64,000 bases of DNA, taken from Cyanosarcina radialis HA8281-LM2 (GTDB lineage Bacteria; Cyanobacteriota; Cyanobacteriia; Cyanobacteriales; CCAP-1448). Position numbers and translations under genes: made by a program. The notes under the pieces were generated by a model. That model searched no databases. It had not been told where the DNA came from and worked only from the letters and a program-made list of their open reading frames with translations. Positions 1-64,000 of the stretch are shown piece by piece. How positions within the stretch are numbered: position 1 is the stretch's first letter; each line of letters opens with the position of its first letter. The DNA lies in contig JAHHHA010000006.1 in assembly GCA_019359615.1 (NCBI GenBank), positions 124,001-188,000 on the forward strand. Direction: 5' to 3'.

Positions 1-110
1 ACGGGCAATATCGGGTTACAAAAACGTTTGCTGAAGATCGGCGAATTGAATCCGATCTATTCCCAGAACTGCAACTTACGCCCGATCGGGTTTTTGCTAC
101 TGTTATCTAA
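1..110 (+). CDS. Uma2 family protein, C-terminal end (partial)
   Basis: An open frame enters from the left edge and stops with TAA at 108-110. Its 35 visible residues include YRVTKTFAEDRRIESDLFPE and end in LTPDRVFATVI. This matches the usual C-terminus of the Uma2/DUF820 family, PD-(D/E)XK nuclease-fold proteins that are abundant in cyanobacteria. The catalytic core lies outside the window, so activity cannot be judged. The call rests on a short tail and is moderate. Confidence 0.6.
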   Translation, partial: GQYRVTKTFAEDRRIESDLFPELQLTPDRVFATVI

Positions 111-119
111 TTTAACTCT

Positions 120-149
120 TTTATCTATATCAGGTTTATCTATATCAGG
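120..149 (+). repeat. 15-bp perfect tandem duplication before the parD-like gene
   Basis: TTTATCTATATCAGG occurs twice back to back (120-134 and 135-149). The second copy ends in the AGGAG that serves as the ribosome binding site for the antitoxin start at 161. ParD-type antitoxins usually bind repeats in their own promoter, so this may be a doubled operator or simply a local duplication. Confidence 0.6.
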
Positions 150-160
150 AGATTGAGTCC

Positions 161-427
161 ATGCAAATTCTGCTCAAGCCCGAACATCAACAATTTATCC
201 AAGCACAAATTGCGTCTGGAAAATTTACTAATGCCAGTGAGGTAGTTGATGCAGCATTTCGTCTACTTGAGAAGTTAGCTAATGAGTATAGTGAGTGGAT
301 AGAAGAAACTCGCGAACAGGTCGATATTGCTAGAGCAGAAATCGCTCGTGGAGAGGGTTTAGATGGTGAAGTCGTAGTCAACCGAATTTTGCAGCGCTTT
401 CAGGAAGCGCGAGAGGCGCAAAAATGA
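161..427 (+). CDS. parD: Type II antitoxin, ParD/RHH-like
   Basis: An 88-residue protein that would neutralise the ParE-like toxin encoded directly after it and repress their shared promoter. The first 45 residues fit the ParD ribbon-helix-helix domain: a short basic strand (MQILLKPEHQQFI) followed by helices with the typical SGKFTNASEVVDAAFRLLE segment. The acidic, helical C-terminal half (EWIEETREQVDIARAEIA) is the part expected to wrap the toxin. AGGAG lies 9 nt before the ATG. The stop overlaps the toxin start by 4 nt, indicating translational coupling. The family call is firm; the exact ParD subgroup is inferred. Confidence 0.88.
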   Translation: MQILLKPEHQQFIQAQIASGKFTNASEVVDAAFRLLEKLANEYSEWIEETREQVDIARAEIARGEGLDGEVVVNRILQRFQEAREAQK

Positions 428-723
428 GTCGTTTCGTCATTGCACCTTCATCCAGTCGAGATTTAGATCGCATTGCCGAATACTTTTTAGAACGAAATGT
501 AGAGGCAGGAGAAAAGCTATTTCGAGAATTTAATCAAAAGTGTTTTAATCTGGTAAAATTTCCAAATTTGGGACGTAGCTATAGCCATATCAGACCAAAC
601 TTGCGAGGCTTGCCACTAGACGGATATATTATCATCTATGAAGTTAGCAACGAAGGTGTTAACATTTTGCGAGTCGTTAATGGTCGTCAGGACTTAGAAG
701 CTTTGTTTGCGGATGCAGATTGA
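424..723 (+). CDS. parE: Type II toxin, RelE/ParE superfamily
   Basis: A 99-residue ParE-type toxin. ParE proteins poison DNA gyrase while RelE proteins cut ribosome-bound mRNA; the pairing with a ParD-like antitoxin favours ParE. The sequence has the superfamily pattern: an N-terminal helical segment (SSRDLDRIAEYFLERN), the central FPNLGRSY and LRGLPLDGYIIIYEV strands, and a terminal ILRVVNGRQDLEALF strand and helix. Length is normal and the frame is intact. It overlaps the antitoxin by ATGA. The cellular target is an inference from family. Confidence 0.88.
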   Translation: MSRFVIAPSSSRDLDRIAEYFLERNVEAGEKLFREFNQKCFNLVKFPNLGRSYSHIRPNLRGLPLDGYIIIYEVSNEGVNILRVVNGRQDLEALFADAD

Positions 724-868
724 GAGATTATTATCTAAGCCGATCGCTACTGAAGCCGAAAACGAGTCAGCGATCGCCCTAGATGAAGAACTCGATCGTC
801 GCCTGATGCGAACACCAGAAGAGGATCTATTTCTAGAACTGCTAGTGACGCTAATCGAAAAATTAGCT
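722..868 (+). pseudogene. HigA-type antitoxin N-terminal remnant
   Basis: Right after the toxin the frame reads KPIATEAENESAIALDEELD and, further on, EEDLFLELLVTLIEKL. This resembles the N-terminal segment of HigA-like antitoxins (COG5499), where a KPI..E.EYE.AL start precedes a conserved LVTLIE helix. The helix-turn-helix half that should follow is absent, and the frame runs into unrelated sequence. No HigB-like toxin lies beside it. I read it as a truncated relic; the similarity is short and unverified. Confidence 0.5.
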
Positions 869-943
869 GCTTTTTTCAAGTCAGTTCCAGTTTATTTATC
901 GAGTCTTAATCGCTATCATTCGTCAAAATGCCTGGAGAGCCAA

Positions 944-1233
944 ATGCAACGCGATGAAGTATTAAAATTTTGGCACAGCATTCGCCTGTTTTAAGCAGTC
1001 TTGGGGTTCGTTCTCTATCGATTTTTGGTTCCGTTGCACGGAATGAAGCTCGCTCTGATAGCGATGTCGCTCTCCTAGTCGAACTAGAACCGCCAGTCAC
1101 TTTCGATCGCTATATGGAAATAAAATTCGATCTCGAAGATCGACTGGGAACGCAGGTCGATTTAGTTAGTTGGCGATCGCTCAAGCCCCAACTTCGTAAC
1201 GTTGTCGCGAAAGAGGCAATTCGGGTCGCGTAA
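944..1233 (+). pseudogene. MNT-type nucleotidyltransferase antitoxin, frameshifted near its start
   Basis: The main frame encodes a minimal nucleotidyltransferase with GSVARNEARSDSDVALLVE, the GS-x9-DxD catalytic signature. MNT proteins act as antitoxins of HEPN RNases by AMPylating or binding them. The natural start, ATG at 944 (MQRDEVLK), lies in a different frame. One base appears missing in the AAAATTTT run near 965-970; restoring it joins MQRDEVLK directly to LAQHSPVLSSLGV. A shortened protein could still start at TTG 970 (87 aa) and would keep the catalytic motif. No HEPN partner follows; the next gene is on the other strand. This is either a real decay event or a one-base sequencing error. 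Confidence 0.65.
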
Positions 1234-1261
1234 TATTCGGCTTTATGGGGTTGGCTCCTAA

Positions 1262-3079
1262 CTAAAGCTGAAATTCATCAAATTTGATTACTTCTGAGGC
1301 TGGCGATCGCGTGTCGAAACGATAGCTGCTGACAGTACCAGTTCCAGTATCTAAGATGCTAAAAGCTGTAATATCGTTGCTCGCCACATAAGGCAGAGGT
1401 TGCCCGTCTTCACCCGTTAAAGGTGAAATAGTAGGAATTACAGGTTCTAACCCATTCGGATCGCCAGTGGCGACATACTCTTCCCGATAGCCGCTAGGAA
1501 CGGGGCGCTTGTTGTTGCCTATAGCCGCACCGTAAGTATTGCCAACGTTAGATGATTCTAAGTAGTGGATGCCGTTAGCACCGACAAAACGGTTCCATAA
1601 ATGGGAATGTCCAAAAAATACCAATTGTACGCCAGCAGCTTCTAACAGCGGGACGACATCGCGGATGATGTAATCGGCATCTTTAGGGTATTCATAACGT
1701 ACTGCTTTGACGTTGCCATTAGGATCGCGATCGACTATTTGCACCGGATCGGTGTAAGCCGGAACGATGTTATCGCCTAAAGTATGAGGCGGATGGTGAA
1801 ACATCACGACTTTGTACTTGGCCTGCTGAAATTCAGCACTGTTGAGTTCGCTCTCTAGCCAAGCATATTGCTCGCTACCTTTAGCGTTGGCGTTAGCCTC
1901 GGCGGTAGCCCGTATCGCTTCAAAGATATGCTGTCCGTAACCCCATCGTTCGGGATAGTTGAAGTCGGCTTCCCGTTCGCGGTATCTACCTTTAACGTTG
2001 GGTGCTAAACTGGGCGATCGCCAGATGTTAGTAACATATAAAACCACTAGTCGAATATCGCCAAAAGTCACCGCATAGTATTTTTGTCCACCAGAATCAC
2101 TTTGAGGTAGGGTAAAAATTTCTTCATAAGTATTGATATTAAAAGATTGACCTAACCCCCCTAGCCCCCCTTCCCTGACAGGGAAGGGGGGGATCTTGCT
2201 CCCCTCTCCTTGCAGGAGAGGGGCCGGGGGTGAGGTCAATCCTTGGCTGCGAGGAACGGCATCGTTAAACTCCTCGTTCAAGCTATTAGTCGAGGAAAAC
2301 CGGCCCATGACTTCATGATTGCCGATCGCACCAAACAAAGGAGCGTGTTGCAGCAATTCCCCACCTTTGTAAGTAGTTTTTACCCCATTTTTTTCTAACT
2401 CGTAACTAGCGCGACCTTGAAGGCATGGAAAGAACGCCCCTCCCCTACTGTCATCAAACCATTCAGAAGCGCGATCGGGAACGTTAACTAAATCGCCAGC
2501 GAAGAAAACGGCATCGACTCGCCCAACCGTCTCGGCTACCTTTTGCAAATTAGCCGCTACCATCGGCATTAGCTGATGGTCTGATGTCAGCAAAATCTTG
2601 AGCGGCGTGCCTGAATTTGGCTTTGCCGTCAGACTGAATACAGCACTATCGATCGCTTCCCCATCTTCTCGCACGCTAGTTACTCGATAAGGCACTCGCA
2701 CCCCAGAAACTAATCCGCTAATCTCGGCTTCGTGTCGCCAAATCTCTCGACTTATCGGCGGTCGATCGATCTCAATATTTTGATTTCCCCATCTCGATTT
2801 GGCATCTTCCCGCGTGCGACTGAGTTTAGTAGTTTTGGCTGCGATCGATTGCTGTAAGTCTTTACCGTAGGCAACAGTATGACTTTTTCCAGCAAACTCA
2901 GTAAACCAAACCACCCGCACTGAATTTTCTGTTGGCAGTTGCAGAAATGGATCGCTTACAAGCTGAGGACGAGATAGCATAGATGGCTGACTGCTCGATA
3001 GGTTAACGATCGACACTAAGAATACAAAAACTAAGAGCGAAACTACTACTAGACGGGGGATAGATATTTTAATTTTCAT
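1262..3079 (-). CDS. Secreted metallophosphoesterase, purple-acid-phosphatase-like
   Basis: A calcineurin-like phosphoesterase of about 605 residues. It starts with a signal or anchor segment (MKIKISIPR then a hydrophobic stretch), so it should act outside the cytoplasm. A fibronectin-III-like N-terminal domain (about residues 40-150) precedes the catalytic domain, which shows the metal-binding motifs GDLVN (about 195), GNHE (about 254) and FFGHSHLW (about 488). The ATG at 3079 is preferred because it opens the signal sequence; an in-frame upstream start at 3136 would add 19 residues that do not resemble one. About 33 residues near 280-312, rich in Pro, Gly and Leu, are encoded by an intergenic-type palindromic repeat inserted in frame. 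Substrate unknown. Confidence 0.82.
   Translation of the reverse strand: MKIKISIPRLVVVSLLVFVFLVSIVNLSSSQPSMLSRPQLVSDPFLQLPTENSVRVVWFTEFAGKSHTVAYGKDLQQSIAAKTTKLSRTREDAKSRWGNQNIEIDRPPISREIWRHEAEISGLVSGVRVPYRVTSVREDGEAIDSAVFSLTAKPNSGTPLKILLTSDHQLMPMVAANLQKVAETVGRVDAVFFAGDLVNVPDRASEWFDDSRGGAFFPCLQGRASYELEKNGVKTTYKGGELLQHAPLFGAIGNHEVMGRFSSTNSLNEEFNDAVPRSQGLTSPPAPLLQGEGSKIPPFPVREGGLGGLGQSFNINTYEEIFTLPQSDSGGQKYYAVTFGDIRLVVLYVTNIWRSPSLAPNVKGRYREREADFNYPERWGYGQHIFEAIRATAEANANAKGSEQYAWLESELNSAEFQQAKYKVVMFHHPPHTLGDNIVPAYTDPVQIVDRDPNGNVKAVRYEYPKDADYIIRDVVPLLEAAGVQLVFFGHSHLWNRFVGANGIHYLESSNVGNTYGAAIGNNKRPVPSGYREEYVATGDPNGLEPVIPTISPLTGEDGQPLPYVASNDITAFSILDTGTGTVSSYRFDTRSPASEVIKFDEFQL
2145..2241. repeat. 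Palindromic intergenic-type repeat inside a coding sequence
   Basis: About 97 bp bounded by inverted GATTGACCT / AGGTCAATC. It contains the C-rich and G-rich palindromes (CCCCTCTCCTTGCAGGAGAGGGG and TTCCCTGACAGGGAA types) seen in intergenic copies at 35031, 41646 and 51071. Here it lies inside the metallophosphoesterase gene and is read through without a stop. Confidence 0.8.
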
Positions 3080-3186
3080 CAGCGAAATTATACCTAGCTT
3101 CCTTTCAGCGATGGAGGCGATCGCGATGCGGCTCAATGACAGATGAGTTAATCTGGATGAAAATGCCTTACCCCAAAGACAGAGCC

Positions 3187-3771
3187 ATGAGTAAAGAATA
3201 TAGAAAAGCGATCGCCAGCGAATTAAAAAGCCACGCTGCCATTCTAGGCGGCTGTGTTGCCCTGATGTGGGGACTGGAAATTTTGGATACCATCTTCAAC
3301 AATAGCTTGGATATTTATGGAATCATTCCTCGCAATATCGTGGGCTTGCGGGGGATTCTATTCGCTCCTTGGCTCCATGGCAACTTTCCTCACCTGATTG
3401 CTAATACCATTCCCTTTCTCACTCTCGGCTGGTTCGTGATGTTAAAAGAAACCAGCGATTTTGTGGTAGTGACAGCGGTGACGATGGTAGTCGGGGGATT
3501 GGGCGTATGGTTGTTTGGCGCTGCTAACAGCGTTCACATCGGCGCTAGCATACTAATCTTTGGTTATTTGGGCTTTCTGCTGCTTCGGGGCTACTTTGAA
3601 CGCAGTTTTGGAGCGATCGCTTTATCGGTTATTGTCGGCTTCCTCTACGGTGGCATCATCTGGGGTGTCTTACCGTCTTCCCCGAATGTTTCTTGGGAAG
3701 GCCATTTATTTGGATTTATCGGCGGTGCGATCGCTGCCCGTATGTTATCTCGATCGAAGCTCAGCTTCTAA
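3187..3771 (+). CDS. Rhomboid-family intramembrane serine protease
   Basis: A 194-residue membrane protein with about six hydrophobic segments. It carries rhomboid landmarks: HLIANT in the second segment (the HxxxN motif), a serine in HIGASILIFGYLG at the position of the catalytic GxSG serine, and the catalytic histidine in WEGHLFGFIGG. Rhomboids cut substrates within or next to transmembrane helices. The serine loop reads GAS rather than GASG, a tolerated variant. The ATG at 3187 fits the usual family start; an upstream ATG at 3136 would add 17 residues. It is divergent from the metallophosphoesterase, with which it shares the upstream region. Confidence 0.85.
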   Translation: MSKEYRKAIASELKSHAAILGGCVALMWGLEILDTIFNNSLDIYGIIPRNIVGLRGILFAPWLHGNFPHLIANTIPFLTLGWFVMLKETSDFVVVTAVTMVVGGLGVWLFGAANSVHIGASILIFGYLGFLLLRGYFERSFGAIALSVIVGFLYGGIIWGVLPSSPNVSWEGHLFGFIGGAIAARMLSRSKLSF

Positions 3772-3822
3772 TTGATAAGTAAATCGAGTTACGATCTAAC
3801 ATAGGTAGGGGCGCAAAGCTTT

Positions 3823-4044
3823 CATCGGTGTCAAGTTAACGGTCAAAGCCCTCATCCGTCAGGGGTTGAAAACCCCTGCCTCAAAGCTAAAGTCCTCTAA
3901 AGAGGACTCAGTGACCTGTAGGAAATTTAATTCCTCAGTCCATTTCAATGGACTTGCGCTATTGGCCAGGGGTTTTGAACCCCTGGCGGTTGATGCTGAA
4001 GATCGACACCCAGCAACGGCTCTAGCCTTAACTTGACACCAATG
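3823..4044. mobile_element. MITE-like element, copy 1 (17-bp inverted ends)
   Basis: 222 bp bounded by CATCGGTGTCAAGTTAA and its near-perfect inverse ending in ACTTGACACCAATG. The interior is a chain of hairpins (AGGGGTTGAAAACCCCT, GTCCTCTAAAGAGGAC, AGTCCATTTCAATGGACT, CCAGGGGTTTTGAACCCCTGG) with no coding frame. It sits inside another repeat: the palindrome GTAGGGGCGCAAAG...CTTTGCGCCC is split by it, leaving AAAGCTTT at 3815-3822 and AAACCTTT at 4045-4052, an 8-bp duplication with one mismatch. Other copies are at 29438-29789 and 47439-47650. Confidence 0.8.
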
Positions 4045-4086
4045 AAACCTTTGCGCCCTTACTGTATATGTCGGTTTCAAGAATAA

Positions 4087-4359
4087 ATGGCTAAAAAGCA
4101 GAAATTTCCCCACTTAGTAGGGTCTAAATGGACCGCTAAACAGCAAATGTGGGGATGGCGGCACTTTCAAGTGACGAATCGCAAAAATCAAGGCAAATGG
4201 GTATTTGCCGAAATGGTTGCTGCCTGCGATCCTGAAGTGCGGTTTTGGATAAACGCTCAAGCCCTAAAAGATCGCTTACAATGGCAAGCTGGCTGGCAAT
4301 CTTTGAAAGAGCAGGAAGAATCGAGTTTTGACTTAGAAATTTCGGGAGTTACGCAGTAA
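4087..4359 (+). CDS. Trp-rich conserved protein, TIGR02450 family
   Basis: A 90-residue protein matching the small Trp-rich family known mainly from cyanobacteria: a basic start (MAKKQKFPHLVGSKWTA) and conserved tryptophans in GSKWTAKQQMWGWRHF, GKWVFAEM, RFWINAQALKDRLQWQAGW. Function is unknown. It has no signal peptide or membrane segment, so it is probably cytoplasmic. Full length. It begins 42 bases after the MITE copy and stands alone. Confidence 0.85.
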   Translation: MAKKQKFPHLVGSKWTAKQQMWGWRHFQVTNRKNQGKWVFAEMVAACDPEVRFWINAQALKDRLQWQAGWQSLKEQEESSFDLEISGVTQ

Positions 4360-4419
4360 CAACAATGACCAAAAATAAGTGGATACAAGTCTTCTAGCTT
4401 GAGGAGAAAAGTGTTTGTC

Positions 4420-4522
4420 ATACCATTTTGCTCGCATATCTGCTACACACAATTTACCCGTAGGGGCGCAATGCATTGCGCCCTTACCCAGGATGTATTG
4501 CACCTAAAAAGTAAAATGGTAT
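4420..4522. repeat. Small repeat with ATACCATTTT inverted ends
   Basis: 103 bp framed by ATACCATTTT (4420-4429) and AAAATGGTAT (4513-4522), a perfect 10-bp inverted pair. In the middle is the common palindrome GTAGGGGCGCAATGCATTGCGCCCTTAC (given here only as a type, 4460-4487). Similar ATACCA-ended pairs occur at 35724-35866 and 57736-57829. It may be a TA-targeting non-autonomous element; no coding content. Confidence 0.55.
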
Positions 4523-4546
4523 CAGGAATTCACGCTTCTTTCAAAA

Positions 4547-4582
4547 ACTAATTTTTAACTTTTAACTTTTAACTTTTGACTT
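4547..4582. repeat. Heptad tandem repeat (TTTTAAC type)
   Basis: Successive copies of a TTTTAACT-like unit end five bases before the ABC ATPase start. A complementary run (AGTCAAAAGTTAAAAG type) lies just after the same gene at 5434-5467, so the gene is bracketed by inverted tandem-repeat tracts. Such short tandem repeats are common in filamentous cyanobacteria. Confidence 0.6.
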
Positions 4583-4586
4583 ACTA

Positions 4587-5435
4587 ATGACTGCTGTTTC
4601 ATTACAAAATATATACAAAATCTATAGCAAAGCGTCAGTAGTTAACGATTTGTCTTTTGCCATTAATTCAGGAGAAATATTTGGTCTTTTAGGACCTAAT
4701 GGTGCTGGCAAATCGACTACTATTCGGATGCTAACCACGCTAACCAAACCTACCAATGGCGAAATTCGCGTAGCTGGTTACGATGTAGTGCGACAACCTT
4801 TACAAGTAAAACAGCAGATCGGCGTAGTTTTACAACAAATCAGCGTCGATGGCGATTTATCTGTTTGGGAAAATATGGAGCTTCACGGCAGACTGCATCA
4901 CATTCCCAATCCCCGGCGGCAACAAGAGATCGATCGCTGGCTGGAATATGTAGAACTGACAAACCGACGAAAAGATCTAGTTAAAACCCTTTCTGGTGGA
5001 ATGAAGCGGCGACTGCAAATTGCCAGAGCTTTATTGCATCAGCCTAAAATATTATTCTTAGACGAGCCAACTGTAGGATTAGATCCTCAAACCCGCAGGC
5101 GATTGTGGGAAATCATCCGCGACTTAAACCAGCAAGGTATGACGATTTTACTGACGACTCACTACATGGAAGAAGTAGAGTATCTATGCGATCGCATCGG
5201 CATTATGGATGGTGGCAAGCTAATCGAGTTGGGTACTCTGGCAGAACTCCGCTCTAAGTATGGTGAAGGATTGATGATGAGGCAAGTTGGAGAACGTTGG
5301 GAATACAAATTTTTCCCCAACTTAGAAGAAGCTAATGAATATCTGGACGCATTACCAGATAAAATCGGCACTATGGTGCGTCCTTCAAATTTAGAAGATA
5401 TCTTTGTCCAACTTACAGGACACCAACTTAATTAA
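4587..5435 (+). CDS. ABC transporter ATP-binding protein
   Basis: A 282-residue nucleotide-binding subunit of the CcmA/DrrA-like class that usually drives ABC-2 export permeases. It has Walker A GPNGAGKST, signature LSGGMKRRLQIARALL, Walker B ILFLDEPTVGLD and the switch histidine in LLTTHYMEEVEYLCDR. The C-terminal 60 residues form the short accessory domain common in this class. No permease gene lies next to it; the downstream gene is scpB, so the membrane partner must be encoded elsewhere. The transported substrate cannot be read from the sequence. Intact. Confidence 0.9.
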   Translation: MTAVSLQNIYKIYSKASVVNDLSFAINSGEIFGLLGPNGAGKSTTIRMLTTLTKPTNGEIRVAGYDVVRQPLQVKQQIGVVLQQISVDGDLSVWENMELHGRLHHIPNPRRQQEIDRWLEYVELTNRRKDLVKTLSGGMKRRLQIARALLHQPKILFLDEPTVGLDPQTRRRLWEIIRDLNQQGMTILLTTHYMEEVEYLCDRIGIMDGGKLIELGTLAELRSKYGEGLMMRQVGERWEYKFFPNLEEANEYLDALPDKIGTMVRPSNLEDIFVQLTGHQLN

Positions 5436-5488
5436 GTCAAAAGTTAAAAGTCAAAAGTCAAAAAATAATGAACGATGAACGATGAACG

Positions 5489-6055
5489 ATGCCCAGTTTA
5501 GCAGCCAAGATCGAAGCGATTCTCTACTTAAAAGGACAACCTTTGGATCTGACTACCATTGCTGAGTATGCCACGTGCGATCGCGCTGAGGTTGAAGAAG
5601 CACTGATCGATTTGATCGCTGACTACGCTCACCGAGACAGTGCCTTAGAAATAGTCGAAACTCCAGGCGGTTACTGCTTGCAATTGCGGGAATCATTTCA
5701 AAACCTACTTCAGACGATCGTACCAGCCGAACTAGGTTTAGGGGCCCTCAGAACTCTAGCAGCGATCGCCCTCAAAGGGCCGATTTCCCAAATCGATCTA
5801 GTCAATCTTCGGGGCAGCGGGGCTTATCAACACGTTCAAGAACTAGTAGAGCTAGGCTTCATCCGCAAACGCAGGCAATCTGGAAACAGATCCTCGGTCT
5901 TACAGGTAACTGACAAATTTCACCAAAATTTTGAATTAGAACAACTTCCGCCGCCCGTGGAGGCAGGGAAAGAGGTAGATAAAGAAGACGGGGAAGAGAG
6001 GCAAGCAGAGGAAGTAGGAAAAACAGAGGAGCAGAGGGACAGAGGGGAAAATTAA
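5489..6055 (+). CDS. scpB: Segregation and condensation protein B
   Basis: ScpB, 188 residues, is the winged-helix partner of ScpA and SMC in the bacterial condensin complex. The sequence has tandem winged-helix domains (LAAKIEAILYLKGQPLDLTTIA and LRTLAAIALKGPISQIDLVNLRG) and the conserved GYCLQLR strand. The last 35 residues are a charged low-complexity tail (rich in Glu, Lys and Arg) not typical of the family. The DNA encoding that tail is a purine-rich tract continuous with the palindromic repeat at 6061, and the inverse of a similar tract occurs at 9520-9598. The tail therefore probably arose from repeat DNA. Core call is firm. Confidence 0.9.
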   Translation: MPSLAAKIEAILYLKGQPLDLTTIAEYATCDRAEVEEALIDLIADYAHRDSALEIVETPGGYCLQLRESFQNLLQTIVPAELGLGALRTLAAIALKGPISQIDLVNLRGSGAYQHVQELVELGFIRKRRQSGNRSSVLQVTDKFHQNFELEQLPPPVEAGKEVDKEDGEERQAEEVGKTEEQRDRGEN

Positions 6056-6060
6056 CTCCT

Positions 6061-6088
6061 GTAGGGGCGCAATGCTTTGCGCCCCTAC
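6061..6088. repeat. GTAGGGGCGCAA palindrome
   Basis: A 28-bp near-perfect palindrome (GTAGGGGCGCAATG paired with CTTTGCGCCCCTAC). The same unit is at 4460-4487, 9494-9518 and 62709-62736, and is split by a MITE at 3805-4061. It could fold as a hairpin at the 3' end of scpB, but it lacks a T-tract. Confidence 0.75.
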
Positions 6089-6178
6089 CATTGACAATTG
6101 ATAACTGACCTCACCAGACACTTTCGGTCAAGATCGTTTAGAGTAGAAACTAACCAATGCCAAATCATGAGAGTCCCA

Positions 6179-6559
6179 ATGGTATTTAACCCCGACTTTC
6201 TCAATTCACCCACTGAGGATATTGAAATCAACCAGCTTCTAAAATACCTGCAAAGTCAGCCTCCAGAGGTTTTAGAACGGGTGGCCAAATCCATCAGTCC
6301 TCAAATCAAACAGATCGTTTCCCAAAACGTCCAAGGACTAGTGGGAATGTTGCCCTCAGAAAATTTTCACGTCCAAATTACTACGGATCGGGAAAATTTA
6401 GCGGGAATGCTAGCCTCAGCCATGATGACTGGCTATTTTTTGCGTCAGATGGAACAACGCATGGAGTTAGAGGAAACGCTGACGAGTTCGATGACGCTGT
6501 TTTCCAAGCTAGATAATAAAAGCGAAAAACCCGATCGCTATCACCGGCCAGAACTGTAG
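6179..6559 (+). CDS. DUF760 family protein
   Basis: A 126-residue protein of the DUF760 family shared by cyanobacteria and plant chloroplasts. The diagnostic block is LLKYLQSQPPEVLERVAKSI, then ISQ-like helices, VGMLPSENFHVQITTDRENL and LASAMMTGYFLRQMEQRMEL. No enzymatic motif, signal peptide or membrane span is visible. Family function is poorly known. The start MVFNPDFLN at 6179 is preferred because family members begin this way; ATG at 6167 would add four residues and an ATG at 6098 reaches into repeat-derived DNA. Confidence 0.82.
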   Translation: MVFNPDFLNSPTEDIEINQLLKYLQSQPPEVLERVAKSISPQIKQIVSQNVQGLVGMLPSENFHVQITTDRENLAGMLASAMMTGYFLRQMEQRMELEETLTSSMTLFSKLDNKSEKPDRYHRPEL

Positions 6560-6669
6560 AAGATGAAACCAGCCAAAATAGCGAATTGCAGAAACTAGCT
6601 ATGTGCAATTTTAATTTCGTGCTGCGCTCAATTATTGGAAGATATTTAGGGCGTTTGCTGGTGATGAGA

Positions 6670-6765
6670 TCAGCCACCTGCCGCAAATGCCAGCATGATA
6701 AAAGCTGACAGTAAAAGTCCGGGGACGAGTAACCCCACTAAAATTAACAAATCGTGTGTATTCAT
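6670..6765 (-). CDS. 31-residue single-span membrane protein
   Basis: A very short reverse-strand frame encoding a 31-residue peptide that starts MNTHDLLILVGLLVPG, continues as LLLSAFIMLAFAAGG and stops with TGA. One hydrophobic helix covers residues 5-29. AAGG lies 9 nt upstream of the ATG. The size and composition resemble the small one-helix subunits of photosynthetic or respiratory complexes, but I do not recognise it as PetG/L/M/N, PsaI/J/M or any Psb subunit. It stands alone between DUF760 and the HpsJ-like gene. Confidence 0.55.
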   Translation of the reverse strand: MNTHDLLILVGLLVPGLLLSAFIMLAFAAGG

Positions 6766-7137
6766 CGCGCTTGACCTTGGATGTCTCTAGATTTTAGGGT
6801 AACTCGATCGCTCCATCTTCTGCGGAAAATCTACAATTTATTTTAAATTTTCTGCTCGATCGACTCGTGAAGCGTGGAGTTAGTTATCGAATATTGGTGG
6901 CGAACATGGCAGATGCGTTTGCGACTTTCGAGCAAGGAGCTTAGGAAGGATGCGCGAGGAAGAGGACAACAGCGAGAGCCGAGGAAATGAGGGGCTGAGG
7001 GTGAAAATTTAACTGAATTCTGAACTTCTGAATTCTGAACTCCTGGTATAGTGTCTCTGTTTAAGCCTTGCAACGATCGATGCTTCATTTATTAGTCTGG
7101 AGCAACAAGCAAAGATTAACACTATCCCCCCAATCAG
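6766..7137. other. Gene-poor spacer
   Basis: About 370 bases between the 31-residue gene and the HpsJ-like gene. It includes the AAGG site of the small reverse gene at its left end and a short GAATTCTGAACTTCTGAATTC tandem-repeat patch around 7014-7043. I see no other gene. Confidence 0.6.
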
Positions 7138-7950
7138 ATGAAATCTACTAGCAACGTTTCCTCAGCCCCTTTAATTCTCAAGATAGTTGGAGCGATCCTG
7201 ATTCTGATTAGTGCGATCGAGTATGTCGTTTTGTGGTTTCCACCAGAATTTGCCGATCCCAAACTAGCAGATCGCTACTGGAGTTTAGGACTGATACCGC
7301 AAATGGTAACGATAGGGATCTTTCCTCTAGTTGGTTTAGCAGCGATCGTCACTGGCTATTGGATGAGCGATATGCTCGATGCCTCCAAAAATAATAGCAA
7401 ACCAATCTGGCAAGACCTGAGACTATGGGCGTTTTCGCTCTCTACTATTTTGGGTATCGCTTACCTAGTGGTAGCCCCTATCCACCTCAACAACGTTAAT
7501 TCCTATTACGATCGAGCTTTTGCTGATATTAATACCAAAAATCAACAGTACGAACAGGAAATTAACAAACGGCTGCAAGAGGCTAATGCCAACATCGCCC
7601 AGCAAGTTCAAGGGCAAATCGCTCGCATAGATGCGGCCATTAAGAGCGGGCAAGTTCAAGGAGCGCAATTATCTCAATTACAAGCCCAGCGAGCTAGCTT
7701 GGAAAATTTAAGGGCTAACCCGCAAGCAGCCCAACAAGAACTGCAAAAAGAAGCGCAAGCTAAACGAGAAGAATTGAAGCTAGAAAAGCAAAAAGCCGAG
7801 GAAAAAGCCAGAAATGAGAAAAATAGCACGATTCCCTCGGTATTTAAAACGGGACTGACGAGCTTGCTATTAGCGATCGCTTACACCGCCATCGGTTGGA
7901 TAGGCTTGAGAAATATATCTAGATCTCGCCGTCAAATTGAAAGATGGTAA
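7138..7950 (+). CDS. HpsJ-like membrane protein
   Basis: A 270-residue protein with two or three N-terminal membrane helices (ILKIVGAILILISAIEYVVL, MVTIGIFPLVGLAAIVTGYW, WAFSLSTILGIAYLVVAPI), a long glutamine- and lysine-rich coiled coil (about residues 125-235) and a final membrane helix (LTSLLLAIAYTAIGWIGL). This layout matches HpsJ-like proteins linked to hormogonium polysaccharide production and gliding motility in filamentous cyanobacteria. No other hps genes are adjacent, so the role is inferred from layout only. It could be a general structural membrane protein. Confidence 0.6.
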   Translation: MKSTSNVSSAPLILKIVGAILILISAIEYVVLWFPPEFADPKLADRYWSLGLIPQMVTIGIFPLVGLAAIVTGYWMSDMLDASKNNSKPIWQDLRLWAFSLSTILGIAYLVVAPIHLNNVNSYYDRAFADINTKNQQYEQEINKRLQEANANIAQQVQGQIARIDAAIKSGQVQGAQLSQLQAQRASLENLRANPQAAQQELQKEAQAKREELKLEKQKAEEKARNEKNSTIPSVFKTGLTSLLLAIAYTAIGWIGLRNISRSRRQIERW

Positions 7951-8015
7951 ACAACCGAGATAAATTAGGAATAGTCAAGATTTAGTTAGCCCATTGTAAG
8001 GAGAGTCGGCGCTCC

Positions 8016-8744
8016 GTGCTGCAACGCTTAAAGCAAAGCCTCAAAAACGATTTGATTGCAGGTTTGTTGGTAGTAATTCCTCTAGCTACCACCATCTGGT
8101 TGGCAGTTAGTATTGCCACCTGGGCGATCGATTTTCTGACTCGGATTCCCAAACAGCTTAACCCCTTTGACGGACTTAACCCGATCCTGGTCAATTTCCT
8201 CAATTTTTTAGTGGGATTAACCGTCCCCCTGGCGCTCGTGCTGCTAATCGGGTTGATGGCTCGCAATATTGCTGGCAGGTGGTTGCTAGACGTAGGAGAG
8301 CAACTGTTGCAGGCAATTCCCCTGGCTGGAGCGGTTTACAAAACTCTCAAGCAGCTACTAGAAACGTTGTTAAAAGATTCCAGCGGGAAGTTTCGCCGCG
8401 TAGTGTTAGTAGAGTATCCTCGGCGAGGAATATGGACTATAGGCTTTGTCACGGGCACGATCGATAGCGAAATTCAATCTCAAATTCAATCCCACATCTC
8501 AGAAAAAATGCTGGGGATTTTCCTGCCGACAACTCCCAACCCAGCTACCGGATGGTATGCCATCGTCCCAGAAAATGAAGTGATGGATCTATCGATGTCG
8601 ATCGAAGATGCCTTTAAAGTGATAATTTCTGGTGGCATCGTTTACCCTAGTGCTTCGATCGCGATTCCACCCGTACCCAATCAAGAACCAGAAGTCAGAA
8701 GTCAGAAGTCAGAAGTCAGAAGTTCGGAAGTTCAGGAAGTCTAG
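8016..8744 (+). CDS. DUF502 family membrane protein
   Basis: A 242-residue protein starting at GTG 8016. It has two membrane helices (LIAGLLVVIPLATTIWLAVS and FLVGLTVPLALVLLIGLMA) and the conserved DUF502 block IPLAGAVYKTLKQLLETLL...FRRVVLVEYPRRGIWTIGFV (quoted in parts). Function is unknown. The last 20 residues, rich in EVRSQKS and SEVQEV, are encoded by the heptad tandem repeat AGAAGTC (8690-8738), so the natural end of the protein has been extended by repeat DNA. It lies 60 bases upstream of nusB on the same strand. Confidence 0.82.
   Translation: MLQRLKQSLKNDLIAGLLVVIPLATTIWLAVSIATWAIDFLTRIPKQLNPFDGLNPILVNFLNFLVGLTVPLALVLLIGLMARNIAGRWLLDVGEQLLQAIPLAGAVYKTLKQLLETLLKDSSGKFRRVVLVEYPRRGIWTIGFVTGTIDSEIQSQIQSHISEKMLGIFLPTTPNPATGWYAIVPENEVMDLSMSIEDAFKVIISGGIVYPSASIAIPPVPNQEPEVRSQKSEVRSSEVQEV
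8690..8740. repeat. AGAAGTC heptad tandem repeat, partly coding
   Basis: About six copies of AGAAGTC-like units run through the 3' end of the DUF502 gene and encode its last residues. The same unit type is intergenic at 60310-60385. Confidence 0.75.
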
Positions 8745-8804
8745 AAGCCTCCTATGTCGCTTCTTTACACGAGTTTGGAATCTTAACACCTCACACTTTA
8801 AAAA

Positions 8805-9425
8805 ATGCAACCCCGTTCCCTGGCCCGCGAATTAGCTCTTTTGACCATCTCTCAATTACCAACTTCTCCAGAGAAACTGGCAAAGGAGCAAATGTATAAC
8901 ATCATGCTGGCCGCAATTCGCGCTCTGGCTAATGAAGTGCAAGAAGCACTAGAAAACGCTGCTGTGGAGTTAAAACGAGGGAGCGATCGCTTGTTGGCCA
9001 GTGAAACTCGCGCTAATGATGTCCAAAGTGCTAGGGCAATGGTAAACGAGGCGATCGAGTTAACTCAAAATGCTATCAATCGGGTAGGTACGGCAGTAGA
9101 ACTCCCAGAATTTATCTATCTGGCCAACCAGCAGCAAGTGCGCGATTATGCCCTAGAAATTATCTCTACAGTTAACCGCCAGCGAACCCAAATAGATGAA
9201 TTACTGAGTGCAGCTTTGGTAGATTGGCAGCTAAACCGCCTCGCTCGGCTCGATCGAGACATTCTGCGGATTGCTGTTGCCGAAATTTTGTTCTTAGATG
9301 CTCCCAAAAAAGTAGCGATTAACGAGGCAGTAGATTTGGCAAAACGCTACAGTGATGAAGAAGGCAAACGATTTATTAATGGCGTTTTGCGTCGAGTTAG
9401 CGATCGCCTGAAAGTAGAATGCTGA
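8805..9425 (+). CDS. nusB: Transcription antitermination factor NusB
   Basis: NusB, 206 residues, binds boxA RNA with NusE (S10) in antitermination complexes that act on rRNA operons. The N-terminal start [18 protein letters not shown] is the RNA-binding RRxARExAL motif. The C-terminal half carries the conserved [20 protein letters not shown] and [24 protein letters not shown] blocks. The protein is longer than the usual 140-150 residues because of a helical insertion between the two halves (about residues 25-105), which is common in cyanobacterial NusB. Confidence 0.93.
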
Positions 9426-9493
9426 GTCAGGAGTTCAGAAGTTCAGGAGTTCAGGAGTTCAGAATGTCAGTGGTCAATTGTCAATGGTCAGTG

Positions 9494-9598
9494 GTAGGGG
9501 CGCAATGCTTTGCGCCCGTGCAGTAGTTAATTTTCTCCTCTGCTCCCCATCTCCCCATCTCCCCATCTCCCCATCTCCTTATCTCCCCCTCTCCCCCA
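9494..9598. repeat. Palindrome plus CCCCATCT tandem repeat upstream of ftsY
   Basis: A GGTAGGGGCGCAATGC palindrome (from 9492) is followed by about six CCCCATCT-type units (9547-9590), ending 20 bases before ftsY. The same pyrimidine tract and palindrome arrangement, inverted, lies at the 3' end of scpB (5990-6088), showing that the two parts travel together as a composite repeat. Confidence 0.7.
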
Positions 9599-9618
9599 AT
9601 CCCTACAATTAGTCAGTC

Positions 9619-11496
9619 ATGGTTTTTAATTGGTTCCGCCGCCAGTTTAGCGATCGTTCTCAAGATGATGAGGTCGAAGAAGAAAAGACCGATGGAGTTC
9701 AACCGGAAACAGAGCTATCCGAACCAGAGAAAACTGAGGAAGCATCGGAGCAAATCAACACAGATTATCTAAATTGGGCCAAGGCTGCCTATAAAAACAT
9801 TCAGGAGCGGCAAAAAGCCCAAGAAGAAGAAACTCCCTCAACTGAAGCAGAGTCAATTGACGACGCACAGGTGCAACCTGATGCTGTTATGGAAACGCCT
9901 GCTATCGAGGAAAGTTCGGATGAAACCGCAATCCTAGAAACAGTAGAAGTTGCAGAACCTCCAGTTGAAGCGATTGCTGTTGAATCTCCAGTCGAACAGC
10001 AGATCGCAGAAACGGTAGAGGTTACAGAACCTCCAGTCGAGGCGATCGCAACTGAACCTTCAGCCGAACCCCAGATCTCAGAAATAGTAGAGGTTGCAGA
10101 ATCAACAGCAGAAGCGATCGCAGCGGAACCGCAGATCTCAGAGCCAGTAGAAACGACAGAACCTCCGGTAGAGGGGAATGCCGTTGAATCTTCAGTCGAA
10201 CAGCAGATTTCAGAAGCTCCAGTAGAGGAAACAGTTTCCGAACTACTTACTCCAGAACCTTCAGATGAAGCGGTTCTCGAAGCAACAAGCGATCTTGGGG
10301 AAGAAGAACCAGTAGCGGAAACAGCTACTTCTTTACCTTTTTGGGCGAGTGAAGATCGGCAAGCCAGAGTAGAACGCTTGAAGGCGACAGCAGTAGAAAC
10401 TCTAGAGCCAGTAGAGTCGCCTGCACCCGCGCCAGTGGCAGCAGCAACTCAAGAAACAGCAGTCGAGGCTGAAACCACAACCGAAATAGCTTTTGATGAA
10501 GGGTTCGTGTGGTCGGCTGAAGTATTGGCATCTCAAGGTCGTCGCCCAGAAGATGTTTCTATCGAAGAAATTAGCTGGCTGAAGCGACTGCGCCAAGGAT
10601 TGGATAAGACCCGTCGCGGTTTGGTCAACCAACTCAAAGCCATTGTCGGTCAAGGGCCGTTAAACCAAGACGCGGTGATGGAGATTGAGGCGTTGCTGTT
10701 GCAAGCCGATGTAGGCGTAGAAGCGACCGATTATATAGTCAATCTGTTGCAACAAAAGCTGAAACAGGAAGTGCTGCCCCCAGAGCAAGCGATCGCTTAC
10801 CTGAAGCAAATCATTCGCGATATGCTCGATCGCCCCCTGCAAAAGTCTCACAGTCCGATGTTTACGCCCGAAAAAGACTCTTTGAACATCTGGCTCATGA
10901 CCGGAGTAAATGGAGTCGGTAAAACCACGACGATCGGTAAAATCGCTCATTTAGCCCAAAAATCTGACTACCGCTGTCTGATTGCGGCTGCCGACACTTT
11001 CCGCGCCGCTGCTGTGGAACAAGTCAAAGTTTGGGGCGATCGCACTCAAACTGAAGTGATTGCCAATCCTGGGAAAAATGTCGATCCAGCGGCTGTGGTG
11101 TTCGATGCCATTTCCGCCGCCCAAACTCGCCAGACCCAATTGCTATTAGTAGACACCGCCGGACGACTTCAGAACAAGAAAAACCTGATGGAAGAACTCA
11201 GCAAAATCCGGCGAATTGTTGATAAAAAAGCTCCAAATGCCAAAATAGAATCTCTGCTAGTGTTAGATGCCACTCTCGGTCAAAATGGCTTGCGTCAAGC
11301 AGAGGTTTTTGCCGAGGCTGCCCAACTTAGCGGAGTCGTTCTCACCAAATTGGATAGTACCGCTAAAGGAGGTGTAGCCTTGGCGGTGGTGCAACAACTG
11401 GGCTTACCGATTCGGTTTATTGGTGCTGGTGAAGGGATTGAAGACCTCCGCCCATTTTCCAGTTATGAGTTTGTCGAAGCTCTCTTAAGCGGGTGA
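9619..11496 (+). CDS. ftsY: Signal recognition particle receptor FtsY
   Basis: FtsY, 625 residues, is the membrane-associated SRP receptor GTPase that delivers ribosome-nascent-chain complexes to the Sec translocon. The first 310 residues are an acidic A domain with imperfect repeats of the form VEVAEPPVEAIAVESPVEQQ. The NG domain follows: helical N part (LRQGLDKTRRGLVNQLKAIV), G1 TGVNGVGKTTTIGKIA, DTFRAAAVEQ, G3 LLVDTAGRLQNK, G4 TKLDSTAKGG and the terminal FIGAGEGIEDLRPF. It is longer than E. coli FtsY because of the expanded acidic region. Intact. Confidence 0.95.
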   Translation: MVFNWFRRQFSDRSQDDEVEEEKTDGVQPETELSEPEKTEEASEQINTDYLNWAKAAYKNIQERQKAQEEETPSTEAESIDDAQVQPDAVMETPAIEESSDETAILETVEVAEPPVEAIAVESPVEQQIAETVEVTEPPVEAIATEPSAEPQISEIVEVAESTAEAIAAEPQISEPVETTEPPVEGNAVESSVEQQISEAPVEETVSELLTPEPSDEAVLEATSDLGEEEPVAETATSLPFWASEDRQARVERLKATAVETLEPVESPAPAPVAAATQETAVEAETTTEIAFDEGFVWSAEVLASQGRRPEDVSIEEISWLKRLRQGLDKTRRGLVNQLKAIVGQGPLNQDAVMEIEALLLQADVGVEATDYIVNLLQQKLKQEVLPPEQAIAYLKQIIRDMLDRPLQKSHSPMFTPEKDSLNIWLMTGVNGVGKTTTIGKIAHLAQKSDYRCLIAAADTFRAAAVEQVKVWGDRTQTEVIANPGKNVDPAAVVFDAISAAQTRQTQLLLVDTAGRLQNKKNLMEELSKIRRIVDKKAPNAKIESLLVLDATLGQNGLRQAEVFAEAAQLSGVVLTKLDSTAKGGVALAVVQQLGLPIRFIGAGEGIEDLRPFSSYEFVEALLSG

Positions 11497-11814
11497 ACTA
11501 CCCGACGCTCACCTGGCGGTAGAGCGCGGGCTTCTCCCTTCAACGACCACAGCAAAGAGCAGTAGTAGACTTGCGCCCATACTGTTTTGGATGAATGCTG
11601 CTTCAGCGCCACCTTACAATTGCTATAACGAAGATTACAGCTTTACCCTTCCCTCCCCCTGTCTTCCCTGCCTCTAAGTGACCTCAGTATTTTCACCTAT
11701 TTTTTTTGCTAAAAAACTGCTTAAAGCCAGCAATACGTAGCAATTTAGGTGTTTGTTGGCGATCGAGTTAGGGCATCTTTAGATAGAGGTATAAGTTTTT
11801 AGCAGGGGTATTCG
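11497..11814. other. Spacer without a recognised gene
   Basis: 318 bases between ftsY and the GAF protein. There is a short C-rich stretch near 11645-11675 and an A/T-rich run near 11700. No convincing open frame or strong hairpin with a T-tract was seen. Confidence 0.5.
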
Positions 11815-13242
11815 ATGGTAGGTCCAGAAAGAAGACTATTTTGTCGTCTGGATAGTTCTACACCAACCGCAAAGGAACAGCAGCGACTCAAAGCGATCGC
11901 TGACTTGGGCATTTTGGCAGTGAAGACAGTTCCAGTTTTTGACGAAGCAACTCAAACAGCAGCTAGATTTTTATCTGCTCCTATCTGCATTTTGGGGGTA
12001 ATGGCATCAGATTGGCTGTTATTTAAGTCGGCTGTAGGTTTATCCAGAGTTGGATTGATGAACGAACTGGCAACTTTACGCCAAATAGCTCGTTCTGAGT
12101 CCTTTTGCAATTACGTGGTAGATAGCCAGCAAGTATTGGCAATTTCAGATGCGGCTACAGATCCGGTTTTTGCTAAAAGTTCGTTATTTCAGCATTACGG
12201 CATTCGCTCTTACTTAGGCGTACCGCTGCTGACTTCTTCGGGGCATTGTCTGGGCACTTTAGCCGTGATGGACTTGATGCCTCGCACGTTCGATCGCAAA
12301 GATATAGAATTTCTCTCTTTGATGGCCCATTGGGTAACGAGCGAATTCGAGCGCCAGCATTTAGCCCAAGAGATGCAAAATATCTCTGCGATCGCTAATT
12401 TAGCTTTATCTCAGCCAAGCGAACGCTTGTCTACAGTACCTATTACTCAAAAAATTAAAGTCAAATTATTAACTCTTTTATCTCAAGAACTGCTGACTCC
12501 TCTAACTTCAGTGATGGGGATGACTAGCGTTTTGAATCGAGAAATATACGGGCCTTTAACTAGCAAACAAAAAGAATATTTAGATATTATTCATCGCAGC
12601 GGCCAATATTTAGTCTCTCTCGTTGACGAAATCGTGGCTTTAGATGTGTTGGAAGAACGCAGCCAAAAACTGCATCTGACATCAGTAGATGTAGAAATGC
12701 TATGCCAACAAGTAATTAATGGATTAGAGCAAGTCGCCGCTCGCCGAGGGCAAAAGTTGAAACTATCTGTAGCCTCAGAACATCGAGTTTGGCCGCTCGA
12801 CAAAGATAAAGTCAGGCATATACTTTACTATCTAACTCTTAATTTAATTCAATCTGCTGACGAGAGAAGTGTAATTAAGATTGAAGTCAGTAACCAAGCT
12901 GGTAGATTAAACATTACTATTGGCGCTAGCGATCGCTCCCAAAAACAACTTTGCTCTCAGCCAGCAGTTGGTAGCCTCAGCCCCATCTCTGCTGACACTT
13001 GTTTGACAATTAACGAACCATCCTCAATGTCGGTGCTAGAGAGCCAATCGCCTTTATCTGCTGCCGTCGCTCATCTGCTAACAAATTTTGAGAACATGGC
13101 TGAAGTGTTTGAGAGCAGCAATAACTCTCGCGAAAGCTTGGGCTTGATTCTCAGCTATGCCCTGGCAGAACTGCACGACGGACAAATTTCTGTTACCAAT
13201 TCGCCTCAAACAGGCTATGGGTATCAGATTAGTTTCCTCTAG
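11815..13242 (+). CDS. GAF protein with degenerate histidine-kinase core
   Basis: A 475-residue protein with an N-terminal GAF sensor domain (about residues 20-185; FLSAPICILGVMASDWLLFK and LGVPLLTSSGHCLGTLAVMD) followed by a region shaped like HisKA plus HATPase. The dimerisation helix reads LLSQELLTPLTSVMG: the phospho-accepting His of the usual HELRTPL is Gln. The ATPase part keeps LTLNLIQSA at the N-box but shows no DxGxG loop or GxGLGL lid; SLGLILSYALAELHDGQISV is only a vestige. It is therefore likely a pseudokinase that binds partners rather than phosphorylating. It stands alone with no response regulator nearby. Confidence 0.8.
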   Translation: MVGPERRLFCRLDSSTPTAKEQQRLKAIADLGILAVKTVPVFDEATQTAARFLSAPICILGVMASDWLLFKSAVGLSRVGLMNELATLRQIARSESFCNYVVDSQQVLAISDAATDPVFAKSSLFQHYGIRSYLGVPLLTSSGHCLGTLAVMDLMPRTFDRKDIEFLSLMAHWVTSEFERQHLAQEMQNISAIANLALSQPSERLSTVPITQKIKVKLLTLLSQELLTPLTSVMGMTSVLNREIYGPLTSKQKEYLDIIHRSGQYLVSLVDEIVALDVLEERSQKLHLTSVDVEMLCQQVINGLEQVAARRGQKLKLSVASEHRVWPLDKDKVRHILYYLTLNLIQSADERSVIKIEVSNQAGRLNITIGASDRSQKQLCSQPAVGSLSPISADTCLTINEPSSMSVLESQSPLSAAVAHLLTNFENMAEVFESSNNSRESLGLILSYALAELHDGQISVTNSPQTGYGYQISFL

Positions 13243-13279
13243 TTTTGGAAGTGTGGAGTGTTGAGTGTTGAGTGTTGAG

Positions 13280-13576
13280 TTAAGAATGCTCCGCCCTCTC
13301 CCTTTCTACCCTCTCCTTTCTCCTTGCGGCCTTTTGCTCTAGGCGAAACAGCCAGATGGCTATTGCTACCACCCCGATTTGTAAAGCCAAGTTAGGCAAG
13401 GCTGAGTCTACTTCTTGGCCAGCAGCCAACTGAGCGATAAAAACCATAGCACCGATAAACCCAGAACCACCGCAAGCTAGATAAATAAATTGCCTCAAAC
13501 CTCGATAGGGAGCAGCTATTTCAGCTTTCAATCGGGCATACTGTTCGGGATTAAGGTTTCTGGGATTTTTAGTCAT
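13280..13576 (-). CDS. DUF3493 family membrane protein
   Basis: A 98-residue protein matching DUF3493, found in cyanobacteria and chloroplasts. It has the conserved LKAEIAAPYRGLRQFIYLAC and GSGFIGAMVFIAQLAAG segments and a second helix (LALQIGVVAIAIWLFRLEQ), giving two membrane spans and a charged C-terminus. Some plant relatives are linked to photosystem II accumulation; a similar role here is only a possibility. It is convergent with the GAF gene and divergent from the PmbA-like gene. Confidence 0.8.
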   Translation of the reverse strand: MTKNPRNLNPEQYARLKAEIAAPYRGLRQFIYLACGGSGFIGAMVFIAQLAAGQEVDSALPNLALQIGVVAIAIWLFRLEQKAARRKERVERERAEHS

Positions 13577-13608
13577 CTTCGATCGCAGTTGGCATTTGTA
13601 CAGACTTG

Positions 13609-13636
13609 TAGGATAGCCCTCTGGGCTGTCCCTTTA
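13609..13636. repeat. TAGGATAGCCCTCTGGGCTGTCCC repeat
   Basis: A short palindromic unit (AGCCC...GGGCT core) also found at 29563-29607, 47780-47815 and 54597-54656, generally preceded by TTGTGGGATAGCCC. It sits in the spacer between two divergent genes. Confidence 0.6.
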
Positions 13637-13739
13637 GAGGTGTCTTTATGGTTTGTTCTCTAGATTCTATATTCTCACTCATCCGCCCTTGAGAGTTTTA
13701 AGATGGGGTAAGTAGCAACCAAAGATAAAAACACCAACT

Positions 13740-15044
13740 GTGAGCGAGCAAACGCTAGAAAAAATCCTCAAATTAGCCGCCGATCGCACCGAGGCGGCTG
13801 AAGTTTACTACTTATCGAGCCAAGATACACCCATTGAATTTGAAAATAATCGCCTGAAATCCCTGCAAACCAAAGCTATTCAGGGGGTAGCGTTGCGGGT
13901 AATTTCTCAAGGGCGTTTGGGGTTTGCCAGTTCCACGGATTTGACCCGCTTGGATGACTTAGTAGATGCAGCGGTACAAACATCAGGCAGCGGCGATCCG
14001 GCTGAGTTTGAATTTGCCTCTGGGGTGCAACTGCGATCGCCTGAAAGTACCTATACGCCGCCTACTACCCAGGAGTTAGTCGAAGTCGGCTCTAGCTTAA
14101 TCGATCGAGTGCATGAATATAACCCCGATATCCTCGTCGATGTGGGATTCCACGTCCGCACGGGTCAGGTGAAGATTGCCACCAGCCAAGATGTTTACGG
14201 CGAACGCAGCAGCAAGATCGTCAGCGGTACTTTGTCGGGTAACTTAGTCCGAGGCGAAGATTTTCTCCAAGCCTATAGCTACGATGTCGCCCGCGATGGC
14301 ATTCCCGATTGGGAACGCCTGCTGCAAGACTTATTGCAAAAGTACCGCTGGGCAGAACAAACGGCAACTATTACTAGCGGTTCTTTTCCAGTGTTATTTA
14401 CTCCTAGAGCCGCTGCTGGCACGATATTTCGCCTGTTCGATACCGTGCTTTCCGGTCAAGTCGTCGTCCAGAAAGCCTCGCCCCTAGCAGATAAAGTGGG
14501 CGAAACTCTATTTGACGATCGCCTGACGCTATTTGAAGACCCTACCATCGGGCCTAGTGCTTGCGCTTTGGACGATGAAGGCACGCCCACCAGTCGCAAA
14601 GTCTTAATCGATCGAGGAACTGTCAAGGGCTTTTATTGGGATCGGCGCTGGGCTGCCCGCGCTGGCTGCGAGTCTACTGGCAATGGTTTCCGAGGAGGGC
14701 TATCGCGTCCCAGTCCAGATTTGGTGAATCTGTGCGTGAGTCCCGGCCAGACTTCTACGGCTGACTTAATTGCCAGCATCGATGAAGGGCTGATCGTCGA
14801 TCAAGTTTTGGGTGCAGGTCAATCTAATCAGTTAGCTGGGGAGTTTTCTGTCAACTTAGATCTGGGCTACAAAGTCGAAAAAGGTCAAATTGTCGGTCGG
14901 GTAAAAAATACTATGGTTGCTGGCAGCATTTTTGAAGCCTTTAAACATCTAGCCGACTTGGGCGACAAACCGGAATGGATTGGTGGCGGTGCTTATCTTC
15001 CCAGTATCATGTTTTCGCAACTAGGTGTAGCTGCACGTCAGTGA
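13740..15044 (+). CDS. TldD/PmbA family protein, PmbA-like
   Basis: A 434-residue protein of the TldD/TldE (PmbA) family. TldD-TldE heterodimers are metalloproteases that trim peptides and modified microcin precursors; the TldE/PmbA subunit itself lacks the metal-binding HExxxH. None is seen here, which fits the PmbA side. Family landmarks include the N-terminal AEVYYLSSQDTPIEFENNRL, LRVISQGRLGFASSTD, PVLFTPRAAAGTIF and the C-terminal GRVKNTMVAGSIFEAF. It begins at GTG 13740. No TldD gene is adjacent. Downstream is a G-rich tandem repeat. Confidence 0.88.
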   Translation: MSEQTLEKILKLAADRTEAAEVYYLSSQDTPIEFENNRLKSLQTKAIQGVALRVISQGRLGFASSTDLTRLDDLVDAAVQTSGSGDPAEFEFASGVQLRSPESTYTPPTTQELVEVGSSLIDRVHEYNPDILVDVGFHVRTGQVKIATSQDVYGERSSKIVSGTLSGNLVRGEDFLQAYSYDVARDGIPDWERLLQDLLQKYRWAEQTATITSGSFPVLFTPRAAAGTIFRLFDTVLSGQVVVQKASPLADKVGETLFDDRLTLFEDPTIGPSACALDDEGTPTSRKVLIDRGTVKGFYWDRRWAARAGCESTGNGFRGGLSRPSPDLVNLCVSPGQTSTADLIASIDEGLIVDQVLGAGQSNQLAGEFSVNLDLGYKVEKGQIVGRVKNTMVAGSIFEAFKHLADLGDKPEWIGGGAYLPSIMFSQLGVAARQ

Positions 15045-15050
15045 GAGAGA

Positions 15051-15139
15051 GGGAGATGGGGAGATGGGGTGATGGGGAGATGGGGAGATGGGGAGATGGG
15101 GAGATGGGGAGATGGGGAGATGGGGAGATGGGGAGACAA
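15051..15139. repeat. GGGGAGAT tandem repeat, about ten units
   Basis: An 8-bp unit GGGGAGAT is repeated about ten times with few changes, immediately after the PmbA-like stop codon. Its inverse (CCCCATCT) lies upstream of ftsY. Runs of four G at regular 8-base spacing could form G-quadruplex structure. No coding role. Confidence 0.85.
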
Positions 15140-15199
15140 GGGGACACGGAGAATCGCCTATGCCCCATGCCCTATGCCCTATGCCCTTTTACATAACTT

Positions 15200-15808
15200 A
15201 TGTCCGATCGCTTATCTCAAGTCAACCAGATTTTAGAATTGTGGTTTGGTAGTTTTTCCGATCGCGATTATGGTAAACAGCGTCAATTTTGGTTTACTCA
15301 AAATCCAGAGTTCGATCGACAGTTGCAAACCCAATTTCTCACAGATTGCCAACAGGCTGCTGCTGGCAAGTTAGATGATTGGCAAGATTCGCCCGCAAGC
15401 TGTTTGGCGTTGATTATTTTGTTAGACCAGTTTCCTCGGAATATATTTCGCGGCACTCCTCAAGCTTTTGCTACGGATTCTCAAGCTTTAGCAATTGCTA
15501 AATATGCGATCGATCGAGGCTACGATCGCCAATTACTTCCAGTTCAGCGGTGGTTCGTTTATTTACCTTTTGAACATAGCGAGAATCTGGAAGATCAAAA
15601 CCAGTCGGTGGCATTATTTCAGCAACTAAAAGACGATCGTGATAGTGAAATTGCAATCGCTTCTGCCATCCGTCACCGAGAGATTATCGAGCGCTTCGGA
15701 CGCTTTCCCCATCGCAACCAAATTCTCGGCAGACAAACAACCCAGGAAGAGGCTGAGTTTCTCCAACAACCAGGATCGTCGTTTCGATCCTCAGCATTTA
15801 TAATGTAA
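15200..15808 (+). CDS. DUF924 family protein
   Basis: A 202-residue soluble, mainly helical protein of the DUF924 family. Its markers are LELWFGSFSDRDYGKQRQFW near the start, CLALIILLDQFPRNIFRGTP in the centre and VYLPFEHSENLEDQNQSVAL followed by RHREIIERFGRFPHRNQILG. The family is widespread in Proteobacteria and cyanobacteria, with TPR-like folding and no established biochemical role. Full length and intact. It lies upstream of the PrlF/YhaV-like pair but separated by a likely promoter. Confidence 0.85.
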   Translation: MSDRLSQVNQILELWFGSFSDRDYGKQRQFWFTQNPEFDRQLQTQFLTDCQQAAAGKLDDWQDSPASCLALIILLDQFPRNIFRGTPQAFATDSQALAIAKYAIDRGYDRQLLPVQRWFVYLPFEHSENLEDQNQSVALFQQLKDDRDSEIAIASAIRHREIIERFGRFPHRNQILGRQTTQEEAEFLQQPGSSFRSSAFIM

Positions 15809-15809
15809 G

Positions 15810-15830
15810 TACATAACGTATATACATAAC
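15810..15830 (+). promoter_or_regulatory. Direct repeat TACATAAC x2 before the toxin-antitoxin pair
   Basis: TACATAAC occurs at 15810-15817 and 15823-15830, 13 bp apart, ending three bases before the antitoxin start. Antitoxins with AbrB-like DNA-binding domains usually repress their own promoter, so this is a candidate operator. It is inferred only from position and repetition. Confidence 0.4.
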
Positions 15831-15833
15831 AAA

Positions 15834-16169
15834 ATGGGGAACTCTTACAGCATTCGCAGCACTAAAATTGGTAACACTGCAGGATTTCGGCTGCCTGCGG
15901 AGTTTTACCATCAGCATCCCCAGTTTGCCAATGCCGATGGTTGGATAGAAGTATTGTCACCAGATATAGCAATTGTGCGAATTATTCCTCAATCGGGAGA
16001 AGTTGAAGAGGCAGAAGATTCGCTGTTGATGCGGCTGTTTCTCGATTTTGTTACGGCAGAAGCGATGAAAAATAATACATTGCAACCATATACAACCGAG
16101 ATGTCTGAGGCTGCTCATCAACTACTTGAGGGAGTGGACTTAGAAGACGGATTGGTAGCAGATGGCTAA
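15834..16169 (+). CDS. AbrB/PrlF-like antitoxin
   Basis: A 111-residue protein with an N-terminal swapped-hairpin AbrB-like segment (STKIGNTAGFRLPAEFYHQH...WIEVLSPDIAIVRI) and an acidic helical C-terminus (TTEMSEAAHQLLEGVDLEDG). This is the arrangement of PrlF-type antitoxins, which bind DNA with the front and the YhaV toxin with the back. Its stop overlaps the start of the YhaV-like toxin by 8 nt. The pairing makes the call stronger than the sequence alone. Confidence 0.75.
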   Translation: MGNSYSIRSTKIGNTAGFRLPAEFYHQHPQFANADGWIEVLSPDIAIVRIIPQSGEVEEAEDSLLMRLFLDFVTAEAMKNNTLQPYTTEMSEAAHQLLEGVDLEDGLVADG

Positions 16170-16629
16170 GTTGGTTTCTAATGATTGGGAGATTTATTTT
16201 CACTCGCAATTATTTGGCAGTCAGTATCAAGAGTTGTTCGATCGCGTTTCTAGTTTGCGCGATAAATTAACACCAGCGGAATTTAAAACCCATGCCACAG
16301 TAAAGCTATTTGGTGCCATTACTGTCGCCATTGAAACCAAAATTCCCACCGATCCATTATCGAGTCATTTTGCCTTGACCGGGGCTTTAAAACGTTACGG
16401 ACGGGTGAAAAAGATGGGTTTACCAGAACGGTATCGGCTATTTTTTCGGGCGTTTGATACCCCGCAGTTGAAAGCAATTGTCATTTTGTGGTTGGGGTTT
16501 CCCCGGAAGGAAGGCGCTAAGGACGACTGCTATGAAGTGTTCGCTAAAATGGTGGCGCGAGGAACATTTCCCGAGCGCCTAGATGAATTGTTAGCAGATT
16601 GTGAAGTAATAATAGAGGAACCAGAGTAG
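16162..16629 (+). CDS. YhaV-family toxin
   Basis: A 155-residue protein resembling YhaV, a ribosome-associated RNase toxin of the RelE-like group. The conserved C-terminal region reads LTGALKRYGRVKKMGLPERY, LFFRAFDTPQLKAIVILWLG and DDCYEVFAKMVARGTFPERL, close to YhaV's LPxRYRLFFR...DxYxxFxxML pattern. The N-terminal WEIYFHSQLFGSQYQELFDR also fits. Intact and coupled by overlap to the PrlF-like antitoxin. RNase activity is inferred from the family. Confidence 0.82.
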   Translation: MAKLVSNDWEIYFHSQLFGSQYQELFDRVSSLRDKLTPAEFKTHATVKLFGAITVAIETKIPTDPLSSHFALTGALKRYGRVKKMGLPERYRLFFRAFDTPQLKAIVILWLGFPRKEGAKDDCYEVFAKMVARGTFPERLDELLADCEVIIEEPE

Positions 16630-16641
16630 TTAAGTAAAGAA

Positions 16642-16953
16642 ATGGAAGTAGAAGAAGCTATATTAAAACTTTCTAGATTTGGTCTTGTTGCTAAATTTAT
16701 TGGTGGTGAAGATCGCAGAATTATGGGAGGTACAGAAGTAACTAGAGAGCGTGAAATTGTTGTTTACCACCACTCTTTTGCGATTTATCGAGAAAATACT
16801 GATTGGATAGCTGCGGTTTGCGGTCCGGGTCAGTTTGACACGATTAGTGAAGTCAAATCGCTAGAAGAAGCAGTTGACGAAGTTTGTCGGATATACCGCG
16901 ACAGGAGAAGTAAGGGCGAACTGTATTCGTTAAGAATTACTGCTAAATTTTAA
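16642..16953 (+). CDS. Small protein of unknown function
   Basis: A 103-residue soluble protein that begins 12 bases after the toxin gene, so it may be co-transcribed. It is mixed alpha/beta, with a strand-rich centre (REIVVYHHSFAIYRENTDWI) and a C-terminal helix (VKSLEEAVDEVCRIYRDRR). I do not recognise the family. It could be a third component of the toxin-antitoxin operon, but no sequence evidence supports a specific role. Confidence 0.55.
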   Translation: MEVEEAILKLSRFGLVAKFIGGEDRRIMGGTEVTREREIVVYHHSFAIYRENTDWIAAVCGPGQFDTISEVKSLEEAVDEVCRIYRDRRSKGELYSLRITAKF

Positions 16954-17133
16954 GCAATATTGAGACAAAATAAGTTATTTTTGTAGAGATGGTAAAAACG
17001 ATCGCAATGTGCATCATCTCAATGCAGCTTTGGCATATCTAGCTTGAGTTAAGCAAGCTAAAGATGTTGAATTAAAAATTAAGTTCTGCGAAATTGGTAC
17101 TTTGGTGGATCGCGTATCGCCCTCTAAAAAATC

Positions 17134-18378
17134 ATGTTGTTAAAATCAACCCAGGAAAACGCCTCTGAGAATAATCGATCGTCGATCGGTCAATACCTGC
17201 AACAACTCTCGTCCGATCGCCAAGCCTCATCATTAGCAGGCGATGAGTTAGAACGGGCGCTGCAACTAGCGTTAGAGGTGCTGGAAAGGGGAGATTTTCA
17301 CGAACGGTGGGAAGCGGCCAAATTGTTGCCCAAATTGGGAACCGTGGCGATCGATCCTTTAATCGAGATCTTAGAAGACGAAGAAGCCGATCTAGAACTG
17401 CGCTGGTTTGCCGCCCGCATTCTCGGAGATTTTGACAGTCCGACAGTGGTGACATCCTTAATTAACTTGCTGCAATCGTCAGCCGATGAAGAGTTGGTAG
17501 AAATGGCAGCCAACGCTTTAGGACATCTAGGGACTTCAGCTATAGAAGCTTTGACGGCTTTGCTAGCCTCAGCAGAAACCCGATTGTTAGCCGCGCGATC
17601 GCTCTCTCAAATTCGCCATTCCGCCACCATTACCCCTCTACTTAGTGTCGTTGGCGATCCGGCAGTTGAAGTACGAGTAGTAGCGATCGAAGCCCTTAGC
17701 AGCTTTCACGACTCTCGGATTCCCCCAATACTGCTAGCAGCCTTAAGCGATTTAGCCGCCCTAGTGAGGAAAGAAGCCGTCATCGGTTTGGGATTGCGTG
17801 CCGATCTGCGAGAGGAATTAGATTTAATTAACCGCCTCCAACCGTTGCTATTTGACTTCAACATCGAAGTTTGTAACGCCGCTGCGATCGCGATCGGCCG
17901 GATGGGAACGAATGAAGCCGTTGGCGTTTTATTTGAGGTGTTAAAATCTCCAGCTACGCCGATACCCTTGCAAATATCGATCGTCAGGGCCATATCTTGG
18001 ATAGGAACGAGTGCGGCTTTAGAGTATTTGCAGCCAGGGCTGACTTTCACCTCTGAGGAAGTTTGCCAAGAAATCGTCAATCTTTTAGGGCGTTGGGAAA
18101 ATCCCCAGTTGCGAACTCAAGCGACCGAGATTTTAATTCATTTTCTCAACTCAGAACCGTCAATCGATCGATCGCCTCACATCAAACAATCTGTAGCCTT
18201 AGCATTAGGTCAATTAGGAGCAGAACGGGCGTTAACTCCCTTGGTTCAATTGCTAGCCGATCCCGATGTTGGCGTGAAACTGCACGCGATCGCGGCTTTA
18301 AAAACCTTGGCAGATAATTTGACTCCTGAGTTAAAGGAGGAAATAGCGATCGCTCTACAAGAGTGGCAAGCAAGCTAG
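17134..18378 (+). CDS. HEAT-repeat protein
   Basis: A 414-residue alpha-solenoid made almost wholly of HEAT repeats of about 30 residues. Typical units are WEAAKLLPKLGTVAIDPLIE, LVEMAANALGHLGTSAIEAL, VEVRVVAIEALSSFHD and VALALGQLGAERALTPLVQL. The PBS-lyase HEAT-like class in cyanobacteria includes phycobilin lyases (CpcE/F) and the phycobilisome degradation factor NblB, but also many unrelated scaffolds. No phycobilisome gene is nearby, so I assign only a protein-binding scaffold. Soluble, no signal peptide. Confidence 0.8.
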   Translation: MLLKSTQENASENNRSSIGQYLQQLSSDRQASSLAGDELERALQLALEVLERGDFHERWEAAKLLPKLGTVAIDPLIEILEDEEADLELRWFAARILGDFDSPTVVTSLINLLQSSADEELVEMAANALGHLGTSAIEALTALLASAETRLLAARSLSQIRHSATITPLLSVVGDPAVEVRVVAIEALSSFHDSRIPPILLAALSDLAALVRKEAVIGLGLRADLREELDLINRLQPLLFDFNIEVCNAAAIAIGRMGTNEAVGVLFEVLKSPATPIPLQISIVRAISWIGTSAALEYLQPGLTFTSEEVCQEIVNLLGRWENPQLRTQATEILIHFLNSEPSIDRSPHIKQSVALALGQLGAERALTPLVQLLADPDVGVKLHAIAALKTLADNLTPELKEEIAIALQEWQAS

Positions 18379-18451
18379 CCCCTCCTCTCTCCCTCACCTA
18401 AATGGGGCTACGGTCTATACATCAGTTATCGGTTATGCGGCTTCACCTCTC

Positions 18452-18569
18452 GATCCCCCTAAATCCCCCTTAAAAAGGGGGACTTTGAGAAGGTTTCCTC
18501 CTGCTTGGTGCAACCTGGACGGAAACTCGCCACGCCTTCCCCCCTTTTTAAGGGGGGCTAGGGGGGATC
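18452..18569. repeat. GATCCCCCTAAATCCCCC paired repeat
   Basis: Two inverted arms (CGATCCCCCTAAATCCCCCT and its inverse AAGGGGGGCTAGGGGGGATC) enclose a loop of about 55 bases. A copy with a much shorter loop is at 31966-32037. It lies in the spacer between the HEAT gene and metK, which are convergent, and could fold as a long hairpin. Confidence 0.8.
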
Positions 18570-18643
18570 TGGCAGGGATTGGGCATCAAAACTAGAGATA
18601 TGTATACACGCTAGTTTTGATGGGGTGAGGACCGGTTCGATCG

Positions 18644-19903
18644 CTAGACTGTAACTGCCATTAATTTTTTAGCAGCTTCTTGCAACAGGGCTGCTTTGTC
18701 AGTTTGTTCCCAAGGCAGATCCAAATCTTTCCGCCCGAAATGACCGTAAGCAGCTACATCTTGATAAAAGCGACCGTGGCGTTCTGCTGGTAGATGCCGC
18801 AAGTTGAACGCGTGAATGATGCCAGCGGGGCGCAGTTCAAAGTGTTCTTGCACCAATTCCAGCAAGCGTTCTTCTTCGATCTTCCCAGTCCCAAAAGTCT
18901 CCACCAGAATGCTAACCGGACGAGCCACCCCGATCGCATAACTGAGTTGAACTTCGCATTTTTCTGCCAAGCCAGCAGCGACAATATTTTTTGCCACGTA
19001 ACGGGCGGCATAGGCAGCCGAACGGTCTACTTTAGTAGGATCTTTACCAGAAAAAGCCCCACCACCATGACGAGAGTAGCCGCCATAAGTATCAACAATA
19101 ATTTTACGACCAGTTAAACCAGCATCTCCTTGAGGGCCGCCAATGACAAATTTGCCTGTCGGGTTGCACAAAAAGCGGGTGTTGGCATCGGGCTTGATCT
19201 CGATATCGGCAAACACTGGTTGCACCACTGTTTCCCACAGATCGGCTTTAATTTTGTCTTGCACCGCTTTTTCATCGGTAATATCGCCGATGGTGGCATC
19301 GTGTTGGGTAGAAACCAAGATCGTATCGATCCCTACAGGTCGTCCGTTCTCGTAAGCGACGCTAACTTGGGTTTTGCCATCGGGACGCAAGTAAGGTAAC
19401 TGTCCGGTCTTCCGCACTGCTGCTAGGCGGCGCGAAACTCGGTGAGCTAAGCTGATAGGTAAGGGCATGAGTTCTGGCGTTTCGTTGCAAGCAAAGCCAA
19501 ACATAATCCCTTGATCGCCTGCACCCACAGAATCGAAGGTGTCTTGGCTATCTTCCTCTCTAGTTTCTTGGGCGGTGTTAACACCTTGGGCAATGTCAGG
19601 AGATTGTTCGTCTAAGGCCAATAAAACTGTGCAACTGGTAGCCGAGAAACCGTTATCAGCATTGGTATAGCCAATATCGGCAATTTTTTTTCTGACTAAA
19701 TCGACAAAATTGACTTGGGCTTTGCAGGTGATTTCGCCTGTAATCAGTACCAAACCTGTATTGACAACTACTTCCGCAGCAACTCGACTGTGAGGATCTT
19801 GAGTCAGTAAGGCATCTAAAATTGTGTCAGAAATTTGATCGCAAATTTTATCTGGATGACCTTCTGTAACGGATTCGGATGTAAATAGGTAGCGACGAGA
19901 CAA
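18644..19903 (-). CDS. metK: S-adenosylmethionine synthase
   Basis: MetK, 419 residues, makes S-adenosylmethionine from methionine and ATP. It contains the signatures [36 protein letters not shown] (ATP site) and [20 protein letters not shown] (phosphate loop). The start is TTG at 19903, supported by a strong AGGAGG eight bases upstream; no ATG fits the family N-terminus. This rare start may limit translation. Two hairpins lie further upstream (19965-20009). It is convergent with the HEAT gene and divergent from the zinc-ribbon gene. Intact. Confidence 0.96.
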
Positions 19904-19964
19904 GGATAGCTCCTCCTATTGTTGGGTTAAGGTAAGTTAAGCGAGGATGTTGGCTAGTGAACTA

Positions 19965-20009
19965 CCTCATCCACCAGGGGATGAGGCTTGCGATTTCAAC
20001 TCTTTGAAA
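19965..20009 (-). promoter_or_regulatory. Two tandem hairpins in the metK leader
   Basis: Read on the minus strand, TTTCAA-AGAG-TTGAAA (20009-19994) is followed by CCTCATCC-CCTGGT-GGATGAGG (19986-19965), about 60 bases before the TTG start. A GACCGCA direct repeat (20014-20020, 20032-20038) precedes them. The core of the known SAM riboswitch classes is not recognisable. This is a candidate structured leader only. Confidence 0.35.
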
Positions 20010-20133
20010 GGTAGACCGCAATAGGCTGATTGACCGCAGCCCTTCATAAGTATTTAATCTTTTTCTATGAAATACTTTAACCAGTAATCATAACAATAAA
20101 TTCCTCGGCGTGGGAGACAGGCAGGGCAAACGC

Positions 20134-20331
20134 ATGAAGAAAAAGGTATTTACCGACTCCGAACTGCACCAATGGCAGGTAAAAATTGCTATTGTCGATC
20201 GTCATAACATTTTTTGCCACTGCTGCACTTGCTCTTATGAGTGGGTGGACTCGGTTTGGGACGCTGCTTGCAATCGTTGTGGCAGTTGCGATGTGGAACG
20301 GATTTCCTGCTGGCAGTTCCCCGATGATTAA
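20134..20331 (+). CDS. Small zinc-ribbon protein
   Basis: A 65-residue protein starting MKKKVFTDSELHQWQVKIAI. Its second half has cysteines spaced as a zinc ribbon: CHCCTCSYEW, then 10 residues, then CNRCGSCDVE, ending ISCWQFPDD. This resembles small cyanobacterial zinc-ribbon proteins of unknown function. An in-frame ATG at 20110 would add eight residues; the 20134 start is preferred because MKKKVF looks like the natural N-terminus. An overlapping reverse-strand frame (20077-20343) lacks such motifs and is taken as a shadow. Confidence 0.65.
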   Translation: MKKKVFTDSELHQWQVKIAIVDRHNIFCHCCTCSYEWVDSVWDAACNRCGSCDVERISCWQFPDD

Positions 20332-20414
20332 ACTACTCCCCAAAAGGAGACGGACTTTTTTCGGTTTAATAAAATACGATAACTCTGTTCTTCCACCGAC
20401 AGCCTCTAGGATTT

Positions 20415-21371
20415 ATGAAACCATTGGTCAGTATTATTATTACTTCATATAATTATGGAATCTTCCTCAGAACTGCTATTGATAGTGCGTTGAATCAAAC
20501 TTATAAAAATCTGGAAGTTATTGTTATAGATGATGGTTCGACCGATGATTCTCAAGCAATTATCAGGAGCTATGGTAGTCAGATAGTGGCGAGTTGTAAA
20601 ATTCATCAAGGACAGTCATCTGCGCTTAATATCGGTTTCGAGAAAAGTTCTGGTGAAATTATCCACTTTTTAGATTCAGATGATATTTTCGATCTAGAAA
20701 AAGTAGAAAAAATTGTAGATATTTTTGAGAAAAAATCGAAAATTGGTTGGTGTTTTCATCCGCTGAAATATGTTGACAATAATAATAATGTGTTGGCGAT
20801 TTATCCCCCATCTCCCAGCGATCGAATCGATCTCATCGATTATCGCCACGAAATAGTTAATCTGGCCAAGAATTGTGCTTGGGGTCCACCGACAAGTGGA
20901 TTGAGTTTTCGCCGCTATTTGCTGAAGAAAATCCTTCCACTTCCTCTAGCTGTTACTCAATCGCCAGATACTTGTCTCAGAATTGTGGCTCTAGCTTTGG
21001 CAAAGGGGTATTTTTTAAACGAACCTTTATCAACAATGAGAATCCATGGAAATAATGCTAGATTTAATCGCCGACCGATAATTAGATTTTCTCAAGCTAT
21101 TTGGTTAAGAAATAAACTAACAGTCTGCCAAAAAATTGCTAATAAAATTTTTGCCCTCGGACTAAAAGAATACTGGAAGAGTGGGATTTATAATGAAAAA
21201 TACCAACTTCTTATCCAAATCTATTTGTCTAATATTTCGTTTCCCGAATTTGGGAAAATTATCCTGATGGCGATCTACTATCTGGGGAGAGATTTTATGT
21301 TTGTTTGCCTTAGATCGGGTTTCAGAAGCCACTCAAACCGTAAAATTTACCAGTTTAGGCAAAATTACTGA
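20415..21371 (+). CDS. Family 2 glycosyltransferase
   Basis: A 318-residue GT-A fold glycosyltransferase that would transfer a sugar from a nucleotide donor in polysaccharide or glycolipid synthesis. The N-terminal domain has VSIIITSYNYGIFLRTAIDS, VIVIDDGSTDDSQAII and the metal-binding HFLDSDDIFD. The C-terminal 100 residues are basic and hydrophobic, with a possible amphipathic membrane-contact helix. Donor and acceptor cannot be read from the sequence. The next gene on the same strand encodes a 2OG oxygenase, 137 bases on. The local DNA is A/T-richer than its surroundings, which could indicate transfer. Confidence 0.88.
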   Translation: MKPLVSIIITSYNYGIFLRTAIDSALNQTYKNLEVIVIDDGSTDDSQAIIRSYGSQIVASCKIHQGQSSALNIGFEKSSGEIIHFLDSDDIFDLEKVEKIVDIFEKKSKIGWCFHPLKYVDNNNNVLAIYPPSPSDRIDLIDYRHEIVNLAKNCAWGPPTSGLSFRRYLLKKILPLPLAVTQSPDTCLRIVALALAKGYFLNEPLSTMRIHGNNARFNRRPIIRFSQAIWLRNKLTVCQKIANKIFALGLKEYWKSGIYNEKYQLLIQIYLSNISFPEFGKIILMAIYYLGRDFMFVCLRSGFRSHSNRKIYQFRQNY

Positions 21372-21508
21372 TGTCAAACTAATTCGCAATTTTCAATTGG
21401 CAGTTGGCAATTAATACCCCGTAACTGAAGCTGTTACCAGTAACAGCGAGTTTCCTCCTCTGTTTTTTCCATAAATGAATTTAGTTGTTCCTCGTCGTGA
21501 GAGATCGT

Positions 21509-22330
21509 ATGAATTCATCTTCTACCATATTTAGTATCCAGCCAGAGCGTTTAGATGATTTGGCTAATAAATATCGCCTTAATTATTCCACCGCTAGCCC
21601 TTTTCCTCACGTTATTATCGATGATTTTTTTCCCGAATCAGTGCTAAACAATATTATTAATGAGTTTCCTAAGCCTGACGAGATCGATTGGGAAATTTTC
21701 GCTCATTCTCGCGCCCAAAAACTCGGCTCGACCTCGGAATTACAAATGGGAGAAGCGACTCGCTTACTTTTATATCAACTCAACTCAGGCATCTTTATTA
21801 ATTTCTTAGAACGGTTGACAGGAATTGCGGGAATTATTCCCGACCCTCACTTTTGGGGAGGTGGTTTACATCAAATAGAAAGAGGTGGATATCTCAAAAT
21901 TCATGCAGATTTTAATCGCCATCCGAAGCTAAGTTTAGATCGTCGCTTAAATCTGATCCTGTATCTGAACCAAGATTGGCCGGAAGAATATGGCGGACAT
22001 TTGGAAATGTGGAATCGAGATCTGAGTCGATGCGAGCAAAAAATTCTGCCCATTTTTAATCGATGCGTTATTTTTAATTGCACTTCTTTTTCCTATCACG
22101 GACATCCCGAACCCTTGAATTGCCCATCTGCTCGGACCCGCCGCTCGCTGGCAGTTTATTACTACACTAATGGCCAACCATCTGACGAAATAGCTGCACC
22201 TCATAGCTCTCGGTATCCGACTCGACCTGGAGAAAAAAGCTCTAGATCGACTGACGCAATTAAAGCAATTTTCAAGAAATTTATACCACCGATCGCGATC
22301 GATATCAAAAACTATCTCAAAAATAGGTGA
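21509..22330 (+). CDS. 2-oxoglutarate/Fe(II) oxygenase
   Basis: A 273-residue protein of the prolyl-4-hydroxylase-like 2OG-Fe(II) superfamily. The metal site is visible as LKIHADFNRHP (HxD), and a distal His in SYHGHPEPL followed by an Arg-rich segment (ARTRRSLAVYYY) for 2-oxoglutarate. The core includes LNLILYLNQDWPEEYGGHLE, the family's double-stranded helix. ATG 21509 is preferred over a TTG at 21485. Substrate is unknown; the neighbouring glycosyltransferase suggests sugar or glycan-linked chemistry, but this is weak. Confidence 0.83.
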   Translation: MNSSSTIFSIQPERLDDLANKYRLNYSTASPFPHVIIDDFFPESVLNNIINEFPKPDEIDWEIFAHSRAQKLGSTSELQMGEATRLLLYQLNSGIFINFLERLTGIAGIIPDPHFWGGGLHQIERGGYLKIHADFNRHPKLSLDRRLNLILYLNQDWPEEYGGHLEMWNRDLSRCEQKILPIFNRCVIFNCTSFSYHGHPEPLNCPSARTRRSLAVYYYTNGQPSDEIAAPHSSRYPTRPGEKSSRSTDAIKAIFKKFIPPIAIDIKNYLKNR

Positions 22331-22359
22331 TATCGAATCCGGTTAAACACCCATAATAA

Positions 22360-22390
22360 GAAACCCAACGCTCCTAGGGTGTTGGGTTTC
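22360..22390. terminator. Hairpin between convergent genes
   Basis: A perfect 10-bp stem, GAAACCCAAC (22360-22369) with GTTGGGTTTC (22381-22390), and an 11-base loop, between the convergent oxygenase and methyltransferase genes. It is followed by CAACCCAACCTAC, part of a wider repeat family (27361, 31027, 50988). There is no long T-tract, so its role as a terminator is uncertain. Confidence 0.45.
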
Positions 22391-22449
22391 ACTCCGTTCA
22401 ACCCAACCTACTAGCTCCTGAACTTCTGAACTCCTAAACTCCTGAACTT

Positions 22450-23073
22450 CTATTTTCTGGCATGAATTACTTGTAAGCTACCACCAGCATATAAGGTGCG
22501 ATCGCTGGCTGCAAATCCCACCCCTGCTAGACGTTCCACTAAATTGGTTTCGAGCAGTTGCCAAGCGGTTTCGGTTTCAAACAAGGTTAAAAATAAAGAC
22601 AATCCAGGCCACAATAACCAATTACTAGGGGGGTGAAAATCTACTAGGGCAAATATGCCACCGGGCTTGAGGACTCGATATACTTCTTGAAAAATCTTTG
22701 ACAATTGCTCGGAGTTCATTTCGTGCATGGCGACGCTGGTATGGACTAAATCGAAGCTAGCATCAGAGAATGGCATTTCTTCAGCTAAAGCTTCTACATA
22801 AGAAGCTCCAGGAACGTTTTTTTGCGCTCGGTTGAGCGATAGAGGCGAAATATCTAGTCCGGTGACATCTTGGGAAGATTTAACTAAAAATCGCGTCGCT
22901 TGCCCGCTGCCGCAACAAAGATCTAAAACTTTGGTGGTAGAGTCGATTTTCAACCCTTTTAAAGCTAGCTGACGAAACCTGGCTTCACCGCCGACGCTGA
23001 GGGCTGCTACGCCCGAAATCGCATCGTACAACCACTGATAGCGATAACTCCAAGTTCTTAAGATTGTGGCCAC
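22450..23073 (-). CDS. Class I SAM-dependent methyltransferase
   Basis: A methyltransferase of about 207 residues with the Rossmann motif KVLDLCCGSGQATRFLVKSS, acidic motif II (DVTGLDISPLSLNRA), and YRVLKPGGIFALVDFH, placing it in the UbiE/Methyltransf_11 group. The GTG at 23073 (VATILRTWSYRYQ) is preferred. An ATG at 23124 would add MPHAPCPITF..., which is encoded by a CCCATGC heptad repeat and is probably spurious. Substrate unknown; the C-terminal half contains hydrophobic helices (LLWPGLSLFLTLFE), suggesting membrane or lipid proximity. Confidence 0.85.
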   Translation of the reverse strand: MATILRTWSYRYQWLYDAISGVAALSVGGEARFRQLALKGLKIDSTTKVLDLCCGSGQATRFLVKSSQDVTGLDISPLSLNRAQKNVPGASYVEALAEEMPFSDASFDLVHTSVAMHEMNSEQLSKIFQEVYRVLKPGGIFALVDFHPPSNWLLWPGLSLFLTLFETETAWQLLETNLVERLAGVGFAASDRTLYAGGSLQVIHARK

Positions 23074-23373
23074 GGGGAAATCTCCGCTAAAAAGAAAGGT
23101 TATAGGGCATGGGGCATGGGGCATGGGGTAGAGGAATAGCCATATATTCCTTATTCTGCTCGCGTACTTAGAGATTTGGGAGGTAGTAATACGATGTGTC
23201 TATTCCCCGATTTCATAAATTTTTAGTTGGGGGCTGATATCTAAGTAGATGAATTTACCAGGTTAATCCGATTATGCTCGATCGACTCTATGCTAACCAA
23301 TTCTGGCTGAGGGAAAACCCCGATTTTCTTAGTATATTAGTGCCAAACACGGCCAGCTAGGAGAATAACTGCT

Positions 23374-24048
23374 GTGGACGAACGACTTCGAGATTTAATT
23401 TCCCAAGTATGTCAGTATGAAATTGCTAGTCTAGAGCGACAGCAAGCACTAAATCGATTGTTAAGAGCGATCGCGCAATTACCGGGGATTTACAAATCGT
23501 CTCACCAAGACTATCCAGAGGCCTTTAATCGTACCTTGGAATGGGTCTGCAAGAATATCGATCGCTTTGAGGTCAATTCGCCTTCGGTGCAAAAAAGTTT
23601 TGTAGTCTGGATTAACGGCTATCTTAAATGGCGTATCCGCGATTTGTATATTCCAGACGATCGCTATAGTTTTATTACTAGTAATGATGCAGATGGGGCA
23701 ATAGATTTGATAGAAAGTATTCCCGATCCTAAATTTTCGATCGGTTTGCTCGATTTAAAAATTGCTGAGATGCAAGCAACCAAACTAGAACGACAAGGAC
23801 TATTAATTAAGCAATATATCGAACGAGATCCAGAAAATATTCTGTCAACTTGTCATCTCAGAAAAGACTCGCAATGTCATTGTCATTTATTGGCTTCCCG
23901 GTTGCTGATAGCAGAACCACCTCAAAGTATTGCTGATGTGTCTCGCGAATTGAACGTTAACAATCAAACTATCTATTCTCATTGGAAACAAAAATGCCTG
24001 CCTTTACTTCAAGAAATTGCTCGGCGTTTTGGCGATTTACCTCAATAA
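23374..24048 (+). CDS. Sigma-70-like factor, cyanobacterial DUF1822-associated type
   Basis: A 224-residue protein starting at GTG 23374 with AGGAG upstream. The region AFNRTLEWVCKNIDRFEVNS...SFVVWINGYLKWRIRDLYI resembles sigma region 2, and the C-terminus SIADVSRELNVNNQTIYSHW is a region-4-like helix-turn-helix. A cysteine/histidine-rich stretch between them (STCHLRKDSQCHCHLLASRL) could bind metal. Related small sigma-like genes sit upstream of DUF1822 and CHAT genes in cyanobacteria. Here the same order occurs. It would direct RNA polymerase to specific promoters; DNA targets are unknown. Confidence 0.72.
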   Translation: MDERLRDLISQVCQYEIASLERQQALNRLLRAIAQLPGIYKSSHQDYPEAFNRTLEWVCKNIDRFEVNSPSVQKSFVVWINGYLKWRIRDLYIPDDRYSFITSNDADGAIDLIESIPDPKFSIGLLDLKIAEMQATKLERQGLLIKQYIERDPENILSTCHLRKDSQCHCHLLASRLLIAEPPQSIADVSRELNVNNQTIYSHWKQKCLPLLQEIARRFGDLPQ

Positions 24049-24065
24049 GGGCGAAAAATTTGCCT

Positions 24066-24115
24066 GGGCGATTGAAATCGCGGCTATATAATCAAAGTCC
24101 GCCTGCGCGGACTTC
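24066..24115. repeat. Cyanobacterial palindromic repeat (AGTCCGCCTGCGCGGACT type)
   Basis: Two hairpins in series: GCGATTGAAATCGC, then GGCTATATAATCAA, then AGTCCGCCTGCGCGGACT. A second, inverted copy is at 42035-42095. It lies between the sigma-like and DUF1822 genes, where it could affect mRNA processing. Confidence 0.75.
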
Positions 24116-24175
24116 AGCAAATGAACTTACTTATCGGGATTTTTAGCAGTTAAATAGATCGGAAGAAAAAAAACT

Positions 24176-25138
24176 ATGAATCTCACATCATCTCAAGCAA
24201 TAACTGTTTTACTAGATAAACACGCCCATCGTTACGCTCGACAATTTGCTACCGAACAAGCAAGCGTAGAGAAAGGCAAACAAGTTTATTTAAATACTTT
24301 AGCTGTTTGTGCCGTACAGACTTATTTGAAATGGTTATCGATTCCAACTGCTCTCGATCGCAGCGATTGTTGGCATCCTGGGTTAAGAGCAACTTTTAAT
24401 GCGGCCGATCTAGTTTTACCTCAAATTGGTAAGTTAGAATGTCGTCCGATAATAGGTGGCGATCGCGTTTTAATTTTACCACCAGAAGCGATCGACAACC
24501 GAATTGGTTATGTAGCAGTCGAATTTCAGGAAGAATTAGATCGAGTGCAACTTCTAGGCTTTCTCAAACCGAGTACAATTATTAACCCATTAGAACCAAT
24601 ACCTCTCGATCGATTGTCAGATTTAGACGCTCTCATTGAGACGCTCGATCGATGTCGCAATAAGATTAATTTACGTCAATGGTTAAATGGAATTTTTGAA
24701 TCGGAGTGGCAACCATTAGAGGTGCTATTAGCGACACACGGTAAAGCGTTTAGAACTGGTGCTAATCTCTCAGAGGTAAGCCAGCAGCGAGGAAAATTAA
24801 TTCGCTGGAAAATTGCTGGAGAAACTCAAACAACGATATTAGCAATAAAGCTGAAGGATAAATCATCACAGATAGTTGATATTAGCTTGGGGATTTACCC
24901 TTTGCTAGAAACAGAATCGTCGCTCGCTACTAATCTCATCGCAGACGAGCAAATAGACAGCTTAACGCCAAAATTACAGATAACAGTATTAGATGAATTG
25001 GGTAATACTTGTATGTCGGCTCAAACTCAAAACACCAACCAGTGGATAAAACTAGAATTTAGTTGTCAATTTGAAGAAACATTTACCGTTCAAATAAATT
25101 GGGGAGAAACGATTATTACCGAACAGTTCGTTGTTTGA
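24176..25138 (+). CDS. DUF1822 family protein
   Basis: A 320-residue protein of the DUF1822 family, almost confined to cyanobacteria and often found beside sigma-like and CHAT genes. The N-terminal part shows the typical HAHRYARQFATEQASVEKGK and VYLNTLAVCAVQTYLKWLSI, then IGYVAVEFQEELDRVQLLGF. The C-terminal third is predicted to be beta-rich (LKLQITVLDELG and FEETFTVQINWGE-like strands). No catalytic motif or membrane segment is visible. From context it may link the sigma-like factor to the CHAT protease, for example as an inhibitor or cleavage target; this is inference. Confidence 0.82.
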   Translation: MNLTSSQAITVLLDKHAHRYARQFATEQASVEKGKQVYLNTLAVCAVQTYLKWLSIPTALDRSDCWHPGLRATFNAADLVLPQIGKLECRPIIGGDRVLILPPEAIDNRIGYVAVEFQEELDRVQLLGFLKPSTIINPLEPIPLDRLSDLDALIETLDRCRNKINLRQWLNGIFESEWQPLEVLLATHGKAFRTGANLSEVSQQRGKLIRWKIAGETQTTILAIKLKDKSSQIVDISLGIYPLLETESSLATNLIADEQIDSLTPKLQITVLDELGNTCMSAQTQNTNQWIKLEFSCQFEETFTVQINWGETIITEQFVV

Positions 25139-25195
25139 ATAAACTTTCTTCTTACTTGGTGTTCTTTGTGCTTTGGTGGTTCGTTACCTCTGAAA

Positions 25196-27337
25196 ATGTA
25201 TATTGTCAGACTAAAATTCAGACAAACTTCAGAACGAGGATTTCTAGTAACGCTGGCTCATCACCAGCAGCAATTAGAAATAGAAGGCTTTTTGCCAGCT
25301 TTACCAGAAGCACTGCGATCGGCTTTTGAGCAATGGCAATCGGCTTATCGTCAATTAGAAGACGTGCGCTCGTGTATTTCGCCTAAACCGGGATTTCGCT
25401 TAACTCCTAAATCGATGGCCATCGGTTCCAATACTGAATATGCTAATGCCGTCAAAATCCATCTCGATCGATGGCTGAATGAAGCTCATAGCGATTGGCA
25501 ACCGATTAGAGATGGCTTAATTTCGCTGGCTAACCATTTACATCAAACCGAGGTACAACTGATAGTTGATACTCAAGATATCGACTTGCGCCGCTTGCCT
25601 TGGCAAGAATGGGATTTATTAGAAAAATACTATTCTAATAGCGAAGTAGCTTTGTGTACTGCCAAAACTCAATATGGGGCGATCGCTCGAATTCATCCTC
25701 ATCTAAATTATCCCAAACCGAGAATTTTGGTAGTAGTAGGCAGAAGTAATGGAATTAATACCCAGTCAGATTTAGAAGTAATTAAAAACTTAGCAGATCG
25801 CGGTGCAGAAGCTATCTGTTTGCTGCAACCTAATTTAAAAGAGTTATGTGAAGCATTGTGGGATAAGCAAGGATATCACATTTTTGTTTTTACCGGACAT
25901 AGCGGTTCGTTACCAGATGGGAAAATTGGCTGGATTGAGGTCAACGATCGCGAGAGTTTAAGTATTGAAGAATTTAGAGATGCGCTTAAAGAAGCAATTA
26001 ATAAAGGTTTGCAGTTAGCGATTTTTAATTCCTGCGATGGTTTAGGATTAGCCGATCGACTGGCGCAATTGGATTTACCTCAAAGTATTGTCATGCGAGA
26101 GCCAGTTCCTGATGAGGTGGCAGTAGAGTTTTTAAAACATTTCTTTCAGGAATTTGTCAATAACCAATCTTTATTTGCTGCCGTTCAAAAAGCTAAAAAG
26201 CGTCTCGAACCATTTAGATCGAGTTATCCCGGTGCGGTATGGTTGCCAACTATTTGCATTCAACCTGCGGTGCGATCGCTAACTTGGCAAGGAATTTTCG
26301 ATCGAGATTCAAAATCGATAGCTGGTACGGCATCGAAGCTGATAAAAAAGGTTGGAGTTATATTAATAGCCAGTTTGCTGAGTTTTGCGATCGGATTGAC
26401 CACAAATCTTATGGAGCCTCCCGTCTCTTCAGCAACTAATTACCCTGCAAAAATCAAATCTATAGATGCTATTCCTGAAGGAACGTGGCAGTATAGCGGT
26501 AGCACGACTTGGGAACCTATAAGAGAGCAATTAGAGCGAAAAATTAAACGCGATCGCTTAAAATTTCAGCCGATCTATATGCGACATCCTACTTTACCAT
26601 CTGGTTCGAGAACCGGAATTAAAATGCTGTTAGATGGTGAAATTTCTTTTGCCCAGTCTTCTCGGCCGATTAGCGATCGCGAATACGATCTTGCTGCCCA
26701 AAGAGGAGTAAAATTGCAACAAGTTCCCGTTGCTATTGATGGCATTGCTGTTGTCGTTCGCCCTGACTTAAAGCTGGCCGGACTAACGATACAACAACTT
26801 CAAGCTATTTATACAGGTAAGATTAAAAATTGGAGTCAAGTAGGAGGCCCCGATTTAGAAATTATTCCCTACTCTCGCTCTACAGAAAGCGGGACGACAG
26901 AGTTTTTTCAAGAAAATATTTTAGAAGAACGTAATTTTGGCAACAATGTAATTTTTGTAGCCGATCGTAGTGAGGCTTTACTCAAAGTCAGCGATCCTAA
27001 CAAAACAGGAGGAATTTACTTCGCTTCAGTAGCCGAAATAGTCGGACACTGCGAAGTCAAACCTCTGCCGATTAGTCGCCGTCATGGAAGCGTTTTTATT
27101 AATCTAGCTCGAAGGGAAGGGAACTCACCAGAAAAATGCAATCGCCACACAGATCGAATTGACTTTGCAGTTTTGCAAAATGGAGAATACCCCTTAGCTC
27201 GGCGGCTGTTTGTCATCATCGAACATAATAATCCTATGGACGAACAAGCCGGACAGACTTATGCCAAATTATTATTAACAAATGAAGGACAACAGGCGAT
27301 CGAAAAAGCTGGGTTTTTACCACTGCGATCGTTTTGA
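25196..27337 (+). CDS. CHAT protease fused to a PstS-like periplasmic binding domain
   Basis: A 713-residue fusion. Residues 1-105 are a CHAT-associated N-terminal region (MYIVRLKFRQTSERGF). The caspase-like CHAT domain spans about 110-360, with catalytic His235 in FVFTGHSG and Cys280 in IFNSCDGLGLADRL. One membrane helix (VGVILIASLLSFAIGLTTNL) lies at about 384-403. The rest (about 420-713) is PstS-like: YSGSTTWEPI, SRPIS, DGIAVVVRPDL, LQAIYTGKIKNWSQVGG and RSTESGTTEFF. The expected topology is cytoplasmic protease and periplasmic sensor. ATG 25196 is preferred over TTG 25166. A phosphate transporter gene lies downstream. All key residues are present; ligand and substrate are unknown. Confidence 0.88.
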   Translation: MYIVRLKFRQTSERGFLVTLAHHQQQLEIEGFLPALPEALRSAFEQWQSAYRQLEDVRSCISPKPGFRLTPKSMAIGSNTEYANAVKIHLDRWLNEAHSDWQPIRDGLISLANHLHQTEVQLIVDTQDIDLRRLPWQEWDLLEKYYSNSEVALCTAKTQYGAIARIHPHLNYPKPRILVVVGRSNGINTQSDLEVIKNLADRGAEAICLLQPNLKELCEALWDKQGYHIFVFTGHSGSLPDGKIGWIEVNDRESLSIEEFRDALKEAINKGLQLAIFNSCDGLGLADRLAQLDLPQSIVMREPVPDEVAVEFLKHFFQEFVNNQSLFAAVQKAKKRLEPFRSSYPGAVWLPTICIQPAVRSLTWQGIFDRDSKSIAGTASKLIKKVGVILIASLLSFAIGLTTNLMEPPVSSATNYPAKIKSIDAIPEGTWQYSGSTTWEPIREQLERKIKRDRLKFQPIYMRHPTLPSGSRTGIKMLLDGEISFAQSSRPISDREYDLAAQRGVKLQQVPVAIDGIAVVVRPDLKLAGLTIQQLQAIYTGKIKNWSQVGGPDLEIIPYSRSTESGTTEFFQENILEERNFGNNVIFVADRSEALLKVSDPNKTGGIYFASVAEIVGHCEVKPLPISRRHGSVFINLARREGNSPEKCNRHTDRIDFAVLQNGEYPLARRLFVIIEHNNPMDEQAGQTYAKLLLTNEGQQAIEKAGFLPLRSF

Positions 27338-27360
27338 ATTGTCGAGAGGTATTGTGGTGG

Positions 27361-27490
27361 GTGTCGTTGGGTTTCCTATCGTCAACCCAACCTACAGATA
27401 TTGCACTTCACTGGTTTGAAATGAGACATAGCAATTCTCAATTGAGAGAAGCAAATTCTTGTGGGGTAGGCATCCTGCCTGCCCCACTCC
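27361..27490. repeat. Two short repeat units between the CHAT-PstS and the next gene
   Basis: A GTTGGGTTTCCTATCGTCAACCCAACC unit (27368-27394, hairpin-forming) and a CTTGTGGGGTAGGCATCCTGCCTGCCCC unit (27459-27486). Both families occur elsewhere in the window. They separate the CHAT-PstS gene from the small membrane protein gene. Confidence 0.65.
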
Positions 27491-27594
27491 GAACATAATT
27501 TTTCATAAATTGTCAGAAAGTGTCCGATTACTCAGTAGATGGTTAAACATCGAAGCTCTCAAAGCTTATTTTACAGTAATTGGAGCGCTGAGAT

Positions 27595-28077
27595 ATGCAG
27601 ATCCTACAACACACATCTACTAACTTAACGATCTATAGCCGACCGATATTACTCTGGTTGTTTGCTAGCACTTCACTAGTGTTTGCTGCTTTCCCCATTA
27701 AAGAAATAATTCAGCAATATCGCTTTAGAACTGTTCGTTTTGGTTCGATTTTATTCTTAACGATCGTCATTGTCTCTGTCCTCAGTAATTTTTTTGACTC
27801 CACCGAAATTATGACTTCTACATTTGACAAAAATCGAGGGGTTGTAACTATTAGAGAACAGGGGTTACTGGGTACTAAAGTATCCAAATATTTACTGACC
27901 GATATTAGAGATGCGATCGCCCTCACTGACAACAGCGACGATATGGCAACAAAACCAGTCAGGCTATTGTTAGCATCGGGTAAAGAACTGCCAGTTTTTA
28001 GAGAAATTGGCTTATTTAATTCTCAGCAAAAAGCCGAAGCTACTGCCAACTTAATTCGCGATTTTCTCAATTCATGA
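27595..28077 (+). CDS. Two-span membrane protein with a PH-like C-terminal domain
   Basis: A 160-residue protein with two N-terminal hydrophobic helices (ILLWLFASTSLVFAAFPIKE and SILFLTIVIVSVLSNFF) and a C-terminal strand-rich domain (TSTFDKNRGVVTIREQGLLG...YLLTDIRDAIAL...RLLLASGKELPV). This looks like the small membrane-plus-PH-like proteins common in bacteria, but I cannot name the family. Its stop overlaps the PiT transporter start by ATGA, so the two are translationally coupled and probably act together. Confidence 0.65.
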   Translation: MQILQHTSTNLTIYSRPILLWLFASTSLVFAAFPIKEIIQQYRFRTVRFGSILFLTIVIVSVLSNFFDSTEIMTSTFDKNRGVVTIREQGLLGTKVSKYLLTDIRDAIALTDNSDDMATKPVRLLLASGKELPVFREIGLFNSQQKAEATANLIRDFLNS

Positions 28078-29333
28078 TTTTTTTCGTCGTCTTTCTCGCC
28101 TTCTACCTAGCTTGTAATCTAGGGGCAAATGATGTCGCCAACTCCATGGGTACGTCTGTTGGCTCGAAGGCCCTCACTCTCAAACAAGCCATCATTGTTG
28201 CTGGAATTTTGGAATTTACGGGCGCGGTTCTCTTTGGTGGTGGCGTTTCAGAAACCATAGCTACAGACATAGCCAATCCCCCTTTATTTGCCGCTGCTCC
28301 CCAGTTATTGCTATCTGGTATGGTAGCAGCTTTGATTAGCGTCGGTTTGTGGATGCAAATTGCTACCAGTCGGGGGTGGCCGGTTTCTTCCTCTCATGGT
28401 ATTGTCGGTGCGATCGCGGGATTTAGTTGGGTAGCTGCTGGTGTTGGCGCGGTAGATTGGTCTACGATCGGGGCAATTTCGATCGCCTGGGTACTGACAC
28501 CATTGGCCAGCGGGATAATTGCCGCCGCGTTTTATAGCCTCATTAAACGCGCTATTCTCGATCGCCCAGATCCCCTAGCTAGCTTGCAGCAGTGGATTCC
28601 TTGGTTGAGCGTTGCCCTGTTGAGTATATTCGGCGCGATCGTTCTGCCTGCCCTCAGTGCGCCCGTTAATACATGGCTGGCGGCTAATTGGGGTCTGAAC
28701 TTGCCCGGTCAAGATTTGCCTATTGTTGTAGTAGCGATCGGTTCTGTGGTCTTGACGCGGTTTAGCTGGCAGCAATTAGAGTCTGGTACGGAGACAAATG
28801 CAGCCAAATATCCTACCTGCGATCGGGGAGAACGGGTATGGGGCAAATTTCAGGTTTTGAGTGCCTGTTTCGTCGCCTTCGCCCACGGTTCCAACGATGT
28901 CGGCAATGCGATCGCTCCCTTAGCTGCGATCGTCTACATTCAAAGTACGGGATCGGTTCCCCTAGCTGACTTTCACGTCCCTTTGTGGATTCTCGTCGTC
29001 GGTGGTGCGGGGATTGTGGCTGGTCTGGCCGTTTGGGGCAAGAAGGTAATTGCCACCATTGGGGAAAACATTATTGCTCTCGAACCCAGTAGCGGCTTCA
29101 GTGCCGAACTCGCCACCGCTACCACCATTCTCTTAGCTTCCCGCTTGGGACTTCCGGTTTCTACTTCTCACGCCCTAGTTGGTGCTGTGGTCGGCATTGG
29201 ATTAGTTAAAGATTGGCGTTCTGTGCGGTTTCAAACTCTAAAATCTATCGGTTTGGCTTGGTTGATTACTATTCCCGTCACTACCATTTTGGGAGCCACC
29301 ATCTTTTGGTTAATTAGAGCTATCTGGCTTTGA
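28074..29333 (+). CDS. PiT-family inorganic phosphate transporter
   Basis: A 419-residue transporter of the PiT (PHO4) family, which imports metal-phosphate complexes with protons or sodium. Both internal repeats carry the signature: CNLGANDVANSMGTSVGSKA near the N-terminus and AFAHGSNDVGNAIAPLAAIV in the second half, with the associated WPVSSSHGIVGAIAGF and LPVSTSHALVGAVVGIG. About 10-11 membrane helices. It overlaps the preceding small membrane gene by 4 nt. It lies 0.74 kb after the CHAT-PstS gene on the same strand, tying the locus to phosphate by context. Confidence 0.92.
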   Translation: MIFFVVFLAFYLACNLGANDVANSMGTSVGSKALTLKQAIIVAGILEFTGAVLFGGGVSETIATDIANPPLFAAAPQLLLSGMVAALISVGLWMQIATSRGWPVSSSHGIVGAIAGFSWVAAGVGAVDWSTIGAISIAWVLTPLASGIIAAAFYSLIKRAILDRPDPLASLQQWIPWLSVALLSIFGAIVLPALSAPVNTWLAANWGLNLPGQDLPIVVVAIGSVVLTRFSWQQLESGTETNAAKYPTCDRGERVWGKFQVLSACFVAFAHGSNDVGNAIAPLAAIVYIQSTGSVPLADFHVPLWILVVGGAGIVAGLAVWGKKVIATIGENIIALEPSSGFSAELATATTILLASRLGLPVSTSHALVGAVVGIGLVKDWRSVRFQTLKSIGLAWLITIPVTTILGATIFWLIRAIWL

Positions 29334-29397
29334 AAAAACAATACCGGAGGAACTACCTTGATGCGTTTCTCCGGCAACATAGCAAATTAAAATCAAA

Positions 29398-29415
29398 AAT
29401 TAGCGATCGCTAATT
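29398..29415. other. 18-bp perfect palindrome around a HIP1 octamer
   Basis: AATTAGCGATCGCTAATT is a perfect palindrome in the spacer after the phosphate transporter. HIP1 octamers are common throughout, but the symmetrical flanks are unusual. A CCGGAG...CTCCGG pair lies just before it (29344-29374) and may close the transporter transcript. Confidence 0.5.
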
Positions 29416-29437
29416 ATAAAGACATCACACTGCTACG

Positions 29438-29789
29438 CATGGGTGTCAACTTAATGCTAGAGCTATTGCTGTACCTAGATCTTCAGCCCCAACCGCCAGG
29501 GGTTCAAAACCCCACAACTTAAGTACAAGCCCACTAATGGAAGTTAAAAAATAATTGGGTAATTCTTGTGGGATAGCCCTCTGGACTGTCCCAGTGGGGC
29601 GGGCTTTCCTGCCCACCCCACAAGAAAGCAGGCATCTTGCCTGCCCCAGAATTACCGGATTTAATTCTTAACCTTCATAAGTGGACTAAATTTACCAGCA
29701 TTGAGTCCTCTAAAGAGGACTTTAGCTTTGAGGCAGGGGTTTTCAACCCCTGACGGATGAAGGCTTTGACCGTTAAATTGACACCGATG
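29438..29789. mobile_element. MITE-like element, copy 2, with a nested repeat and 9-bp target duplication
   Basis: 352 bp bounded by CATGGGTGTCAACTTAA and the inverse TTAAATTGACACCGATG, flanked on both sides by ACTGCTACG (29429-29437 and 29790-29798), an exact 9-bp duplication. It is inverted relative to copy 1 and shares its hairpins (GTCCTCTAAAGAGGAC, AGGGGTTTTCAACCCCT). The centre (about 29556-29665) holds a different repeat, the TTCTTGTGGGATAGCCC unit and its partner, absent from the other copies; this explains the extra 130 bp. Confidence 0.85.
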
Positions 29790-29808
29790 ACTGCTACGCC
29801 CCTATTCT

Positions 29809-30993
29809 TCAAGCAACTTGGTGTGGTTTGAGGACAACTTTAATGCAATTGTCTTGCTTATGTTTGAAGATTTCGTAAGCGTGCGGCGCTCGATCGATCG
29901 GTAGCTCGTGAGTGATCAAAAACGACGGATCGATTTCGCCTTTTTGAATAAGTTCTGTGAGCGGACGCAAATACCGATGAACGTGAGTTTGCCCGGTTTT
30001 CATCGTCAAACCTTTGTTCATAAAGGCTCCCATAGGGATTTTATCTACCAGACCCGTGTACACCCCAGGAACCGAAACTGTTCCACCTTTCCGACAGGCC
30101 ACGATCGCTTGCCTTAAGACGCTGGGGCGATCGGTTTCTAACCTGACAGCTTGTTTCACCTGGTCGTAGAAGCCTTCTAAGCCGAATCCGTGAGCTTCCA
30201 TGCCGACAGCATCGATAACCGAATCGGGCCCTCGCCCTCCAGTCATTTCTCTGAGGGCTTCACCTACTTCGATTTCAGCGATGTTCAATACTTCTGCCCC
30301 ACCATCTTTAGCCATTTGCAGGCGTTCGGCCACGAGATCGATCGCGATGACCCGTTCTGCCCCCAGCAAGTAAGCACTTCTAATCGCAAACTGTCCCACC
30401 GGACCGCAACCCCAGACGGCGACCGTATCTCCAGGCTCGATATTGCAGTTTTCGGCTGCCATGTATCCCGTGGGGAAAATATCGGTGAGAAATAGAAGTT
30501 GTTCGTCAGTTAATTCATTGGGAACCTTAAACAGCCCGACATCGGCAAAGGGAACGCGGGCGTATTGAGCTTGACCGCCTGCATAGCCCCCAGTTAGATG
30601 AGAGTAGCCAAACAAACCAGAGGGCGAATGCCCTAGAGGAATTTCTGCCATCCAAGAGTTGGGGTTAGAGTTATCGCACAGCGACCACAACTGTTTTTGG
30701 CAAAAAAAGCACCCCCCGCAAGCAATCGTAAACGGGACGACGACGCGATCGCCGATTTGCAAATGCTTGTTCTGAATACCCCGGCCGAGTTCGACGATTT
30801 CGCCCATAAACTCGTGTCCCAAAATATCTCCCGGTTTCATTGTCGGGTTGTAACCGTCGTAGAGGTGGAGGTCGGAACCGCAAATTGCCGTCGAAGTAAT
30901 TTTGACGATCGCATCGCGGGGATTAAGAATCTTGGGATCGGGAACGGTTTCGACTTCGACTTTATTTGTGCCTTGCCAACAAACTGCCTTCAT
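29809..30993 (-). CDS. Zinc-dependent alcohol dehydrogenase, formaldehyde-dehydrogenase-like
   Basis: A 394-residue medium-chain dehydrogenase of the glutathione-independent formaldehyde dehydrogenase-like group. Catalytic zinc ligands appear in [12 protein letters not shown] and ILGHEFMG; structural zinc cysteines in [19 protein letters not shown]. The NAD-binding motif is [20 protein letters not shown]. Such enzymes oxidise aldehydes or alcohols; substrate is not determinable. It heads a run of three reverse-strand oxidoreductases (with the SDR and Gfo/Idh proteins), which may be stress-related or share a pathway, but spacing is 137-163 bases with repeats between. Confidence 0.9.
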
Positions 30994-31026
30994 CTGTACA
31001 AATCTCCTATAAGAAAATAAGGGGTT

Positions 31027-31071
31027 ATGGTTGGGTTTGTTGGGTTTCGCAGAGCTATACCCAACCTACGA
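31027..31071. repeat. GTTGGGTTT/AACCCAACC repeat
   Basis: A unit of the GGTTGGGTT ... ACCCAACCTAC family. Copies are also at 22360, 27361 and 50988. It is followed by GCGAATTGCGAATTG tandem units (31090-31125). No coding role. Confidence 0.6.
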
Positions 31072-31130
31072 CTGACAATTTTCAATAGCAAATTGCGAAT
31101 TGCGAATTGTAAATTGCGAATTGGTAAAAA

Positions 31131-31931
31131 TTATTTGTTCGCCGATCCCGGTTCGGTAAGTTGGCGGTGCTGTTCGGCATTAACGGTATCGGGCAGAACT
31201 TTGCTGACATTGCCCTGAATTTTGGTTTTCAACGAGCCTGCAATAATCTTGTCCTTGCCTGCCATCAAAGCCTCAAATCCCTGTTTGGCTACCTCAGCAG
31301 GATCGTCCTTCTGACCTGCCCCCGCTTTGGTATCGTCCATATCCGCACGATGGAAGAAGTTAGTATCTGTCGGGCCGGGCATCAGCGCCGTCACCGTTAC
31401 GCCCGTGTCTTTTAATTCGTTGCGGAGGGCTTCGGCAAAGGAGAGAATAAATGCTTTAGAGGCAGCATACACGGCTTCAAAGGGGCCGGGCATCAACGCC
31501 GCGATCGAAGAGGTGAAGAGAATCTTGCCGTTACCTCGATCGACCATATCCTTGACTGCTCGCTTGGCCAGATGAACTGACGATTTGACATTCAAGTCGA
31601 TGAGATTGAGTTCTTCCTTGAGGTCAGTCTCGGTAAACTTGCCGCCGACTCCCACTCCGGCATTAATCGCGATCGCTTCTATTGGCCGTCCGGTGAAATG
31701 AATTTGCCGATAGAGAGTTTCGACTCCATCGTAGGTAGCCAAATCTGTTTGTACGGTTTCGACTTGCGCCCCTAATTCCGTAAAGGCTTGAGCCTTACTG
31801 TCAATGTCAGATCCGGTAGCTGTAACGACTAGATCGAAGCCGTTTTGAGCGAACTGTTTGGCCAGTTCGTAACCGATGCCGCTGGAAGCACCCGTGACCA
31901 CAGCTAGAGGACGAGATGAAGAACTATTCAT
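31131..31931 (-). CDS. Short-chain dehydrogenase/reductase
   Basis: A 266-residue classical SDR oxidoreductase. It shows the cofactor motif VTGASSGIGYELAKQF, an acidic/structural INAGVGVG, the catalytic serine in ILFTSSIAALMPG and the YAASK catalytic tetrad. Specificity is unknown; the acidic residue after the glycine motif is absent, which does not fix NAD or NADP preference. It lies between the alcohol dehydrogenase and Gfo/Idh genes on the same strand. Intact. Confidence 0.9.
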   Translation of the reverse strand: MNSSSSRPLAVVTGASSGIGYELAKQFAQNGFDLVVTATGSDIDSKAQAFTELGAQVETVQTDLATYDGVETLYRQIHFTGRPIEAIAINAGVGVGGKFTETDLKEELNLIDLNVKSSVHLAKRAVKDMVDRGNGKILFTSSIAALMPGPFEAVYAASKAFILSFAEALRNELKDTGVTVTALMPGPTDTNFFHRADMDDTKAGAGQKDDPAEVAKQGFEALMAGKDKIIAGSLKTKIQGNVSKVLPDTVNAEQHRQLTEPGSANK

Positions 31932-31965
31932 AATTTTAAGTTTTCGGTTTCAAGTTTGGCCTTGT

Positions 31966-32037
31966 CGATCCCCCTAAATCCCCCTTAAAAAGGGGGACTT
32001 TGAGAGTTTCCCCCTTTTTAAGGGGGGTAGGGGGGAA
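31966..32037. repeat. GATCCCCCTAAATCCCCC paired repeat, short-loop copy
   Basis: CGATCCCCCTAAATCCCCCT is followed after a short loop by its inverse ending AAGGGGGGTAGGGGGG. It can form a long stem. The adjacent GCGCAAAGCGCACGCTGCGCG is another repeat motif frequent in cyanobacteria. The long-loop copy is at 18452-18569. Confidence 0.8.
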
Positions 32038-32094
32038 TGCGCAAAGCGCACGCTGCGCGAACGGAGAGGGGCTGGATAAGAGCCAGATTTGACA

Positions 32095-33228
32095 CTACTT
32101 GCTGGCACTGGCAGCGTGAATCAGGTCGGGCTTTTCTTCCACTGGAGGACGCTCGATCGCTTGTGCGGCAGTGGGGCGTTGAGGGCGATCGAGTCGATCG
32201 ATCTTTACAGGGCGGCCTTGCTCGATCGACTCATACAAGGCGTGAATAATCCGCACGTCGTTCGCTCCTTCCCTGCCTGATGGTTCTGGTTCTCTCTCTT
32301 GTAAGATGCAATCCGAGAAGTAGGTAAATTCGGCGGCCAACTGGCTGTGGTCTGGAAAAGTGCGCTCTTTAGTCTCGCCTGCGATCGTCAGGTAATGCTT
32401 CAGTTCTCCTTGCCAATCGTAGGCAGGATCTAACCGCAAATCTCCTTTGGTTCCGAGAATTTGATAAGTGGAAACTGAGGCGGCTCCAAAGCTGACGGTA
32501 AATGTTGCCAGTCGCTCGTTAGGGAACCGCAAAATTGCCGAGGTCATTTCTTTGACTTCGCTAAACCGCCGCTCTTTATTACTGGCAGCGGTGGCAAATG
32601 CTTCGATCGGCTCGTCTTGAAACAGATACCGGGCGGCATTAATACAGTAAATCCCGATGTCGTTCAGCGTGCCGCCTCCAGTGTCATCTTGCAGGCGAAT
32701 GTTGCCCTCTTCTACCTGTTGGGTAAAAACCGAGTTAAAGATGCGCGGTTCGCCAATCTGTCCGGATCGCACTATTTCTACCGCTTCCATGTTGGCTGGA
32801 TCGAAATGCAGGCGGTAAGCAATAGCGAGCTTGACGTTATTGCTTTGGCAGGCGCGGATCATCTCTTCGCACTCTTCGGGAGTAGTTGCCATGGGCTTCT
32901 CGCACAAGACGTGAATACCTCGATCGGCTGCTCGAACTGTATATTCGCAGTGCAAATGATTGGGCAAGGCAATATAAACCGCATCTACTTCACCGCTGCT
33001 CAAGCAATCTTCGTACTCTTCGTAAGAATAGGTGTGTTGTACTCCGTATTTTTCGCTCAGTTCCTTGAGTTTGGTAGGGTCGTCGGAAACTAGTGCTACT
33101 AAAGCTGAATTTTCCGAGCGATCGAACGCGGGCAAGGCAGCATCTTGAGCGAACCAGCCAAGTCCGACGACTGCATAACGGATTTGGCGGTCGTCGGCGT
33201 TTGTCGGTAAAGAAGCAGATGAAGTCAT
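32095..33228 (-). CDS. Gfo/Idh/MocA family oxidoreductase
   Basis: A 377-residue NAD(P)-dependent oxidoreductase of the glucose-fructose oxidoreductase family. The N-terminal Rossmann motif is YAVVGLGWFAQDAALPAF, the conserved EKP motif is in HVLCEKPMATTPEEC, and the C-terminal alpha/beta domain includes GGGTLNDIGIYCINAARYLF (the DxxxH-like region with Tyr-Cys). Probable substrate is a sugar or inositol, not specified. The ATG at 33228 (MTSSASLPTNADDRQIRYAV) is preferred over a TTG at 33270. The last 40 residues are low-complexity and variable. Confidence 0.88.
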   Translation of the reverse strand: MTSSASLPTNADDRQIRYAVVGLGWFAQDAALPAFDRSENSALVALVSDDPTKLKELSEKYGVQHTYSYEEYEDCLSSGEVDAVYIALPNHLHCEYTVRAADRGIHVLCEKPMATTPEECEEMIRACQSNNVKLAIAYRLHFDPANMEAVEIVRSGQIGEPRIFNSVFTQQVEEGNIRLQDDTGGGTLNDIGIYCINAARYLFQDEPIEAFATAASNKERRFSEVKEMTSAILRFPNERLATFTVSFGAASVSTYQILGTKGDLRLDPAYDWQGELKHYLTIAGETKERTFPDHSQLAAEFTYFSDCILQEREPEPSGREGANDVRIIHALYESIEQGRPVKIDRLDRPQRPTAAQAIERPPVEEKPDLIHAASASK

Positions 33229-33738
33229 GAGGATGTCTTTAATCGAATGGGCAACGAGCGTTAAATTCAATTTCTAGGAGCGATCGACTTAGATAACAGT
33301 TAGTTCGAGCGAAGGGCGAACCAATTTCTTCACTCGTTTTGTGGTTTTAGAGAAATCTTCACAACAGAAACTACAGCTAAAGCCGGAAGCGCGAGCTTAC
33401 ACTTCTTTAGCCTTCAGACTGCTCGATTCAAATCTAATAAATTGCTGCTATTGCCTGAGTAATCTACTCAAACAGCCTAGAAATTTAAAACCTGGTCTGC
33501 CTCTAACTCATGAGGTAGATCGATCGATCGGGCTACTAAGTCTAAAGTCAGAGATCTAGATCCACGGTTCGTGACTGCCCGACAAAATTGTCATTACCGC
33601 TTTGAGGTTGGACTTCAATAATTACCGAACTACCGATGCGATCGCTATTTGGAGTAAATTTCACCACAGATAAACACAGATGAACACAGATGTCTACCGA
33701 TGATTTCCTACTTTGCATTAAAAAAGAACCTAATTAAT
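33229..33738. other. 510-base spacer with a short tandem repeat
   Basis: Between two reverse-strand genes. It includes three ACACAGATRA units at 33664-33692 and a GATCGATCGATCG run near 33520. A 72-codon open frame at 33341 has atypical composition and no support. No gene assigned. Confidence 0.5.
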
Positions 33739-34992
33739 TTAGCTTTTCCCAGCTTTTACCTCCCTCTGATTAGTAAACTGGGAATATAAATTACTAGCAG
33801 CAACTTGTAACCTACCGGGATGACCTTGAGTTCGATCGAATAACTCTTGAATTTCATCTTCGCTGAAAGTTACGCCCGTACCTTGCAATCTTTGCAGAAT
33901 GAAAGCGCGAGTTACCTGTTCGGAAAACGGTTTGACATCTAATTGACGACAGATTCCTGCTAGCGGCGACTCCAATTCGGGTGAGTCGGGAAAAAGATTA
34001 GCTAAGGGAGTTCTACTGGCAATTACTAACTTTAAAGGAGCATTACCGCCATCAGCTAACCCTCGCAACTGACTTCGCACGCGCTTAGTAAAGCCATCCC
34101 AGGTCATTTTTTCAATCTCATCTAAACACAAAATGTAACGCTTCCCGTTTAGCGATCGCGTTAACTGAAAACCGCGACATACAGGAATTTTCAAAGCTTC
34201 TTCGCATAATGCTTCATAAAACTCATCTTCATTGTCTACCCACTGTAAATTCAGGTAAGCATATTTAATGCTATTTAAATTGCTGTTATTCCCCAGCCAT
34301 TCGATACCTTGAGTGTAAATCCGATACAAAATCGATGATTTCCCAATTTGAAATTCACCGACTAAGGATATATTTACTCCTTTGTTCAGTTCTTCAAAAA
34401 TCTGCCGCAATAGCTCTTCGCGATCGAAAAAACGACTGGAATCAGTGATGCAGCCCATATCGCCGAAGGGATTTGGATTGAGGCGATCGCTAGTCAATAA
34501 TTTTGTTACCTGTTGTGGGCGATCGTTGCTAGCACAAATGCTTTCGGAGTTTACCCATCCATTATTAGCCGCCGGAACTATTTGTTGTTTGGATTTTTCC
34601 GGTTGACGGTTTTCCCATTCTTCAGCAAACTTTTCTAGATTTTTAGCTAGTTTTTTCGACCATAAGGTTAAGGTAAAACGCCAATCTTCAGAACCTCGAT
34701 CTTTTAAACGGTTATCTGTCAAAATTCCCAGATAGTCTTCCATCCGTTTCAAAGATTCCTTGATTTGCTCTTTACTGAGTTTTCCTTCATATCGATCGCG
34801 TTCTGTAAGTTGCTCTAAAAATCTCAACTTGGTTTCAATCAATAGTTGGGGATGGGGAGAATCTTCTTCCAGCCACTTGAATTGAACGTAGCGATCGTTC
34901 TCATACAAATTGTCTGAAGCAAAGGCGAGCAATGCTTCTAACAGGCGTAAAGCCCTGGTTTTGACTTGTAACCCAAAGGTGGCTCTAGGCAT
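33739..34992 (-). CDS. AAA-like signalling ATPase with an effector-associated N-terminal domain
   Basis: A 417-residue protein. The N-terminal 130 residues (ALRLLEALLAFASDNLYEND...LLIETKLRFLEQLTERDRYE...EALKRMEDYLGILTDNRL-like) match a helical domain found at the front of many cyanobacterial NB-ARC, AAA and CHAT proteins. A P-loop ATPase follows: SLVGEFQIGKSSILYRIY (Walker A), RYILCLDEIEKM (Walker B) and a sensor region VIASRTPLANLF. The C-terminal winged-helix-like part reads IQELFDRTQGHPGRLQVAAS. Such ATPases act as signalling switches or immune-type sensors. ATG 34992 is preferred over TTG 35019. No partner effector is adjacent. Confidence 0.75.
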   Translation of the reverse strand: MPRATFGLQVKTRALRLLEALLAFASDNLYENDRYVQFKWLEEDSPHPQLLIETKLRFLEQLTERDRYEGKLSKEQIKESLKRMEDYLGILTDNRLKDRGSEDWRFTLTLWSKKLAKNLEKFAEEWENRQPEKSKQQIVPAANNGWVNSESICASNDRPQQVTKLLTSDRLNPNPFGDMGCITDSSRFFDREELLRQIFEELNKGVNISLVGEFQIGKSSILYRIYTQGIEWLGNNSNLNSIKYAYLNLQWVDNEDEFYEALCEEALKIPVCRGFQLTRSLNGKRYILCLDEIEKMTWDGFTKRVRSQLRGLADGGNAPLKLVIASRTPLANLFPDSPELESPLAGICRQLDVKPFSEQVTRAFILQRLQGTGVTFSEDEIQELFDRTQGHPGRLQVAASNLYSQFTNQREVKAGKS

Positions 34993-35030
34993 TTTTTTAT
35001 CGCATAGTCCGCTTAGCAAAAGTTAGTTTG

Positions 35031-35092
35031 CCCTCACCCCCGTCCCCTCTCCCAAGCTTGGGAGAGGGGTGTCCGGCAGGACGGGGTGAGGG
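35031..35092. repeat. CCCTCACCCC...GGGGTGAGGG nested palindrome
   Basis: A 62-bp nested palindrome with an inner CCCCTCTCCCAAGCTTGGGAGAGGGG and an outer CCCTCACCCC/GGGGTGAGGG. It belongs to the family inserted in the metallophosphoesterase gene and found at 41646 and 51071. Confidence 0.85.
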
Positions 35093-35217
35093 CTGGATTC
35101 ATAGTTTTAATAACCGGATTTGATATGAGGTAGAGAGATAGCAGTGCTACATCTCTCATGCTTGCTTCCCCCTTGATGAGTTACTACAAGCCCAAAAGGT
35201 AAGTTTCCACAAAAAGT

Positions 35218-35248
35218 TAGGGGTTAAGCAGTATAACCCCTATTTTTT
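35218..35248 (+). terminator. Intrinsic terminator with no gene upstream
   Basis: TAGGGGTTA (35218-35226) pairs perfectly with TAACCCCTA (35234-35242) around a 7-base loop and is followed by six T. This is a good plus-strand intrinsic terminator, yet no plus-strand gene precedes it; the upstream gene is on the minus strand. It may end a small RNA from about 35100-35215, or act as an attenuator in the leader of the secreted-protein gene at 35381. Confidence 0.7.
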
Positions 35249-35380
35249 ACCTACCCCTATGTTTGCAGAATGCTGGATATTAGCGGGCGATCGCTTAGTT
35301 TGCTTAAACCCTCGATCGCGGGTACTACCCTCAAGCCAACCTAGTTTACAGAACACCTTACACGAATTTCGAGGTTAATT

Positions 35381-35707
35381 ATGAATTCCAATAGTTTGTC
35401 AGTCACATCGCGATCGCAACTAACTAAATCTAAAGTGCGTGCGAGCAAACTTTTAGGAACTGTCCTGGCATCAGGATTGCTCTTATCCTTGACTTCCTTA
35501 CCTGGTTTTGCCCAAGGTATGTCATCAGATACGCCCCAGCAAAAAACGGTAGAACTAGTCAAAAAATGTCAGGAAAAATTCGGACCTAATTCCGAAAATC
35601 CCGACAAAGAATCGTTCAAAAAATGTTTGAAAAGGGTATTGCGGGCTTGCGTTCGTCACACCGACAATCCGCAGTTGTGCAAGCAATGGATTAAGAACGC
35701 ACTGTAA
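35381..35707 (+). CDS. Small secreted protein with four cysteines
   Basis: A 108-residue protein. An N-terminal signal peptide (positively charged start, then LLGTVLASGLLLSLTSLPGF, cleavage near AQG) is followed by a short mature part of about 60 residues with four cysteines: VKKCQEKF, FKKCLKRVLRACVRH and LCKQW. The spacing suggests two disulfides. No family recognised. It is the first of three short secreted proteins upstream of the radical SAM gene; whether it is part of that system is inference from position. Confidence 0.7.
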   Translation: MNSNSLSVTSRSQLTKSKVRASKLLGTVLASGLLLSLTSLPGFAQGMSSDTPQQKTVELVKKCQEKFGPNSENPDKESFKKCLKRVLRACVRHTDNPQLCKQWIKNAL

Positions 35708-35723
35708 TTATCTGTAAAACTTT

Positions 35724-35866
35724 GATACCAAATTTTGATTGTTTATGTTACTTTTTGCTAATTAAAGTCGTGGTAGTACAAACATAAAGGTGCTGATGAC
35801 TTTTACGAAGTTAGCTATCTGAGGTGAGCTAGATAAAAGCAGTCTTTCTCAACTCAATTTGGTATC
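35724..35866. repeat. Repeat with GATACCAAATT inverted ends
   Basis: A perfect 11-bp inverted pair, GATACCAAATT (35724-35734) and AATTTGGTATC (35856-35866), bounds 143 bp between two secreted-protein genes. The ends resemble those of 4420-4522 and 57736-57829. Interior without coding potential. Confidence 0.55.
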
Positions 35867-35911
35867 GCCAATCGTTTAATTTATTACCAAAACCAAGGAG
35901 CAAAGATAGTT

Positions 35912-36319
35912 ATGATTTTTCAAAAGTCGTTAATAAAGTCTGGTACGGTAGTTTCATTACTGTTCGGACTCACTAGCATGAGCTTTGTCTTTTCAGCAAA
36001 CAAAGCACTCGCTTTAGGTAGTTGCAAGAATGTAGAACTTACCTTTAAAAACGGTACGAGTCAGCCAATTAGCATTCCCGAAGATGGCCATCGCGTTAAA
36101 AATCCGGGTAGTGTAGAAGGCTGGAATAAACTCACATTAGGTGCTGGAAAAAGCAACCTTCAAGCCAATAGTAATTGGTCGGACACTCTAAAACTCAATA
36201 TTAAGTGCGTTACCGATGCTGAGTTTGAAATCAAGTGGTCTGATAACAACGGCAATCACACTAGTGTTTTTAACAGTGTAAATATTAGCGATAAGCAAGC
36301 GACTTTTACGCTGAGATAA
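35912..36319 (+). CDS. Small secreted protein, beta-rich
   Basis: A 135-residue protein with a signal peptide (MIFQKSLIKSGTVVSLLFGL then SMSFVFSANKALA) and a mature domain of about 100 residues. Strands such as CKNVELTFKNGTSQPISIPE, LKLNIKCVTDAEFEIKWSD and VFNSVNISDKQATFTLR suggest a beta-sandwich with one disulfide between two cysteines. Family not recognised. AAGGAG lies 15 bases upstream of the ATG. It precedes the putative peptide precursor and radical SAM genes. Confidence 0.65.
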   Translation: MIFQKSLIKSGTVVSLLFGLTSMSFVFSANKALALGSCKNVELTFKNGTSQPISIPEDGHRVKNPGSVEGWNKLTLGAGKSNLQANSNWSDTLKLNIKCVTDAEFEIKWSDNNGNHTSVFNSVNISDKQATFTLR

Positions 36320-36382
36320 AGTTTGAGGGTACGTTTTCACAAAAATTAGGGATATAAAACAACTTACACCAGGAGTACGATC

Positions 36383-36733
36383 GTGAAATTTCAACAATCT
36401 CGTCTTTTTCTCTTGCTATCTGCCACAATTCCCACCTTACTGATTTCGGGTCATGCAGGAGCAGTTTCATCTACCAATCCTAGTTTTAATGAAGTTAAAT
36501 CTTCTGTGAACTTGGCCCCGAATACAGCCGAGAAACTAAATCTGCTGATTCCTAATTCAGAGAATCTACTAGCTAAGAAAAATTTCTTTCGGAACAAAGG
36601 GCCAGATGGATTTAGAGAGGTATTCAGAGAGGTCGTTCAGCCCCAATCTCTGGAAAATCTGCAAAGCAAAGCTTCCCGTCCTTCAGCCGTGGATACTTTG
36701 AACTCATTATTGAGTGGCGATACTCTAGGTTAA
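36383..36733 (+). CDS. Candidate radical-SAM-modified secreted precursor
   Basis: A 116-residue protein starting at GTG 36383 with a signal peptide (FQQSRLFLLLSATIPTLLIS, cleavage near GHAGA). The mature part contains FFRNKGPDGFREVFREVVQP, in which three F-R-N/E triplets occur (residues 69-71, 77-79, 81-83). Radical SAM/SPASM enzymes that make three-residue cyclophanes join an aromatic residue to one two positions downstream, so these are plausible sites. It directly precedes the radical SAM gene, separated by a strong stem-loop. No Gly-rich repeat tail, so it is not a standard GrrA. Precursor role inferred. Confidence 0.55.
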   Translation: MKFQQSRLFLLLSATIPTLLISGHAGAVSSTNPSFNEVKSSVNLAPNTAEKLNLLIPNSENLLAKKNFFRNKGPDGFREVFREVVQPQSLENLQSKASRPSAVDTLNSLLSGDTLG

Positions 36734-36770
36734 TTGAGTTCTAAACCTAGAAAAGTAGAGATCCACTAAC

Positions 36771-36812
36771 TTTCTGAAGAAAAGCTGTTATTCACCAGTT
36801 TTTCTTCAGAAA
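36771..36812 (+). terminator. Strong 17-bp stem-loop between precursor and radical SAM genes
   Basis: TTTCTGAAGAAAA (36771-36783) pairs perfectly with TTTTCTTCAGAAA (36800-36812); the helix extends by a G-U and three more pairs, with an 8-base loop TTATTCAC. No long T-tract follows, so it could be a partial terminator or a stabilising/processing stem. Such a structure would keep precursor mRNA in excess over the enzyme message. Confidence 0.6.
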
Positions 36813-36873
36813 CTCTCTACCTGTCATCAAATATTTCATGAAAACATCAGCAATTATAGATAGGAGTAAGATA

Positions 36874-38055
36874 ATGAAAACTCAAAAAAGATTGGTGCAA
36901 TTTGTGATTAAAACTTCTAAGTTTTGCAACTTGCGCTGTCGCTATTGTTATGAATATTCAGAATTAGGAAATAGAACGGCGATCGCCCCAGAACAATTAG
37001 AGCAAATGTATCGCCACATTTATAACTATTATAGTCAACTAGACCATCCGACGCAAATCGATTTTGTCTGGCACGGTGGCGAACCTTTATTACATTCTCC
37101 AGATTTTTATTGGAAAACATTTGACCTTCAGCAACAGATTTTTGGCGAACTGGCAGGCTCGATTTCTAATGCCGTGCAAACTAACTTGACGGTACTCAAT
37201 AAGGAACGCATCCGATTGTTACGAGATGGCTTTGATAGCGTCGGGGTTTCTGTAGATTTATTTGGCGGATTGCGCGTCGATCGCACGGGTATTGATTCGC
37301 TGCCCATCGTCTTAGCAAATATGGATCGATTGCAGGCAGAAAATATTCCTTTTGGCTGTATTACCGTTCTGACTAAACTGAACCTACCGTATTTAAGAGA
37401 GATTTATAGGTTTTACGAACAAATGAATCTATCGTTTCGGTTGTTACCCCTGTTTAAAGGCTCATTTGACGGGCAACACGATGGGTTTGAAATTAGTCCT
37501 TATGAGGTGCTCGATGCTTTCTGTAAGCTAGTAGATCTATGGTTAGAAAGCGATCGAATAGTAACGAGCCAGCCGCTTATCGACCATATCGAGGAAATTC
37601 TTTATCGCTATAGTTCCGATTTTCAGCCGTTTTTCTACGACAAATCTGAATGGGAATCAATTTTTCTAGTAAATACTAATGGTGAGGTTTACAGCTATGC
37701 AGATGCTTATGCTGGGCTAAGTCATGGCAATATATTTACTACCTCCTTGGAAGATTTAATCAAAGGAGAGGCTCATCAGCAAGTTATAGCTGCCGCCGAA
37801 GAGCGAATGTTGGCTACTTGTTCTACTTGTCCATTTTTTGGCAGTTGTAGTGGCTATCCGGTAGCTGAAGGTAGTGGGGAATATAATGAGTTAGATGAAA
37901 CAGGTGCTATTCGCTGTATTGTCACCAAAGGCGTTTTACAGCATATAGAATATCGCTTCAAACAGGCTGGAATTATTAATCCATTAACTGGCAAACTTAG
38001 TTTAGATCGATTGGCGATCGCAGAAAAGTCACTAGCACTAAGCTGTCCTAAATAG
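36874..38055 (+). CDS. Radical SAM/SPASM peptide maturase
   Basis: A 393-residue radical SAM enzyme. The cluster motif CNLRCRYC (Cys18, Cys22, Cys25) binds the SAM-cleaving 4Fe-4S. The barrel includes QIDFVWHGGEPLLHSPDFYW and the C-terminal SPASM-like region has CSTCPFFGSCSGYP followed by a further Cys in GAIRCIV. This architecture is shared by three-residue-cyclophane-forming maturases (FxsB, XyeB, GrrM groups). ATG 36874 is preferred over 36838 because GGAG sits seven bases upstream. The neighbouring secreted small proteins are the likely substrates. No protease or exporter gene is adjacent; signal peptides suggest Sec export. Confidence 0.88.
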   Translation: MKTQKRLVQFVIKTSKFCNLRCRYCYEYSELGNRTAIAPEQLEQMYRHIYNYYSQLDHPTQIDFVWHGGEPLLHSPDFYWKTFDLQQQIFGELAGSISNAVQTNLTVLNKERIRLLRDGFDSVGVSVDLFGGLRVDRTGIDSLPIVLANMDRLQAENIPFGCITVLTKLNLPYLREIYRFYEQMNLSFRLLPLFKGSFDGQHDGFEISPYEVLDAFCKLVDLWLESDRIVTSQPLIDHIEEILYRYSSDFQPFFYDKSEWESIFLVNTNGEVYSYADAYAGLSHGNIFTTSLEDLIKGEAHQQVIAAAEERMLATCSTCPFFGSCSGYPVAEGSGEYNELDETGAIRCIVTKGVLQHIEYRFKQAGIINPLTGKLSLDRLAIAEKSLALSCPK

Positions 38056-38159
38056 CTATAATTCCGAAGAAGCACTATAAGACATTAAAACGAGAAGGAG
38101 AAGGAAGGGCAAAGCAACAAGGGACAAACGCAATGTTTTATAAGCCACTACTGTAACAT

Positions 38160-38275
38160 CTCAATTCGATCGCCATAAAAAAGCAAGGGTAGATCGGTTA
38201 ATGCTTCGTCTAGTGTCTTTGATGTACGATCGCTTTAACAGAAAACCCATAAATTTTTGATTTTAGCTGAGTCAC
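38160..38275 (-). pseudogene. Decayed copy of a short antitoxin-like gene
   Basis: On the minus strand, 38275-38228 aligns well with the coding DNA of the intact 58-residue gene at 41845-42021, around the segment SQNQEFMDFLAKRS. The sequence after it reads SKTLDEALTDLPLLFYGDRI in a shifted frame. There is no start codon and the frame is broken. It marks the left side of the ATPase/TPR module, whose right side carries the intact copy. Confidence 0.45.
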
Positions 38276-38410
38276 AGATCCGAGAACTTAGACCGCTCGT
38301 AGTCACAAACGCCGTTAAGTGCAGGGCAACTTGACTTCATCCTAGTTTTGTCAAATTTAGCCCAGATACGCCATGATATGAATGGTTGGGAACTCATCGA
38401 ATAAAATTTC

Positions 38411-39706
38411 ATGTCTGAAAAATTACTCAAATCGTTTCAGAAAGCTTACAGCAATCTCGAACTCTCGCCACTTCTACAACAAAACGATTTAGATCGGTTC
38501 AGAGTCAATTTTGGCGGCGAGATCGTCGAACAATTAGAGCAATTAGTTGAGGATAGTCCTAATCGCGATGGCAAGATTGTCTTCACTGGGCATCGCGGCT
38601 GCGGTAAGTCTACGTTGCTAGCTGAGTTTAGCCGGAGATTGGCCGATCGCTATTTTGTGGTTTTCTTCTCAATTTCAGACACGATCGAAATGTCTGATGT
38701 CAATCACATTAATATCTTGTTTGCGATCGCAGTTAATTTAATGTCTGAAGCTGAAGCCAATCAAGTCAAAATTTCTAAAGCTAATAGAAAAGCTGTATAT
38801 AGTTGGTTTTCTACTAAAACTAGAATTGAAGAGGAAAAATTTGAGGCAGGACTGGACTTCGATCTATTCGGCTTGCTGAAGTTAATTAAAACTAAGTTAA
38901 AAGCCGATGCTGTCGTTCGTTACGAAATCAAGCAAGAATTCGAGCGAAAAATCACAGATTTAGTCGCGAGGATTAATGAGATCGCTGCTTTGATTCAAAA
39001 TAAAACTAAAAAAGAAATTCTAGTAATTATAGACGATTTAGACAAACTAGATCTAGCAGTAGTAAACAATATTTACAAAGATAATATTAAAGCTATCTGT
39101 TTGCCTAATTTTCACATTATTTATACTATCCCTATCGCCGTACTGCGGGAGACAGTAATTAAGTCAACGATTGAAAACGAGACTAACGACCAAGTAGTTA
39201 TCATGCCCGTGATGAAACTATTTGACAAACAACAAGCTCGCGTGACTAATGCCCAACCGCGATCGCAAGCAGCAGACATTTTATGTGAAATTCTCAAAAA
39301 GCGGATCGAACCTAACCTCATAGAATCTTCAACTGCCGATAAGATCGTTTTAAATAGCGGTGGCTTGTTGCGAGAATTAATTCGGATTGCCAAGGAATGC
39401 TGTCAAATTTGCTTGCTAAATATCCGCCGCCGTCCAGCAGACAAAGTTATTATCAACGACGAAATTTTAGAGAAGGCGATCGATAATATTCGCAATGATT
39501 TTGCTTTGCCTTTAGGCAAGGCAGAATATATCATCTTGCAAGTGGTATATCAACAATTCAAGCCAGCCGATCCGAAAGAGCAAAAGTTTTTAGATTTGTT
39601 GCACGGACTGTATGTTTTGGAATACCGCAATCGGCAAAATTGGTACGACGTTCATCCGATTGTTGTCGAACTGTTAAAAGAGGAAGGTTTAATCCATGTC
39701 AGCTAA
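38411..39706 (+). CDS. P-loop ATPase, partner of a TPR protein
   Basis: A 431-residue P-loop NTPase with Walker A TGHRGCGKSTLLAEF (residues 59-73) and Walker B KEILVIIDDLDKL (about 200-212), followed by a sensor-like IIYTIPIAVLRET and a C-terminal winged-helix-like region (EYIILQVVYQQFKPADPKEQ...YDVHPIVVELLKEEGL). A central charged helical insertion separates the Walker motifs. It resembles STAND/KAP-like signalling ATPases. It overlaps the next gene by 11 nt, so the two proteins are made together. Function unknown; a defence or signalling sensor is plausible. Confidence 0.75.
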   Translation: MSEKLLKSFQKAYSNLELSPLLQQNDLDRFRVNFGGEIVEQLEQLVEDSPNRDGKIVFTGHRGCGKSTLLAEFSRRLADRYFVVFFSISDTIEMSDVNHINILFAIAVNLMSEAEANQVKISKANRKAVYSWFSTKTRIEEEKFEAGLDFDLFGLLKLIKTKLKADAVVRYEIKQEFERKITDLVARINEIAALIQNKTKKEILVIIDDLDKLDLAVVNNIYKDNIKAICLPNFHIIYTIPIAVLRETVIKSTIENETNDQVVIMPVMKLFDKQQARVTNAQPRSQAADILCEILKKRIEPNLIESSTADKIVLNSGGLLRELIRIAKECCQICLLNIRRRPADKVIINDEILEKAIDNIRNDFALPLGKAEYIILQVVYQQFKPADPKEQKFLDLLHGLYVLEYRNRQNWYDVHPIVVELLKEEGLIHVS

Positions 39707-41597
39707 AGAAACTATACCTCAACAATTGCTAGACCTTGATGAAGAAAATCAAGATGCCTACGATAGTTTAATAGTTTCTATTGAAGCTAAACCACGAGGA
39801 TTGAGCCTACTAATTGCCGTTGGCGATGACTTGAACTTACGAGAACAAATTATTGCCCAATATGAAGCCGAACTACAGCCAAATTTTCGGACTTATCGGG
39901 TAACATTGCCTCGTGGCGAACCAAGTCTAAAATCTGCTCTTTATCAATTGGTAGAGCGAGAAGAATATCTGCGTCAGGGCGGGCAAGCCGTTATCACCGT
40001 AACTGGAGTGGAACAGCTTTATTTTCTTAAACTGGGTCAGGAGCGATCGGAACAAGAGATATTTTTTGGTTATTTGCAATGGACGAGGGAAGGATTGCGC
40101 GATTATCCTTACCCGATAATTTTGTGGGTGACTAATCAAATTTTAGTCAACTTGATTAAAAAAGCTCCAGATTTTTGGAGTTGGCGATCGGGCGTGTTTC
40201 GGTTTGCATCTAAAAAGACAATTGCCGTTTCTAGCAAAGAAATTGAACCGATTCGCTTTGCTCTAGAGGATATCGAGCTATCTAGCTTTGATGATGACAG
40301 TCCTCATTTATTGCCGATCGAAGACTTAAAACAGTTAATCGAGCAGCAAGAAAACCAGGGGGTAAAAAATTCCAGTTTGGCTACTTTTTATGCCAGTTTA
40401 GGCAATATTTACAAAAGCCGACTAGAACGGGGCGAAGCTCAGGATTACAAAGCCGAACAAGAATTAGCAACAGAGTATTTACAAAAGGCCGCTAAGCTAC
40501 GACAAGAATTAAGTTTGGAAAAAAACTTAGCAGCTAGCCTGAGTAATCTGGCAAATCTCTACAAATCTCAAGGACGCTATAGCGAAGCCGAAACGTTGTT
40601 TCTCGAAGCTTTAGAACTGAGAAAACGCTTGCTGGGAGAACACCATCCCGATGTCGCTAGGAGCCTGAACAATCTAGCAACACTCTACCAATTGCAAGGA
40701 CGTTACAGCAAAGCCGAACAGTTGTTTCTACAAGCATCAGAACTCAGGAAACGTCTGCTGGGAGAACAACATCCTGATGTTGCCCTCAGTCTGAACGATC
40801 TGGCATATCTCTACGAAGCTCAAGGGCGTTATGGCGAAGCCGAAGCTTTGTATATCCAAGCATTAGAACTGAGAAAACTCCTGCTGGGAGAACATCATCT
40901 TGATGTCGCCACCAGCCTCAACAATCTGGCAATGCTCTACAAATCTCAAGGACGTTACCGAGAAGCCGAACCTTTGTTGCTCCAAGCGTTAGAACTCAGG
41001 AAACATCTGCTGGGAAAACAACATCCTGATGTTGCCCTCAGTCTAAACAATCTGGCATATCTCTATGAAGCTCAAGGACGTTATGGCGAAGCCGAAGCTT
41101 TGTATATCCAAGCATTAGAACTGAGAAAACTCCTGCTGGGAGAACATCATCTTGATGTCGCCACCAGCCTCAACAATCTGGCATATCTCTACAAATCTCA
41201 AGGACGTTACCAAGAAGCTGAACCTTTGTTACTCCAAGCATTAGAACTGAGAAAACGCCTGCTGGGAGAACACCATCCTGATATTGCCAGGAGTCTGAAC
41301 AATCTAGCAATGCTCTACAAATCTCAAGGACACTACAGAGAAGCTGAACCTTTGTTACTCCAAGCATTAGAACTCAGGAAACATCTGCTGGGAGAACAAC
41401 ATCCTGATGTCGCCAATAGCCTGAACAATTTGGCTGCAATATACGAATCGCAAGGACATTACAAGAAAGCTGAACCGTTGTATATCCAAGCATTAGAACT
41501 AAGAAAACATCTTTTAGGAGAGAGTCATCCCAAAACAGTTATTAGCCGTGAAAATTTGGCAAATCTTCGGGCTAAGATGGGCGCTACCGAATCTTAG
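39696..41597 (+). CDS. TPR (kinesin-light-chain type) protein with a degenerate NTPase-like N-terminus
   Basis: A 633-residue protein. Residues 1-190 look like an NTPase fold (LSLLIAVGDDLNLREQIIAQ...GQAVITVTGVEQLYFLKLG) but lack a Walker A lysine, so ATP is probably not hydrolysed. About residues 225-625 are eight near-identical 42-residue TPR units of the TPR_12 type, with cores such as SLNNLAYLYEAQGRYGEAEA and LELRKHLLGEQHPDVA. The upstream overlapping gene supplies an intact ATPase. The pair looks like a STAND protein split into a switch and a sensor-repeat subunit. Repeat DNA is nearly identical between units, indicating recent expansion. Confidence 0.82.
   Translation: MSAKETIPQQLLDLDEENQDAYDSLIVSIEAKPRGLSLLIAVGDDLNLREQIIAQYEAELQPNFRTYRVTLPRGEPSLKSALYQLVEREEYLRQGGQAVITVTGVEQLYFLKLGQERSEQEIFFGYLQWTREGLRDYPYPIILWVTNQILVNLIKKAPDFWSWRSGVFRFASKKTIAVSSKEIEPIRFALEDIELSSFDDDSPHLLPIEDLKQLIEQQENQGVKNSSLATFYASLGNIYKSRLERGEAQDYKAEQELATEYLQKAAKLRQELSLEKNLAASLSNLANLYKSQGRYSEAETLFLEALELRKRLLGEHHPDVARSLNNLATLYQLQGRYSKAEQLFLQASELRKRLLGEQHPDVALSLNDLAYLYEAQGRYGEAEALYIQALELRKLLLGEHHLDVATSLNNLAMLYKSQGRYREAEPLLLQALELRKHLLGKQHPDVALSLNNLAYLYEAQGRYGEAEALYIQALELRKLLLGEHHLDVATSLNNLAYLYKSQGRYQEAEPLLLQALELRKRLLGEHHPDIARSLNNLAMLYKSQGHYREAEPLLLQALELRKHLLGEQHPDVANSLNNLAAIYESQGHYKKAEPLYIQALELRKHLLGESHPKTVISRENLANLRAKMGATES
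40797..41300 (+). repeat. 252-bp tandem duplication within the TPR region
   Basis: A two-TPR block starting near 40797 is repeated with only a few changes from near 41049, an offset of 252 bp (two 126-bp units). The near-identity at the DNA level, including silent positions, shows recent duplication or gene conversion. Confidence 0.75.
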
Positions 41598-41645
41598 TTG
41601 TAGAGGTTGGCTTCTCCCAAATTCGCAGAAGAGAGCATATTTAAA

Positions 41646-41685
41646 GTCCCTCTCCCAATGTTGGGAGAGGGATTTAGGGTGAGGG
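41646..41685. repeat. Palindromic repeat (CCCTCTCCCAATGTTGGGAGAGGG type)
   Basis: A 40-bp unit with a CCCTCTCCC/GGGAGAGGG stem followed by GATTTAGGGTGAGGG. Same family as 35031 and 51071. It lies shortly after the TPR gene and could serve as a transcript end. Confidence 0.75.
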
Positions 41686-41844
41686 CAAACAGCTATTGCG
41701 GGACGATCTCGCCTCAACAACACTCACTCACACAGCTTTATCGAGGTATTCTCAATCCTCGATCGCATTTTGGCTGAATCTTAATAGCGATCTGTTCGGA
41801 TCTAGAAAATTAGGCAATCTAAGCAATCGCCATAGCTTATGACT

Positions 41845-42021
41845 TCAGGAGATGCCTAATCGTTGTCGGGCTTCTGCTAGTGACAGCCGTTTAGAAGATT
41901 GCGATCGCTTTGCCAAAAAATCCATAAATTCTTGATTTTGACTTAGAAGTTCGACTTCAGCAGCTAAATCATCGACACCAGAAAAAACCAATCCTGTGCC
42001 ATCTAAATTTTCTCGTTCCAT
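41845..42021 (-). CDS. Short antitoxin-like protein, 58 residues
   Basis: A reverse-strand frame encoding MERENLDGTGLVFSGVDDLA, then AEVELLSQNQEFMDFLAKRS and QSSKRLSLAEARQRLGIS. The pattern N-x-EFMxFL followed by SLxEARxxLGI at the end is typical of short cyanobacterial antitoxin-like proteins that precede PIN or RelE toxins. No toxin frame follows; the downstream DNA has stops in all relevant frames, so this is an orphan. A decayed copy lies at 38160-38275. Confidence 0.65.
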   Translation of the reverse strand: MERENLDGTGLVFSGVDDLAAEVELLSQNQEFMDFLAKRSQSSKRLSLAEARQRLGIS

Positions 42022-42034
42022 TGGTTAATTGGAG

Positions 42035-42095
42035 TAGATTTAGCCCGCGCAGGCGGGCTTTGTTTGTATAGCCGCGAATTCATTCGCCAGGGAAA
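42035..42095. repeat. Cyanobacterial palindromic repeat (AGCCCGCGCAGGCGGGCT type)
   Basis: Inverted relative to the unit at 24066. It contains AGCCCGCGCAGGCGGGCT, TTGTATAGCCGCG, GCGAATTCATTCGC and AGGGAAATTCCCT, i.e. three hairpins. It lies just before the 3' end of the convergent-side gltB gene. Confidence 0.75.
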
Positions 42096-42099
42096 TTCC

Positions 42100-45000
42100 C
42101 TAGCTCCCACCAATGCGGGCAACATCGGTAGCATTCGCTTCAAACGCCGCCGCCATCGCCTCATCGCCACTCAAACCAGATGCTAAGGCATTATTTAACG
42201 CTTGCAGCACTCGCTTGTAATCTCTCGGCATCACCTTGACGAACTTCGACACCATTTCTTCCCAGTTAGCCAGAACCTTAGCTGCTTTCTTACTTCCGGT
42301 ATAATCGGCGTGGTTCTGAATCATCTGGCGAACTATGCTGATATCTTCTTCATCCAAGGGTTCGAGATCTGCCATCTGCGTGTTGCAACGAGTGGCAAAA
42401 TCACCTACTTCATCCAAGATGTAGGCAACGCCGCCACTCATTCCCGCTGCAAAGTTGCGTCCAGTGGAACCCAAAACTACGACTTTACCGCCCGTCATGT
42501 ATTCGCAAGCGTGATCGCCTACAGCTTCAACTACTGTATTTACCCCAGAGTTGCGAACGCAAAACCGTTCCCCAGCTACGCCGGAGATATAAGCTTCGCC
42601 GCTGGTAGCACCGTAGAAGGCCACGTTACCGATGATGATGTTTTCCTCGGCGACAAAGGTGGAAACTGCTGGAGGATAGACGATAATTTTGCCGCCGCCC
42701 AATCCTTTGCCCAGGTAGTCGTTGGCATCCCCTTCGAGTTCTAGGGTGACACCCTTGGGAACGAACGCGCCAAAACTTTGGCCCGCACTACCTTGGAAAT
42801 GCAAGTGGACGGTATTATCTGGTAAACCTTGCCAGTGGCGCTTGGTGATTTCGTTGCCCAAAATCGTCCCGACGACGCGATTGGTATTTTTAATCGGCAA
42901 AGTGGCTTTTACGGGTTCGCCGTTCTCAATAGCGGGCTGGCACAAATCCAGCAACACCGTCATATCGAGGGATTTCTCTAACCCGTGATCTTGGGGAATC
43001 TGGCAGTAACGGCCGACTTCCGGCGCGACTTCCGGTTGGTAGAGGATGGGAGAAAGATCGATTCCTTTGGCTTTCCAATGAGCGATCGCTTGTTTTGGTT
43101 CTAGCAGATCGGTACGCCCCACCATTTCGTTCAGGGTGCGGAAACCTAGTTGGGCCATGATTTCCCGCACTTCTTGAGCGATGAATTCCATGAAGTTGAC
43201 GGTGTGGGCTGGATCGCCCGTGAAACTCTCGCGCAGCAAGGGGTTCTGAGTAGCAATCCCTGCCGGACAAGTATTCAGGTGGCAAACCCGCATCATAATA
43301 CAGCCCAAAGTCACCAGGGGCGCAGTGGAAAAACCAAATTCTTCTGCACCGAGTAAGGCCGCGATGACGACATCTCGCCCCGTTTTCATTTGACCGTCGG
43401 TTTCGACTACAATTCGGCTGCGGAGGTTGTTCAATACTAGGGTTTGGTGAGTTTCAGCCAGTCCCAGTTCCCAAGGCAACCCGGCGTGTTTGATCGAAGT
43501 TTGGGGAGATGCACCCGTACCGCCGTCGTGTCCGGAAATTAACACCACATCGGCGTGGGCCTTTGCTACTCCAGCGGCGATCGTCCCTACCCCAACTTCC
43601 GAAACCAATTTGACGTTAATCCGCGCCTGACGGTTGGCGTTCTTCAAGTCGTGGATTAGTTCTGCCAGATCTTCGATCGAGTAGATATCGTGGTGCGGTG
43701 GGGGAGAGATCAATCCCACCCCTGGAGTCGAGTGCCGAACTTTGGCAATCCAGGGATACACTTTTTTACCCGGTAGCTGTCCGCCTTCTCCCGGTTTTGC
43801 TCCTTGTGCCATCTTGATTTGCAGTTCCCTAGCTTGCGATAAGTACAAGCTGGTAACGCCAAACCGTCCCGATGCTACTTGTTTGATGGCGCTGTTCTTC
43901 GAGTCGCCGCGATCGTTCGTCCAGGTATAGCGATCCGGATCTTCCCCACCTTCACCAGTATTGGATTTGCCGCCGATCCGGTTCATCGCGATCGCTAAAC
44001 TTTCGTGGGCTTCTTTCGAGATCGAACCGTAACTCATCGCCCCAGTTTTGAAGCGTTTGGTAATCGACTCGATCGGTTCTACTTCGTCAATGGGGACTGG
44101 TTCGCGCGATTTCAATTGCAGCAGCCCGCGCAGGGTGAAAAACTTGTGATTTTGTTCGTTCACCAGGGCGGAGTATTTTTTAAATAGCTCGTAGTCGCCC
44201 GTTCTCACTGCTTTTTGCAAGGTGTGAATCGTTTCTGGGCTGAATAGGTGCGCCTCGCCTTCCTTGCGCCACTGGTATTCGCCGCCAACATCCAGGGTGT
44301 GCCCGTTACCTGGGCGATCGTTAAACGCATGGGTATGGCGTAAAATCGCTTCTTGGGCAATCACTTCCAAATCCGCACCCTCAATGCGAGATGCCGTCCA
44401 AGTGAAGTATTTATTGATAACGGCGCGGTTGAGTCCGATCGCCTCGAAAATCTGCGCCCCTCGATAGCTTTGAATGGTAGAAATCCCAATCTTAGAAGCA
44501 ATCTTGACTACTCCCTTAGTGGCAGCTTTAATGTAATTTTTACAAGCAGTCTTGAATTCGACGTTGACTATCAAGCCTTCATGAATTGCATCCCCGATCG
44601 TCTCGAATGCCAGATAGGGGTTAATAGCACCGCAGCCGTAGCCGATTAGAACGGCGAAATGATGTACTTCGCGTGGTTCGCCGGATTCTAAAACTAAACC
44701 AACTCTCGTCCGTGTGCCTTGGCGGATTAAGTGATGGTGCAGTCCCGAAACTGCCAGTAATGCTGGAATGGGGGCGTTATTTGCGTCCATGCCTCGATCG
44801 CTCAAGATAACAATGTTCACCCCATCAGCGATCGCTCGATCTGCTCGATCGAAAATCCCTTCCATTGAGGCTTCCAGCCCTTTTACCCCAGCTTTGGGGT
44901 CGAACAGAATGGGAATGGTAATTGACTTAAATTGCCCCTGCTTAATATGTTTGAGCTTCGCTAGTTCCTCGTTGGTGAGGATCGGAGTTTTTAACTCGAT

Positions 45001-46698
45001 CAGGTGACAGCTTTCCGGTTCGGGTTTGAGCAAGTTGCGTTCCGAGCCGATAGTAGTTTCCGCCGAGGTAATAATCTCTTCGCGAATGGAATCGATCGGC
45101 GGGTTGGTGACTTGAGCGAATAGCTGCTGGAAGTAATCGTAAAGCAGTTTCGGGCGATCGGAGAGGACGGCTAAAGGCGTATCCGAACCCATGGAACCGA
45201 TCGCTTCCACTCCATCTCGCGCCATGGGAGTCAGCAGCAGGCGCAATTCCTCAAAGGTGTATCCGAATGCCATTTGTCGCTGGATGGTGGAGGCAAAATA
45301 CCCTGTAGATATTCCAGGAAGAGTCTCTACGGGTTCCTCCTTCACCTGGGCCAGTTCGATCATGTGTTCTTCGATCCACTGGCGGTAGGGATGGGCTTTG
45401 ACGATCTGATTTTTGATCTCTTCATCAGAAATAATTCGCCCTTCTTCAATATTCACCAAGAACATCCGTCCCGGTTGCAGCCTGCCTTTCAACGCTACCC
45501 GTTCCGGTTCGATCGGTAACACTCCGGCTTCCGATGCCATGATTACTAAATCGTCTTTGGTGACGTAGTAGCGCGAGGGACGCAAACCATTGCGATCGAG
45601 GACTGCCCCAATTGTATTGCCGTCAGTAAAAGCGATCGAGGCCGGACCGTCCCAAGGTTCCATCAAACAAGAATGATACTCGTAGAACGCCTTTTTCTCG
45701 TCGCTCATCGACTCGTGGGCCGTCCACGGTTCGGGAATCATCATCATTACGGTATGGGGAAGCGATCGCCCTGCCAGTACCATTAGTTCCAAGGCATTAT
45801 CGAAAATCAGCGAGTCGCTGCCTTCCACGTTGATAACTGGCTGAATCTTCTTGATATCTTCGCCGAACAACTCCGACTCAAACATCGACTGCCGCGCCTG
45901 CATCCAGTTAATATTGCCCCGCAGAGTATTGATTTCGCCGTTGTGGGCGATGTAGCGATAGGGGTGGGCGCGTTCCCAACTGGGGAAAGTGTTCGTACTG
46001 AAGCGGGAATGCACTAACGCCAAGGCACTCTCGAACTCTGGATCGCGCAAGTCGGGATAATACTCTCCTACTTGGGCTGGCATCAACATCCCTTTGTAGA
46101 CGATCGTTCGACTCGATAAGCTTGATGGATACCAAAAGGTGTCGCCCTCTGGTTTGTGAATCTCGTTATGCGCCAGCTTGCGGATGACGTAAAGTTTGCG
46201 CTCGAACGCCTCCTCATCTATTTTGGGATTCCGTTCGACAAAAACCTGCTGCATGAACGGTTCGCTGGCTTTAGCCGTGTCTCCTAACGAGGAATTATCT
46301 GTCGGCACGTCTCGCCAACCGAGAACCTTTTGCCCTTCCTCTGCTACAACTCGTTCAAAAATTTTCCGACTTTGCTCCCGCCTCGCTGGATCTGGGGAAG
46401 TGTAGATCGACCCTACCCCATATCTTCCTGGTTCTGGCAGGCTGATGTTCTCTGCCGCCGCCACCTTCTGCATGAACTTATGCGGGATCTGAAGTAAAAT
46501 CCCCGCACCGTCTCCCGTATTCGGTTCGCAACCGCACGCCCCTCTATGGTCGAGATTCAACAAGATAGTCAGGGCTTGCTCTACTATTTCGTGCGACTTC
46601 TTCCCCTTCATGTGGACGATGAATCCTACGCCACAGGCATCGCGCTCGAATTGGGGATCGTATAGACCTTGTTTGGTTGGTACTTGGCGGCTGTTCAT
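42100..46698 (-). CDS. gltB: Glutamate synthase large subunit, GltB type
   Basis: A 1532-residue glutamate synthase that transfers the glutamine amide to 2-oxoglutarate. The N-terminal Ntn amidotransferase nucleophile is Cys22 in [12 protein letters not shown] after a short propeptide. The FMN domain has [20 protein letters not shown] and [16 protein letters not shown]; the 3Fe-4S cysteines are in [15 protein letters not shown]; the C-terminal GXGXG beta-helix is present. [12 protein letters not shown] and [13 protein letters not shown] favour the NAD(P)H-dependent GltB class over ferredoxin-GOGAT (MSFGAxSREAHE, CHTNNCPVG). The start at 46698 is preferred; an ATG at 46740 lies in heptad repeat DNA. 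No gltD adjacent. Confidence 0.93.
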
Positions 46699-47174
46699 GT
46701 TAAGACAGGAGTTCAGAAGTTCAGGAGTTCGGCAGTTCAAGAGTTTGGGAGTTCAGAAGAGGAACTTCTACTTCCCTCTTTTTATAGCTATTTATAGCTA
46801 TTTTAGATTCTCTAACGCTCGATGGCGATCGAGATCGGTTCTTAAGAAAATTATCAGATCCAAGAGATCGCATCTTAACTTGAGTTTCGCGGTTTGGAAC
46901 GATAGGTTTGCAAAATTTTGACAGCGATTTAAAATGAGAATAAATGAGAATAATCGAGCGAGAGTTTACGGCGAAAACCTATTTTTACAGAAAGAAATCC
47001 CAATTTTAGAGTCAAACGCGGGCAAACTATTGTAAAGACGGTAACTGTCGATTTCTTGCCGAGCGTAACTGTATCTTGCTTGACGAATTTCTCCGAGAAA
47101 TCGTGGTAAATACGATTGAGACAGCGATCGTATTCGTAAGAGTCATCTGAATAGTGTAACTAGGAGTAAATACT
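46699..47174. other. Divergent upstream region of gltB and the 69-residue gene
   Basis: 476 bases. Near gltB are GAGTTCAGAAGTTCAG heptad units (46703-46758) and TTTATAGCTATTTATAGCTA (46789-46803). A TTTCTCCGAGAAAT hairpin is at 47090-47103. I looked for NtcA-type GTA-N8-TAC sites and found none that fit exactly. AGGAG precedes the small gene at 47175. Confidence 0.5.
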
Positions 47175-47384
47175 ATGTCCATCTCTCCTGAAAGTGTGTA
47201 CAAAAATCTTAAACTACTCGAACAAGTAGATACTAGTAGTAGTGCATTGTATCGAGAACTGGCTCAAGAAACGCTAGCCGATCCAGAAGTAAGTTTGGGA
47301 TGGCGCGAGGCCATTGCCGATCGCCTCAACGATGCCAACCATCTCCTGGGAGTGCGGACGACAGGCGGTAACGATAGTTATTAG
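47175..47384 (+). CDS. Small soluble protein, 69 residues, unknown
   Basis: The protein starts MSISPESVYKNLKLLEQVDT and continues with an acidic helical segment (YRELAQETLADPEVSLGW) and REAIADRLNDANHLLG. It has no membrane span. AGGAG lies 10 bases before the ATG, which supports expression. The family is not recognised; it may be a lineage-specific small regulatory protein. The MITE copy 3 follows it at 47439. Confidence 0.6.
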   Translation: MSISPESVYKNLKLLEQVDTSSSALYRELAQETLADPEVSLGWREAIADRLNDANHLLGVRTTGGNDSY

Positions 47385-47438
47385 AGAGATCCAACAATTA
47401 AGAGGCAGGCAGGAGAAATCAAGGGGCAGACAGGATGC

Positions 47439-47650
47439 CATTGGTGTCAACTTAACGGTCAAAAGCTTCATCCGACAGGGATTTTGAACCCCTGTCGGAT
47501 GAAGCTAAAGTCCTCGCTCAGAGGACTAACTGTAGTCAAGGTAGTCCATTGAAATGGACTTGTGCTATTAGCCAGAGGTTTTCAACCTCTGGCGGAGATG
47601 GCTGAAACCCATGATTTAGCAACGGTTATAGCCTTAACTTGACACCTATG
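47439..47650. mobile_element. MITE-like element, copy 3, with exact 9-bp target duplication
   Basis: 212 bp bounded by CATTGGTGTCAACTTAA and the inverse TTAACTTGACACCTATG. ACAGGATGC flanks both sides (47430-47438 and 47651-47659). The interior hairpins correspond to those of copy 1 (GTCCTCGCTCAGAGGAC, GTCCATTGAAATGGAC, CCAGAGGTTTTCAACCTCTGG), with compensating changes that keep the stems. Confidence 0.88.
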
Positions 47651-47779
47651 ACAGGATGCCTACCCCACAATAATTGTCTACTAAACAGGACTTTCACCGC
47701 CTGCATTCCTACAGAGGGTTGATATAACATCTCTACTCCAAACTTCAGCATTCACAGCAGTTTGGATTGGCATAGCTTT

Positions 47780-47815
47780 TGTGGGATAGCCCACTTTAGC
47801 TGTCCCTGCCCCACT
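47780..47815. repeat. TTGTGGGATAGCCC repeat
   Basis: TTTTGTGGGATAGCCCACTTTAGCTGTCCC-type unit ending at the 3' end of the Kir gene. Related units are at 13609, 29563 (inside MITE copy 2) and 54597. Confidence 0.55.
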
Positions 47816-48705
47816 TACGATCGAATGGGGACGAAATCGTGAAAGCGGGTGTAATCGATCGCGCGTCGTCCTTCTGGGGTACGCGACAGGATATCGACAA
47901 ATCGCATATTCCACATAATTTCCTGGGCAGTATAAGAATGGCGAGAGTGGACGATTTGAGAAACCGTCTCGTCAATGCCTGTCATCGTGACTACGATCTC
48001 AGCTTCTTGTTCTGCTATAGTTTCGGGAGTCATCCCATAAAGAGGACTGCGTGGATCGATCGGGTGCATTACCGTCCAGGTGAAAGCAAAAACAGGCGTT
48101 CGCTGGCGAACTAACGGCAAATCGTGGAACCGACGCATGAACTGCCCTTCTGCTGTCACCTCGTTTCGCACCAGAGTTACAGTCATTTGAGCTTCGACAA
48201 TTAGATTCCGACGCTCGTTAGCCACCCGAAACATCAACGTCTGCACTCGATCGTAAGGCGCAATGATGGCGACGCGACTGAATAACACCCTAGCCGATGG
48301 CATCGAAAACCTAGCAAAGGCCAAGCCAGTCACCATTGCTACTCCCAATAGTCCTACCAAAGCTTCCACCGTGACGATCGCATTGGCATAATCAGTCTGG
48401 GGAAACATCGAGCCGTAGCCGATAGTGGCCATCGTTTGCACGCTGAAAAAGAAAGCATCGGTAAAAGAACCAGGACGGGCGTTTTGGATGCAATCTCCAC
48501 CAGCAAGGTAGGCGATCGCAAACAAGGTATTGGATATTAGATACAGCAGGCTCACCAGCAGCAGAAACGTCGTCCAAGAAAGAGTCAGCAACAAATGATA
48601 TAAATCGCTCCAGCTAAATCGAGGCAACCCTTTGCGGATAGTGCTAACTTGTCCGTCTCGATTCAACCAGCGCCCTGTAGGGGACGGACGATGTTTTTTC
48701 CTCAT
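47815..48705 (-). CDS. Inward-rectifier-type potassium channel (KirBac)
   Basis: A 296-residue channel subunit. After a basic N-terminus come the slide-helix region (FSWSDLYHLLLTLSWTTFLL), outer helix, the pore loop with selectivity filter TMATIGYGSMFPQ and the inner helix (VTVEALVGLLGVAMVTGLAF). The C-terminal immunoglobulin-like domain (VLFSRVAIIAPYDRVQTLMF onward) forms the cytoplasmic gate, as in KirBac. Tetrameric potassium conduction is inferred from the family. Intact and full length. It is divergent from rpsO. Confidence 0.92.
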   Translation of the reverse strand: MRKKHRPSPTGRWLNRDGQVSTIRKGLPRFSWSDLYHLLLTLSWTTFLLLVSLLYLISNTLFAIAYLAGGDCIQNARPGSFTDAFFFSVQTMATIGYGSMFPQTDYANAIVTVEALVGLLGVAMVTGLAFARFSMPSARVLFSRVAIIAPYDRVQTLMFRVANERRNLIVEAQMTVTLVRNEVTAEGQFMRRFHDLPLVRQRTPVFAFTWTVMHPIDPRSPLYGMTPETIAEQEAEIVVTMTGIDETVSQIVHSRHSYTAQEIMWNMRFVDILSRTPEGRRAIDYTRFHDFVPIRS

Positions 48706-48796
48706 GGATTTTTAGTTGTAGTTTGATGCGATCGGGCAAGTGCTAGGATCGAGGCAATAGTGGTATCATAGTAAACTGCTGTAATCGATCGCGTCT

Positions 48797-49066
48797 ATGC
48801 CTTTAACACCACAACGCAAACAAGAACTCATCAAAGATTACCAAGTTCACGAGACTGACACTGGCTCGACTGAATTGCAAGTCGCCATGCTCACCGAACG
48901 GATCGTTCGCCTGAGCGCCCATTTGAAGAATAACAATAACGATCATTCCTCGCGGCGCGGTCTGCTACAAATGATCGGTCAGCGAAAGCGCCTGCTAGCA
49001 TATATCCAAAAGCACGATCGCGATCGCTATAGACCGTTAATCGAACGTCTGGGAATTCGGGGATAA
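48797..49066 (+). CDS. rpsO: 30S ribosomal protein S15
   Basis: S15, 89 residues, binds the central domain of 16S rRNA. The sequence [60 protein letters not shown] and [16 protein letters not shown] covers all conserved S15 blocks. Full length. S15 often represses its own mRNA through a leader pseudoknot; no obvious one was identified in the 90 bases upstream. Confidence 0.97.
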
Positions 49067-49331
49067 ATTGACTAGAAGTTCAGAAGTTCAGGAGTTCAGA
49101 AGTTCAGGAGTAGAGAATTTTAGGAAGTCAGAATAATTCTTGCCTCTATAAAAAGTGAAATTCTGAAGACTGTTTGAGAGCAATAGTTTAAGTCCTAGAG
49201 CTAAAAATTCCGATCGAGCGACTCTGCTTCTAATAGCTTTTAAATCCCCTTCTCAAAATATTCTGAACTTCTGTTGGCGTAGCCTGCGCTCGGCGCATAC
49301 TTCTGTATTCTGAACTCCTTTTAAAAAATCT

Positions 49332-49811
49332 ATGCCTGCCAAACGAAAAGCCGATCGAACTTCTGCTGACAGTAAGGATAAGGGACGTTTGCCGTTTGAA
49401 CCTCAACAGAAAAACTCCCAAAAAGCAGCTAATGATAAGCCAGCACCGCTGACAGCTACCAAAAATAAGAACAAAGAAAGTCAAGAAGCTAAGCAAGCCG
49501 AAATTCCTCAAGTTGTCAGCCAACGGATGATGCGACGCATGGCCTTGTTCTGCGGCGTGCCTACAACTTTGGGGATGTTAACATTTGTGGTGAGCTATAT
49601 AATAGTTAGCCACGAGTGGCTGGAATTGCCGAATTACGCCGTTCTGATTATCAGTTTAAGCTGTTTTGGCTTGGGTTTTTTGGGCTTGAGTTACGGGGTT
49701 CTATCTGCTTCTTGGGAAGAAGAAACCCCAGGTAGCCTTTTAGGATTTCGGGAGTTTGGCACTAACTGGAAGCGAACGACATCGGCCTGGCGATCGAAAA
49801 CTGAAGAATAA
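49332..49811 (+). CDS. PAM68 family membrane protein
   Basis: A 159-residue protein of the PAM68 (DUF3464) family, which helps photosystem II assembly in chloroplasts and cyanobacteria. A charged soluble N-terminus (about 75 residues, Lys/Asp/Gln-rich) precedes IPQVVSQRMMRRMALFCGVP and two membrane helices (TTLGMLTFVVSYIIVSHEWL, YAVLIISLSCFGLGFLGLSY). The C-terminal GVLSASWEEETPGSLLGFRE is the family signature. It follows rpsO on the same strand, an arrangement compatible with co-expression but separated by 265 bases with heptad repeats. Confidence 0.9.
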   Translation: MPAKRKADRTSADSKDKGRLPFEPQQKNSQKAANDKPAPLTATKNKNKESQEAKQAEIPQVVSQRMMRRMALFCGVPTTLGMLTFVVSYIIVSHEWLELPNYAVLIISLSCFGLGFLGLSYGVLSASWEEETPGSLLGFREFGTNWKRTTSAWRSKTEE

Positions 49812-49890
49812 TACTTCAAATCTGTGCCTTTCTTTTTGCTCTAAAATTCTGAACTCCTGAACTTCTGAACTCCTGAACTCCTAAAAATAT

Positions 49891-50949
49891 ATGATCGTCG
49901 TCATGAAAATTGGCTCTCCAGAAGCCGAAATCGCCCGAATTAGCTCGGAATTAGAAACTTGGGGTCTGACTCCAGAAAAAATCGTCGGCAAGCATAAGGT
50001 AGTTATCGGGTTGGTGGGCGACACTGCCGATCTCGATCCCCTACAAATGGAGGAAATTAGTCCCTGGATCGAACAAGTATTACGGGTAGAACAGCCGTTT
50101 AAACGCGCCAGTCGAGAGTTTCGCCATGGGGAAGCTAGCGAAGTGGCGATTCCGACTCCTAACGGCACAGTTTGGATCGGCGAACACCATCCAGTAGCAG
50201 TCATAGCCGGACCCTGTTCGGTAGAAAATGAAGAGATGATCGTCGAGACGGCGCGGCGGGTGAAAGCCGCTGGCGCTCATTTTCTTAGGGGTGGGGCTTA
50301 CAAACCTCGAACTTCCCCTTATGCTTTTCAAGGGCACGGCGAAAGTGCTTTGGGTTTATTAGCAGCAGCCAGGGAAGCAACTGGACTGGGAATTATTACC
50401 GAAGTGATGGATGCGGTTGATATTGAAAAGATCGCAGAAGTCGCAGATGTGCTGCAAGTAGGGGCGAGAAATATGCACAACTTCTCGTTACTAAAAAAAA
50501 TTGGCTGCCAAGACAAACCAGTGCTGCTCAAACGCGGAATGTCAGCTACGATCGAAGAATGGGTGATGGCAGCCGAGTATATCCTCGCTGCTGGCAACCC
50601 TAACGTGATTTTATGCGAACGGGGCATCCGCACGTTCGATCGCGAGTATGCCCGCAATACATTAGATTTGTCGGCGATACCCGTTTTGCGATCGCTTACT
50701 CACCTGCCAATCGCGATCGATCCCAGCCATGGAACGGGGCGAGCCGAATACGTGCCAGCAATGTCGATGGCAGCCTTAGCAGCGGGGGCCGATGCTTTGA
50801 TGATCGAAGTCCACCCCAACCCAGCTAAAGCTTTGTCTGACGGCCCTCAATCGCTGACTCCAGATCGGTTCGATCGCTTGATGACAGAATTATCCCCGAT
50901 CGGTACGACTATAGGCAGGTGGCATCGTTCTGCGGCCGTGATGGTTTAA
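49891..50949 (+). CDS. aroF: 3-deoxy-7-phosphoheptulonate synthase (DAHP synthase)
   Basis: A 352-residue DAHP synthase of the Ibeta class. It condenses phosphoenolpyruvate with erythrose 4-phosphate in the first step of aromatic amino-acid synthesis. The N-terminal 80 residues form a ferredoxin-like regulatory domain ([20 protein letters not shown]). The catalytic barrel has [60 protein letters not shown] and [10 protein letters not shown]. Feedback control through the N-terminal domain is usual for this class. An in-frame ATG at 49903 is an alternative start. Confidence 0.95.
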
Positions 50950-50987
50950 TCCCAAATCGCTCTGGCTCTAGGTAAGTGCAATAAGCG

Positions 50988-51106
50988 TAGGTTGGGTTGA
51001 CGGCAGGAAACCCAACGAACCCAACCGAAATCCCTCAGATCGAATCCGGTTCCGATCTCATCCATTGCTGCCCTCACCCCCAACCCCTCTCCCAAGGGAG
51101 AGGGGA
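50988..51106. repeat. Two repeat units after the DAHP synthase gene
   Basis: A GTAGGTTGGGTTGACGGC unit with inverse AAACCCAACGAACCCAACC (50988-51024), then CCCTCACCCCCAACCCCTCT followed by CCCAAGGGAGAGGGG (51071-51106). Both are members of families seen elsewhere in the window. They lie between convergent genes. Confidence 0.7.
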
Positions 51107-51141
51107 GAAAGATAGATCTCGATCTATTGCCACGAACCCTT

Positions 51142-51771
51142 CTACTCAAGCGGTAATTGTTCTGCATCTCCTTGAATCGCTTGAGCTACTTGAGTATATC
51201 CTTTCAAAATAGCTAGATACTTAATTGCTTGCGAGATACTTTGGGCTAACAAGGTGACAAAGGCAATAATAATTACTGTTTTGATCGGTGCGCGGGGTAA
51301 ACCATCTGCATCAGGGGAGACTTCCCAAGTTCCCCAAGTGCCATCAGGCGATAAACCCCAGGATTGCAAAACTGGATCGATCGTTACCCAAATTCCCAGA
51401 ATGCAGAAGGGAATTAAAAAGAAAACAGTACCGAGAAAATCGACTAGGGCCCGCTGTTTTTCGCTCCAGTTAGCATATAAAAAATCCACCCGAACGTTAG
51501 CGCCGTGCTTGAGAATGTAGGCAAATCCCAAAAAGAACATCAGCGAAAATAAGTACCATTGCAGTTCGATTAAAGTGTTGGAGGATAGTTTCAGCCCGAT
51601 GAACCTACCAATGTATCGAGCTAAAACATTGTAGAAGCCCACGCCAACTGTGAGGATGACGATCCAAGTAGTGGAACTGCCGATGAAGTCAATGACTTTA
51701 TCGATCGCCTGCGATAGTTTTATCAGTATCCGAATAAATGAATCCAAGACGATCTCGTTTCCTGCTAGCAA
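51142..51771 (-). CDS. TRAP transporter small permease (DctQ family)
   Basis: A 209-residue four-helix membrane protein. It resembles DctQ, the small membrane subunit of TRAP uptake systems: ILTVGVGFYNVLARYIGRFI, LIELQWYLFSLMFFLGFAYI, LKHGANVRVDFLYANWSEKQ (the highly conserved NVRVD motif), and VDFLGTVFFLIPFCILGIWV. A TRAP system also needs DctM and DctP, which are not adjacent. The first residues come from a TTG start at 51771; a TTG at 51747 with AGGAA upstream is also possible. Substrate unknown. Confidence 0.85.
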   Translation of the reverse strand: MLAGNEIVLDSFIRILIKLSQAIDKVIDFIGSSTTWIVILTVGVGFYNVLARYIGRFIGLKLSSNTLIELQWYLFSLMFFLGFAYILKHGANVRVDFLYANWSEKQRALVDFLGTVFFLIPFCILGIWVTIDPVLQSWGLSPDGTWGTWEVSPDADGLPRAPIKTVIIIAFVTLLAQSISQAIKYLAILKGYTQVAQAIQGDAEQLPLE

Positions 51772-51956
51772 CTGGTTTTGGATACGATGATATCACGGAG
51801 AGGAGTTAGAGAGTGCGATCGCAGTTCTTTTCGACTATGAATAAGCTAAGGCGAGAAGTTGATGTCATCAAAAAATCTTCAGAGTCAATCGTCACATCCT
51901 TTGCGCCAGTAGTGCAAGGATCTCGATGTATTCGATCGAGATCTTTGCACTACCAA

Positions 51957-53930
51957 TTAAACCGAATCGCACCGCCACAATTTAATAGTTTTGTCGCCGC
52001 TGCAACTAGCGATCGTTTGCCCGTTAGGACTAAAAGCAATGTCATAAACCGAGTAAGAATGCCCAGTAAGAGTTTGCCCCAATTTACCACTGCTTACCTG
52101 CCAAATTTTAATAGTTCGATCGTCTCCAGCACTAGCTAAAAGATTGCCATCGGGACTAAACGCCACGCCATAAACCGCACAGGAATTATCGGTTAAAGTT
52201 TGGAGTAACTTGCCATTACTAACTTGCCATAATTCGATCGCCTTATTGTCAGTGGCACTAGCTAAAATTTGTCCGTCGGCACTAATGGCTAAGTGGTTGA
52301 TCCAACCCAAATGATGGGCGATCGCTCTTTGCATTCTCCCACTACTTAACTGCCAGAATTTAATCGTGCGATCGTCGCCCCCGCTAATTAAAACCTCACC
52401 ATCTGGACTATAAATAGCCGCCGTAACCGCTCTAGAATGACCGCTAATAGTATGCAATAGTTTACCCGTTTTGATTTCCCAAAAAGCGATCGAACAGTCG
52501 CTACTGCTACTAGCTAATATCCCTTCTATGCCTAAGCCAACAGTTCCCACTCCCTTCGTTTTCCCATTAGTAAACACGGATGACAAGAGAGTTGACGGAA
52601 TCGGACTAAAAGCCACCGCATTTACCCATCCAGAATGCCATTTGATATTACCGATTAGCTTACCGCTTGGGACTTGCCAGAGTTTGACAGTGCGATCGGC
52701 ACTACCGCTAGCTAAAATTTGCCCGTCGGGGCTAAAAGCCACAGTCCGAACCGATCTAGAATGTCCTTTGAAAGTGTGGATGAGTTCGCCATCGCTGACG
52801 CGCCAGAGTTTAATTGTCTTGTCAGCACTCCCAGAAGCTAAAATCTCGCCATCTGGACTAAAGGCGATCGCATTTACCCAATTGGTATGCCCCGTCAGGG
52901 TGCGGGTACAACGCCAGAAAGGAAGTGTGGAGTGTTGAGTGTTGAGTGTTGAGTTGAACTGGGAAGGAGAACTTAGAGCAGGGTTAGGGAGAGGGTTGGG
53001 TAGCGATCGCCCCGAAGCAAAAATTACAGTTTTTACAGCCTGCAAATCTCCTAAAATTTCTTCGACTGCGTGATAGCGACTATTGGTAGCATTTTCTAGC
53101 ATCCGATCGATAATTTGTTCTAAGCGATCGCTCAATGAATTGTCTTTTACCTGTTGCCGCCATACCCACTCGCCGATACTCGTATCGTACAATTCCAAGG
53201 GGTCAGTATTAGTTAACAGTTGAATGCAAGTAACCCCTAAACTGTAAATATCGCTGGCAAAAATTGCCTTGCCCATAGCTTGTTCTGGCGCTATATATCT
53301 GATGCTACCGATCGCCGTCCCAGTTCGAGCCAATCCCGTTGGGGTAGAAAATTTAGCGGCTCCAAAATCGACTAAAACTAAATCTGTTTTTTGCAGATCT
53401 GAAGTAGGATAAGAGCGACGAATGATGTTTTCGGGTTTGATATCCCGATGAATTACCTGCTTCGAGTGGATGAATTGCAATAAAGGTAAGAAATCTTGCA
53501 GAAATTGTTGAATTTTGATTTCGTTAAAGCACCCTTGAACTACCAATTCTTGAGCTAAATTTTGCCCTTCAATGAATTCTTGAACTAAATACTGCCGACT
53601 CGATTGGGTGATATATGCTAACAGTTCTGGAATTTGCGGGTGTTTGCCCAATTCATCCAATCGCAAAGCTTCTTGGTGGAATAGCATCGCAGCTTTTTGA
53701 GCGTATTGCTGGTTTCCCGCTTGCGGTAAAAATTGCTTGATAGCACAAGGCGGTTTAGATGGCTTTTGTTCGTCTAGGGCAAAGAAAGTTCTGCCAAAAC
53801 CACCTCTAGCGATCGCCTCAATGGCCCGATAGCGATCGCCCAACAGCAGCTTTTCTCCACAACTAGTGCAGAACTTCGCACCAGCCAGATTTTGCGGCTT
53901 CTGGCAATGGGGATTCAGGCAGTAGCTCAT
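51957..53930 (-). CDS. Ser/Thr protein kinase with WD40 beta-propeller
   Basis: A 657-residue kinase. It opens with a zinc ribbon (MSYCLNPHCQKPQNLAGAKF, then CTSCGEKL), then a Hanks-type kinase (IARGGFGRTFFALD, CAIKQF, VIHRDIKPENIIR, VLVDFGAAKF, YIAPEQAMGKAI). Seven WD40 blades follow, such as LTGHTNWVNAIAFSPDGEIL and ASGSADKTIKLWRVSDGELI. The linker (about residues 318-335) contains QFNSTLNTQHSTLPF, encoded by a GTGTTGA heptad repeat. One blade has a 27-residue insertion (52521-52603). ATG 53930 is preferred to 53954. Substrates unknown; such kinases signal stress in cyanobacteria. Confidence 0.9.
   Translation of the reverse strand: MSYCLNPHCQKPQNLAGAKFCTSCGEKLLLGDRYRAIEAIARGGFGRTFFALDEQKPSKPPCAIKQFLPQAGNQQYAQKAAMLFHQEALRLDELGKHPQIPELLAYITQSSRQYLVQEFIEGQNLAQELVVQGCFNEIKIQQFLQDFLPLLQFIHSKQVIHRDIKPENIIRRSYPTSDLQKTDLVLVDFGAAKFSTPTGLARTGTAIGSIRYIAPEQAMGKAIFASDIYSLGVTCIQLLTNTDPLELYDTSIGEWVWRQQVKDNSLSDRLEQIIDRMLENATNSRYHAVEEILGDLQAVKTVIFASGRSLPNPLPNPALSSPSQFNSTLNTQHSTLPFWRCTRTLTGHTNWVNAIAFSPDGEILASGSADKTIKLWRVSDGELIHTFKGHSRSVRTVAFSPDGQILASGSADRTVKLWQVPSGKLIGNIKWHSGWVNAVAFSPIPSTLLSSVFTNGKTKGVGTVGLGIEGILASSSSDCSIAFWEIKTGKLLHTISGHSRAVTAAIYSPDGEVLISGGDDRTIKFWQLSSGRMQRAIAHHLGWINHLAISADGQILASATDNKAIELWQVSNGKLLQTLTDNSCAVYGVAFSPDGNLLASAGDDRTIKIWQVSSGKLGQTLTGHSYSVYDIAFSPNGQTIASCSGDKTIKLWRCDSV
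52919..52956. repeat. GTGTTGA heptad repeat inside the WD40 kinase gene
   Basis: Units of GTGTTGA (also intergenic at 13255-13280 and 59530-59560) are read in frame to encode a linker between the kinase and propeller domains. Confidence 0.75.
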
Positions 53931-53998
53931 AGTTAACCCGAAACCATAAAACAATTGTCAATCCGCAATTCGCAGTTCGCAATTAAAAATTGTAATTG

Positions 53999-54559
53999 TC
54001 AAGTGCGAATTGGTTTGACCGATTCTCGCGCTGCTGGCATCACCGACTCGATGTACTCGGCTTTGCCACTGGTATATGCTTCCCGATCTGTAGCATAGCG
54101 TCGAGCGAGATCGCACTTTAATCGGGCATAACGCGTCGCTTCCTCTGGATGCTGGCGGAGATAATCTCGAAAAAGCAGGCGCTCCCATAACAAGCTGTCT
54201 GGCTCAACTATATGGATGTGATGAGTGCGCGGACCGTTTGGCGGCAAGCCTTTAACAAAAAACATCCTTTGAGGATCGGGATTATCGCACCAATAATCGT
54301 ACCCCAGCGATTTTAACTGAGAAATAGCAACTTGTTTTGCTTCGACCAGCGATACGTTCTTCCAGAACAGGCTACGCCAACGCACTCCCACTAACAGATC
54401 GATAATCGGTTTGGCCGCTAGTCCTGGAACTGCCGTGCTACCAAAATGCTCGATCCTAGTGACGAGATCTCGATCTAAAACCTCCCGGATGCGTGCGGCT
54501 TCTCGATCGAACAGCACCGGCCAGAGGCGATCGTACGGGGCGATGACAACTCGATCCAT
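53999..54559 (-). CDS. GrpB family protein (nucleotidyltransferase fold)
   Basis: A 186-residue GrpB/UPF0157-type protein of the polymerase-beta nucleotidyltransferase superfamily. Characteristic blocks are VIAPYDRLWPVLFDREAARI, RIEHFGSTAVPGLAAKPIID and LLVGVRW, followed by HHIHIVEPDSLLWERLLFRD. Family function is not well established. ATG 54559 (MDRVVIAPYDRLW) is preferred; an upstream frame to 54667 passes through a TTGTGGGATAGCCC repeat and is likely spurious. The C-terminal tail is variable. Confidence 0.85.
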   Translation of the reverse strand: MDRVVIAPYDRLWPVLFDREAARIREVLDRDLVTRIEHFGSTAVPGLAAKPIIDLLVGVRWRSLFWKNVSLVEAKQVAISQLKSLGYDYWCDNPDPQRMFFVKGLPPNGPRTHHIHIVEPDSLLWERLLFRDYLRQHPEEATRYARLKCDLARRYATDREAYTSGKAEYIESVMPAARESVKPIRT

Positions 54560-54596
54560 TAGTTTTATCACAGTTTGTATTTGTCTAAGATACACC

Positions 54597-54656
54597 TGTA
54601 GGATAGCCTGTTGGTCTTGTGGGATAGCCCTCTGGGCTGTCCCCTGCCCTACAAGA
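54597..54656. repeat. TTGTGGGATAGCCCTCTGGGCTGTCCC repeat, two units
   Basis: Two partial units in tandem (GTAGGATAGCCTGTTGGTCT and TTGTGGGATAGCCCTCTGGG), ending in CTGTCCCCTGCCCTACAAG. It lies upstream of the GrpB gene on the opposite strand from the dienelactone hydrolase gene. Confidence 0.65.
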
Positions 54657-54753
54657 ATGTACTTCACTATAACTGCTATTAGAAAGCAGCCAACATATAC
54701 TCTAAGCTACATTAAGGCTATAAAGAATTAAGCCGATTTCAGAAGTAAAACTC

Positions 54754-55587
54754 ATGACCGATTTCACCCGCCGAAAATTTATCGCTGTCACCTCTTTAGC
54801 GGCAGGATTTGCCCTAGCAGTTCGGCCGATTCGGGCTGAATTTATCACTACAGATATGGAGGGCTTAATCGGTGGTGAGGTCAAGATTCCCGTAGAGGGC
54901 GGTGAAATTCCGGCCTATCGGGCAATGCCGATGACGGGAGAAAAGTTTCCTATCGTCTTGGTAGTTCATGAAATTTTTGGCGTACACGAACACATTCAAG
55001 ATGTTTGTCGCCGCTTTGCTAAATTGGGCTACTTAGCGATCGCTCCTCAACTGTTCGCTCGTCAAGGTAATGTCTCGAAACTTAGAGATATCCAAGAAAT
55101 CAGAGACAAAGTGGTTTCTCAAGTACCGGATGCTCAGGTGATGTCGGATTTAGATGCTACAGTCTCCTGGGCAGAAAAGTCTGAAAAAGGCGATGGCGAT
55201 CGCTTAGGCATTACAGGTTTTTGCTGGGGCGGCCGAATTGTCTGGCTCTATGCTGCTAACAATCCCAAACTTAAAGCTGGCGTTGCTTGGTATGGGCGTT
55301 TGGTAGGCGAGTCTAAACCTTTAACTCCCAAACAGCCGATAGATATTGCTGCCGATCTCAAAGTGCCAGTATTAGGACTCTACGGCGGCAAAGACGATGG
55401 CATTCCGATCGATACGGTAGAGCAGATGCGCGAGGCTCTCAAACCCGGCCAGAGCGGTTCGGAAATTGTTATTTATCCCGATGCGCCTCACGGCTTTTTT
55501 GCTGACTACCGCCCTAATTACAACAAAGAGACAGCAGAAGACGGTTGGAAACGCTTACAAGCTTGGTTTAAAGAGCGTGGAGTTTAG
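54754..55587 (+). CDS. Dienelactone hydrolase family protein, exported by Tat
   Basis: A 277-residue alpha/beta hydrolase. The N-terminus [20 protein letters not shown] contains a twin-arginine motif and a hydrophobic stretch ending near RPIRAEF, so it should be exported folded to the periplasm or thylakoid lumen. Catalytic residues fit a Cys-Asp-His triad: [27 protein letters not shown] and [14 protein letters not shown]. Dienelactone hydrolases open lactone rings in aromatic catabolism, but many members have other ester substrates. Intact. It converges with the outer-membrane receptor gene. Confidence 0.9.
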
Positions 55588-55608
55588 CTTTAACCCGTTC
55601 CTCGGTCT

Positions 55609-56904
55609 TCAAAACTCGATTAGCAGCGTTCCCAAAACGGTCAAAGGTCGATCGTCGATATTATCTGCGTTGAATAAGTTCTGGAAGTTGATTGCCACCT
55701 GACAGTTTTGACCGTGGTAAAAGAACACTAGATCGGTTTGGAGGTAACTGGGTAATTTATAAGTATTATCTCGATCGCCCGGACGATCGCCGACAAAGGA
55801 AAGTCCGCCTCCCAACCCCAATCCTCGCCCAGAACCATGCTGAATCTCGTAGGTAGTCCAGATCCCGGCGTAATGCTGGGCGGCATTTTCGATTTGATTG
55901 CCGATAGGAAATCTGCTGTCTTGGGTTATCCTTCCGTCGGCGTAGGCATAGTAAGCGTTTAGATCCCAACCTGGCAAGATTTCACCGATAACTTGCCAGG
56001 TTAGCGATCGCGTTTGTTCTTCGTCAACTTGCATTTGGAAGTCAGGACGATCTGGATCTGTAGTCGTCACGTGCTTTTGAGTAGTCTGACTGGCCGATAG
56101 GCTGGCCGACATCTTACCGTCGAGCAATTCTGCTTCGATTCCCACTTCTAACGATCGTTCGCTTTGAGGTTGCAACGGTTCGCCATTAAAGTTACTACCG
56201 GAAGCCGTCTCGGAAGATTGACTGTAAGTACCGTAAAGCCAGAGCGATCGAGCTAGCTGATAGGAGATGGTAATCTCTGGGATGAAAGGTTCGCTCTCTG
56301 AGAGTGTAAAGGTGGGCAACTCTGGGTTAGTATCTGTAATTTCGAGATCTATTTCTCCATCGAAAGATAGACTGAGGCGATCGCCTAATGTCAGTTCGTA
56401 TCCCAGGAAGAGTCCTAGAGAATTGTTGGGACTAACAAAGTCGGTAGGAGAAAACGGACTGGGCAACTGTCTGGAGTTAAGCACGTTACCTAAAATATGC
56501 GTGCTTTGGCCTGATAAATTAAAAGGGTTTTTGCTCAGTTCTAAACCGATCGAAGTTTCTTGGGTTAGCGATCCTGTTTTGACGCTACTGCTGAACTCAG
56601 TTTCCAGGAAATAGAATTCATCTAACTCGTAATCGTCGCTAAAAGTGCGATTATTTGCTCCCGAATCGCCCTCTTTCCAGGAAACATAAGCAGCGCGGAA
56701 AGCTTTAGATATTTCCCATTGCCCGCCAAAAGTTTGCTCCCAGTCGCGCCGATCGATCTCTATGGCTGTTAACCCTTCGGCGGCGATTCGATTTTCGATC
56801 GTCTGTGGCTCTAAAATTTGAGCCTTAACCCAAGTCGGCAGAGCAATTGCAAGGATTTCTGCTACTACGATTATTAGGAAGTTTAACCAAAGCGATCGAG
56901 CCAC
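55609..56904 (-). CDS. TonB-dependent receptor-like barrel lacking the plug
   Basis: A 431-residue protein that starts with a signal peptide (SLWLNFLIIVVAEILAIALP, cleavage near VKAQ) and then goes directly into beta-barrel sequence with alternating strands (LSLSFDGEIDLEITDTNPEL, ARSLWLYGTYSQSSETASGS, YQ...QNLFNADNIDDRP) and a C-terminal phenylalanine (LGTLLIEF), as in siderophore receptors. A complete receptor has about 700-850 residues with a plug and TonB box; both are missing. It is either a natural deletion or a decayed gene. No siderophore operon nearby. Confidence 0.75.
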   Translation of the reverse strand: MARSLWLNFLIIVVAEILAIALPTWVKAQILEPQTIENRIAAEGLTAIEIDRRDWEQTFGGQWEISKAFRAAYVSWKEGDSGANNRTFSDDYELDEFYFLETEFSSSVKTGSLTQETSIGLELSKNPFNLSGQSTHILGNVLNSRQLPSPFSPTDFVSPNNSLGLFLGYELTLGDRLSLSFDGEIDLEITDTNPELPTFTLSESEPFIPEITISYQLARSLWLYGTYSQSSETASGSNFNGEPLQPQSERSLEVGIEAELLDGKMSASLSASQTTQKHVTTTDPDRPDFQMQVDEEQTRSLTWQVIGEILPGWDLNAYYAYADGRITQDSRFPIGNQIENAAQHYAGIWTTYEIQHGSGRGLGLGGGLSFVGDRPGDRDNTYKLPSYLQTDLVFFYHGQNCQVAINFQNLFNADNIDDRPLTVLGTLLIEF

Positions 56905-57210
56905 TAATTTTATCTACAGCAAAATTCGCCCTCAAGCCAGCCCTTGCCGACGAAGGAGAGAGCAAAAGGGCATAGTCCTAGTACCGCTGCGCGGAAGTCA
57001 AAAGTCAAAAGTCAAAAACCTGATATCATCAGCTTTCGAGTGATTTGTCATGGTAGACGGATTTCCGCCGCAATGCACTACTTGACCCCAGGCATAATTA
57101 TAAATTTTCTCAATTATATTAGCTAAAAATCGCCCATTTGCGAACAATTTATTGTTAAAATTCTGCAAATAATTAGCAATAAGTTTTAAAATTAGTGATA
57201 CGTGAGGTTT
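56905..57210. other. A/T-rich spacer with a short heptad repeat
   Basis: 306 bases between reverse-strand genes. It includes AGTCAAAAGTCAAAAGTCAA near 56995-57016 and ATAATTATAAATTTTCTCAA near 57098. No gene or clear regulatory element was found. Confidence 0.5.
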
Positions 57211-57705
57211 TCATTTAGCGGCCTCGCCTAATTTCTTCTCCCAGAATAAGGCCTTGCCCATTTTGGGATTTAGCTCGTAGCCACTGAAGCCGAATGCCTT
57301 GTATGCTGACTGGGCGACATGATTGCCTTCTAGTACCTCTAGTGTGAGTTTACAGCAGCCCAAATCGATCGCGATCTCTTCTGCCTTTTGTAGCAGCAGT
57401 TTGGATAGGCCTCTGCCCCGGTATGGTAAAGCCACGATGACATCGTGGATATTTAGTAATGGCTTGCAGGCAAACGTAGAAAATCCTTCTAAGCAGACCA
57501 CCAGTCCTGCGGGTTTACCCTCGACAAACGCGAGGATCGCACGAGCCGATTTTCTCTTGGCCAGTTCTGCTGTAAGGTTTGCTTTAACGTAGTCCGACAG
57601 ACCTCGACCGCCACCCATCGGGTCGAGAGCATACGCTTCCATTAATTCGATCGTCGCCTCTGCATGAGCGAGTAAGTTAAAATCTGCTTCAACAATTTCA
57701 ATCAT
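57211..57705 (-). CDS. GNAT family N-acetyltransferase
   Basis: A 164-residue acetyltransferase. The acetyl-CoA-binding motif A is IHDVIVALPYRGRGLSKLLL (R-G-x-G-L), and LTLEVLEGNHVAQSAYKAFG is the conserved motif B with the catalytic-region asparagine. The N-terminal half is substrate-binding (LMEAYALDPMGGGRGLSDYV). Acceptor is unknown; many such small GNATs acetylate amino acids or antibiotics. Intact. Confidence 0.88.
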   Translation of the reverse strand: MIEIVEADFNLLAHAEATIELMEAYALDPMGGGRGLSDYVKANLTAELAKRKSARAILAFVEGKPAGLVVCLEGFSTFACKPLLNIHDVIVALPYRGRGLSKLLLQKAEEIAIDLGCCKLTLEVLEGNHVAQSAYKAFGFSGYELNPKMGKALFWEKKLGEAAK

Positions 57706-57735
57706 CTATTAATCGTCTCAAGTCCAGTTATTGTT

Positions 57736-57829
57736 ATACCAATTTAAAAAAAGAACTGGGCAAATGGCTTCGTCAAACCTAGATGGAGAAGCCTATTCGC
57801 AATCCAAAATCCAAAATCCAAAATGGTAT
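57736..57829. repeat. Repeat with ATACCAATTT / AAATGGTAT ends
   Basis: A 94-bp unit between the GNAT and MoaD-like genes, with near-perfect inverted ends resembling the elements at 4420 and 35724. Its right half contains AATCCAAAATCCAAAATCC tandem units. Confidence 0.5.
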
Positions 57830-57902
57830 TATCAGCCTAAGAAGCCTTCTATCACTATCAATGAGTTTTTTCTGCCTTCGGCTTAACCCGAACTCAGGTT
57901 AC

Positions 57903-58181
57903 TTAATACCCGCCGCTTACTGGTGGAATTAGCACCACTTCATCTTTATCTTTCAAGATCGTATCTGGTTCGACAAATTGGAAGTTGATACCAAAGCGTG
58001 TCAGCTTGCGCCACGGTTCTAATTCTGGACGCTCTACCAGAAGACGTTCTAATACCTCTGATACGGGGGTTTCGGCAGGGAATTCGAGCCGCAATTCTGA
58101 AACTCCAAAAGCCTCTTGATAGGCTGCAAATAACTTAACGGTGACAGCGATCGCTAATTTAGTCGATGGTTCGTCGTTCAT
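57903..58181 (-). CDS. MoaD/ThiS-family sulfur carrier protein
   Basis: A 92-residue beta-grasp protein. MoaD and ThiS carry sulfur as a C-terminal thiocarboxylate in molybdopterin or thiamin synthesis. The fold is recognised from VKLFAAYQEAFGVSELRLEF, SEVLERLLVERPELEPW and the C-terminal EVVLIPPVSGG. The last residue is an extra tyrosine after the Gly-Gly, which would have to be removed or tolerated for activation. No moaE, moeB or thi genes are adjacent. The sequence is closer to MoaD in length and in IPPVSGG. Confidence 0.78.
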   Translation of the reverse strand: MNDEPSTKLAIAVTVKLFAAYQEAFGVSELRLEFPAETPVSEVLERLLVERPELEPWRKLTRFGINFQFVEPDTILKDKDEVVLIPPVSGGY

Positions 58182-58203
58182 GGTTCGTTGCGATGTAGAA
58201 CCT

Positions 58204-58803
58204 TCAAAAAATCCTTTCCATCCGCCGAAAATCTTTTTCTACTTCAGTCCAAAGAGAGCGATTGTGCGGATCGGTTTTCAGTGCCTTTTTCAAGTAAATT
58301 CTGGCTTTATCTAATTGCTTTTGATTCAACAACTGCCTGCCTTGCTGTTGATAGGTAATCGCCTGCCACTGGCGGACTTCAATATCTTCAGGAAAGCGAT
58401 GAGCTAAACCTTCTACCAAAGCGATCGCGCTCGCCATCTTTTGCTCTTTTAAAAATTGCTGTAACTGCCTATAAGAACTCCATTTCAGCCTCTCTTCAAC
58501 TAATGATAGTTCTCGTTGCGGTGCGGTCGGCTGGCGAGTTACTCTAACCGTAGTCGATTTGTTATCTGGCCCGTCGGTTTCTGCCGTTTGCTGCCAGACT
58601 TTAACTCCATCGCCATTGCTAGCCGCATCGAGCAGTAACTCATAAGCCTGAGTCAATTCAATAAACTTCTCTTTAGCCTTTTGGTCTGTAGGATTCATAT
58701 CGGGATGATACTTCAGCGCCATGCGGCGGTATGAAGCTTTGATTTCAGTCAGGGAAGCCGTGGACTGCAAATCTAACAAGCGATAGCAATCTGCCAAATT
58801 CAT
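58204..58803 (-). CDS. J-domain protein with C-terminal helical repeats
   Basis: A 199-residue DnaJ-type co-chaperone. The J domain (residues 1-65: MNLADCYRLLDLQSTASLTE, then YRRMALKYHPDMNP) carries the HPD motif that activates DnaK ATPase. The C-terminal part resembles TPR helices (ALVEGLAHRFPEDIEVRQWQ and QLDKARIYLKKALKTDPHNR), likely for partner binding. No zinc-finger region, so it is a class-III type. ATG 58803 is preferred; an upstream in-frame start at 58845 lies in spacer sequence. It is 22 bases downstream of the MoaD-like gene start on the same strand. Confidence 0.88.
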   Translation of the reverse strand: MNLADCYRLLDLQSTASLTEIKASYRRMALKYHPDMNPTDQKAKEKFIELTQAYELLLDAASNGDGVKVWQQTAETDGPDNKSTTVRVTRQPTAPQRELSLVEERLKWSSYRQLQQFLKEQKMASAIALVEGLAHRFPEDIEVRQWQAITYQQQGRQLLNQKQLDKARIYLKKALKTDPHNRSLWTEVEKDFRRMERIF

Positions 58804-58925
58804 GTTCGATCGCGGGCAGTAAGATTGACAAAAAGCATACACCAAAAGTCAATTCGCAATTATCAATTCGCAATTCGCAGTTATTCAATTGCGAATTGGC
58901 GATTGCGAATTCGCAATTGTTGCGG

Positions 58926-59522
58926 TCAAGCGGGCCGATCTTCAATGACGCGATCGATCAAACCGTACTCTTTGGCCTCCTCGGCTGACAGGAAAAAGTC
59001 TCGATCCATATCTTTTTCAATCTTGGATAGAGGCTGACCCGTCCTTTCGGCATAGATCTCGTTTAGCTGACGGCGGATTCTAAGAATTTCTCTGGCTTCA
59101 ATCTCGATATCAGTCGCCTGGCCGCGAGTTCCGCCAGAGGGTTGGTGGATCATGATCCGCGAATGAGGTAGGGCCATTCGCTTGCCTTTGGTGCCAGCCA
59201 TTAGCAGGAAAGAACCCATAGAAGCTGCTAAACCAACGCAAATGGTGATCACTTCCGATTTGATGTGCTGCATGGTGTCGTACATCGCCATGCCCGCAGT
59301 TACCGAACCACCAGGAGAATTGATATATAGGTAAATCGGCTTGGTCTGGTCTTCGGAATCTAAATAGAGCAAGTAAGCGACGATCGCATTGGCAATGGCA
59401 TCGTCTACTTCCTCGGTCAAGAAAATAATCCGCTCCCGAAATAGACGATCTTCTAGATCGATCCATTGCTCGTAAGGACTACCAGGGAGGCGATATGGAA
59501 CTTTTGGGATACCGATAGGCAT
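58926..59522 (-). CDS. clpP: ATP-dependent Clp protease proteolytic subunit
   Basis: ClpP, 198 residues, with an intact catalytic triad: Ser in [20 protein letters not shown], His in [20 protein letters not shown] and Asp in [20 protein letters not shown]. It forms barrel chambers for degradation of unfolded proteins with ClpC/ClpX. The first residues ([20 protein letters not shown]) match the cyanobacterial ClpP group with this N-terminus. It is the last gene of a three-member same-strand clp cluster whose other two members have lost the triad. Confidence 0.95.
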
Positions 59523-59636
59523 AGTTTTAAGTGTGGAGTGTGTAGAAAGTGTGGAGTGTTAAGCGTGGGGTTTGGAGTTAAATAAGTCTCCCCTCTCCCC
59601 TCCCCGCGTCTCCCCTCTCTCCTTTTGCCTCTCATG

Positions 59637-60293
59637 CTAACTTAGGGCAGAAACGGGTCGATCGAGAAGATTGGGGTTTGACAAGACGCGATCGATCAGT
59701 CCGTAATCTAAGGCTTCTTGAGGAGTTAGATAGGAAATTCGCTCGATATCTTTAGCAATTTTCTCTACTGGCTGCCCAGTGTTTTGCGAGAAAATATCCA
59801 AGACTAAGGTTCTCTTCTTTAACACCTCTTGAGCATTGATTTGAATATCAGTTGCCTGACCTTGCGTTCCAGCATAAAACTGGTTGAGCGCAATACTAGA
59901 ATGAGGCAAGCTAGCTCGTTTTCCTTTAGTCCCCGATGATAGAACTAGGGCTGCCATCCCGATCGCTTGACCCAAACAAATCGTCACCACTTCTGACTTG
60001 ATGTGTTGGATAGTGTCGTAAATTGCCAACCCAGCACTAATCGACATCATGCCTGCGGTTTCATTGGTCATCCCTGCCAAGACCGGATCGCCGAGGGAAT
60101 TAATGTAAATGTAGATCGGCTTGCTGGTATCTTCTGAGTCTAGATACAGCATGGCAGAGATCAGGAAATTGGCTAGATCCGTAGTTAGCGGTTGATTGAG
60201 GAACATAATTCGTTCCTGACTCAAGCGCGTATAAATATTGACCCACTGCCAGTTAGGACTGCCAGGAATATTATATGGAACCCGAAGAGCCAT
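59637..60293 (-). CDS. ClpP-family subunit lacking the catalytic triad
   Basis: A 218-residue ClpP homologue. The active-site serine is replaced (ICLGQAIGMAALVLSSGTKG, Gly in place of Ser), the histidine by Asn (SSIALNQFYAGTQGQATDIQ), and the aspartate region reads KDIERISYLTPQEALDYGL without the Asp. A 13-residue insertion (MTNETAGMMSIS) follows the second glycine loop. It is therefore an inactive, ClpR-like paralogue that would act as a structural or regulatory ring subunit. It lies between clpP and clpR on the same strand, with 115-130 base gaps. Confidence 0.88.
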   Translation of the reverse strand: MALRVPYNIPGSPNWQWVNIYTRLSQERIMFLNQPLTTDLANFLISAMLYLDSEDTSKPIYIYINSLGDPVLAGMTNETAGMMSISAGLAIYDTIQHIKSEVVTICLGQAIGMAALVLSSGTKGKRASLPHSSIALNQFYAGTQGQATDIQINAQEVLKKRTLVLDIFSQNTGQPVEKIAKDIERISYLTPQEALDYGLIDRVLSNPNLLDRPVSALS

Positions 60294-60309
60294 AGGAATG
60301 ATGAATGAA

Positions 60310-60385
60310 GGTAGGAGTTCAGGAGTTCAGAAGTCAGGAGTCAGAAGTCAGGAGTCAGGAGTCAGAAGTCAGAAGTCAGGAGTTA
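60310..60385. repeat. AGAAGTC/AGGAGTC heptad tandem repeat
   Basis: About eight AGGAGTC and AGAAGTC units in the spacer between two clp genes, followed by CTCCCCATCTCCCC-type units. Same type as the coding tract at 8690. Confidence 0.8.
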
Positions 60386-60422
60386 ATTTCCTCCCCATCT
60401 CCCCATCTCCCTCTCGCCCTCC

Positions 60423-61118
60423 TTAAGCTGTCAGTGCGGGGATGGCTTTGGGAAGCTCTTTGGCACTTTCTAAGACTCGATCGATCAGTCCGTATTCTTT
60501 AGCTTCTTGGGGAGTCAGATAGAACATCCGTTCGGTGTCTTTGGCAATTTTTTCGGCTGGCTGTCCGGTATTGCGGGAGACAATATCCAAAATGGCCCGT
60601 TTGTTAGCTAAGACTTCCTTGGCGTAAATTTGGATATCTGTAGCTTGACCGCGCGTACCGCTGCGAGGTTGGTTGAGTACGATCGTGGCGTGTGGCAAGC
60701 TAGCCCGACAACCCTTAGTTCCTGCCGATAAGATCATAGCGGCTGTACCCATGGCTTGGCCGAGACAGATGGTGTGTACGGGAGTCTTAATGTAGTTGAT
60801 GGTATCGCAGATGGCAAAAGCCTCGGTTTCGTAGCCTATAGCATCTCCGGTATACCAAGACGTTCCCGTCGAGTTGATGTAGAAGAAAATGGGCTTTTCG
60901 GGATTGTCGAATTGCAGGTAAAGTAGCTGAGCGATAATTAGTTTGGTGACATCAACCCCCATTTGCCGCTTGTATTCGTCAGGCGAAACCAGGGGCGTTC
61001 CCAAGTAAACAATTCGCTCTTTGAGTAGGAGTGAAGGTAAATCTGGGGGAGGAGTTCGGTAGTAAGAATCACCACCGTAATAGCCGGTAGATTGTACTGC
61101 CTGAATGGGTATGCTCAT
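60423..61118 (-). CDS. clpR: ClpR, inactive Clp protease subunit
   Basis: A 231-residue ClpR. The N-terminal region YRTPPPDLPSLLLKERIVYL is the cyanobacterial ClpR signature. All three catalytic positions are changed: ICLGQAMGTAAMILSAGTKG (Gly for Ser), [20 protein letters not shown] (Asn for His) and KDTERMFYLTPQEAKEYGL (Met at the Asp position). ClpR forms mixed rings with an active ClpP in cyanobacteria. It is the first gene of the same-strand cluster. Divergent from the vWA gene. Confidence 0.9.
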   Translation of the reverse strand: MSIPIQAVQSTGYYGGDSYYRTPPPDLPSLLLKERIVYLGTPLVSPDEYKRQMGVDVTKLIIAQLLYLQFDNPEKPIFFYINSTGTSWYTGDAIGYETEAFAICDTINYIKTPVHTICLGQAMGTAAMILSAGTKGCRASLPHATIVLNQPRSGTRGQATDIQIYAKEVLANKRAILDIVSRNTGQPAEKIAKDTERMFYLTPQEAKEYGLIDRVLESAKELPKAIPALTA

Positions 61119-61294
61119 AATGGCAAGGAAAATTATGAAGTAACTGGGGTAATCTGAAATCTTGGAGGTTTCCTACATCACTTAACTTGCGAATTGCGAA
61201 TTGCGAACTGGAACTGTTGAACGTCCACTGGCTGTCTGACAGCAGACAAGACAATAATAAGATAGTAACTTAAGAGAGTAAGGATATAGGGACG

Positions 61295-61357
61295 GGTTTC
61301 ACTACCGATGCTCTGGTCTAACCAGTTGTTAGCGCGGGCCCGCTGGTTGACGAAACC
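61295..61357 (+). promoter_or_regulatory. Structured leader with alternative pairings
   Basis: On the plus strand, outer GGTTTC (61295-61300) can pair with GAAACC (61352-61357). Inside, ACCAG (61321-61325) can pair either with CTGGT (61313-61317, loop CTA) or with CTGGT in the later CTGGTT (61342-61347). The two options are mutually exclusive. It lies about 80 bases upstream of the vWA gene start; role unproven. Confidence 0.35.
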
Positions 61358-61437
61358 ACCGTTTTTCGTACTCGATCCGTAATCGGTTAAGCTAGCCGTG
61401 ATTCTACCTGAATGACTGTAATTAGGAGCCTTGTGTG

Positions 61438-62676
61438 ATGAAAGTTGGATTGCAAGCTGCTGTCAATGATGCCCGCGTGGACTTAAATCAAGCTAGTAGC
61501 CAACGTCAACTAGCCATTTCGGTGGGAGCGATCGCAGGCGCTCAACCCCAAAACGTGCCGCTCAATCTCTGCCTGATTTTAGACCATAGCGGTTCGATGA
61601 AGGGAGAACCCCTAGAAACAGTCAAAAAAGCCGCTCAGCAGCTAGTAGAAAAGCTCACACCGGGCGATCGCATTTCGGTGGTGGCTTTCGATCATCGGGC
61701 AAAAATCGTCGTCCCCAACCAAACGATCGACGATCCGACGAAAGTAATCAAACTGATTGGCGGGTTGAAAGCCGATGGGGGCACGGCGATCGATGAGGGC
61801 TTAAAATTAGGCATTGAAGAACTGGCCAAAGGCAAACATAACACCGTTTCTCAAGCGTTCGTGCTGACCGATGGGGAAAACGAACACGGCGACAACAAAC
61901 GCTGCATCAAGCTGTCAGAACTGGCTACTGAGTACAGCATGACGTTAAACTCTTTGGGATTTGGAGAACACTGGAACTCGGAAATCTTAGAAAAAATGGC
62001 TGATGTCGGCGGCGGGACGATGCGTTATATCGAGAAAGCCGAGGATGCTGTCAATCAATTTAACTTCATCTTCAACCGGATTCAAGCCGTCGGACTGACC
62101 AATGCTTACCTACTGTTTTCTTTGACTCCTAAGATCCGGCTAGCCGAACTCAAACCTGTAGCTCAAGTCGCCCCAGATACGATCGAACTGCCAGTGCAAG
62201 AAGAAGGCGATAAATACGTCGTCCGGCTGGGAGATTTGATGAAAGATGTCTCGCGGGTAATTTTGGCTAATCTCTATGTCGGTCAGTTGCCAGAAGGAGA
62301 GCAGATAATTACCAGCTTGCAGGTGCGCTACGACGACCCAATGTTGGGTAAAGTGGGTTTACTCTCAGATTCAGTGCCAGTAACAGCGAATTTCGTCCGT
62401 TCTTACCAACCAGCACCGAATGCTGAAGTCCAGCAGCATATTCTGGCGCTAGCCAAGTATCGGCAAACCCAACTGGCAGAACAGAAATTGCAACAAGGCG
62501 ATCGCACGGGGGCAGCGACGATGCTGCAAACTGCGGCTAAGACTGCCTTACAAATGGGCGACAGGGGCGCTGCTACTGTCTTACAAACCAGCGCTACTAG
62601 GCTGCAAGCTGGAGAAGAACTATCGGAAGCTGACAAGAAGAAAACCCGCATCGTCTCAAAGACTATTTTGCAGTAA
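61438..62676 (+). CDS. vWA domain protein
   Basis: A 412-residue protein with an N-terminal von Willebrand factor A domain. The metal-ion-dependent adhesion site is intact: LCLILDHSGSMKGEPLETVK (DxSxS), the Thr in GGLKADGGTAIDEGL and VLTDGENEHGDN (Asp). The C-terminal half has beta-sandwich strands and a helical, Gln-rich end (RQTQLAEQKLQQGDRTGAAT). No signal peptide, so cytoplasmic; vWA proteins of this type often work with AAA ATPases, but none is adjacent. ATG 61438 is preferred because AGGAG is nine bases upstream; GTG 61435 also fits. Confidence 0.87.
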   Translation: MKVGLQAAVNDARVDLNQASSQRQLAISVGAIAGAQPQNVPLNLCLILDHSGSMKGEPLETVKKAAQQLVEKLTPGDRISVVAFDHRAKIVVPNQTIDDPTKVIKLIGGLKADGGTAIDEGLKLGIEELAKGKHNTVSQAFVLTDGENEHGDNKRCIKLSELATEYSMTLNSLGFGEHWNSEILEKMADVGGGTMRYIEKAEDAVNQFNFIFNRIQAVGLTNAYLLFSLTPKIRLAELKPVAQVAPDTIELPVQEEGDKYVVRLGDLMKDVSRVILANLYVGQLPEGEQIITSLQVRYDDPMLGKVGLLSDSVPVTANFVRSYQPAPNAEVQQHILALAKYRQTQLAEQKLQQGDRTGAATMLQTAAKTALQMGDRGAATVLQTSATRLQAGEELSEADKKKTRIVSKTILQ

Positions 62677-62708
62677 CGCGCCATTGGCTCTCCCAGTACG
62701 AATTTCCT

Positions 62709-62736
62709 GTAGGGGCGCAAAGCTTTGCGCCCCTAC
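62709..62736. repeat. GTAGGGGCGCAAAGC palindrome
   Basis: An intact copy of the 28-bp palindrome split by MITE copy 1. It is located between the convergent vWA and kinase genes. Confidence 0.8.
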
Positions 62737-62784
62737 CCAGGATGTGTTGCTCGGTTTTTAATTTCTAATTCCGAATTCTTTGAA

Positions 62785-64000
62785 TCAATTGCTTTGAACT
62801 TGCAAAGATTTAATTATTTTTTCTGCTTCATTTAAAAACCGATCGTATTCCCCTAATTCAGCTTCATAGATAACTGCATAGGCTTTAAAATTCTTCAACG
62901 TCCAAATTGCCATTGTTTTTAATTTAACTTCGCCGTCGGATCTCGTATAAATAATTCGGTAAGCCTTGTTTCCTGCTAAAGTATCTTCACCTTCACTTTG
63001 AATTTGCACGTCTTGATTGTTCTGCTGAATTTCTTGTTTGGCAAAACTAGTATATTCTTCTAAAGATTTGGGAGATGGTAGATCTTCAACGGTGACGCTG
63101 ACAGTTTCTAAGAATTTATCTGAGTCGCTGGCTCTAGGTGAAACTAGTGTAACTACTTCTTTAGTAATGATGTTGGCGTTTTCTTGTTTATCCCAATTTT
63201 GAGGATAATTAAGTTTAATTCCATACTGAGTATTTTCGTAAGGAGAAACAGGAATATCTGGTTGAAAAACTAATTTTGTGGCTCCAAAAAGGATGGCGAT
63301 CGCACCACCTAATAGCACTAGAGGCAGAACGATTTTTGGATTCCACTTGAGAGAGCGATCCGGTTTCACACCAACAGCAGAAGTGCCTGGAGGCTCAGGA
63401 GCAGCCGTCAAGCTATCGATCGCCTGTAAGACCTCAGCAGCCGAACCATATCGCTTTCTAAAGTCATACAGCACCATTTGGTCTAAAATGTCTGCTAATT
63501 TGGGGTCTACTTGAAGCTGAGTCTCTGACGGCAAACCAGGGCGATCGCGCCAAATGATTTCTAAGGAATTGGGTTCTAAGGGCAGCTTGCTCGGTTCTAC
63601 GCCCGTAAGAGCCTGGATGCAAAGCATTCCTAAAGCGTAAACGTCGCTGCTGAATTGGGGGTTGCCTTGGCGCTGTTCGCTAGGCATATAATTCTGAGTG
63701 CCGATCGCGACCGTGCTGGTGGTGACTAATCCCCCCGTATCGACTATTTGGGTGCTAACTTGTTTCACTGCCCCAAAGTCAATCAGGACGATCTTGCCAT
63801 CCGCTTGGCGGCGAATTAAATTAGAAGGCTTGATATCTCGATGGATGACGCGATTCTGGTGGACGAAAGCTAAGACTTCGGCAATGTCTCGCAACAGAAA
63901 GATGACTTGAGACTCGCTTAGCTGCTTCCCTACGGCGATCTCGTAACTCAGATCGTGTCCGGGAACGAACTCTTCCACTAAAAAGAACTGCTCGTCTTCC
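62785..64000 (-). CDS. Ser/Thr protein kinase with PsbP-like C-terminal domain (partial)
   Basis: The frame continues through the right edge, so the N-terminal kinase lobe is missing. Visible parts are the catalytic loop VIHRDIKPSNLIRRQADGKI, VLIDFGAVKQVSTQIVDTGG, YMPSEQRQGNPQFSSDVYAL and the alpha-helical end. One membrane helix (IVLPLVLLGGAIAILFGATK) follows, then an extracytoplasmic domain starting YENTQYGIKLNYPQNWDKQE, which resembles PsbP/MOG1-like folds. This is a sensor-type kinase with the ligand or protein-binding domain outside. The kinase family is certain; the outer-domain call is moderate. Confidence 0.85.
   Translation of the reverse strand, partial: EDEQFFLVEEFVPGHDLSYEIAVGKQLSESQVIFLLRDIAEVLAFVHQNRVIHRDIKPSNLIRRQADGKIVLIDFGAVKQVSTQIVDTGGLVTTSTVAIGTQNYMPSEQRQGNPQFSSDVYALGMLCIQALTGVEPSKLPLEPNSLEIIWRDRPGLPSETQLQVDPKLADILDQMVLYDFRKRYGSAAEVLQAIDSLTAAPEPPGTSAVGVKPDRSLKWNPKIVLPLVLLGGAIAILFGATKLVFQPDIPVSPYENTQYGIKLNYPQNWDKQENANIITKEVVTLVSPRASDSDKFLETVSVTVEDLPSPKSLEEYTSFAKQEIQQNNQDVQIQSEGEDTLAGNKAYRIIYTRSDGEVKLKTMAIWTLKNFKAYAVIYEAELGEYDRFLNEAEKIIKSLQVQSN

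Follow-up and report, generated by a model that had tools for sequence, protein, structure and literature searches.

Five open reading frames, all on the plus strand, lie in the order sigma-like factor, DUF1822 protein, CHAT-PstS fusion, small membrane protein, and PiT transporter within the window (the whole 64,000-nucleotide stretch of DNA that was analyzed), at the coordinates given in a preliminary description of this DNA made from the sequence alone. As that description had it, the PiT gene shares 4 nt with the end of the small-membrane-protein gene. The features, by position in the window, are these:

23212..23251, + strand: promoter-like motif, sigma copy (TTCATAAATT-N14-GAT-N5-AGTA), 5' of the sigma-like gene, proposed as the sigma-like factor's own promoter
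23374..24048, + strand: sigma-like factor, 224 aa, GTG start, sigma2-linker-sigma4 in the predicted model
24176..25138, + strand: DUF1822 protein, 320 aa (PF08852, 193.5 bits, cut-off 25)
24752..24754, + strand: Arg193 codon of DUF1822, in the linker modeled with low confidence; proposed from conservation as a candidate cleavage site
25196..27337, + strand: CHAT protease, membrane helix, and PstS-like receptor in one protein of 713 aa
25760..26206, + strand: CHAT (caspase-like) domain match (PF12770, 45.9 bits, cut-off 24)
26357..26413, + strand: membrane helix of CHAT-PstS, residues about 388-406, a hydrophobic segment
26489..27283, + strand: PstS-like domain with GST, SSR, and RxxxSGT intact (PF12849 PBP_like_2, 114.1 bits, cut-off 27)
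27502..27541, + strand: promoter-like motif, second copy, 5' of the small-membrane-protein/PiT pair
27595..28077, + strand: small membrane protein, 160 aa, two hydrophobic segments, no family over cut-off
28074..29333, + strand: PiT-type phosphate transporter, 419 aa (PF01384, 366 bits, cut-off 33.7)

Profile searches of the five genes matched neither toxic or nuclease effector domains nor histidine kinases or response regulators. On the opposite strand, 4.4 kb downstream of the locus, is an EAD4-nSTAND1 gene.

Gene products of the locus

The first gene product is called sigma-like because no Pfam family, sigma-70 regions 2 and 4 included, matched it over cut-off. Its predicted model (pTM 0.44) has two helical domains joined by a low-confidence linker (residues 94-123), resembling the sigma2 and sigma4 domains and linker of ECF/sigma-70 factors. 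Against solved structures, Foldseek returned nothing at an E value of ≤0.001 (best, 0.011). All 50 matches listed by VIA-align are titled sigma factors or RNA polymerase sigma chains, the best of these 50 being sigmaE (1or7_B, Z 9.2), with single-domain rows such as one of Z 8.8 and rmsd 3.4 over 86 residues; these rows are drawn from Foldseek's own candidates, themselves weak by E value. A paralogue at another locus, L016, scores 37.7 bits for Sigma70_r2, over cut-off. By predicted fold only, outside Pfam and significant Foldseek matches, the product is thus a sigma-like factor, in keeping with the identity first suggested for it.

The DUF1822 model (mean pLDDT, 88) comprises an N-terminal alpha/beta domain and a C-terminal Ig-like beta-sandwich (residues about 199-320), with no predicted membrane helix. 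A sequence search matched no solved chain, and Foldseek gave no match at an E value of ≤0.001. VIA-align rows cover residues 199-320 (best Z, 7.4), an Ig-like arrangement that is a common one, so that the structure matches test this part and barely cover the N-terminal domain. The TPR label given to DUF1822 by Kaur et al. in the relevant part of their article (PMC8195603) is not borne out for the protein at this locus, as distinct from other DUF1822 subfamilies, by the lack of TPR in both the profile search and the predicted model. Between the two domains, the linker residue Arg193 is conserved in 44 of 46 rows, while neighboring positions vary. Of 42 non-redundant sequences (the 93 DUF1822 sequences less 6 without a linker by pattern and 45 near-copies), 36 have a hydrophobic-Arg-small motif somewhere in the linker stretch, compared with a mean of 12.6 and a largest value of 24 after shuffling. 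A looser R[SNGT] motif was discarded as trivial, since the linkers were cut so as to finish with just such a pair. Conservation makes Arg193 a candidate cleavage site, and the predicted alpha/beta plus Ig-like structure, with its nearly invariant linker Arg, is new here.

The most likely start codon of the fusion is the ATG at 25196; counted from there, His235 and Cys280 have the numbers they bore in the preliminary description. The architecture described there, a CHAT protease with this His and Cys, one membrane helix, and a PstS-like domain, is confirmed by PF12770, PF12849, and a single hydrophobic segment. Among 99 homologous rows, 98 retain both catalytic residues, and the segment, beginning near residue 388 in the locus protein, is present in 26 of 29 CHAT-PstS rows, the locus protein included. 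Through this one helix the PstS-like domain would lie outside the cell. No TPR domain was matched in the CHAT protein by profile search. A conserved N-terminal region precedes CHAT in 100 aligned rows with differing sensors.

The PstS-like domain has the PBP_like_2 fold of PstS proteins (114.1 bits versus 27) and is named PstS-like because its TIGR02136 score, 145.7 bits, falls under the curated cut-off of 206.6. The residues of GST, SSR, and RxxxSGT have a role in the phosphate site, and these motifs in the locus copy align with those of solved phosphate-binding proteins. Among solved structures, those closest to it mostly bear the name of phosphate-binding proteins; Sll0540, which we take to be SphX, ranks first. 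In many other CHAT-PstS proteins the third motif, RxxxSGT, is altered.

Recurrence in cyanobacteria

Conserved order of these families, and further CHAT-PstS fusions, had been proposed as a check on the preliminary description, and both the sigma-DUF1822-CHAT-PstS order and the fusions were found in other cyanobacteria. Sigma-like, DUF1822, and CHAT genes stand together at three further places in the same genome and at many in other cyanobacteria, a recurrence that puts their co-occurrence beyond chance. The CHAT proteins carry differing C-terminal ends, labeled PstS, LivK-type, CHASE2, nSTAND1, and TPR (the labels denote clusters of ends, with Pfam run on cluster representatives only). Parts of nSTAND/WD40, pentapeptide, or LivK type are found at paralogous loci in the same genome, and LivK-type receptors are encoded in sister operons.

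Sensor type goes with DUF1822 clade. In a DUF1822 clade of 32 rows (SH-aLRT, 92), all 25 labeled rows have solute-binding sensors (PstS in 15, LivK in 6, both in 4). Labels are clustered in the sigma tree for PstS (4 changes versus 14.4 when shuffled) and for CHASE2 (4 versus 13.8) and are not clustered for LivK (6 versus 6.7). Distances among sigma-like and DUF1822 proteins are correlated (Mantel r, 0.89; largest of 1,000 permutations, 0.49), a correlation to which relatedness and long branches contribute. At six loci (L060, L061, L064, L073, L074, and L087) a single sigma/DUF1822 gene pair has two or three CHAT genes after it on the same strand within 9 kb, which is what convergence of several sensors on one pair would predict; the second CHAT gene of L060 is broken. 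The recurrence of the sigma-DUF1822-CHAT-PstS module in cyanobacteria, within a DUF1822 clade of solute-binding sensors, is new here.

The promoter-like motif and the transporter pair

Exact matches to the promoter-like motif number two in the 6.5-Mb genome, both in the locus, before the sigma gene and before the small-membrane-protein/PiT pair. The two copies are equal at 29 of 40 positions without a gap (20 to 24 in 40 randomized pairs), and their likeness stops at the motif edges. That a rare promoter-like motif is common to the sigma gene and the transporter pair is likewise new here. Of 18 non-redundant sigma genes of the related type, 6, the locus one included, are preceded by a relaxed form, TTCATAAA-N14-17-GATA, chosen after hits were seen; it was not found before the remaining 12, nor before any of 16 other sigma genes or 915 other mechanical ORFs. 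L070 and L080, which are among the six positives, were assigned by DUF1822 clade, no sensor being seen there. In the loci compared, this form occurs seven times, the seventh being elsewhere in L129; the PiT-pair copy, which has GATT, falls outside it.

Across 388 genomes, a stringent form matches twice in the locus genome alone. It gives 13 matches in the other genomes, level with the backward control (13), and has none in three genomes with related modules, G238, G215, and G004. With up to three mismatches, the locus genome has 28 matches versus 38 for the backward control, so that the 26 beyond the locus pair, being at control level, were set aside as further targets; the genes after seven further sites suggested no phosphate link. 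In the other genomes with modules that were scanned, that of L080 apart, motif matches mostly do not exceed the control level, those at L289 and L290 stand before genes with no evident link, and TTCATAA near PiT genes coincides with no motif match.

The preliminary description had counted the PiT transporter and small membrane protein among the members of the signaling locus. This did not hold up: they appear in none of 93 other loci compared (a set that includes two loci twice), and we reject them as core members, PiT rarely adjoining the module. PiT was not found at an E value of 1e-30 in 6 of 11 module-bearing genomes searched, among them three (L058, L085, and L087) with the motif before sigma. 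The pair would therefore be at most local targets. Among 29 loci of other relatives, viewed with 1.5-kb flanks, sigma/DUF1822 genes adjoin PiT only in G004, without CHAT; they do so in none of 40 further loci drawn from the 94 other genomes of the class that gave a match, the two sets having seven genomes in common. Homologues of the small membrane protein are present in 11 of 60 genomes, the locus genome included, and are weak outside it; only at this locus does PiT lie within 1.5 kb of one. The suggested link between sigma and PiT is backed by the common promoter-like motif. Adjacency to PiT is not conserved. A Pho-box link was dropped, as a two-repeat scan gave 87 matches versus 75.8 expected and a three-repeat scan of the window, allowing up to 3 mismatches, gave none.

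A proposed relay and its alternatives

The arrangement of sigma, DUF1822, and caspase with variable sensor has been published before: Kaur et al. (eLife 2021) describe, in the part of the article on these systems, caspase proteins with variable sensor ends that adjoin an ECF sigma factor and DUF1822 (PMC8195603). Like their EACC2-caspase systems, in which a constant alpha+beta EACC2 domain stands ahead of the caspase domain, the locus has a conserved N-terminal region, possibly the counterpart of EACC2, a caspase-superfamily domain with His and Cys, a variable C-terminal sensor, and upstream sigma-like and DUF1822 genes on the same strand. The sensors named there are CHASE2, PDZ, kinase, STAND, and "several small-molecule-binding domains," and the terms "periplasmic" and "PBP" do not figure in the main-text account (PMC8195603). 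Set against that account, the PstS/LivK sensors, the promoter motif, the transporter target, and a DUF1822 predicted to be alpha/beta plus Ig-like rather than TPR are particular to the present one.

Proteolytic release of sigma has precedents, as outlined in passages of PMC10028731. In type III-E CRISPR, the CHAT protease Csx29 cuts Csx30, a sigma-factor inhibitor, and the locus resembles this Craspase/CASP system (Cas7-11, Csx29, Csx30, and CASP-sigma) in its CHAT protease, its ECF-like sigma neighbor, and a third protein that may be a cleaved inhibitor. Craspase responds to target RNA via Cas7-11, whereas an outside ligand is proposed here, and Csx29 is a TPR-CHAT protein, unlike the one at the locus. 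As the preliminary description had cautioned, the comparison is one of logic only. The CHAT protein has no TPR match, and the searches run found no relation of DUF1822 to Csx30. Csx30 is absent among the structure rows listed, an absence that carries no weight, and the two may yet be related. With the envelope-stress systems DegS-RseA-sigmaE and RsiW-sigmaW (PMC10028731), the proposed scheme would have in common an outside signal, proteolysis of a sigma partner, and sigma release; it differs in combining sensor and caspase-like protease in one protein and in a proposed substrate with no predicted membrane helix.

The five genes and the window show neither a two-component match nor a three-repeat Pho box, which sets the locus apart from the cyanobacterial SphS-SphR/Pho regulon. 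That regulon, with PstS/SphX, likewise has a PstS-family phosphate-binding domain and a phosphate transport output.

We tentatively read the locus as coupling a sigma-like factor to a transmembrane receptor and protease combined in one protein, with a signal passing from phosphate through CHAT and DUF1822 to sigma, its own operon, and PiT, a reading that falls somewhat short of probable. We infer its proteolysis, ligand, and direction, and DUF1822 is proposed as sigma partner or inhibitor and as CHAT substrate. DUF1822 would keep the sigma-like factor inactive; binding (or loss) of phosphate at the outer PstS-like domain would switch the CHAT protease, which would cut the flexible linker of DUF1822, probably after Arg193. 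The N-terminal domain would thereby part from the Ig-like domain, and the freed sigma would transcribe from TTCATAAA-N15/16-GAT promoters. These would serve the sigma operon itself, giving positive feedback, and in this genome also the small-membrane-protein/PiT operon. PiT transporters are usually low-affinity importers, and activation by phosphate sufficiency is for this reason tentatively favored. Speaking for the reading are the conserved gene order with sensor type going with DUF1822 clade, the loci with several CHAT genes behind one pair, the sigma-like fold, the intact catalytic pair, the linker Arg, the promoter-like motif, and the Csx29 precedent. Speaking against it are the CHASE2-type loci without a recognized upstream sigma, the rarity of PiT beside the module and its absence from 6 of 11 genomes, the patchy occurrence of the motif among relatives, the altered third phosphate-site motif in other CHAT-PstS proteins, the missing three-repeat Pho box, and the failure to find a relation of DUF1822 to Csx30. 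It is possible, if doubtful, that the scheme holds in its more general form, a new mode of bacterial nutrient signaling in which ligand-bound fusions of solute-binding and caspase-like domains, joined by one membrane helix, cut an Arg site in a DUF1822 sigma inhibitor to open a private regulon of own operon and phosphate importer, clade-wide with PstS or LivK receptors and in some cases two or three receptor-proteases per sigma/DUF1822 pair. The preliminary interpretation, taken whole, is partly supported.

Other readings must be weighed. The locus might be a conflict or programmed-death system as conceived by Kaur et al., in which the caspase cleaves itself on a danger signal and sigma starts a defense or suicide program, the PstS-like part sensing envelope or nutrient state and PiT being incidental. 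The passage of that article on such architectures proposes autopeptidase activation and a sigma output (PMC8195603), and the paralogous nSTAND/WD40, pentapeptide, and LivK-type loci and the nearby EAD4-nSTAND1 gene fit; given five genes with no matched effector and the placement of the sole two exact motif sites before sigma and the transporter pair, we think it rather improbable. The same self-cleavage proposal (PMC8195603) would suit a scheme in which DUF1822 is an adaptor or cofactor, neither substrate nor inhibitor, and CHAT cuts itself or sigma. Of 86 DUF1822 genes in the named loci, 33 have a CHASE2-type CHAT but no sigma gene recognized by our queries on their strand in the 1.5 kb upstream; 4 of these have less than 900 bases of upstream DNA and 7 a divergent sigma within 1.6 kb, and given the 22 left, a role as local anti-sigma factor is not obligatory for DUF1822. 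The linker joining the two DUF1822 domains, variable but for its nearly invariant Arg, argues the other way, and we judge the adaptor role unlikely.

The relay might also operate as proposed on a ligand other than phosphate, with a PstS fold that has diverged to bind some different anion or small molecule. Retention of GST, SSR, and RxxxSGT in the locus copy, the phosphate-binding proteins among its closest solved structures, and a phosphate transporter in the gene pair with the same motif make this improbable, even with RxxxSGT changed in many relatives, LivK-type receptors in sister operons, and TIGR02136 below cut-off. Finally, the 40-bp motif could be another regulator's site or a rare repeat unused by sigma, with PiT present by chance, as its absence before 12 of the 18 related sigma genes and the rarity of PiT beside the module would allow; with 6 of 7 occurrences preceding clade sigma genes at near-fixed -35/-10-like spacing, and the likeness of the locus copies ending at the motif edges, this appears quite unlikely.

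No experiment on any CHAT/sigma/DUF1822 module was recognized among the papers listed by searches of open-access PMC. For the proposed passage from phosphate through CHAT and DUF1822 to sigma, a likely ligand, cleavage site, promoter, and target operon are all on offer, and each step is therefore testable. If the proposal is correct, bacterial caspase-like proteases would serve nutrient sensing in addition to defense or cell death.

Putative receptor-protease and neighboring genes

Five genes follow one another on a single strand of the window, and ORF positions and Pfam matches bear out the places and strand assigned to them in the preliminary description:

23374-24048, + strand, sigma-like gene
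24176-25138, + strand, DUF1822 gene
25196-27337, + strand, CHAT-PstS fusion gene
27595-28077, + strand, small membrane protein gene
28074-29333, + strand, PiT gene

Pfam yields no above-cut-off match for the sigma-like protein, and Foldseek none at E <=0.001. AlphaFold2 models it (mean pLDDT 82, pTM 0.44) as two helical domains with a low-confidence linker between them. Every one of the 50 rows that VIA shows for this model bears the title of a sigma factor or of a sigma chain in a polymerase complex, the best being 1or7_B (Z 9.2). DUF1822 (mean pLDDT 88) is predicted to form an N-terminal alpha/beta domain followed by an Ig-like beta-sandwich. The most likely start of the CHAT-PstS fusion is the ATG at 25196, giving 713 aa and the same numbering of His235 and Cys280 as before; a conserved N-terminal region is followed by the CHAT domain (~189-337), then by a single hydrophobic stretch around residue 388, and finally by the PstS-like domain. 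Elsewhere in the window, the minus strand carries an EAD4-nSTAND1 gene (33739-35019, by Pfam), predicted to belong to a conflict system.

The PstS-like domain scores 145.7 bits against TIGR02136, below the cut-off of 206.6, and is therefore not a full member of that family. Its best alignment is to Sll0540 (SphX) of Synechocystis, and the next are to solved phosphate-binding proteins. The GST, SSR, and RxxxSGT motifs are all intact in the window copy; many of the other CHAT-PstS proteins depart from RxxxSGT. Among the matches listed for 60 relatives and 388 genomes of the class, such fusions occur in the same genome and in five others (G238, G215, G027, G042, and G024); in G115 and G046 the fusion is partial or split. 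At one Oscillatoriaceae locus (L128:10994-13195, the same as L049), the CHAT and PstS parts share a frame with a single in-frame stop between them. The same PstS-like domain is fused to a Ser/Thr protein kinase at L171:8070-10355, and cyanobacteria therefore join it to more than one kind of signaling output. In eight Nostoc-type loci (L067, L072, L073, L074, L077, L081, L082, and L168), a PstS-like ORF lies upstream of the module on the opposite strand; that of L168 (3229-4830) adjoins a gene that Pfam matches as PspA/IM30-like, and these two appear fused in L072.

Recurrence of the module and its sensors

The genome of C. radialis has 10 CHAT and 5 DUF1822 matches, and a sigma-like gene, DUF1822, and a CHAT protease gene occur together at three places besides the window, with a fourth place lacking CHAT:

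L014, sigma-like, DUF1822, and CHAT with a LivK-type receptor
L015, sigma-like, DUF1822, and CHAT with nSTAND1-WD40
L016, sigma-like, DUF1822, and CHAT preceded by pentapeptide repeats
L017, adjoining sigma-like and DUF1822 genes, without CHAT

GTDB genomes were scanned with five aligned DUF1822 proteins as query; of the 224 loci obtained, the best 80 hold 86 DUF1822 genes. Among these 86, a sigma gene accompanies PstS-type CHAT in 13, LivK-type in 6, both sensors in 4, nSTAND in 2, and other or unlabeled CHAT parts in 3; CHASE2-type CHAT occurs with sigma in 16 and with none found upstream in 33, and no CHAT was found in 9, 3 of them also without sigma. Four of the 33 have less than 900 bases of upstream DNA, and in seven a divergently oriented sigma gene lies no more than 1.6 kb away. 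At seven such CHASE2-type loci (L116, L118, L119, L122, L129, L131, and L136), this gene is 0.2-1.5 kb away, and since in six of the seven it belongs to a second DUF1822-CHAT(CHASE2) unit, two divergent units may share one sigma.

In a DUF1822 tree of 93 rows from the same genome and other loci, all 25 labeled rows of a 32-row clade (SH-aLRT 92) have a solute-binding sensor; beyond this clade, two rows carry PstS and one, L014, carries LivK. The nearest relative of the window gene is in Hydrococcus (57% identity for DUF1822, 67% for sigma), where an additional 300-aa ORF (L058:9645-10547) separates DUF1822 from CHAT-PstS. Two or three CHAT genes follow one sigma/DUF1822 pair within 9 kb at L060, L061, L064, L073, L074, and L087.

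A candidate cleavage site

The CHAT His and Cys are conserved in 98 of 99 homologous rows, Glu302 in 100 of 100, and Asp306 in 97 of 100. By eye, Asp306 seems to take the position held by the Asp of the LWxVxD-like motif in this genome's canonical CHAT proteins. In separases, this Asp lines an Arg-accepting pocket. Although the interdomain linker of DUF1822 differs between rows in both length and letters, 44 of 46 rows keep Arg193, which falls in a ten-residue stretch with a mean pLDDT of 56. A hydrophobic-Arg-small motif occurs somewhere in the linker stretch of 36 of 42 nonredundant sequences, compared to a mean of 12.6 and a maximum of 24 in 2000 shuffles that ignore relatedness. DUF1822 would be cut after Arg193.

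Promoter-like motif, PiT, and the proposed output

The regions upstream of 19 nonredundant sigma genes were searched for dyads; top pairs occurred in 8 of 19 versus 3-6 in shuffles, and this led to the motif TTCATAAA, a spacer, and GATA. In the window, an ungapped 40-bp block with 29 equal positions (20-24 in randomized pairs) precedes both the sigma gene (23212) and the small-membrane-protein/PiT pair (27502), and these are the only two sites in the 6.5-Mb genome that match TTCATAAATT-N14-GAT-N5-AGTA with zero mismatches. The form TTCATAAA-N15/16-GAT-N5-AGTA is matched in 14 of 388 class genomes, twice in this genome only, with no excess over the control level in the 13 others. A relaxed form, TTCATAAA-N14-17-GATA, picked after hits were seen, precedes sigma at 6 of 18 nonredundant loci of the window type (the window, L058, L070, L080, L085, and L087, with L070 and L080 assigned by clade alone, as no sensor was seen on their contigs), none of 16 other sigma genes, and none of 915 other mechanical ORFs. 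It has seven matches in 3.07 million bases on both strands, the seventh in L129; the PiT-pair copy has GATT and falls outside it. Most simply, the motif would be the promoter used by the module's own sigma, which would then regulate itself and one additional operon; it may instead be a site for some other regulator. In a Lyngbya genome, a second copy (L290:1501-1536), which could be due to chance, precedes a 171-aa ORF of unknown family whose start resembles a lipoprotein or pilin.

PiT and the small protein, counted in a five-gene unit by the preliminary description, proved not to be core members, as neither occurs in the 93 other DUF1822/CHAT loci examined for comparison, and PiT was not found in 6 of 11 module-bearing genomes. 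In one of 29 other PiT loci from relatives (L214:5847-9021, genome G004), PiT immediately follows a sigma-like gene and DUF1822, without an intervening CHAT gene, an adjacency that could be due to chance; none of 40 further PiT loci has it, seven genomes being common to the two sets. A long conserved ORF (L242:6907-9249 and others) is present in 31 of 41 PiT neighborhoods compared and has no homologue in window positions 18000-40000.

The preliminary observation stands and its interpretation holds in outline, but it omitted prior work: Kaur et al. 2021 (PMC8195603) describe an alpha+beta domain (EACC2) and a caspase with variable C-terminal domains, encoded beside DUF1822 and an ECF sigma factor, and propose that a stimulus activates the caspase as an autopeptidase, with sigma as output. 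Among the open-access papers listed on DUF1822, on EACC2, on CHAT with CHASE2, PstS, or sigma factors, and on ECF sigma with caspase and anti-sigma factors, we recognized none as an experiment on such a module. The closest tested logic, from the Craspase report (PMC10028731), is that of the CHAT protease Csx29, which cuts Csx30, an inhibitor of a sigma factor. The window system is a version of the EACC2/sigma/DUF1822 module built on a phosphate-type receptor-protease. It offers candidates for the promoter, the target, and the cleavage site, and in it a ligand would act through the protease on sigma.
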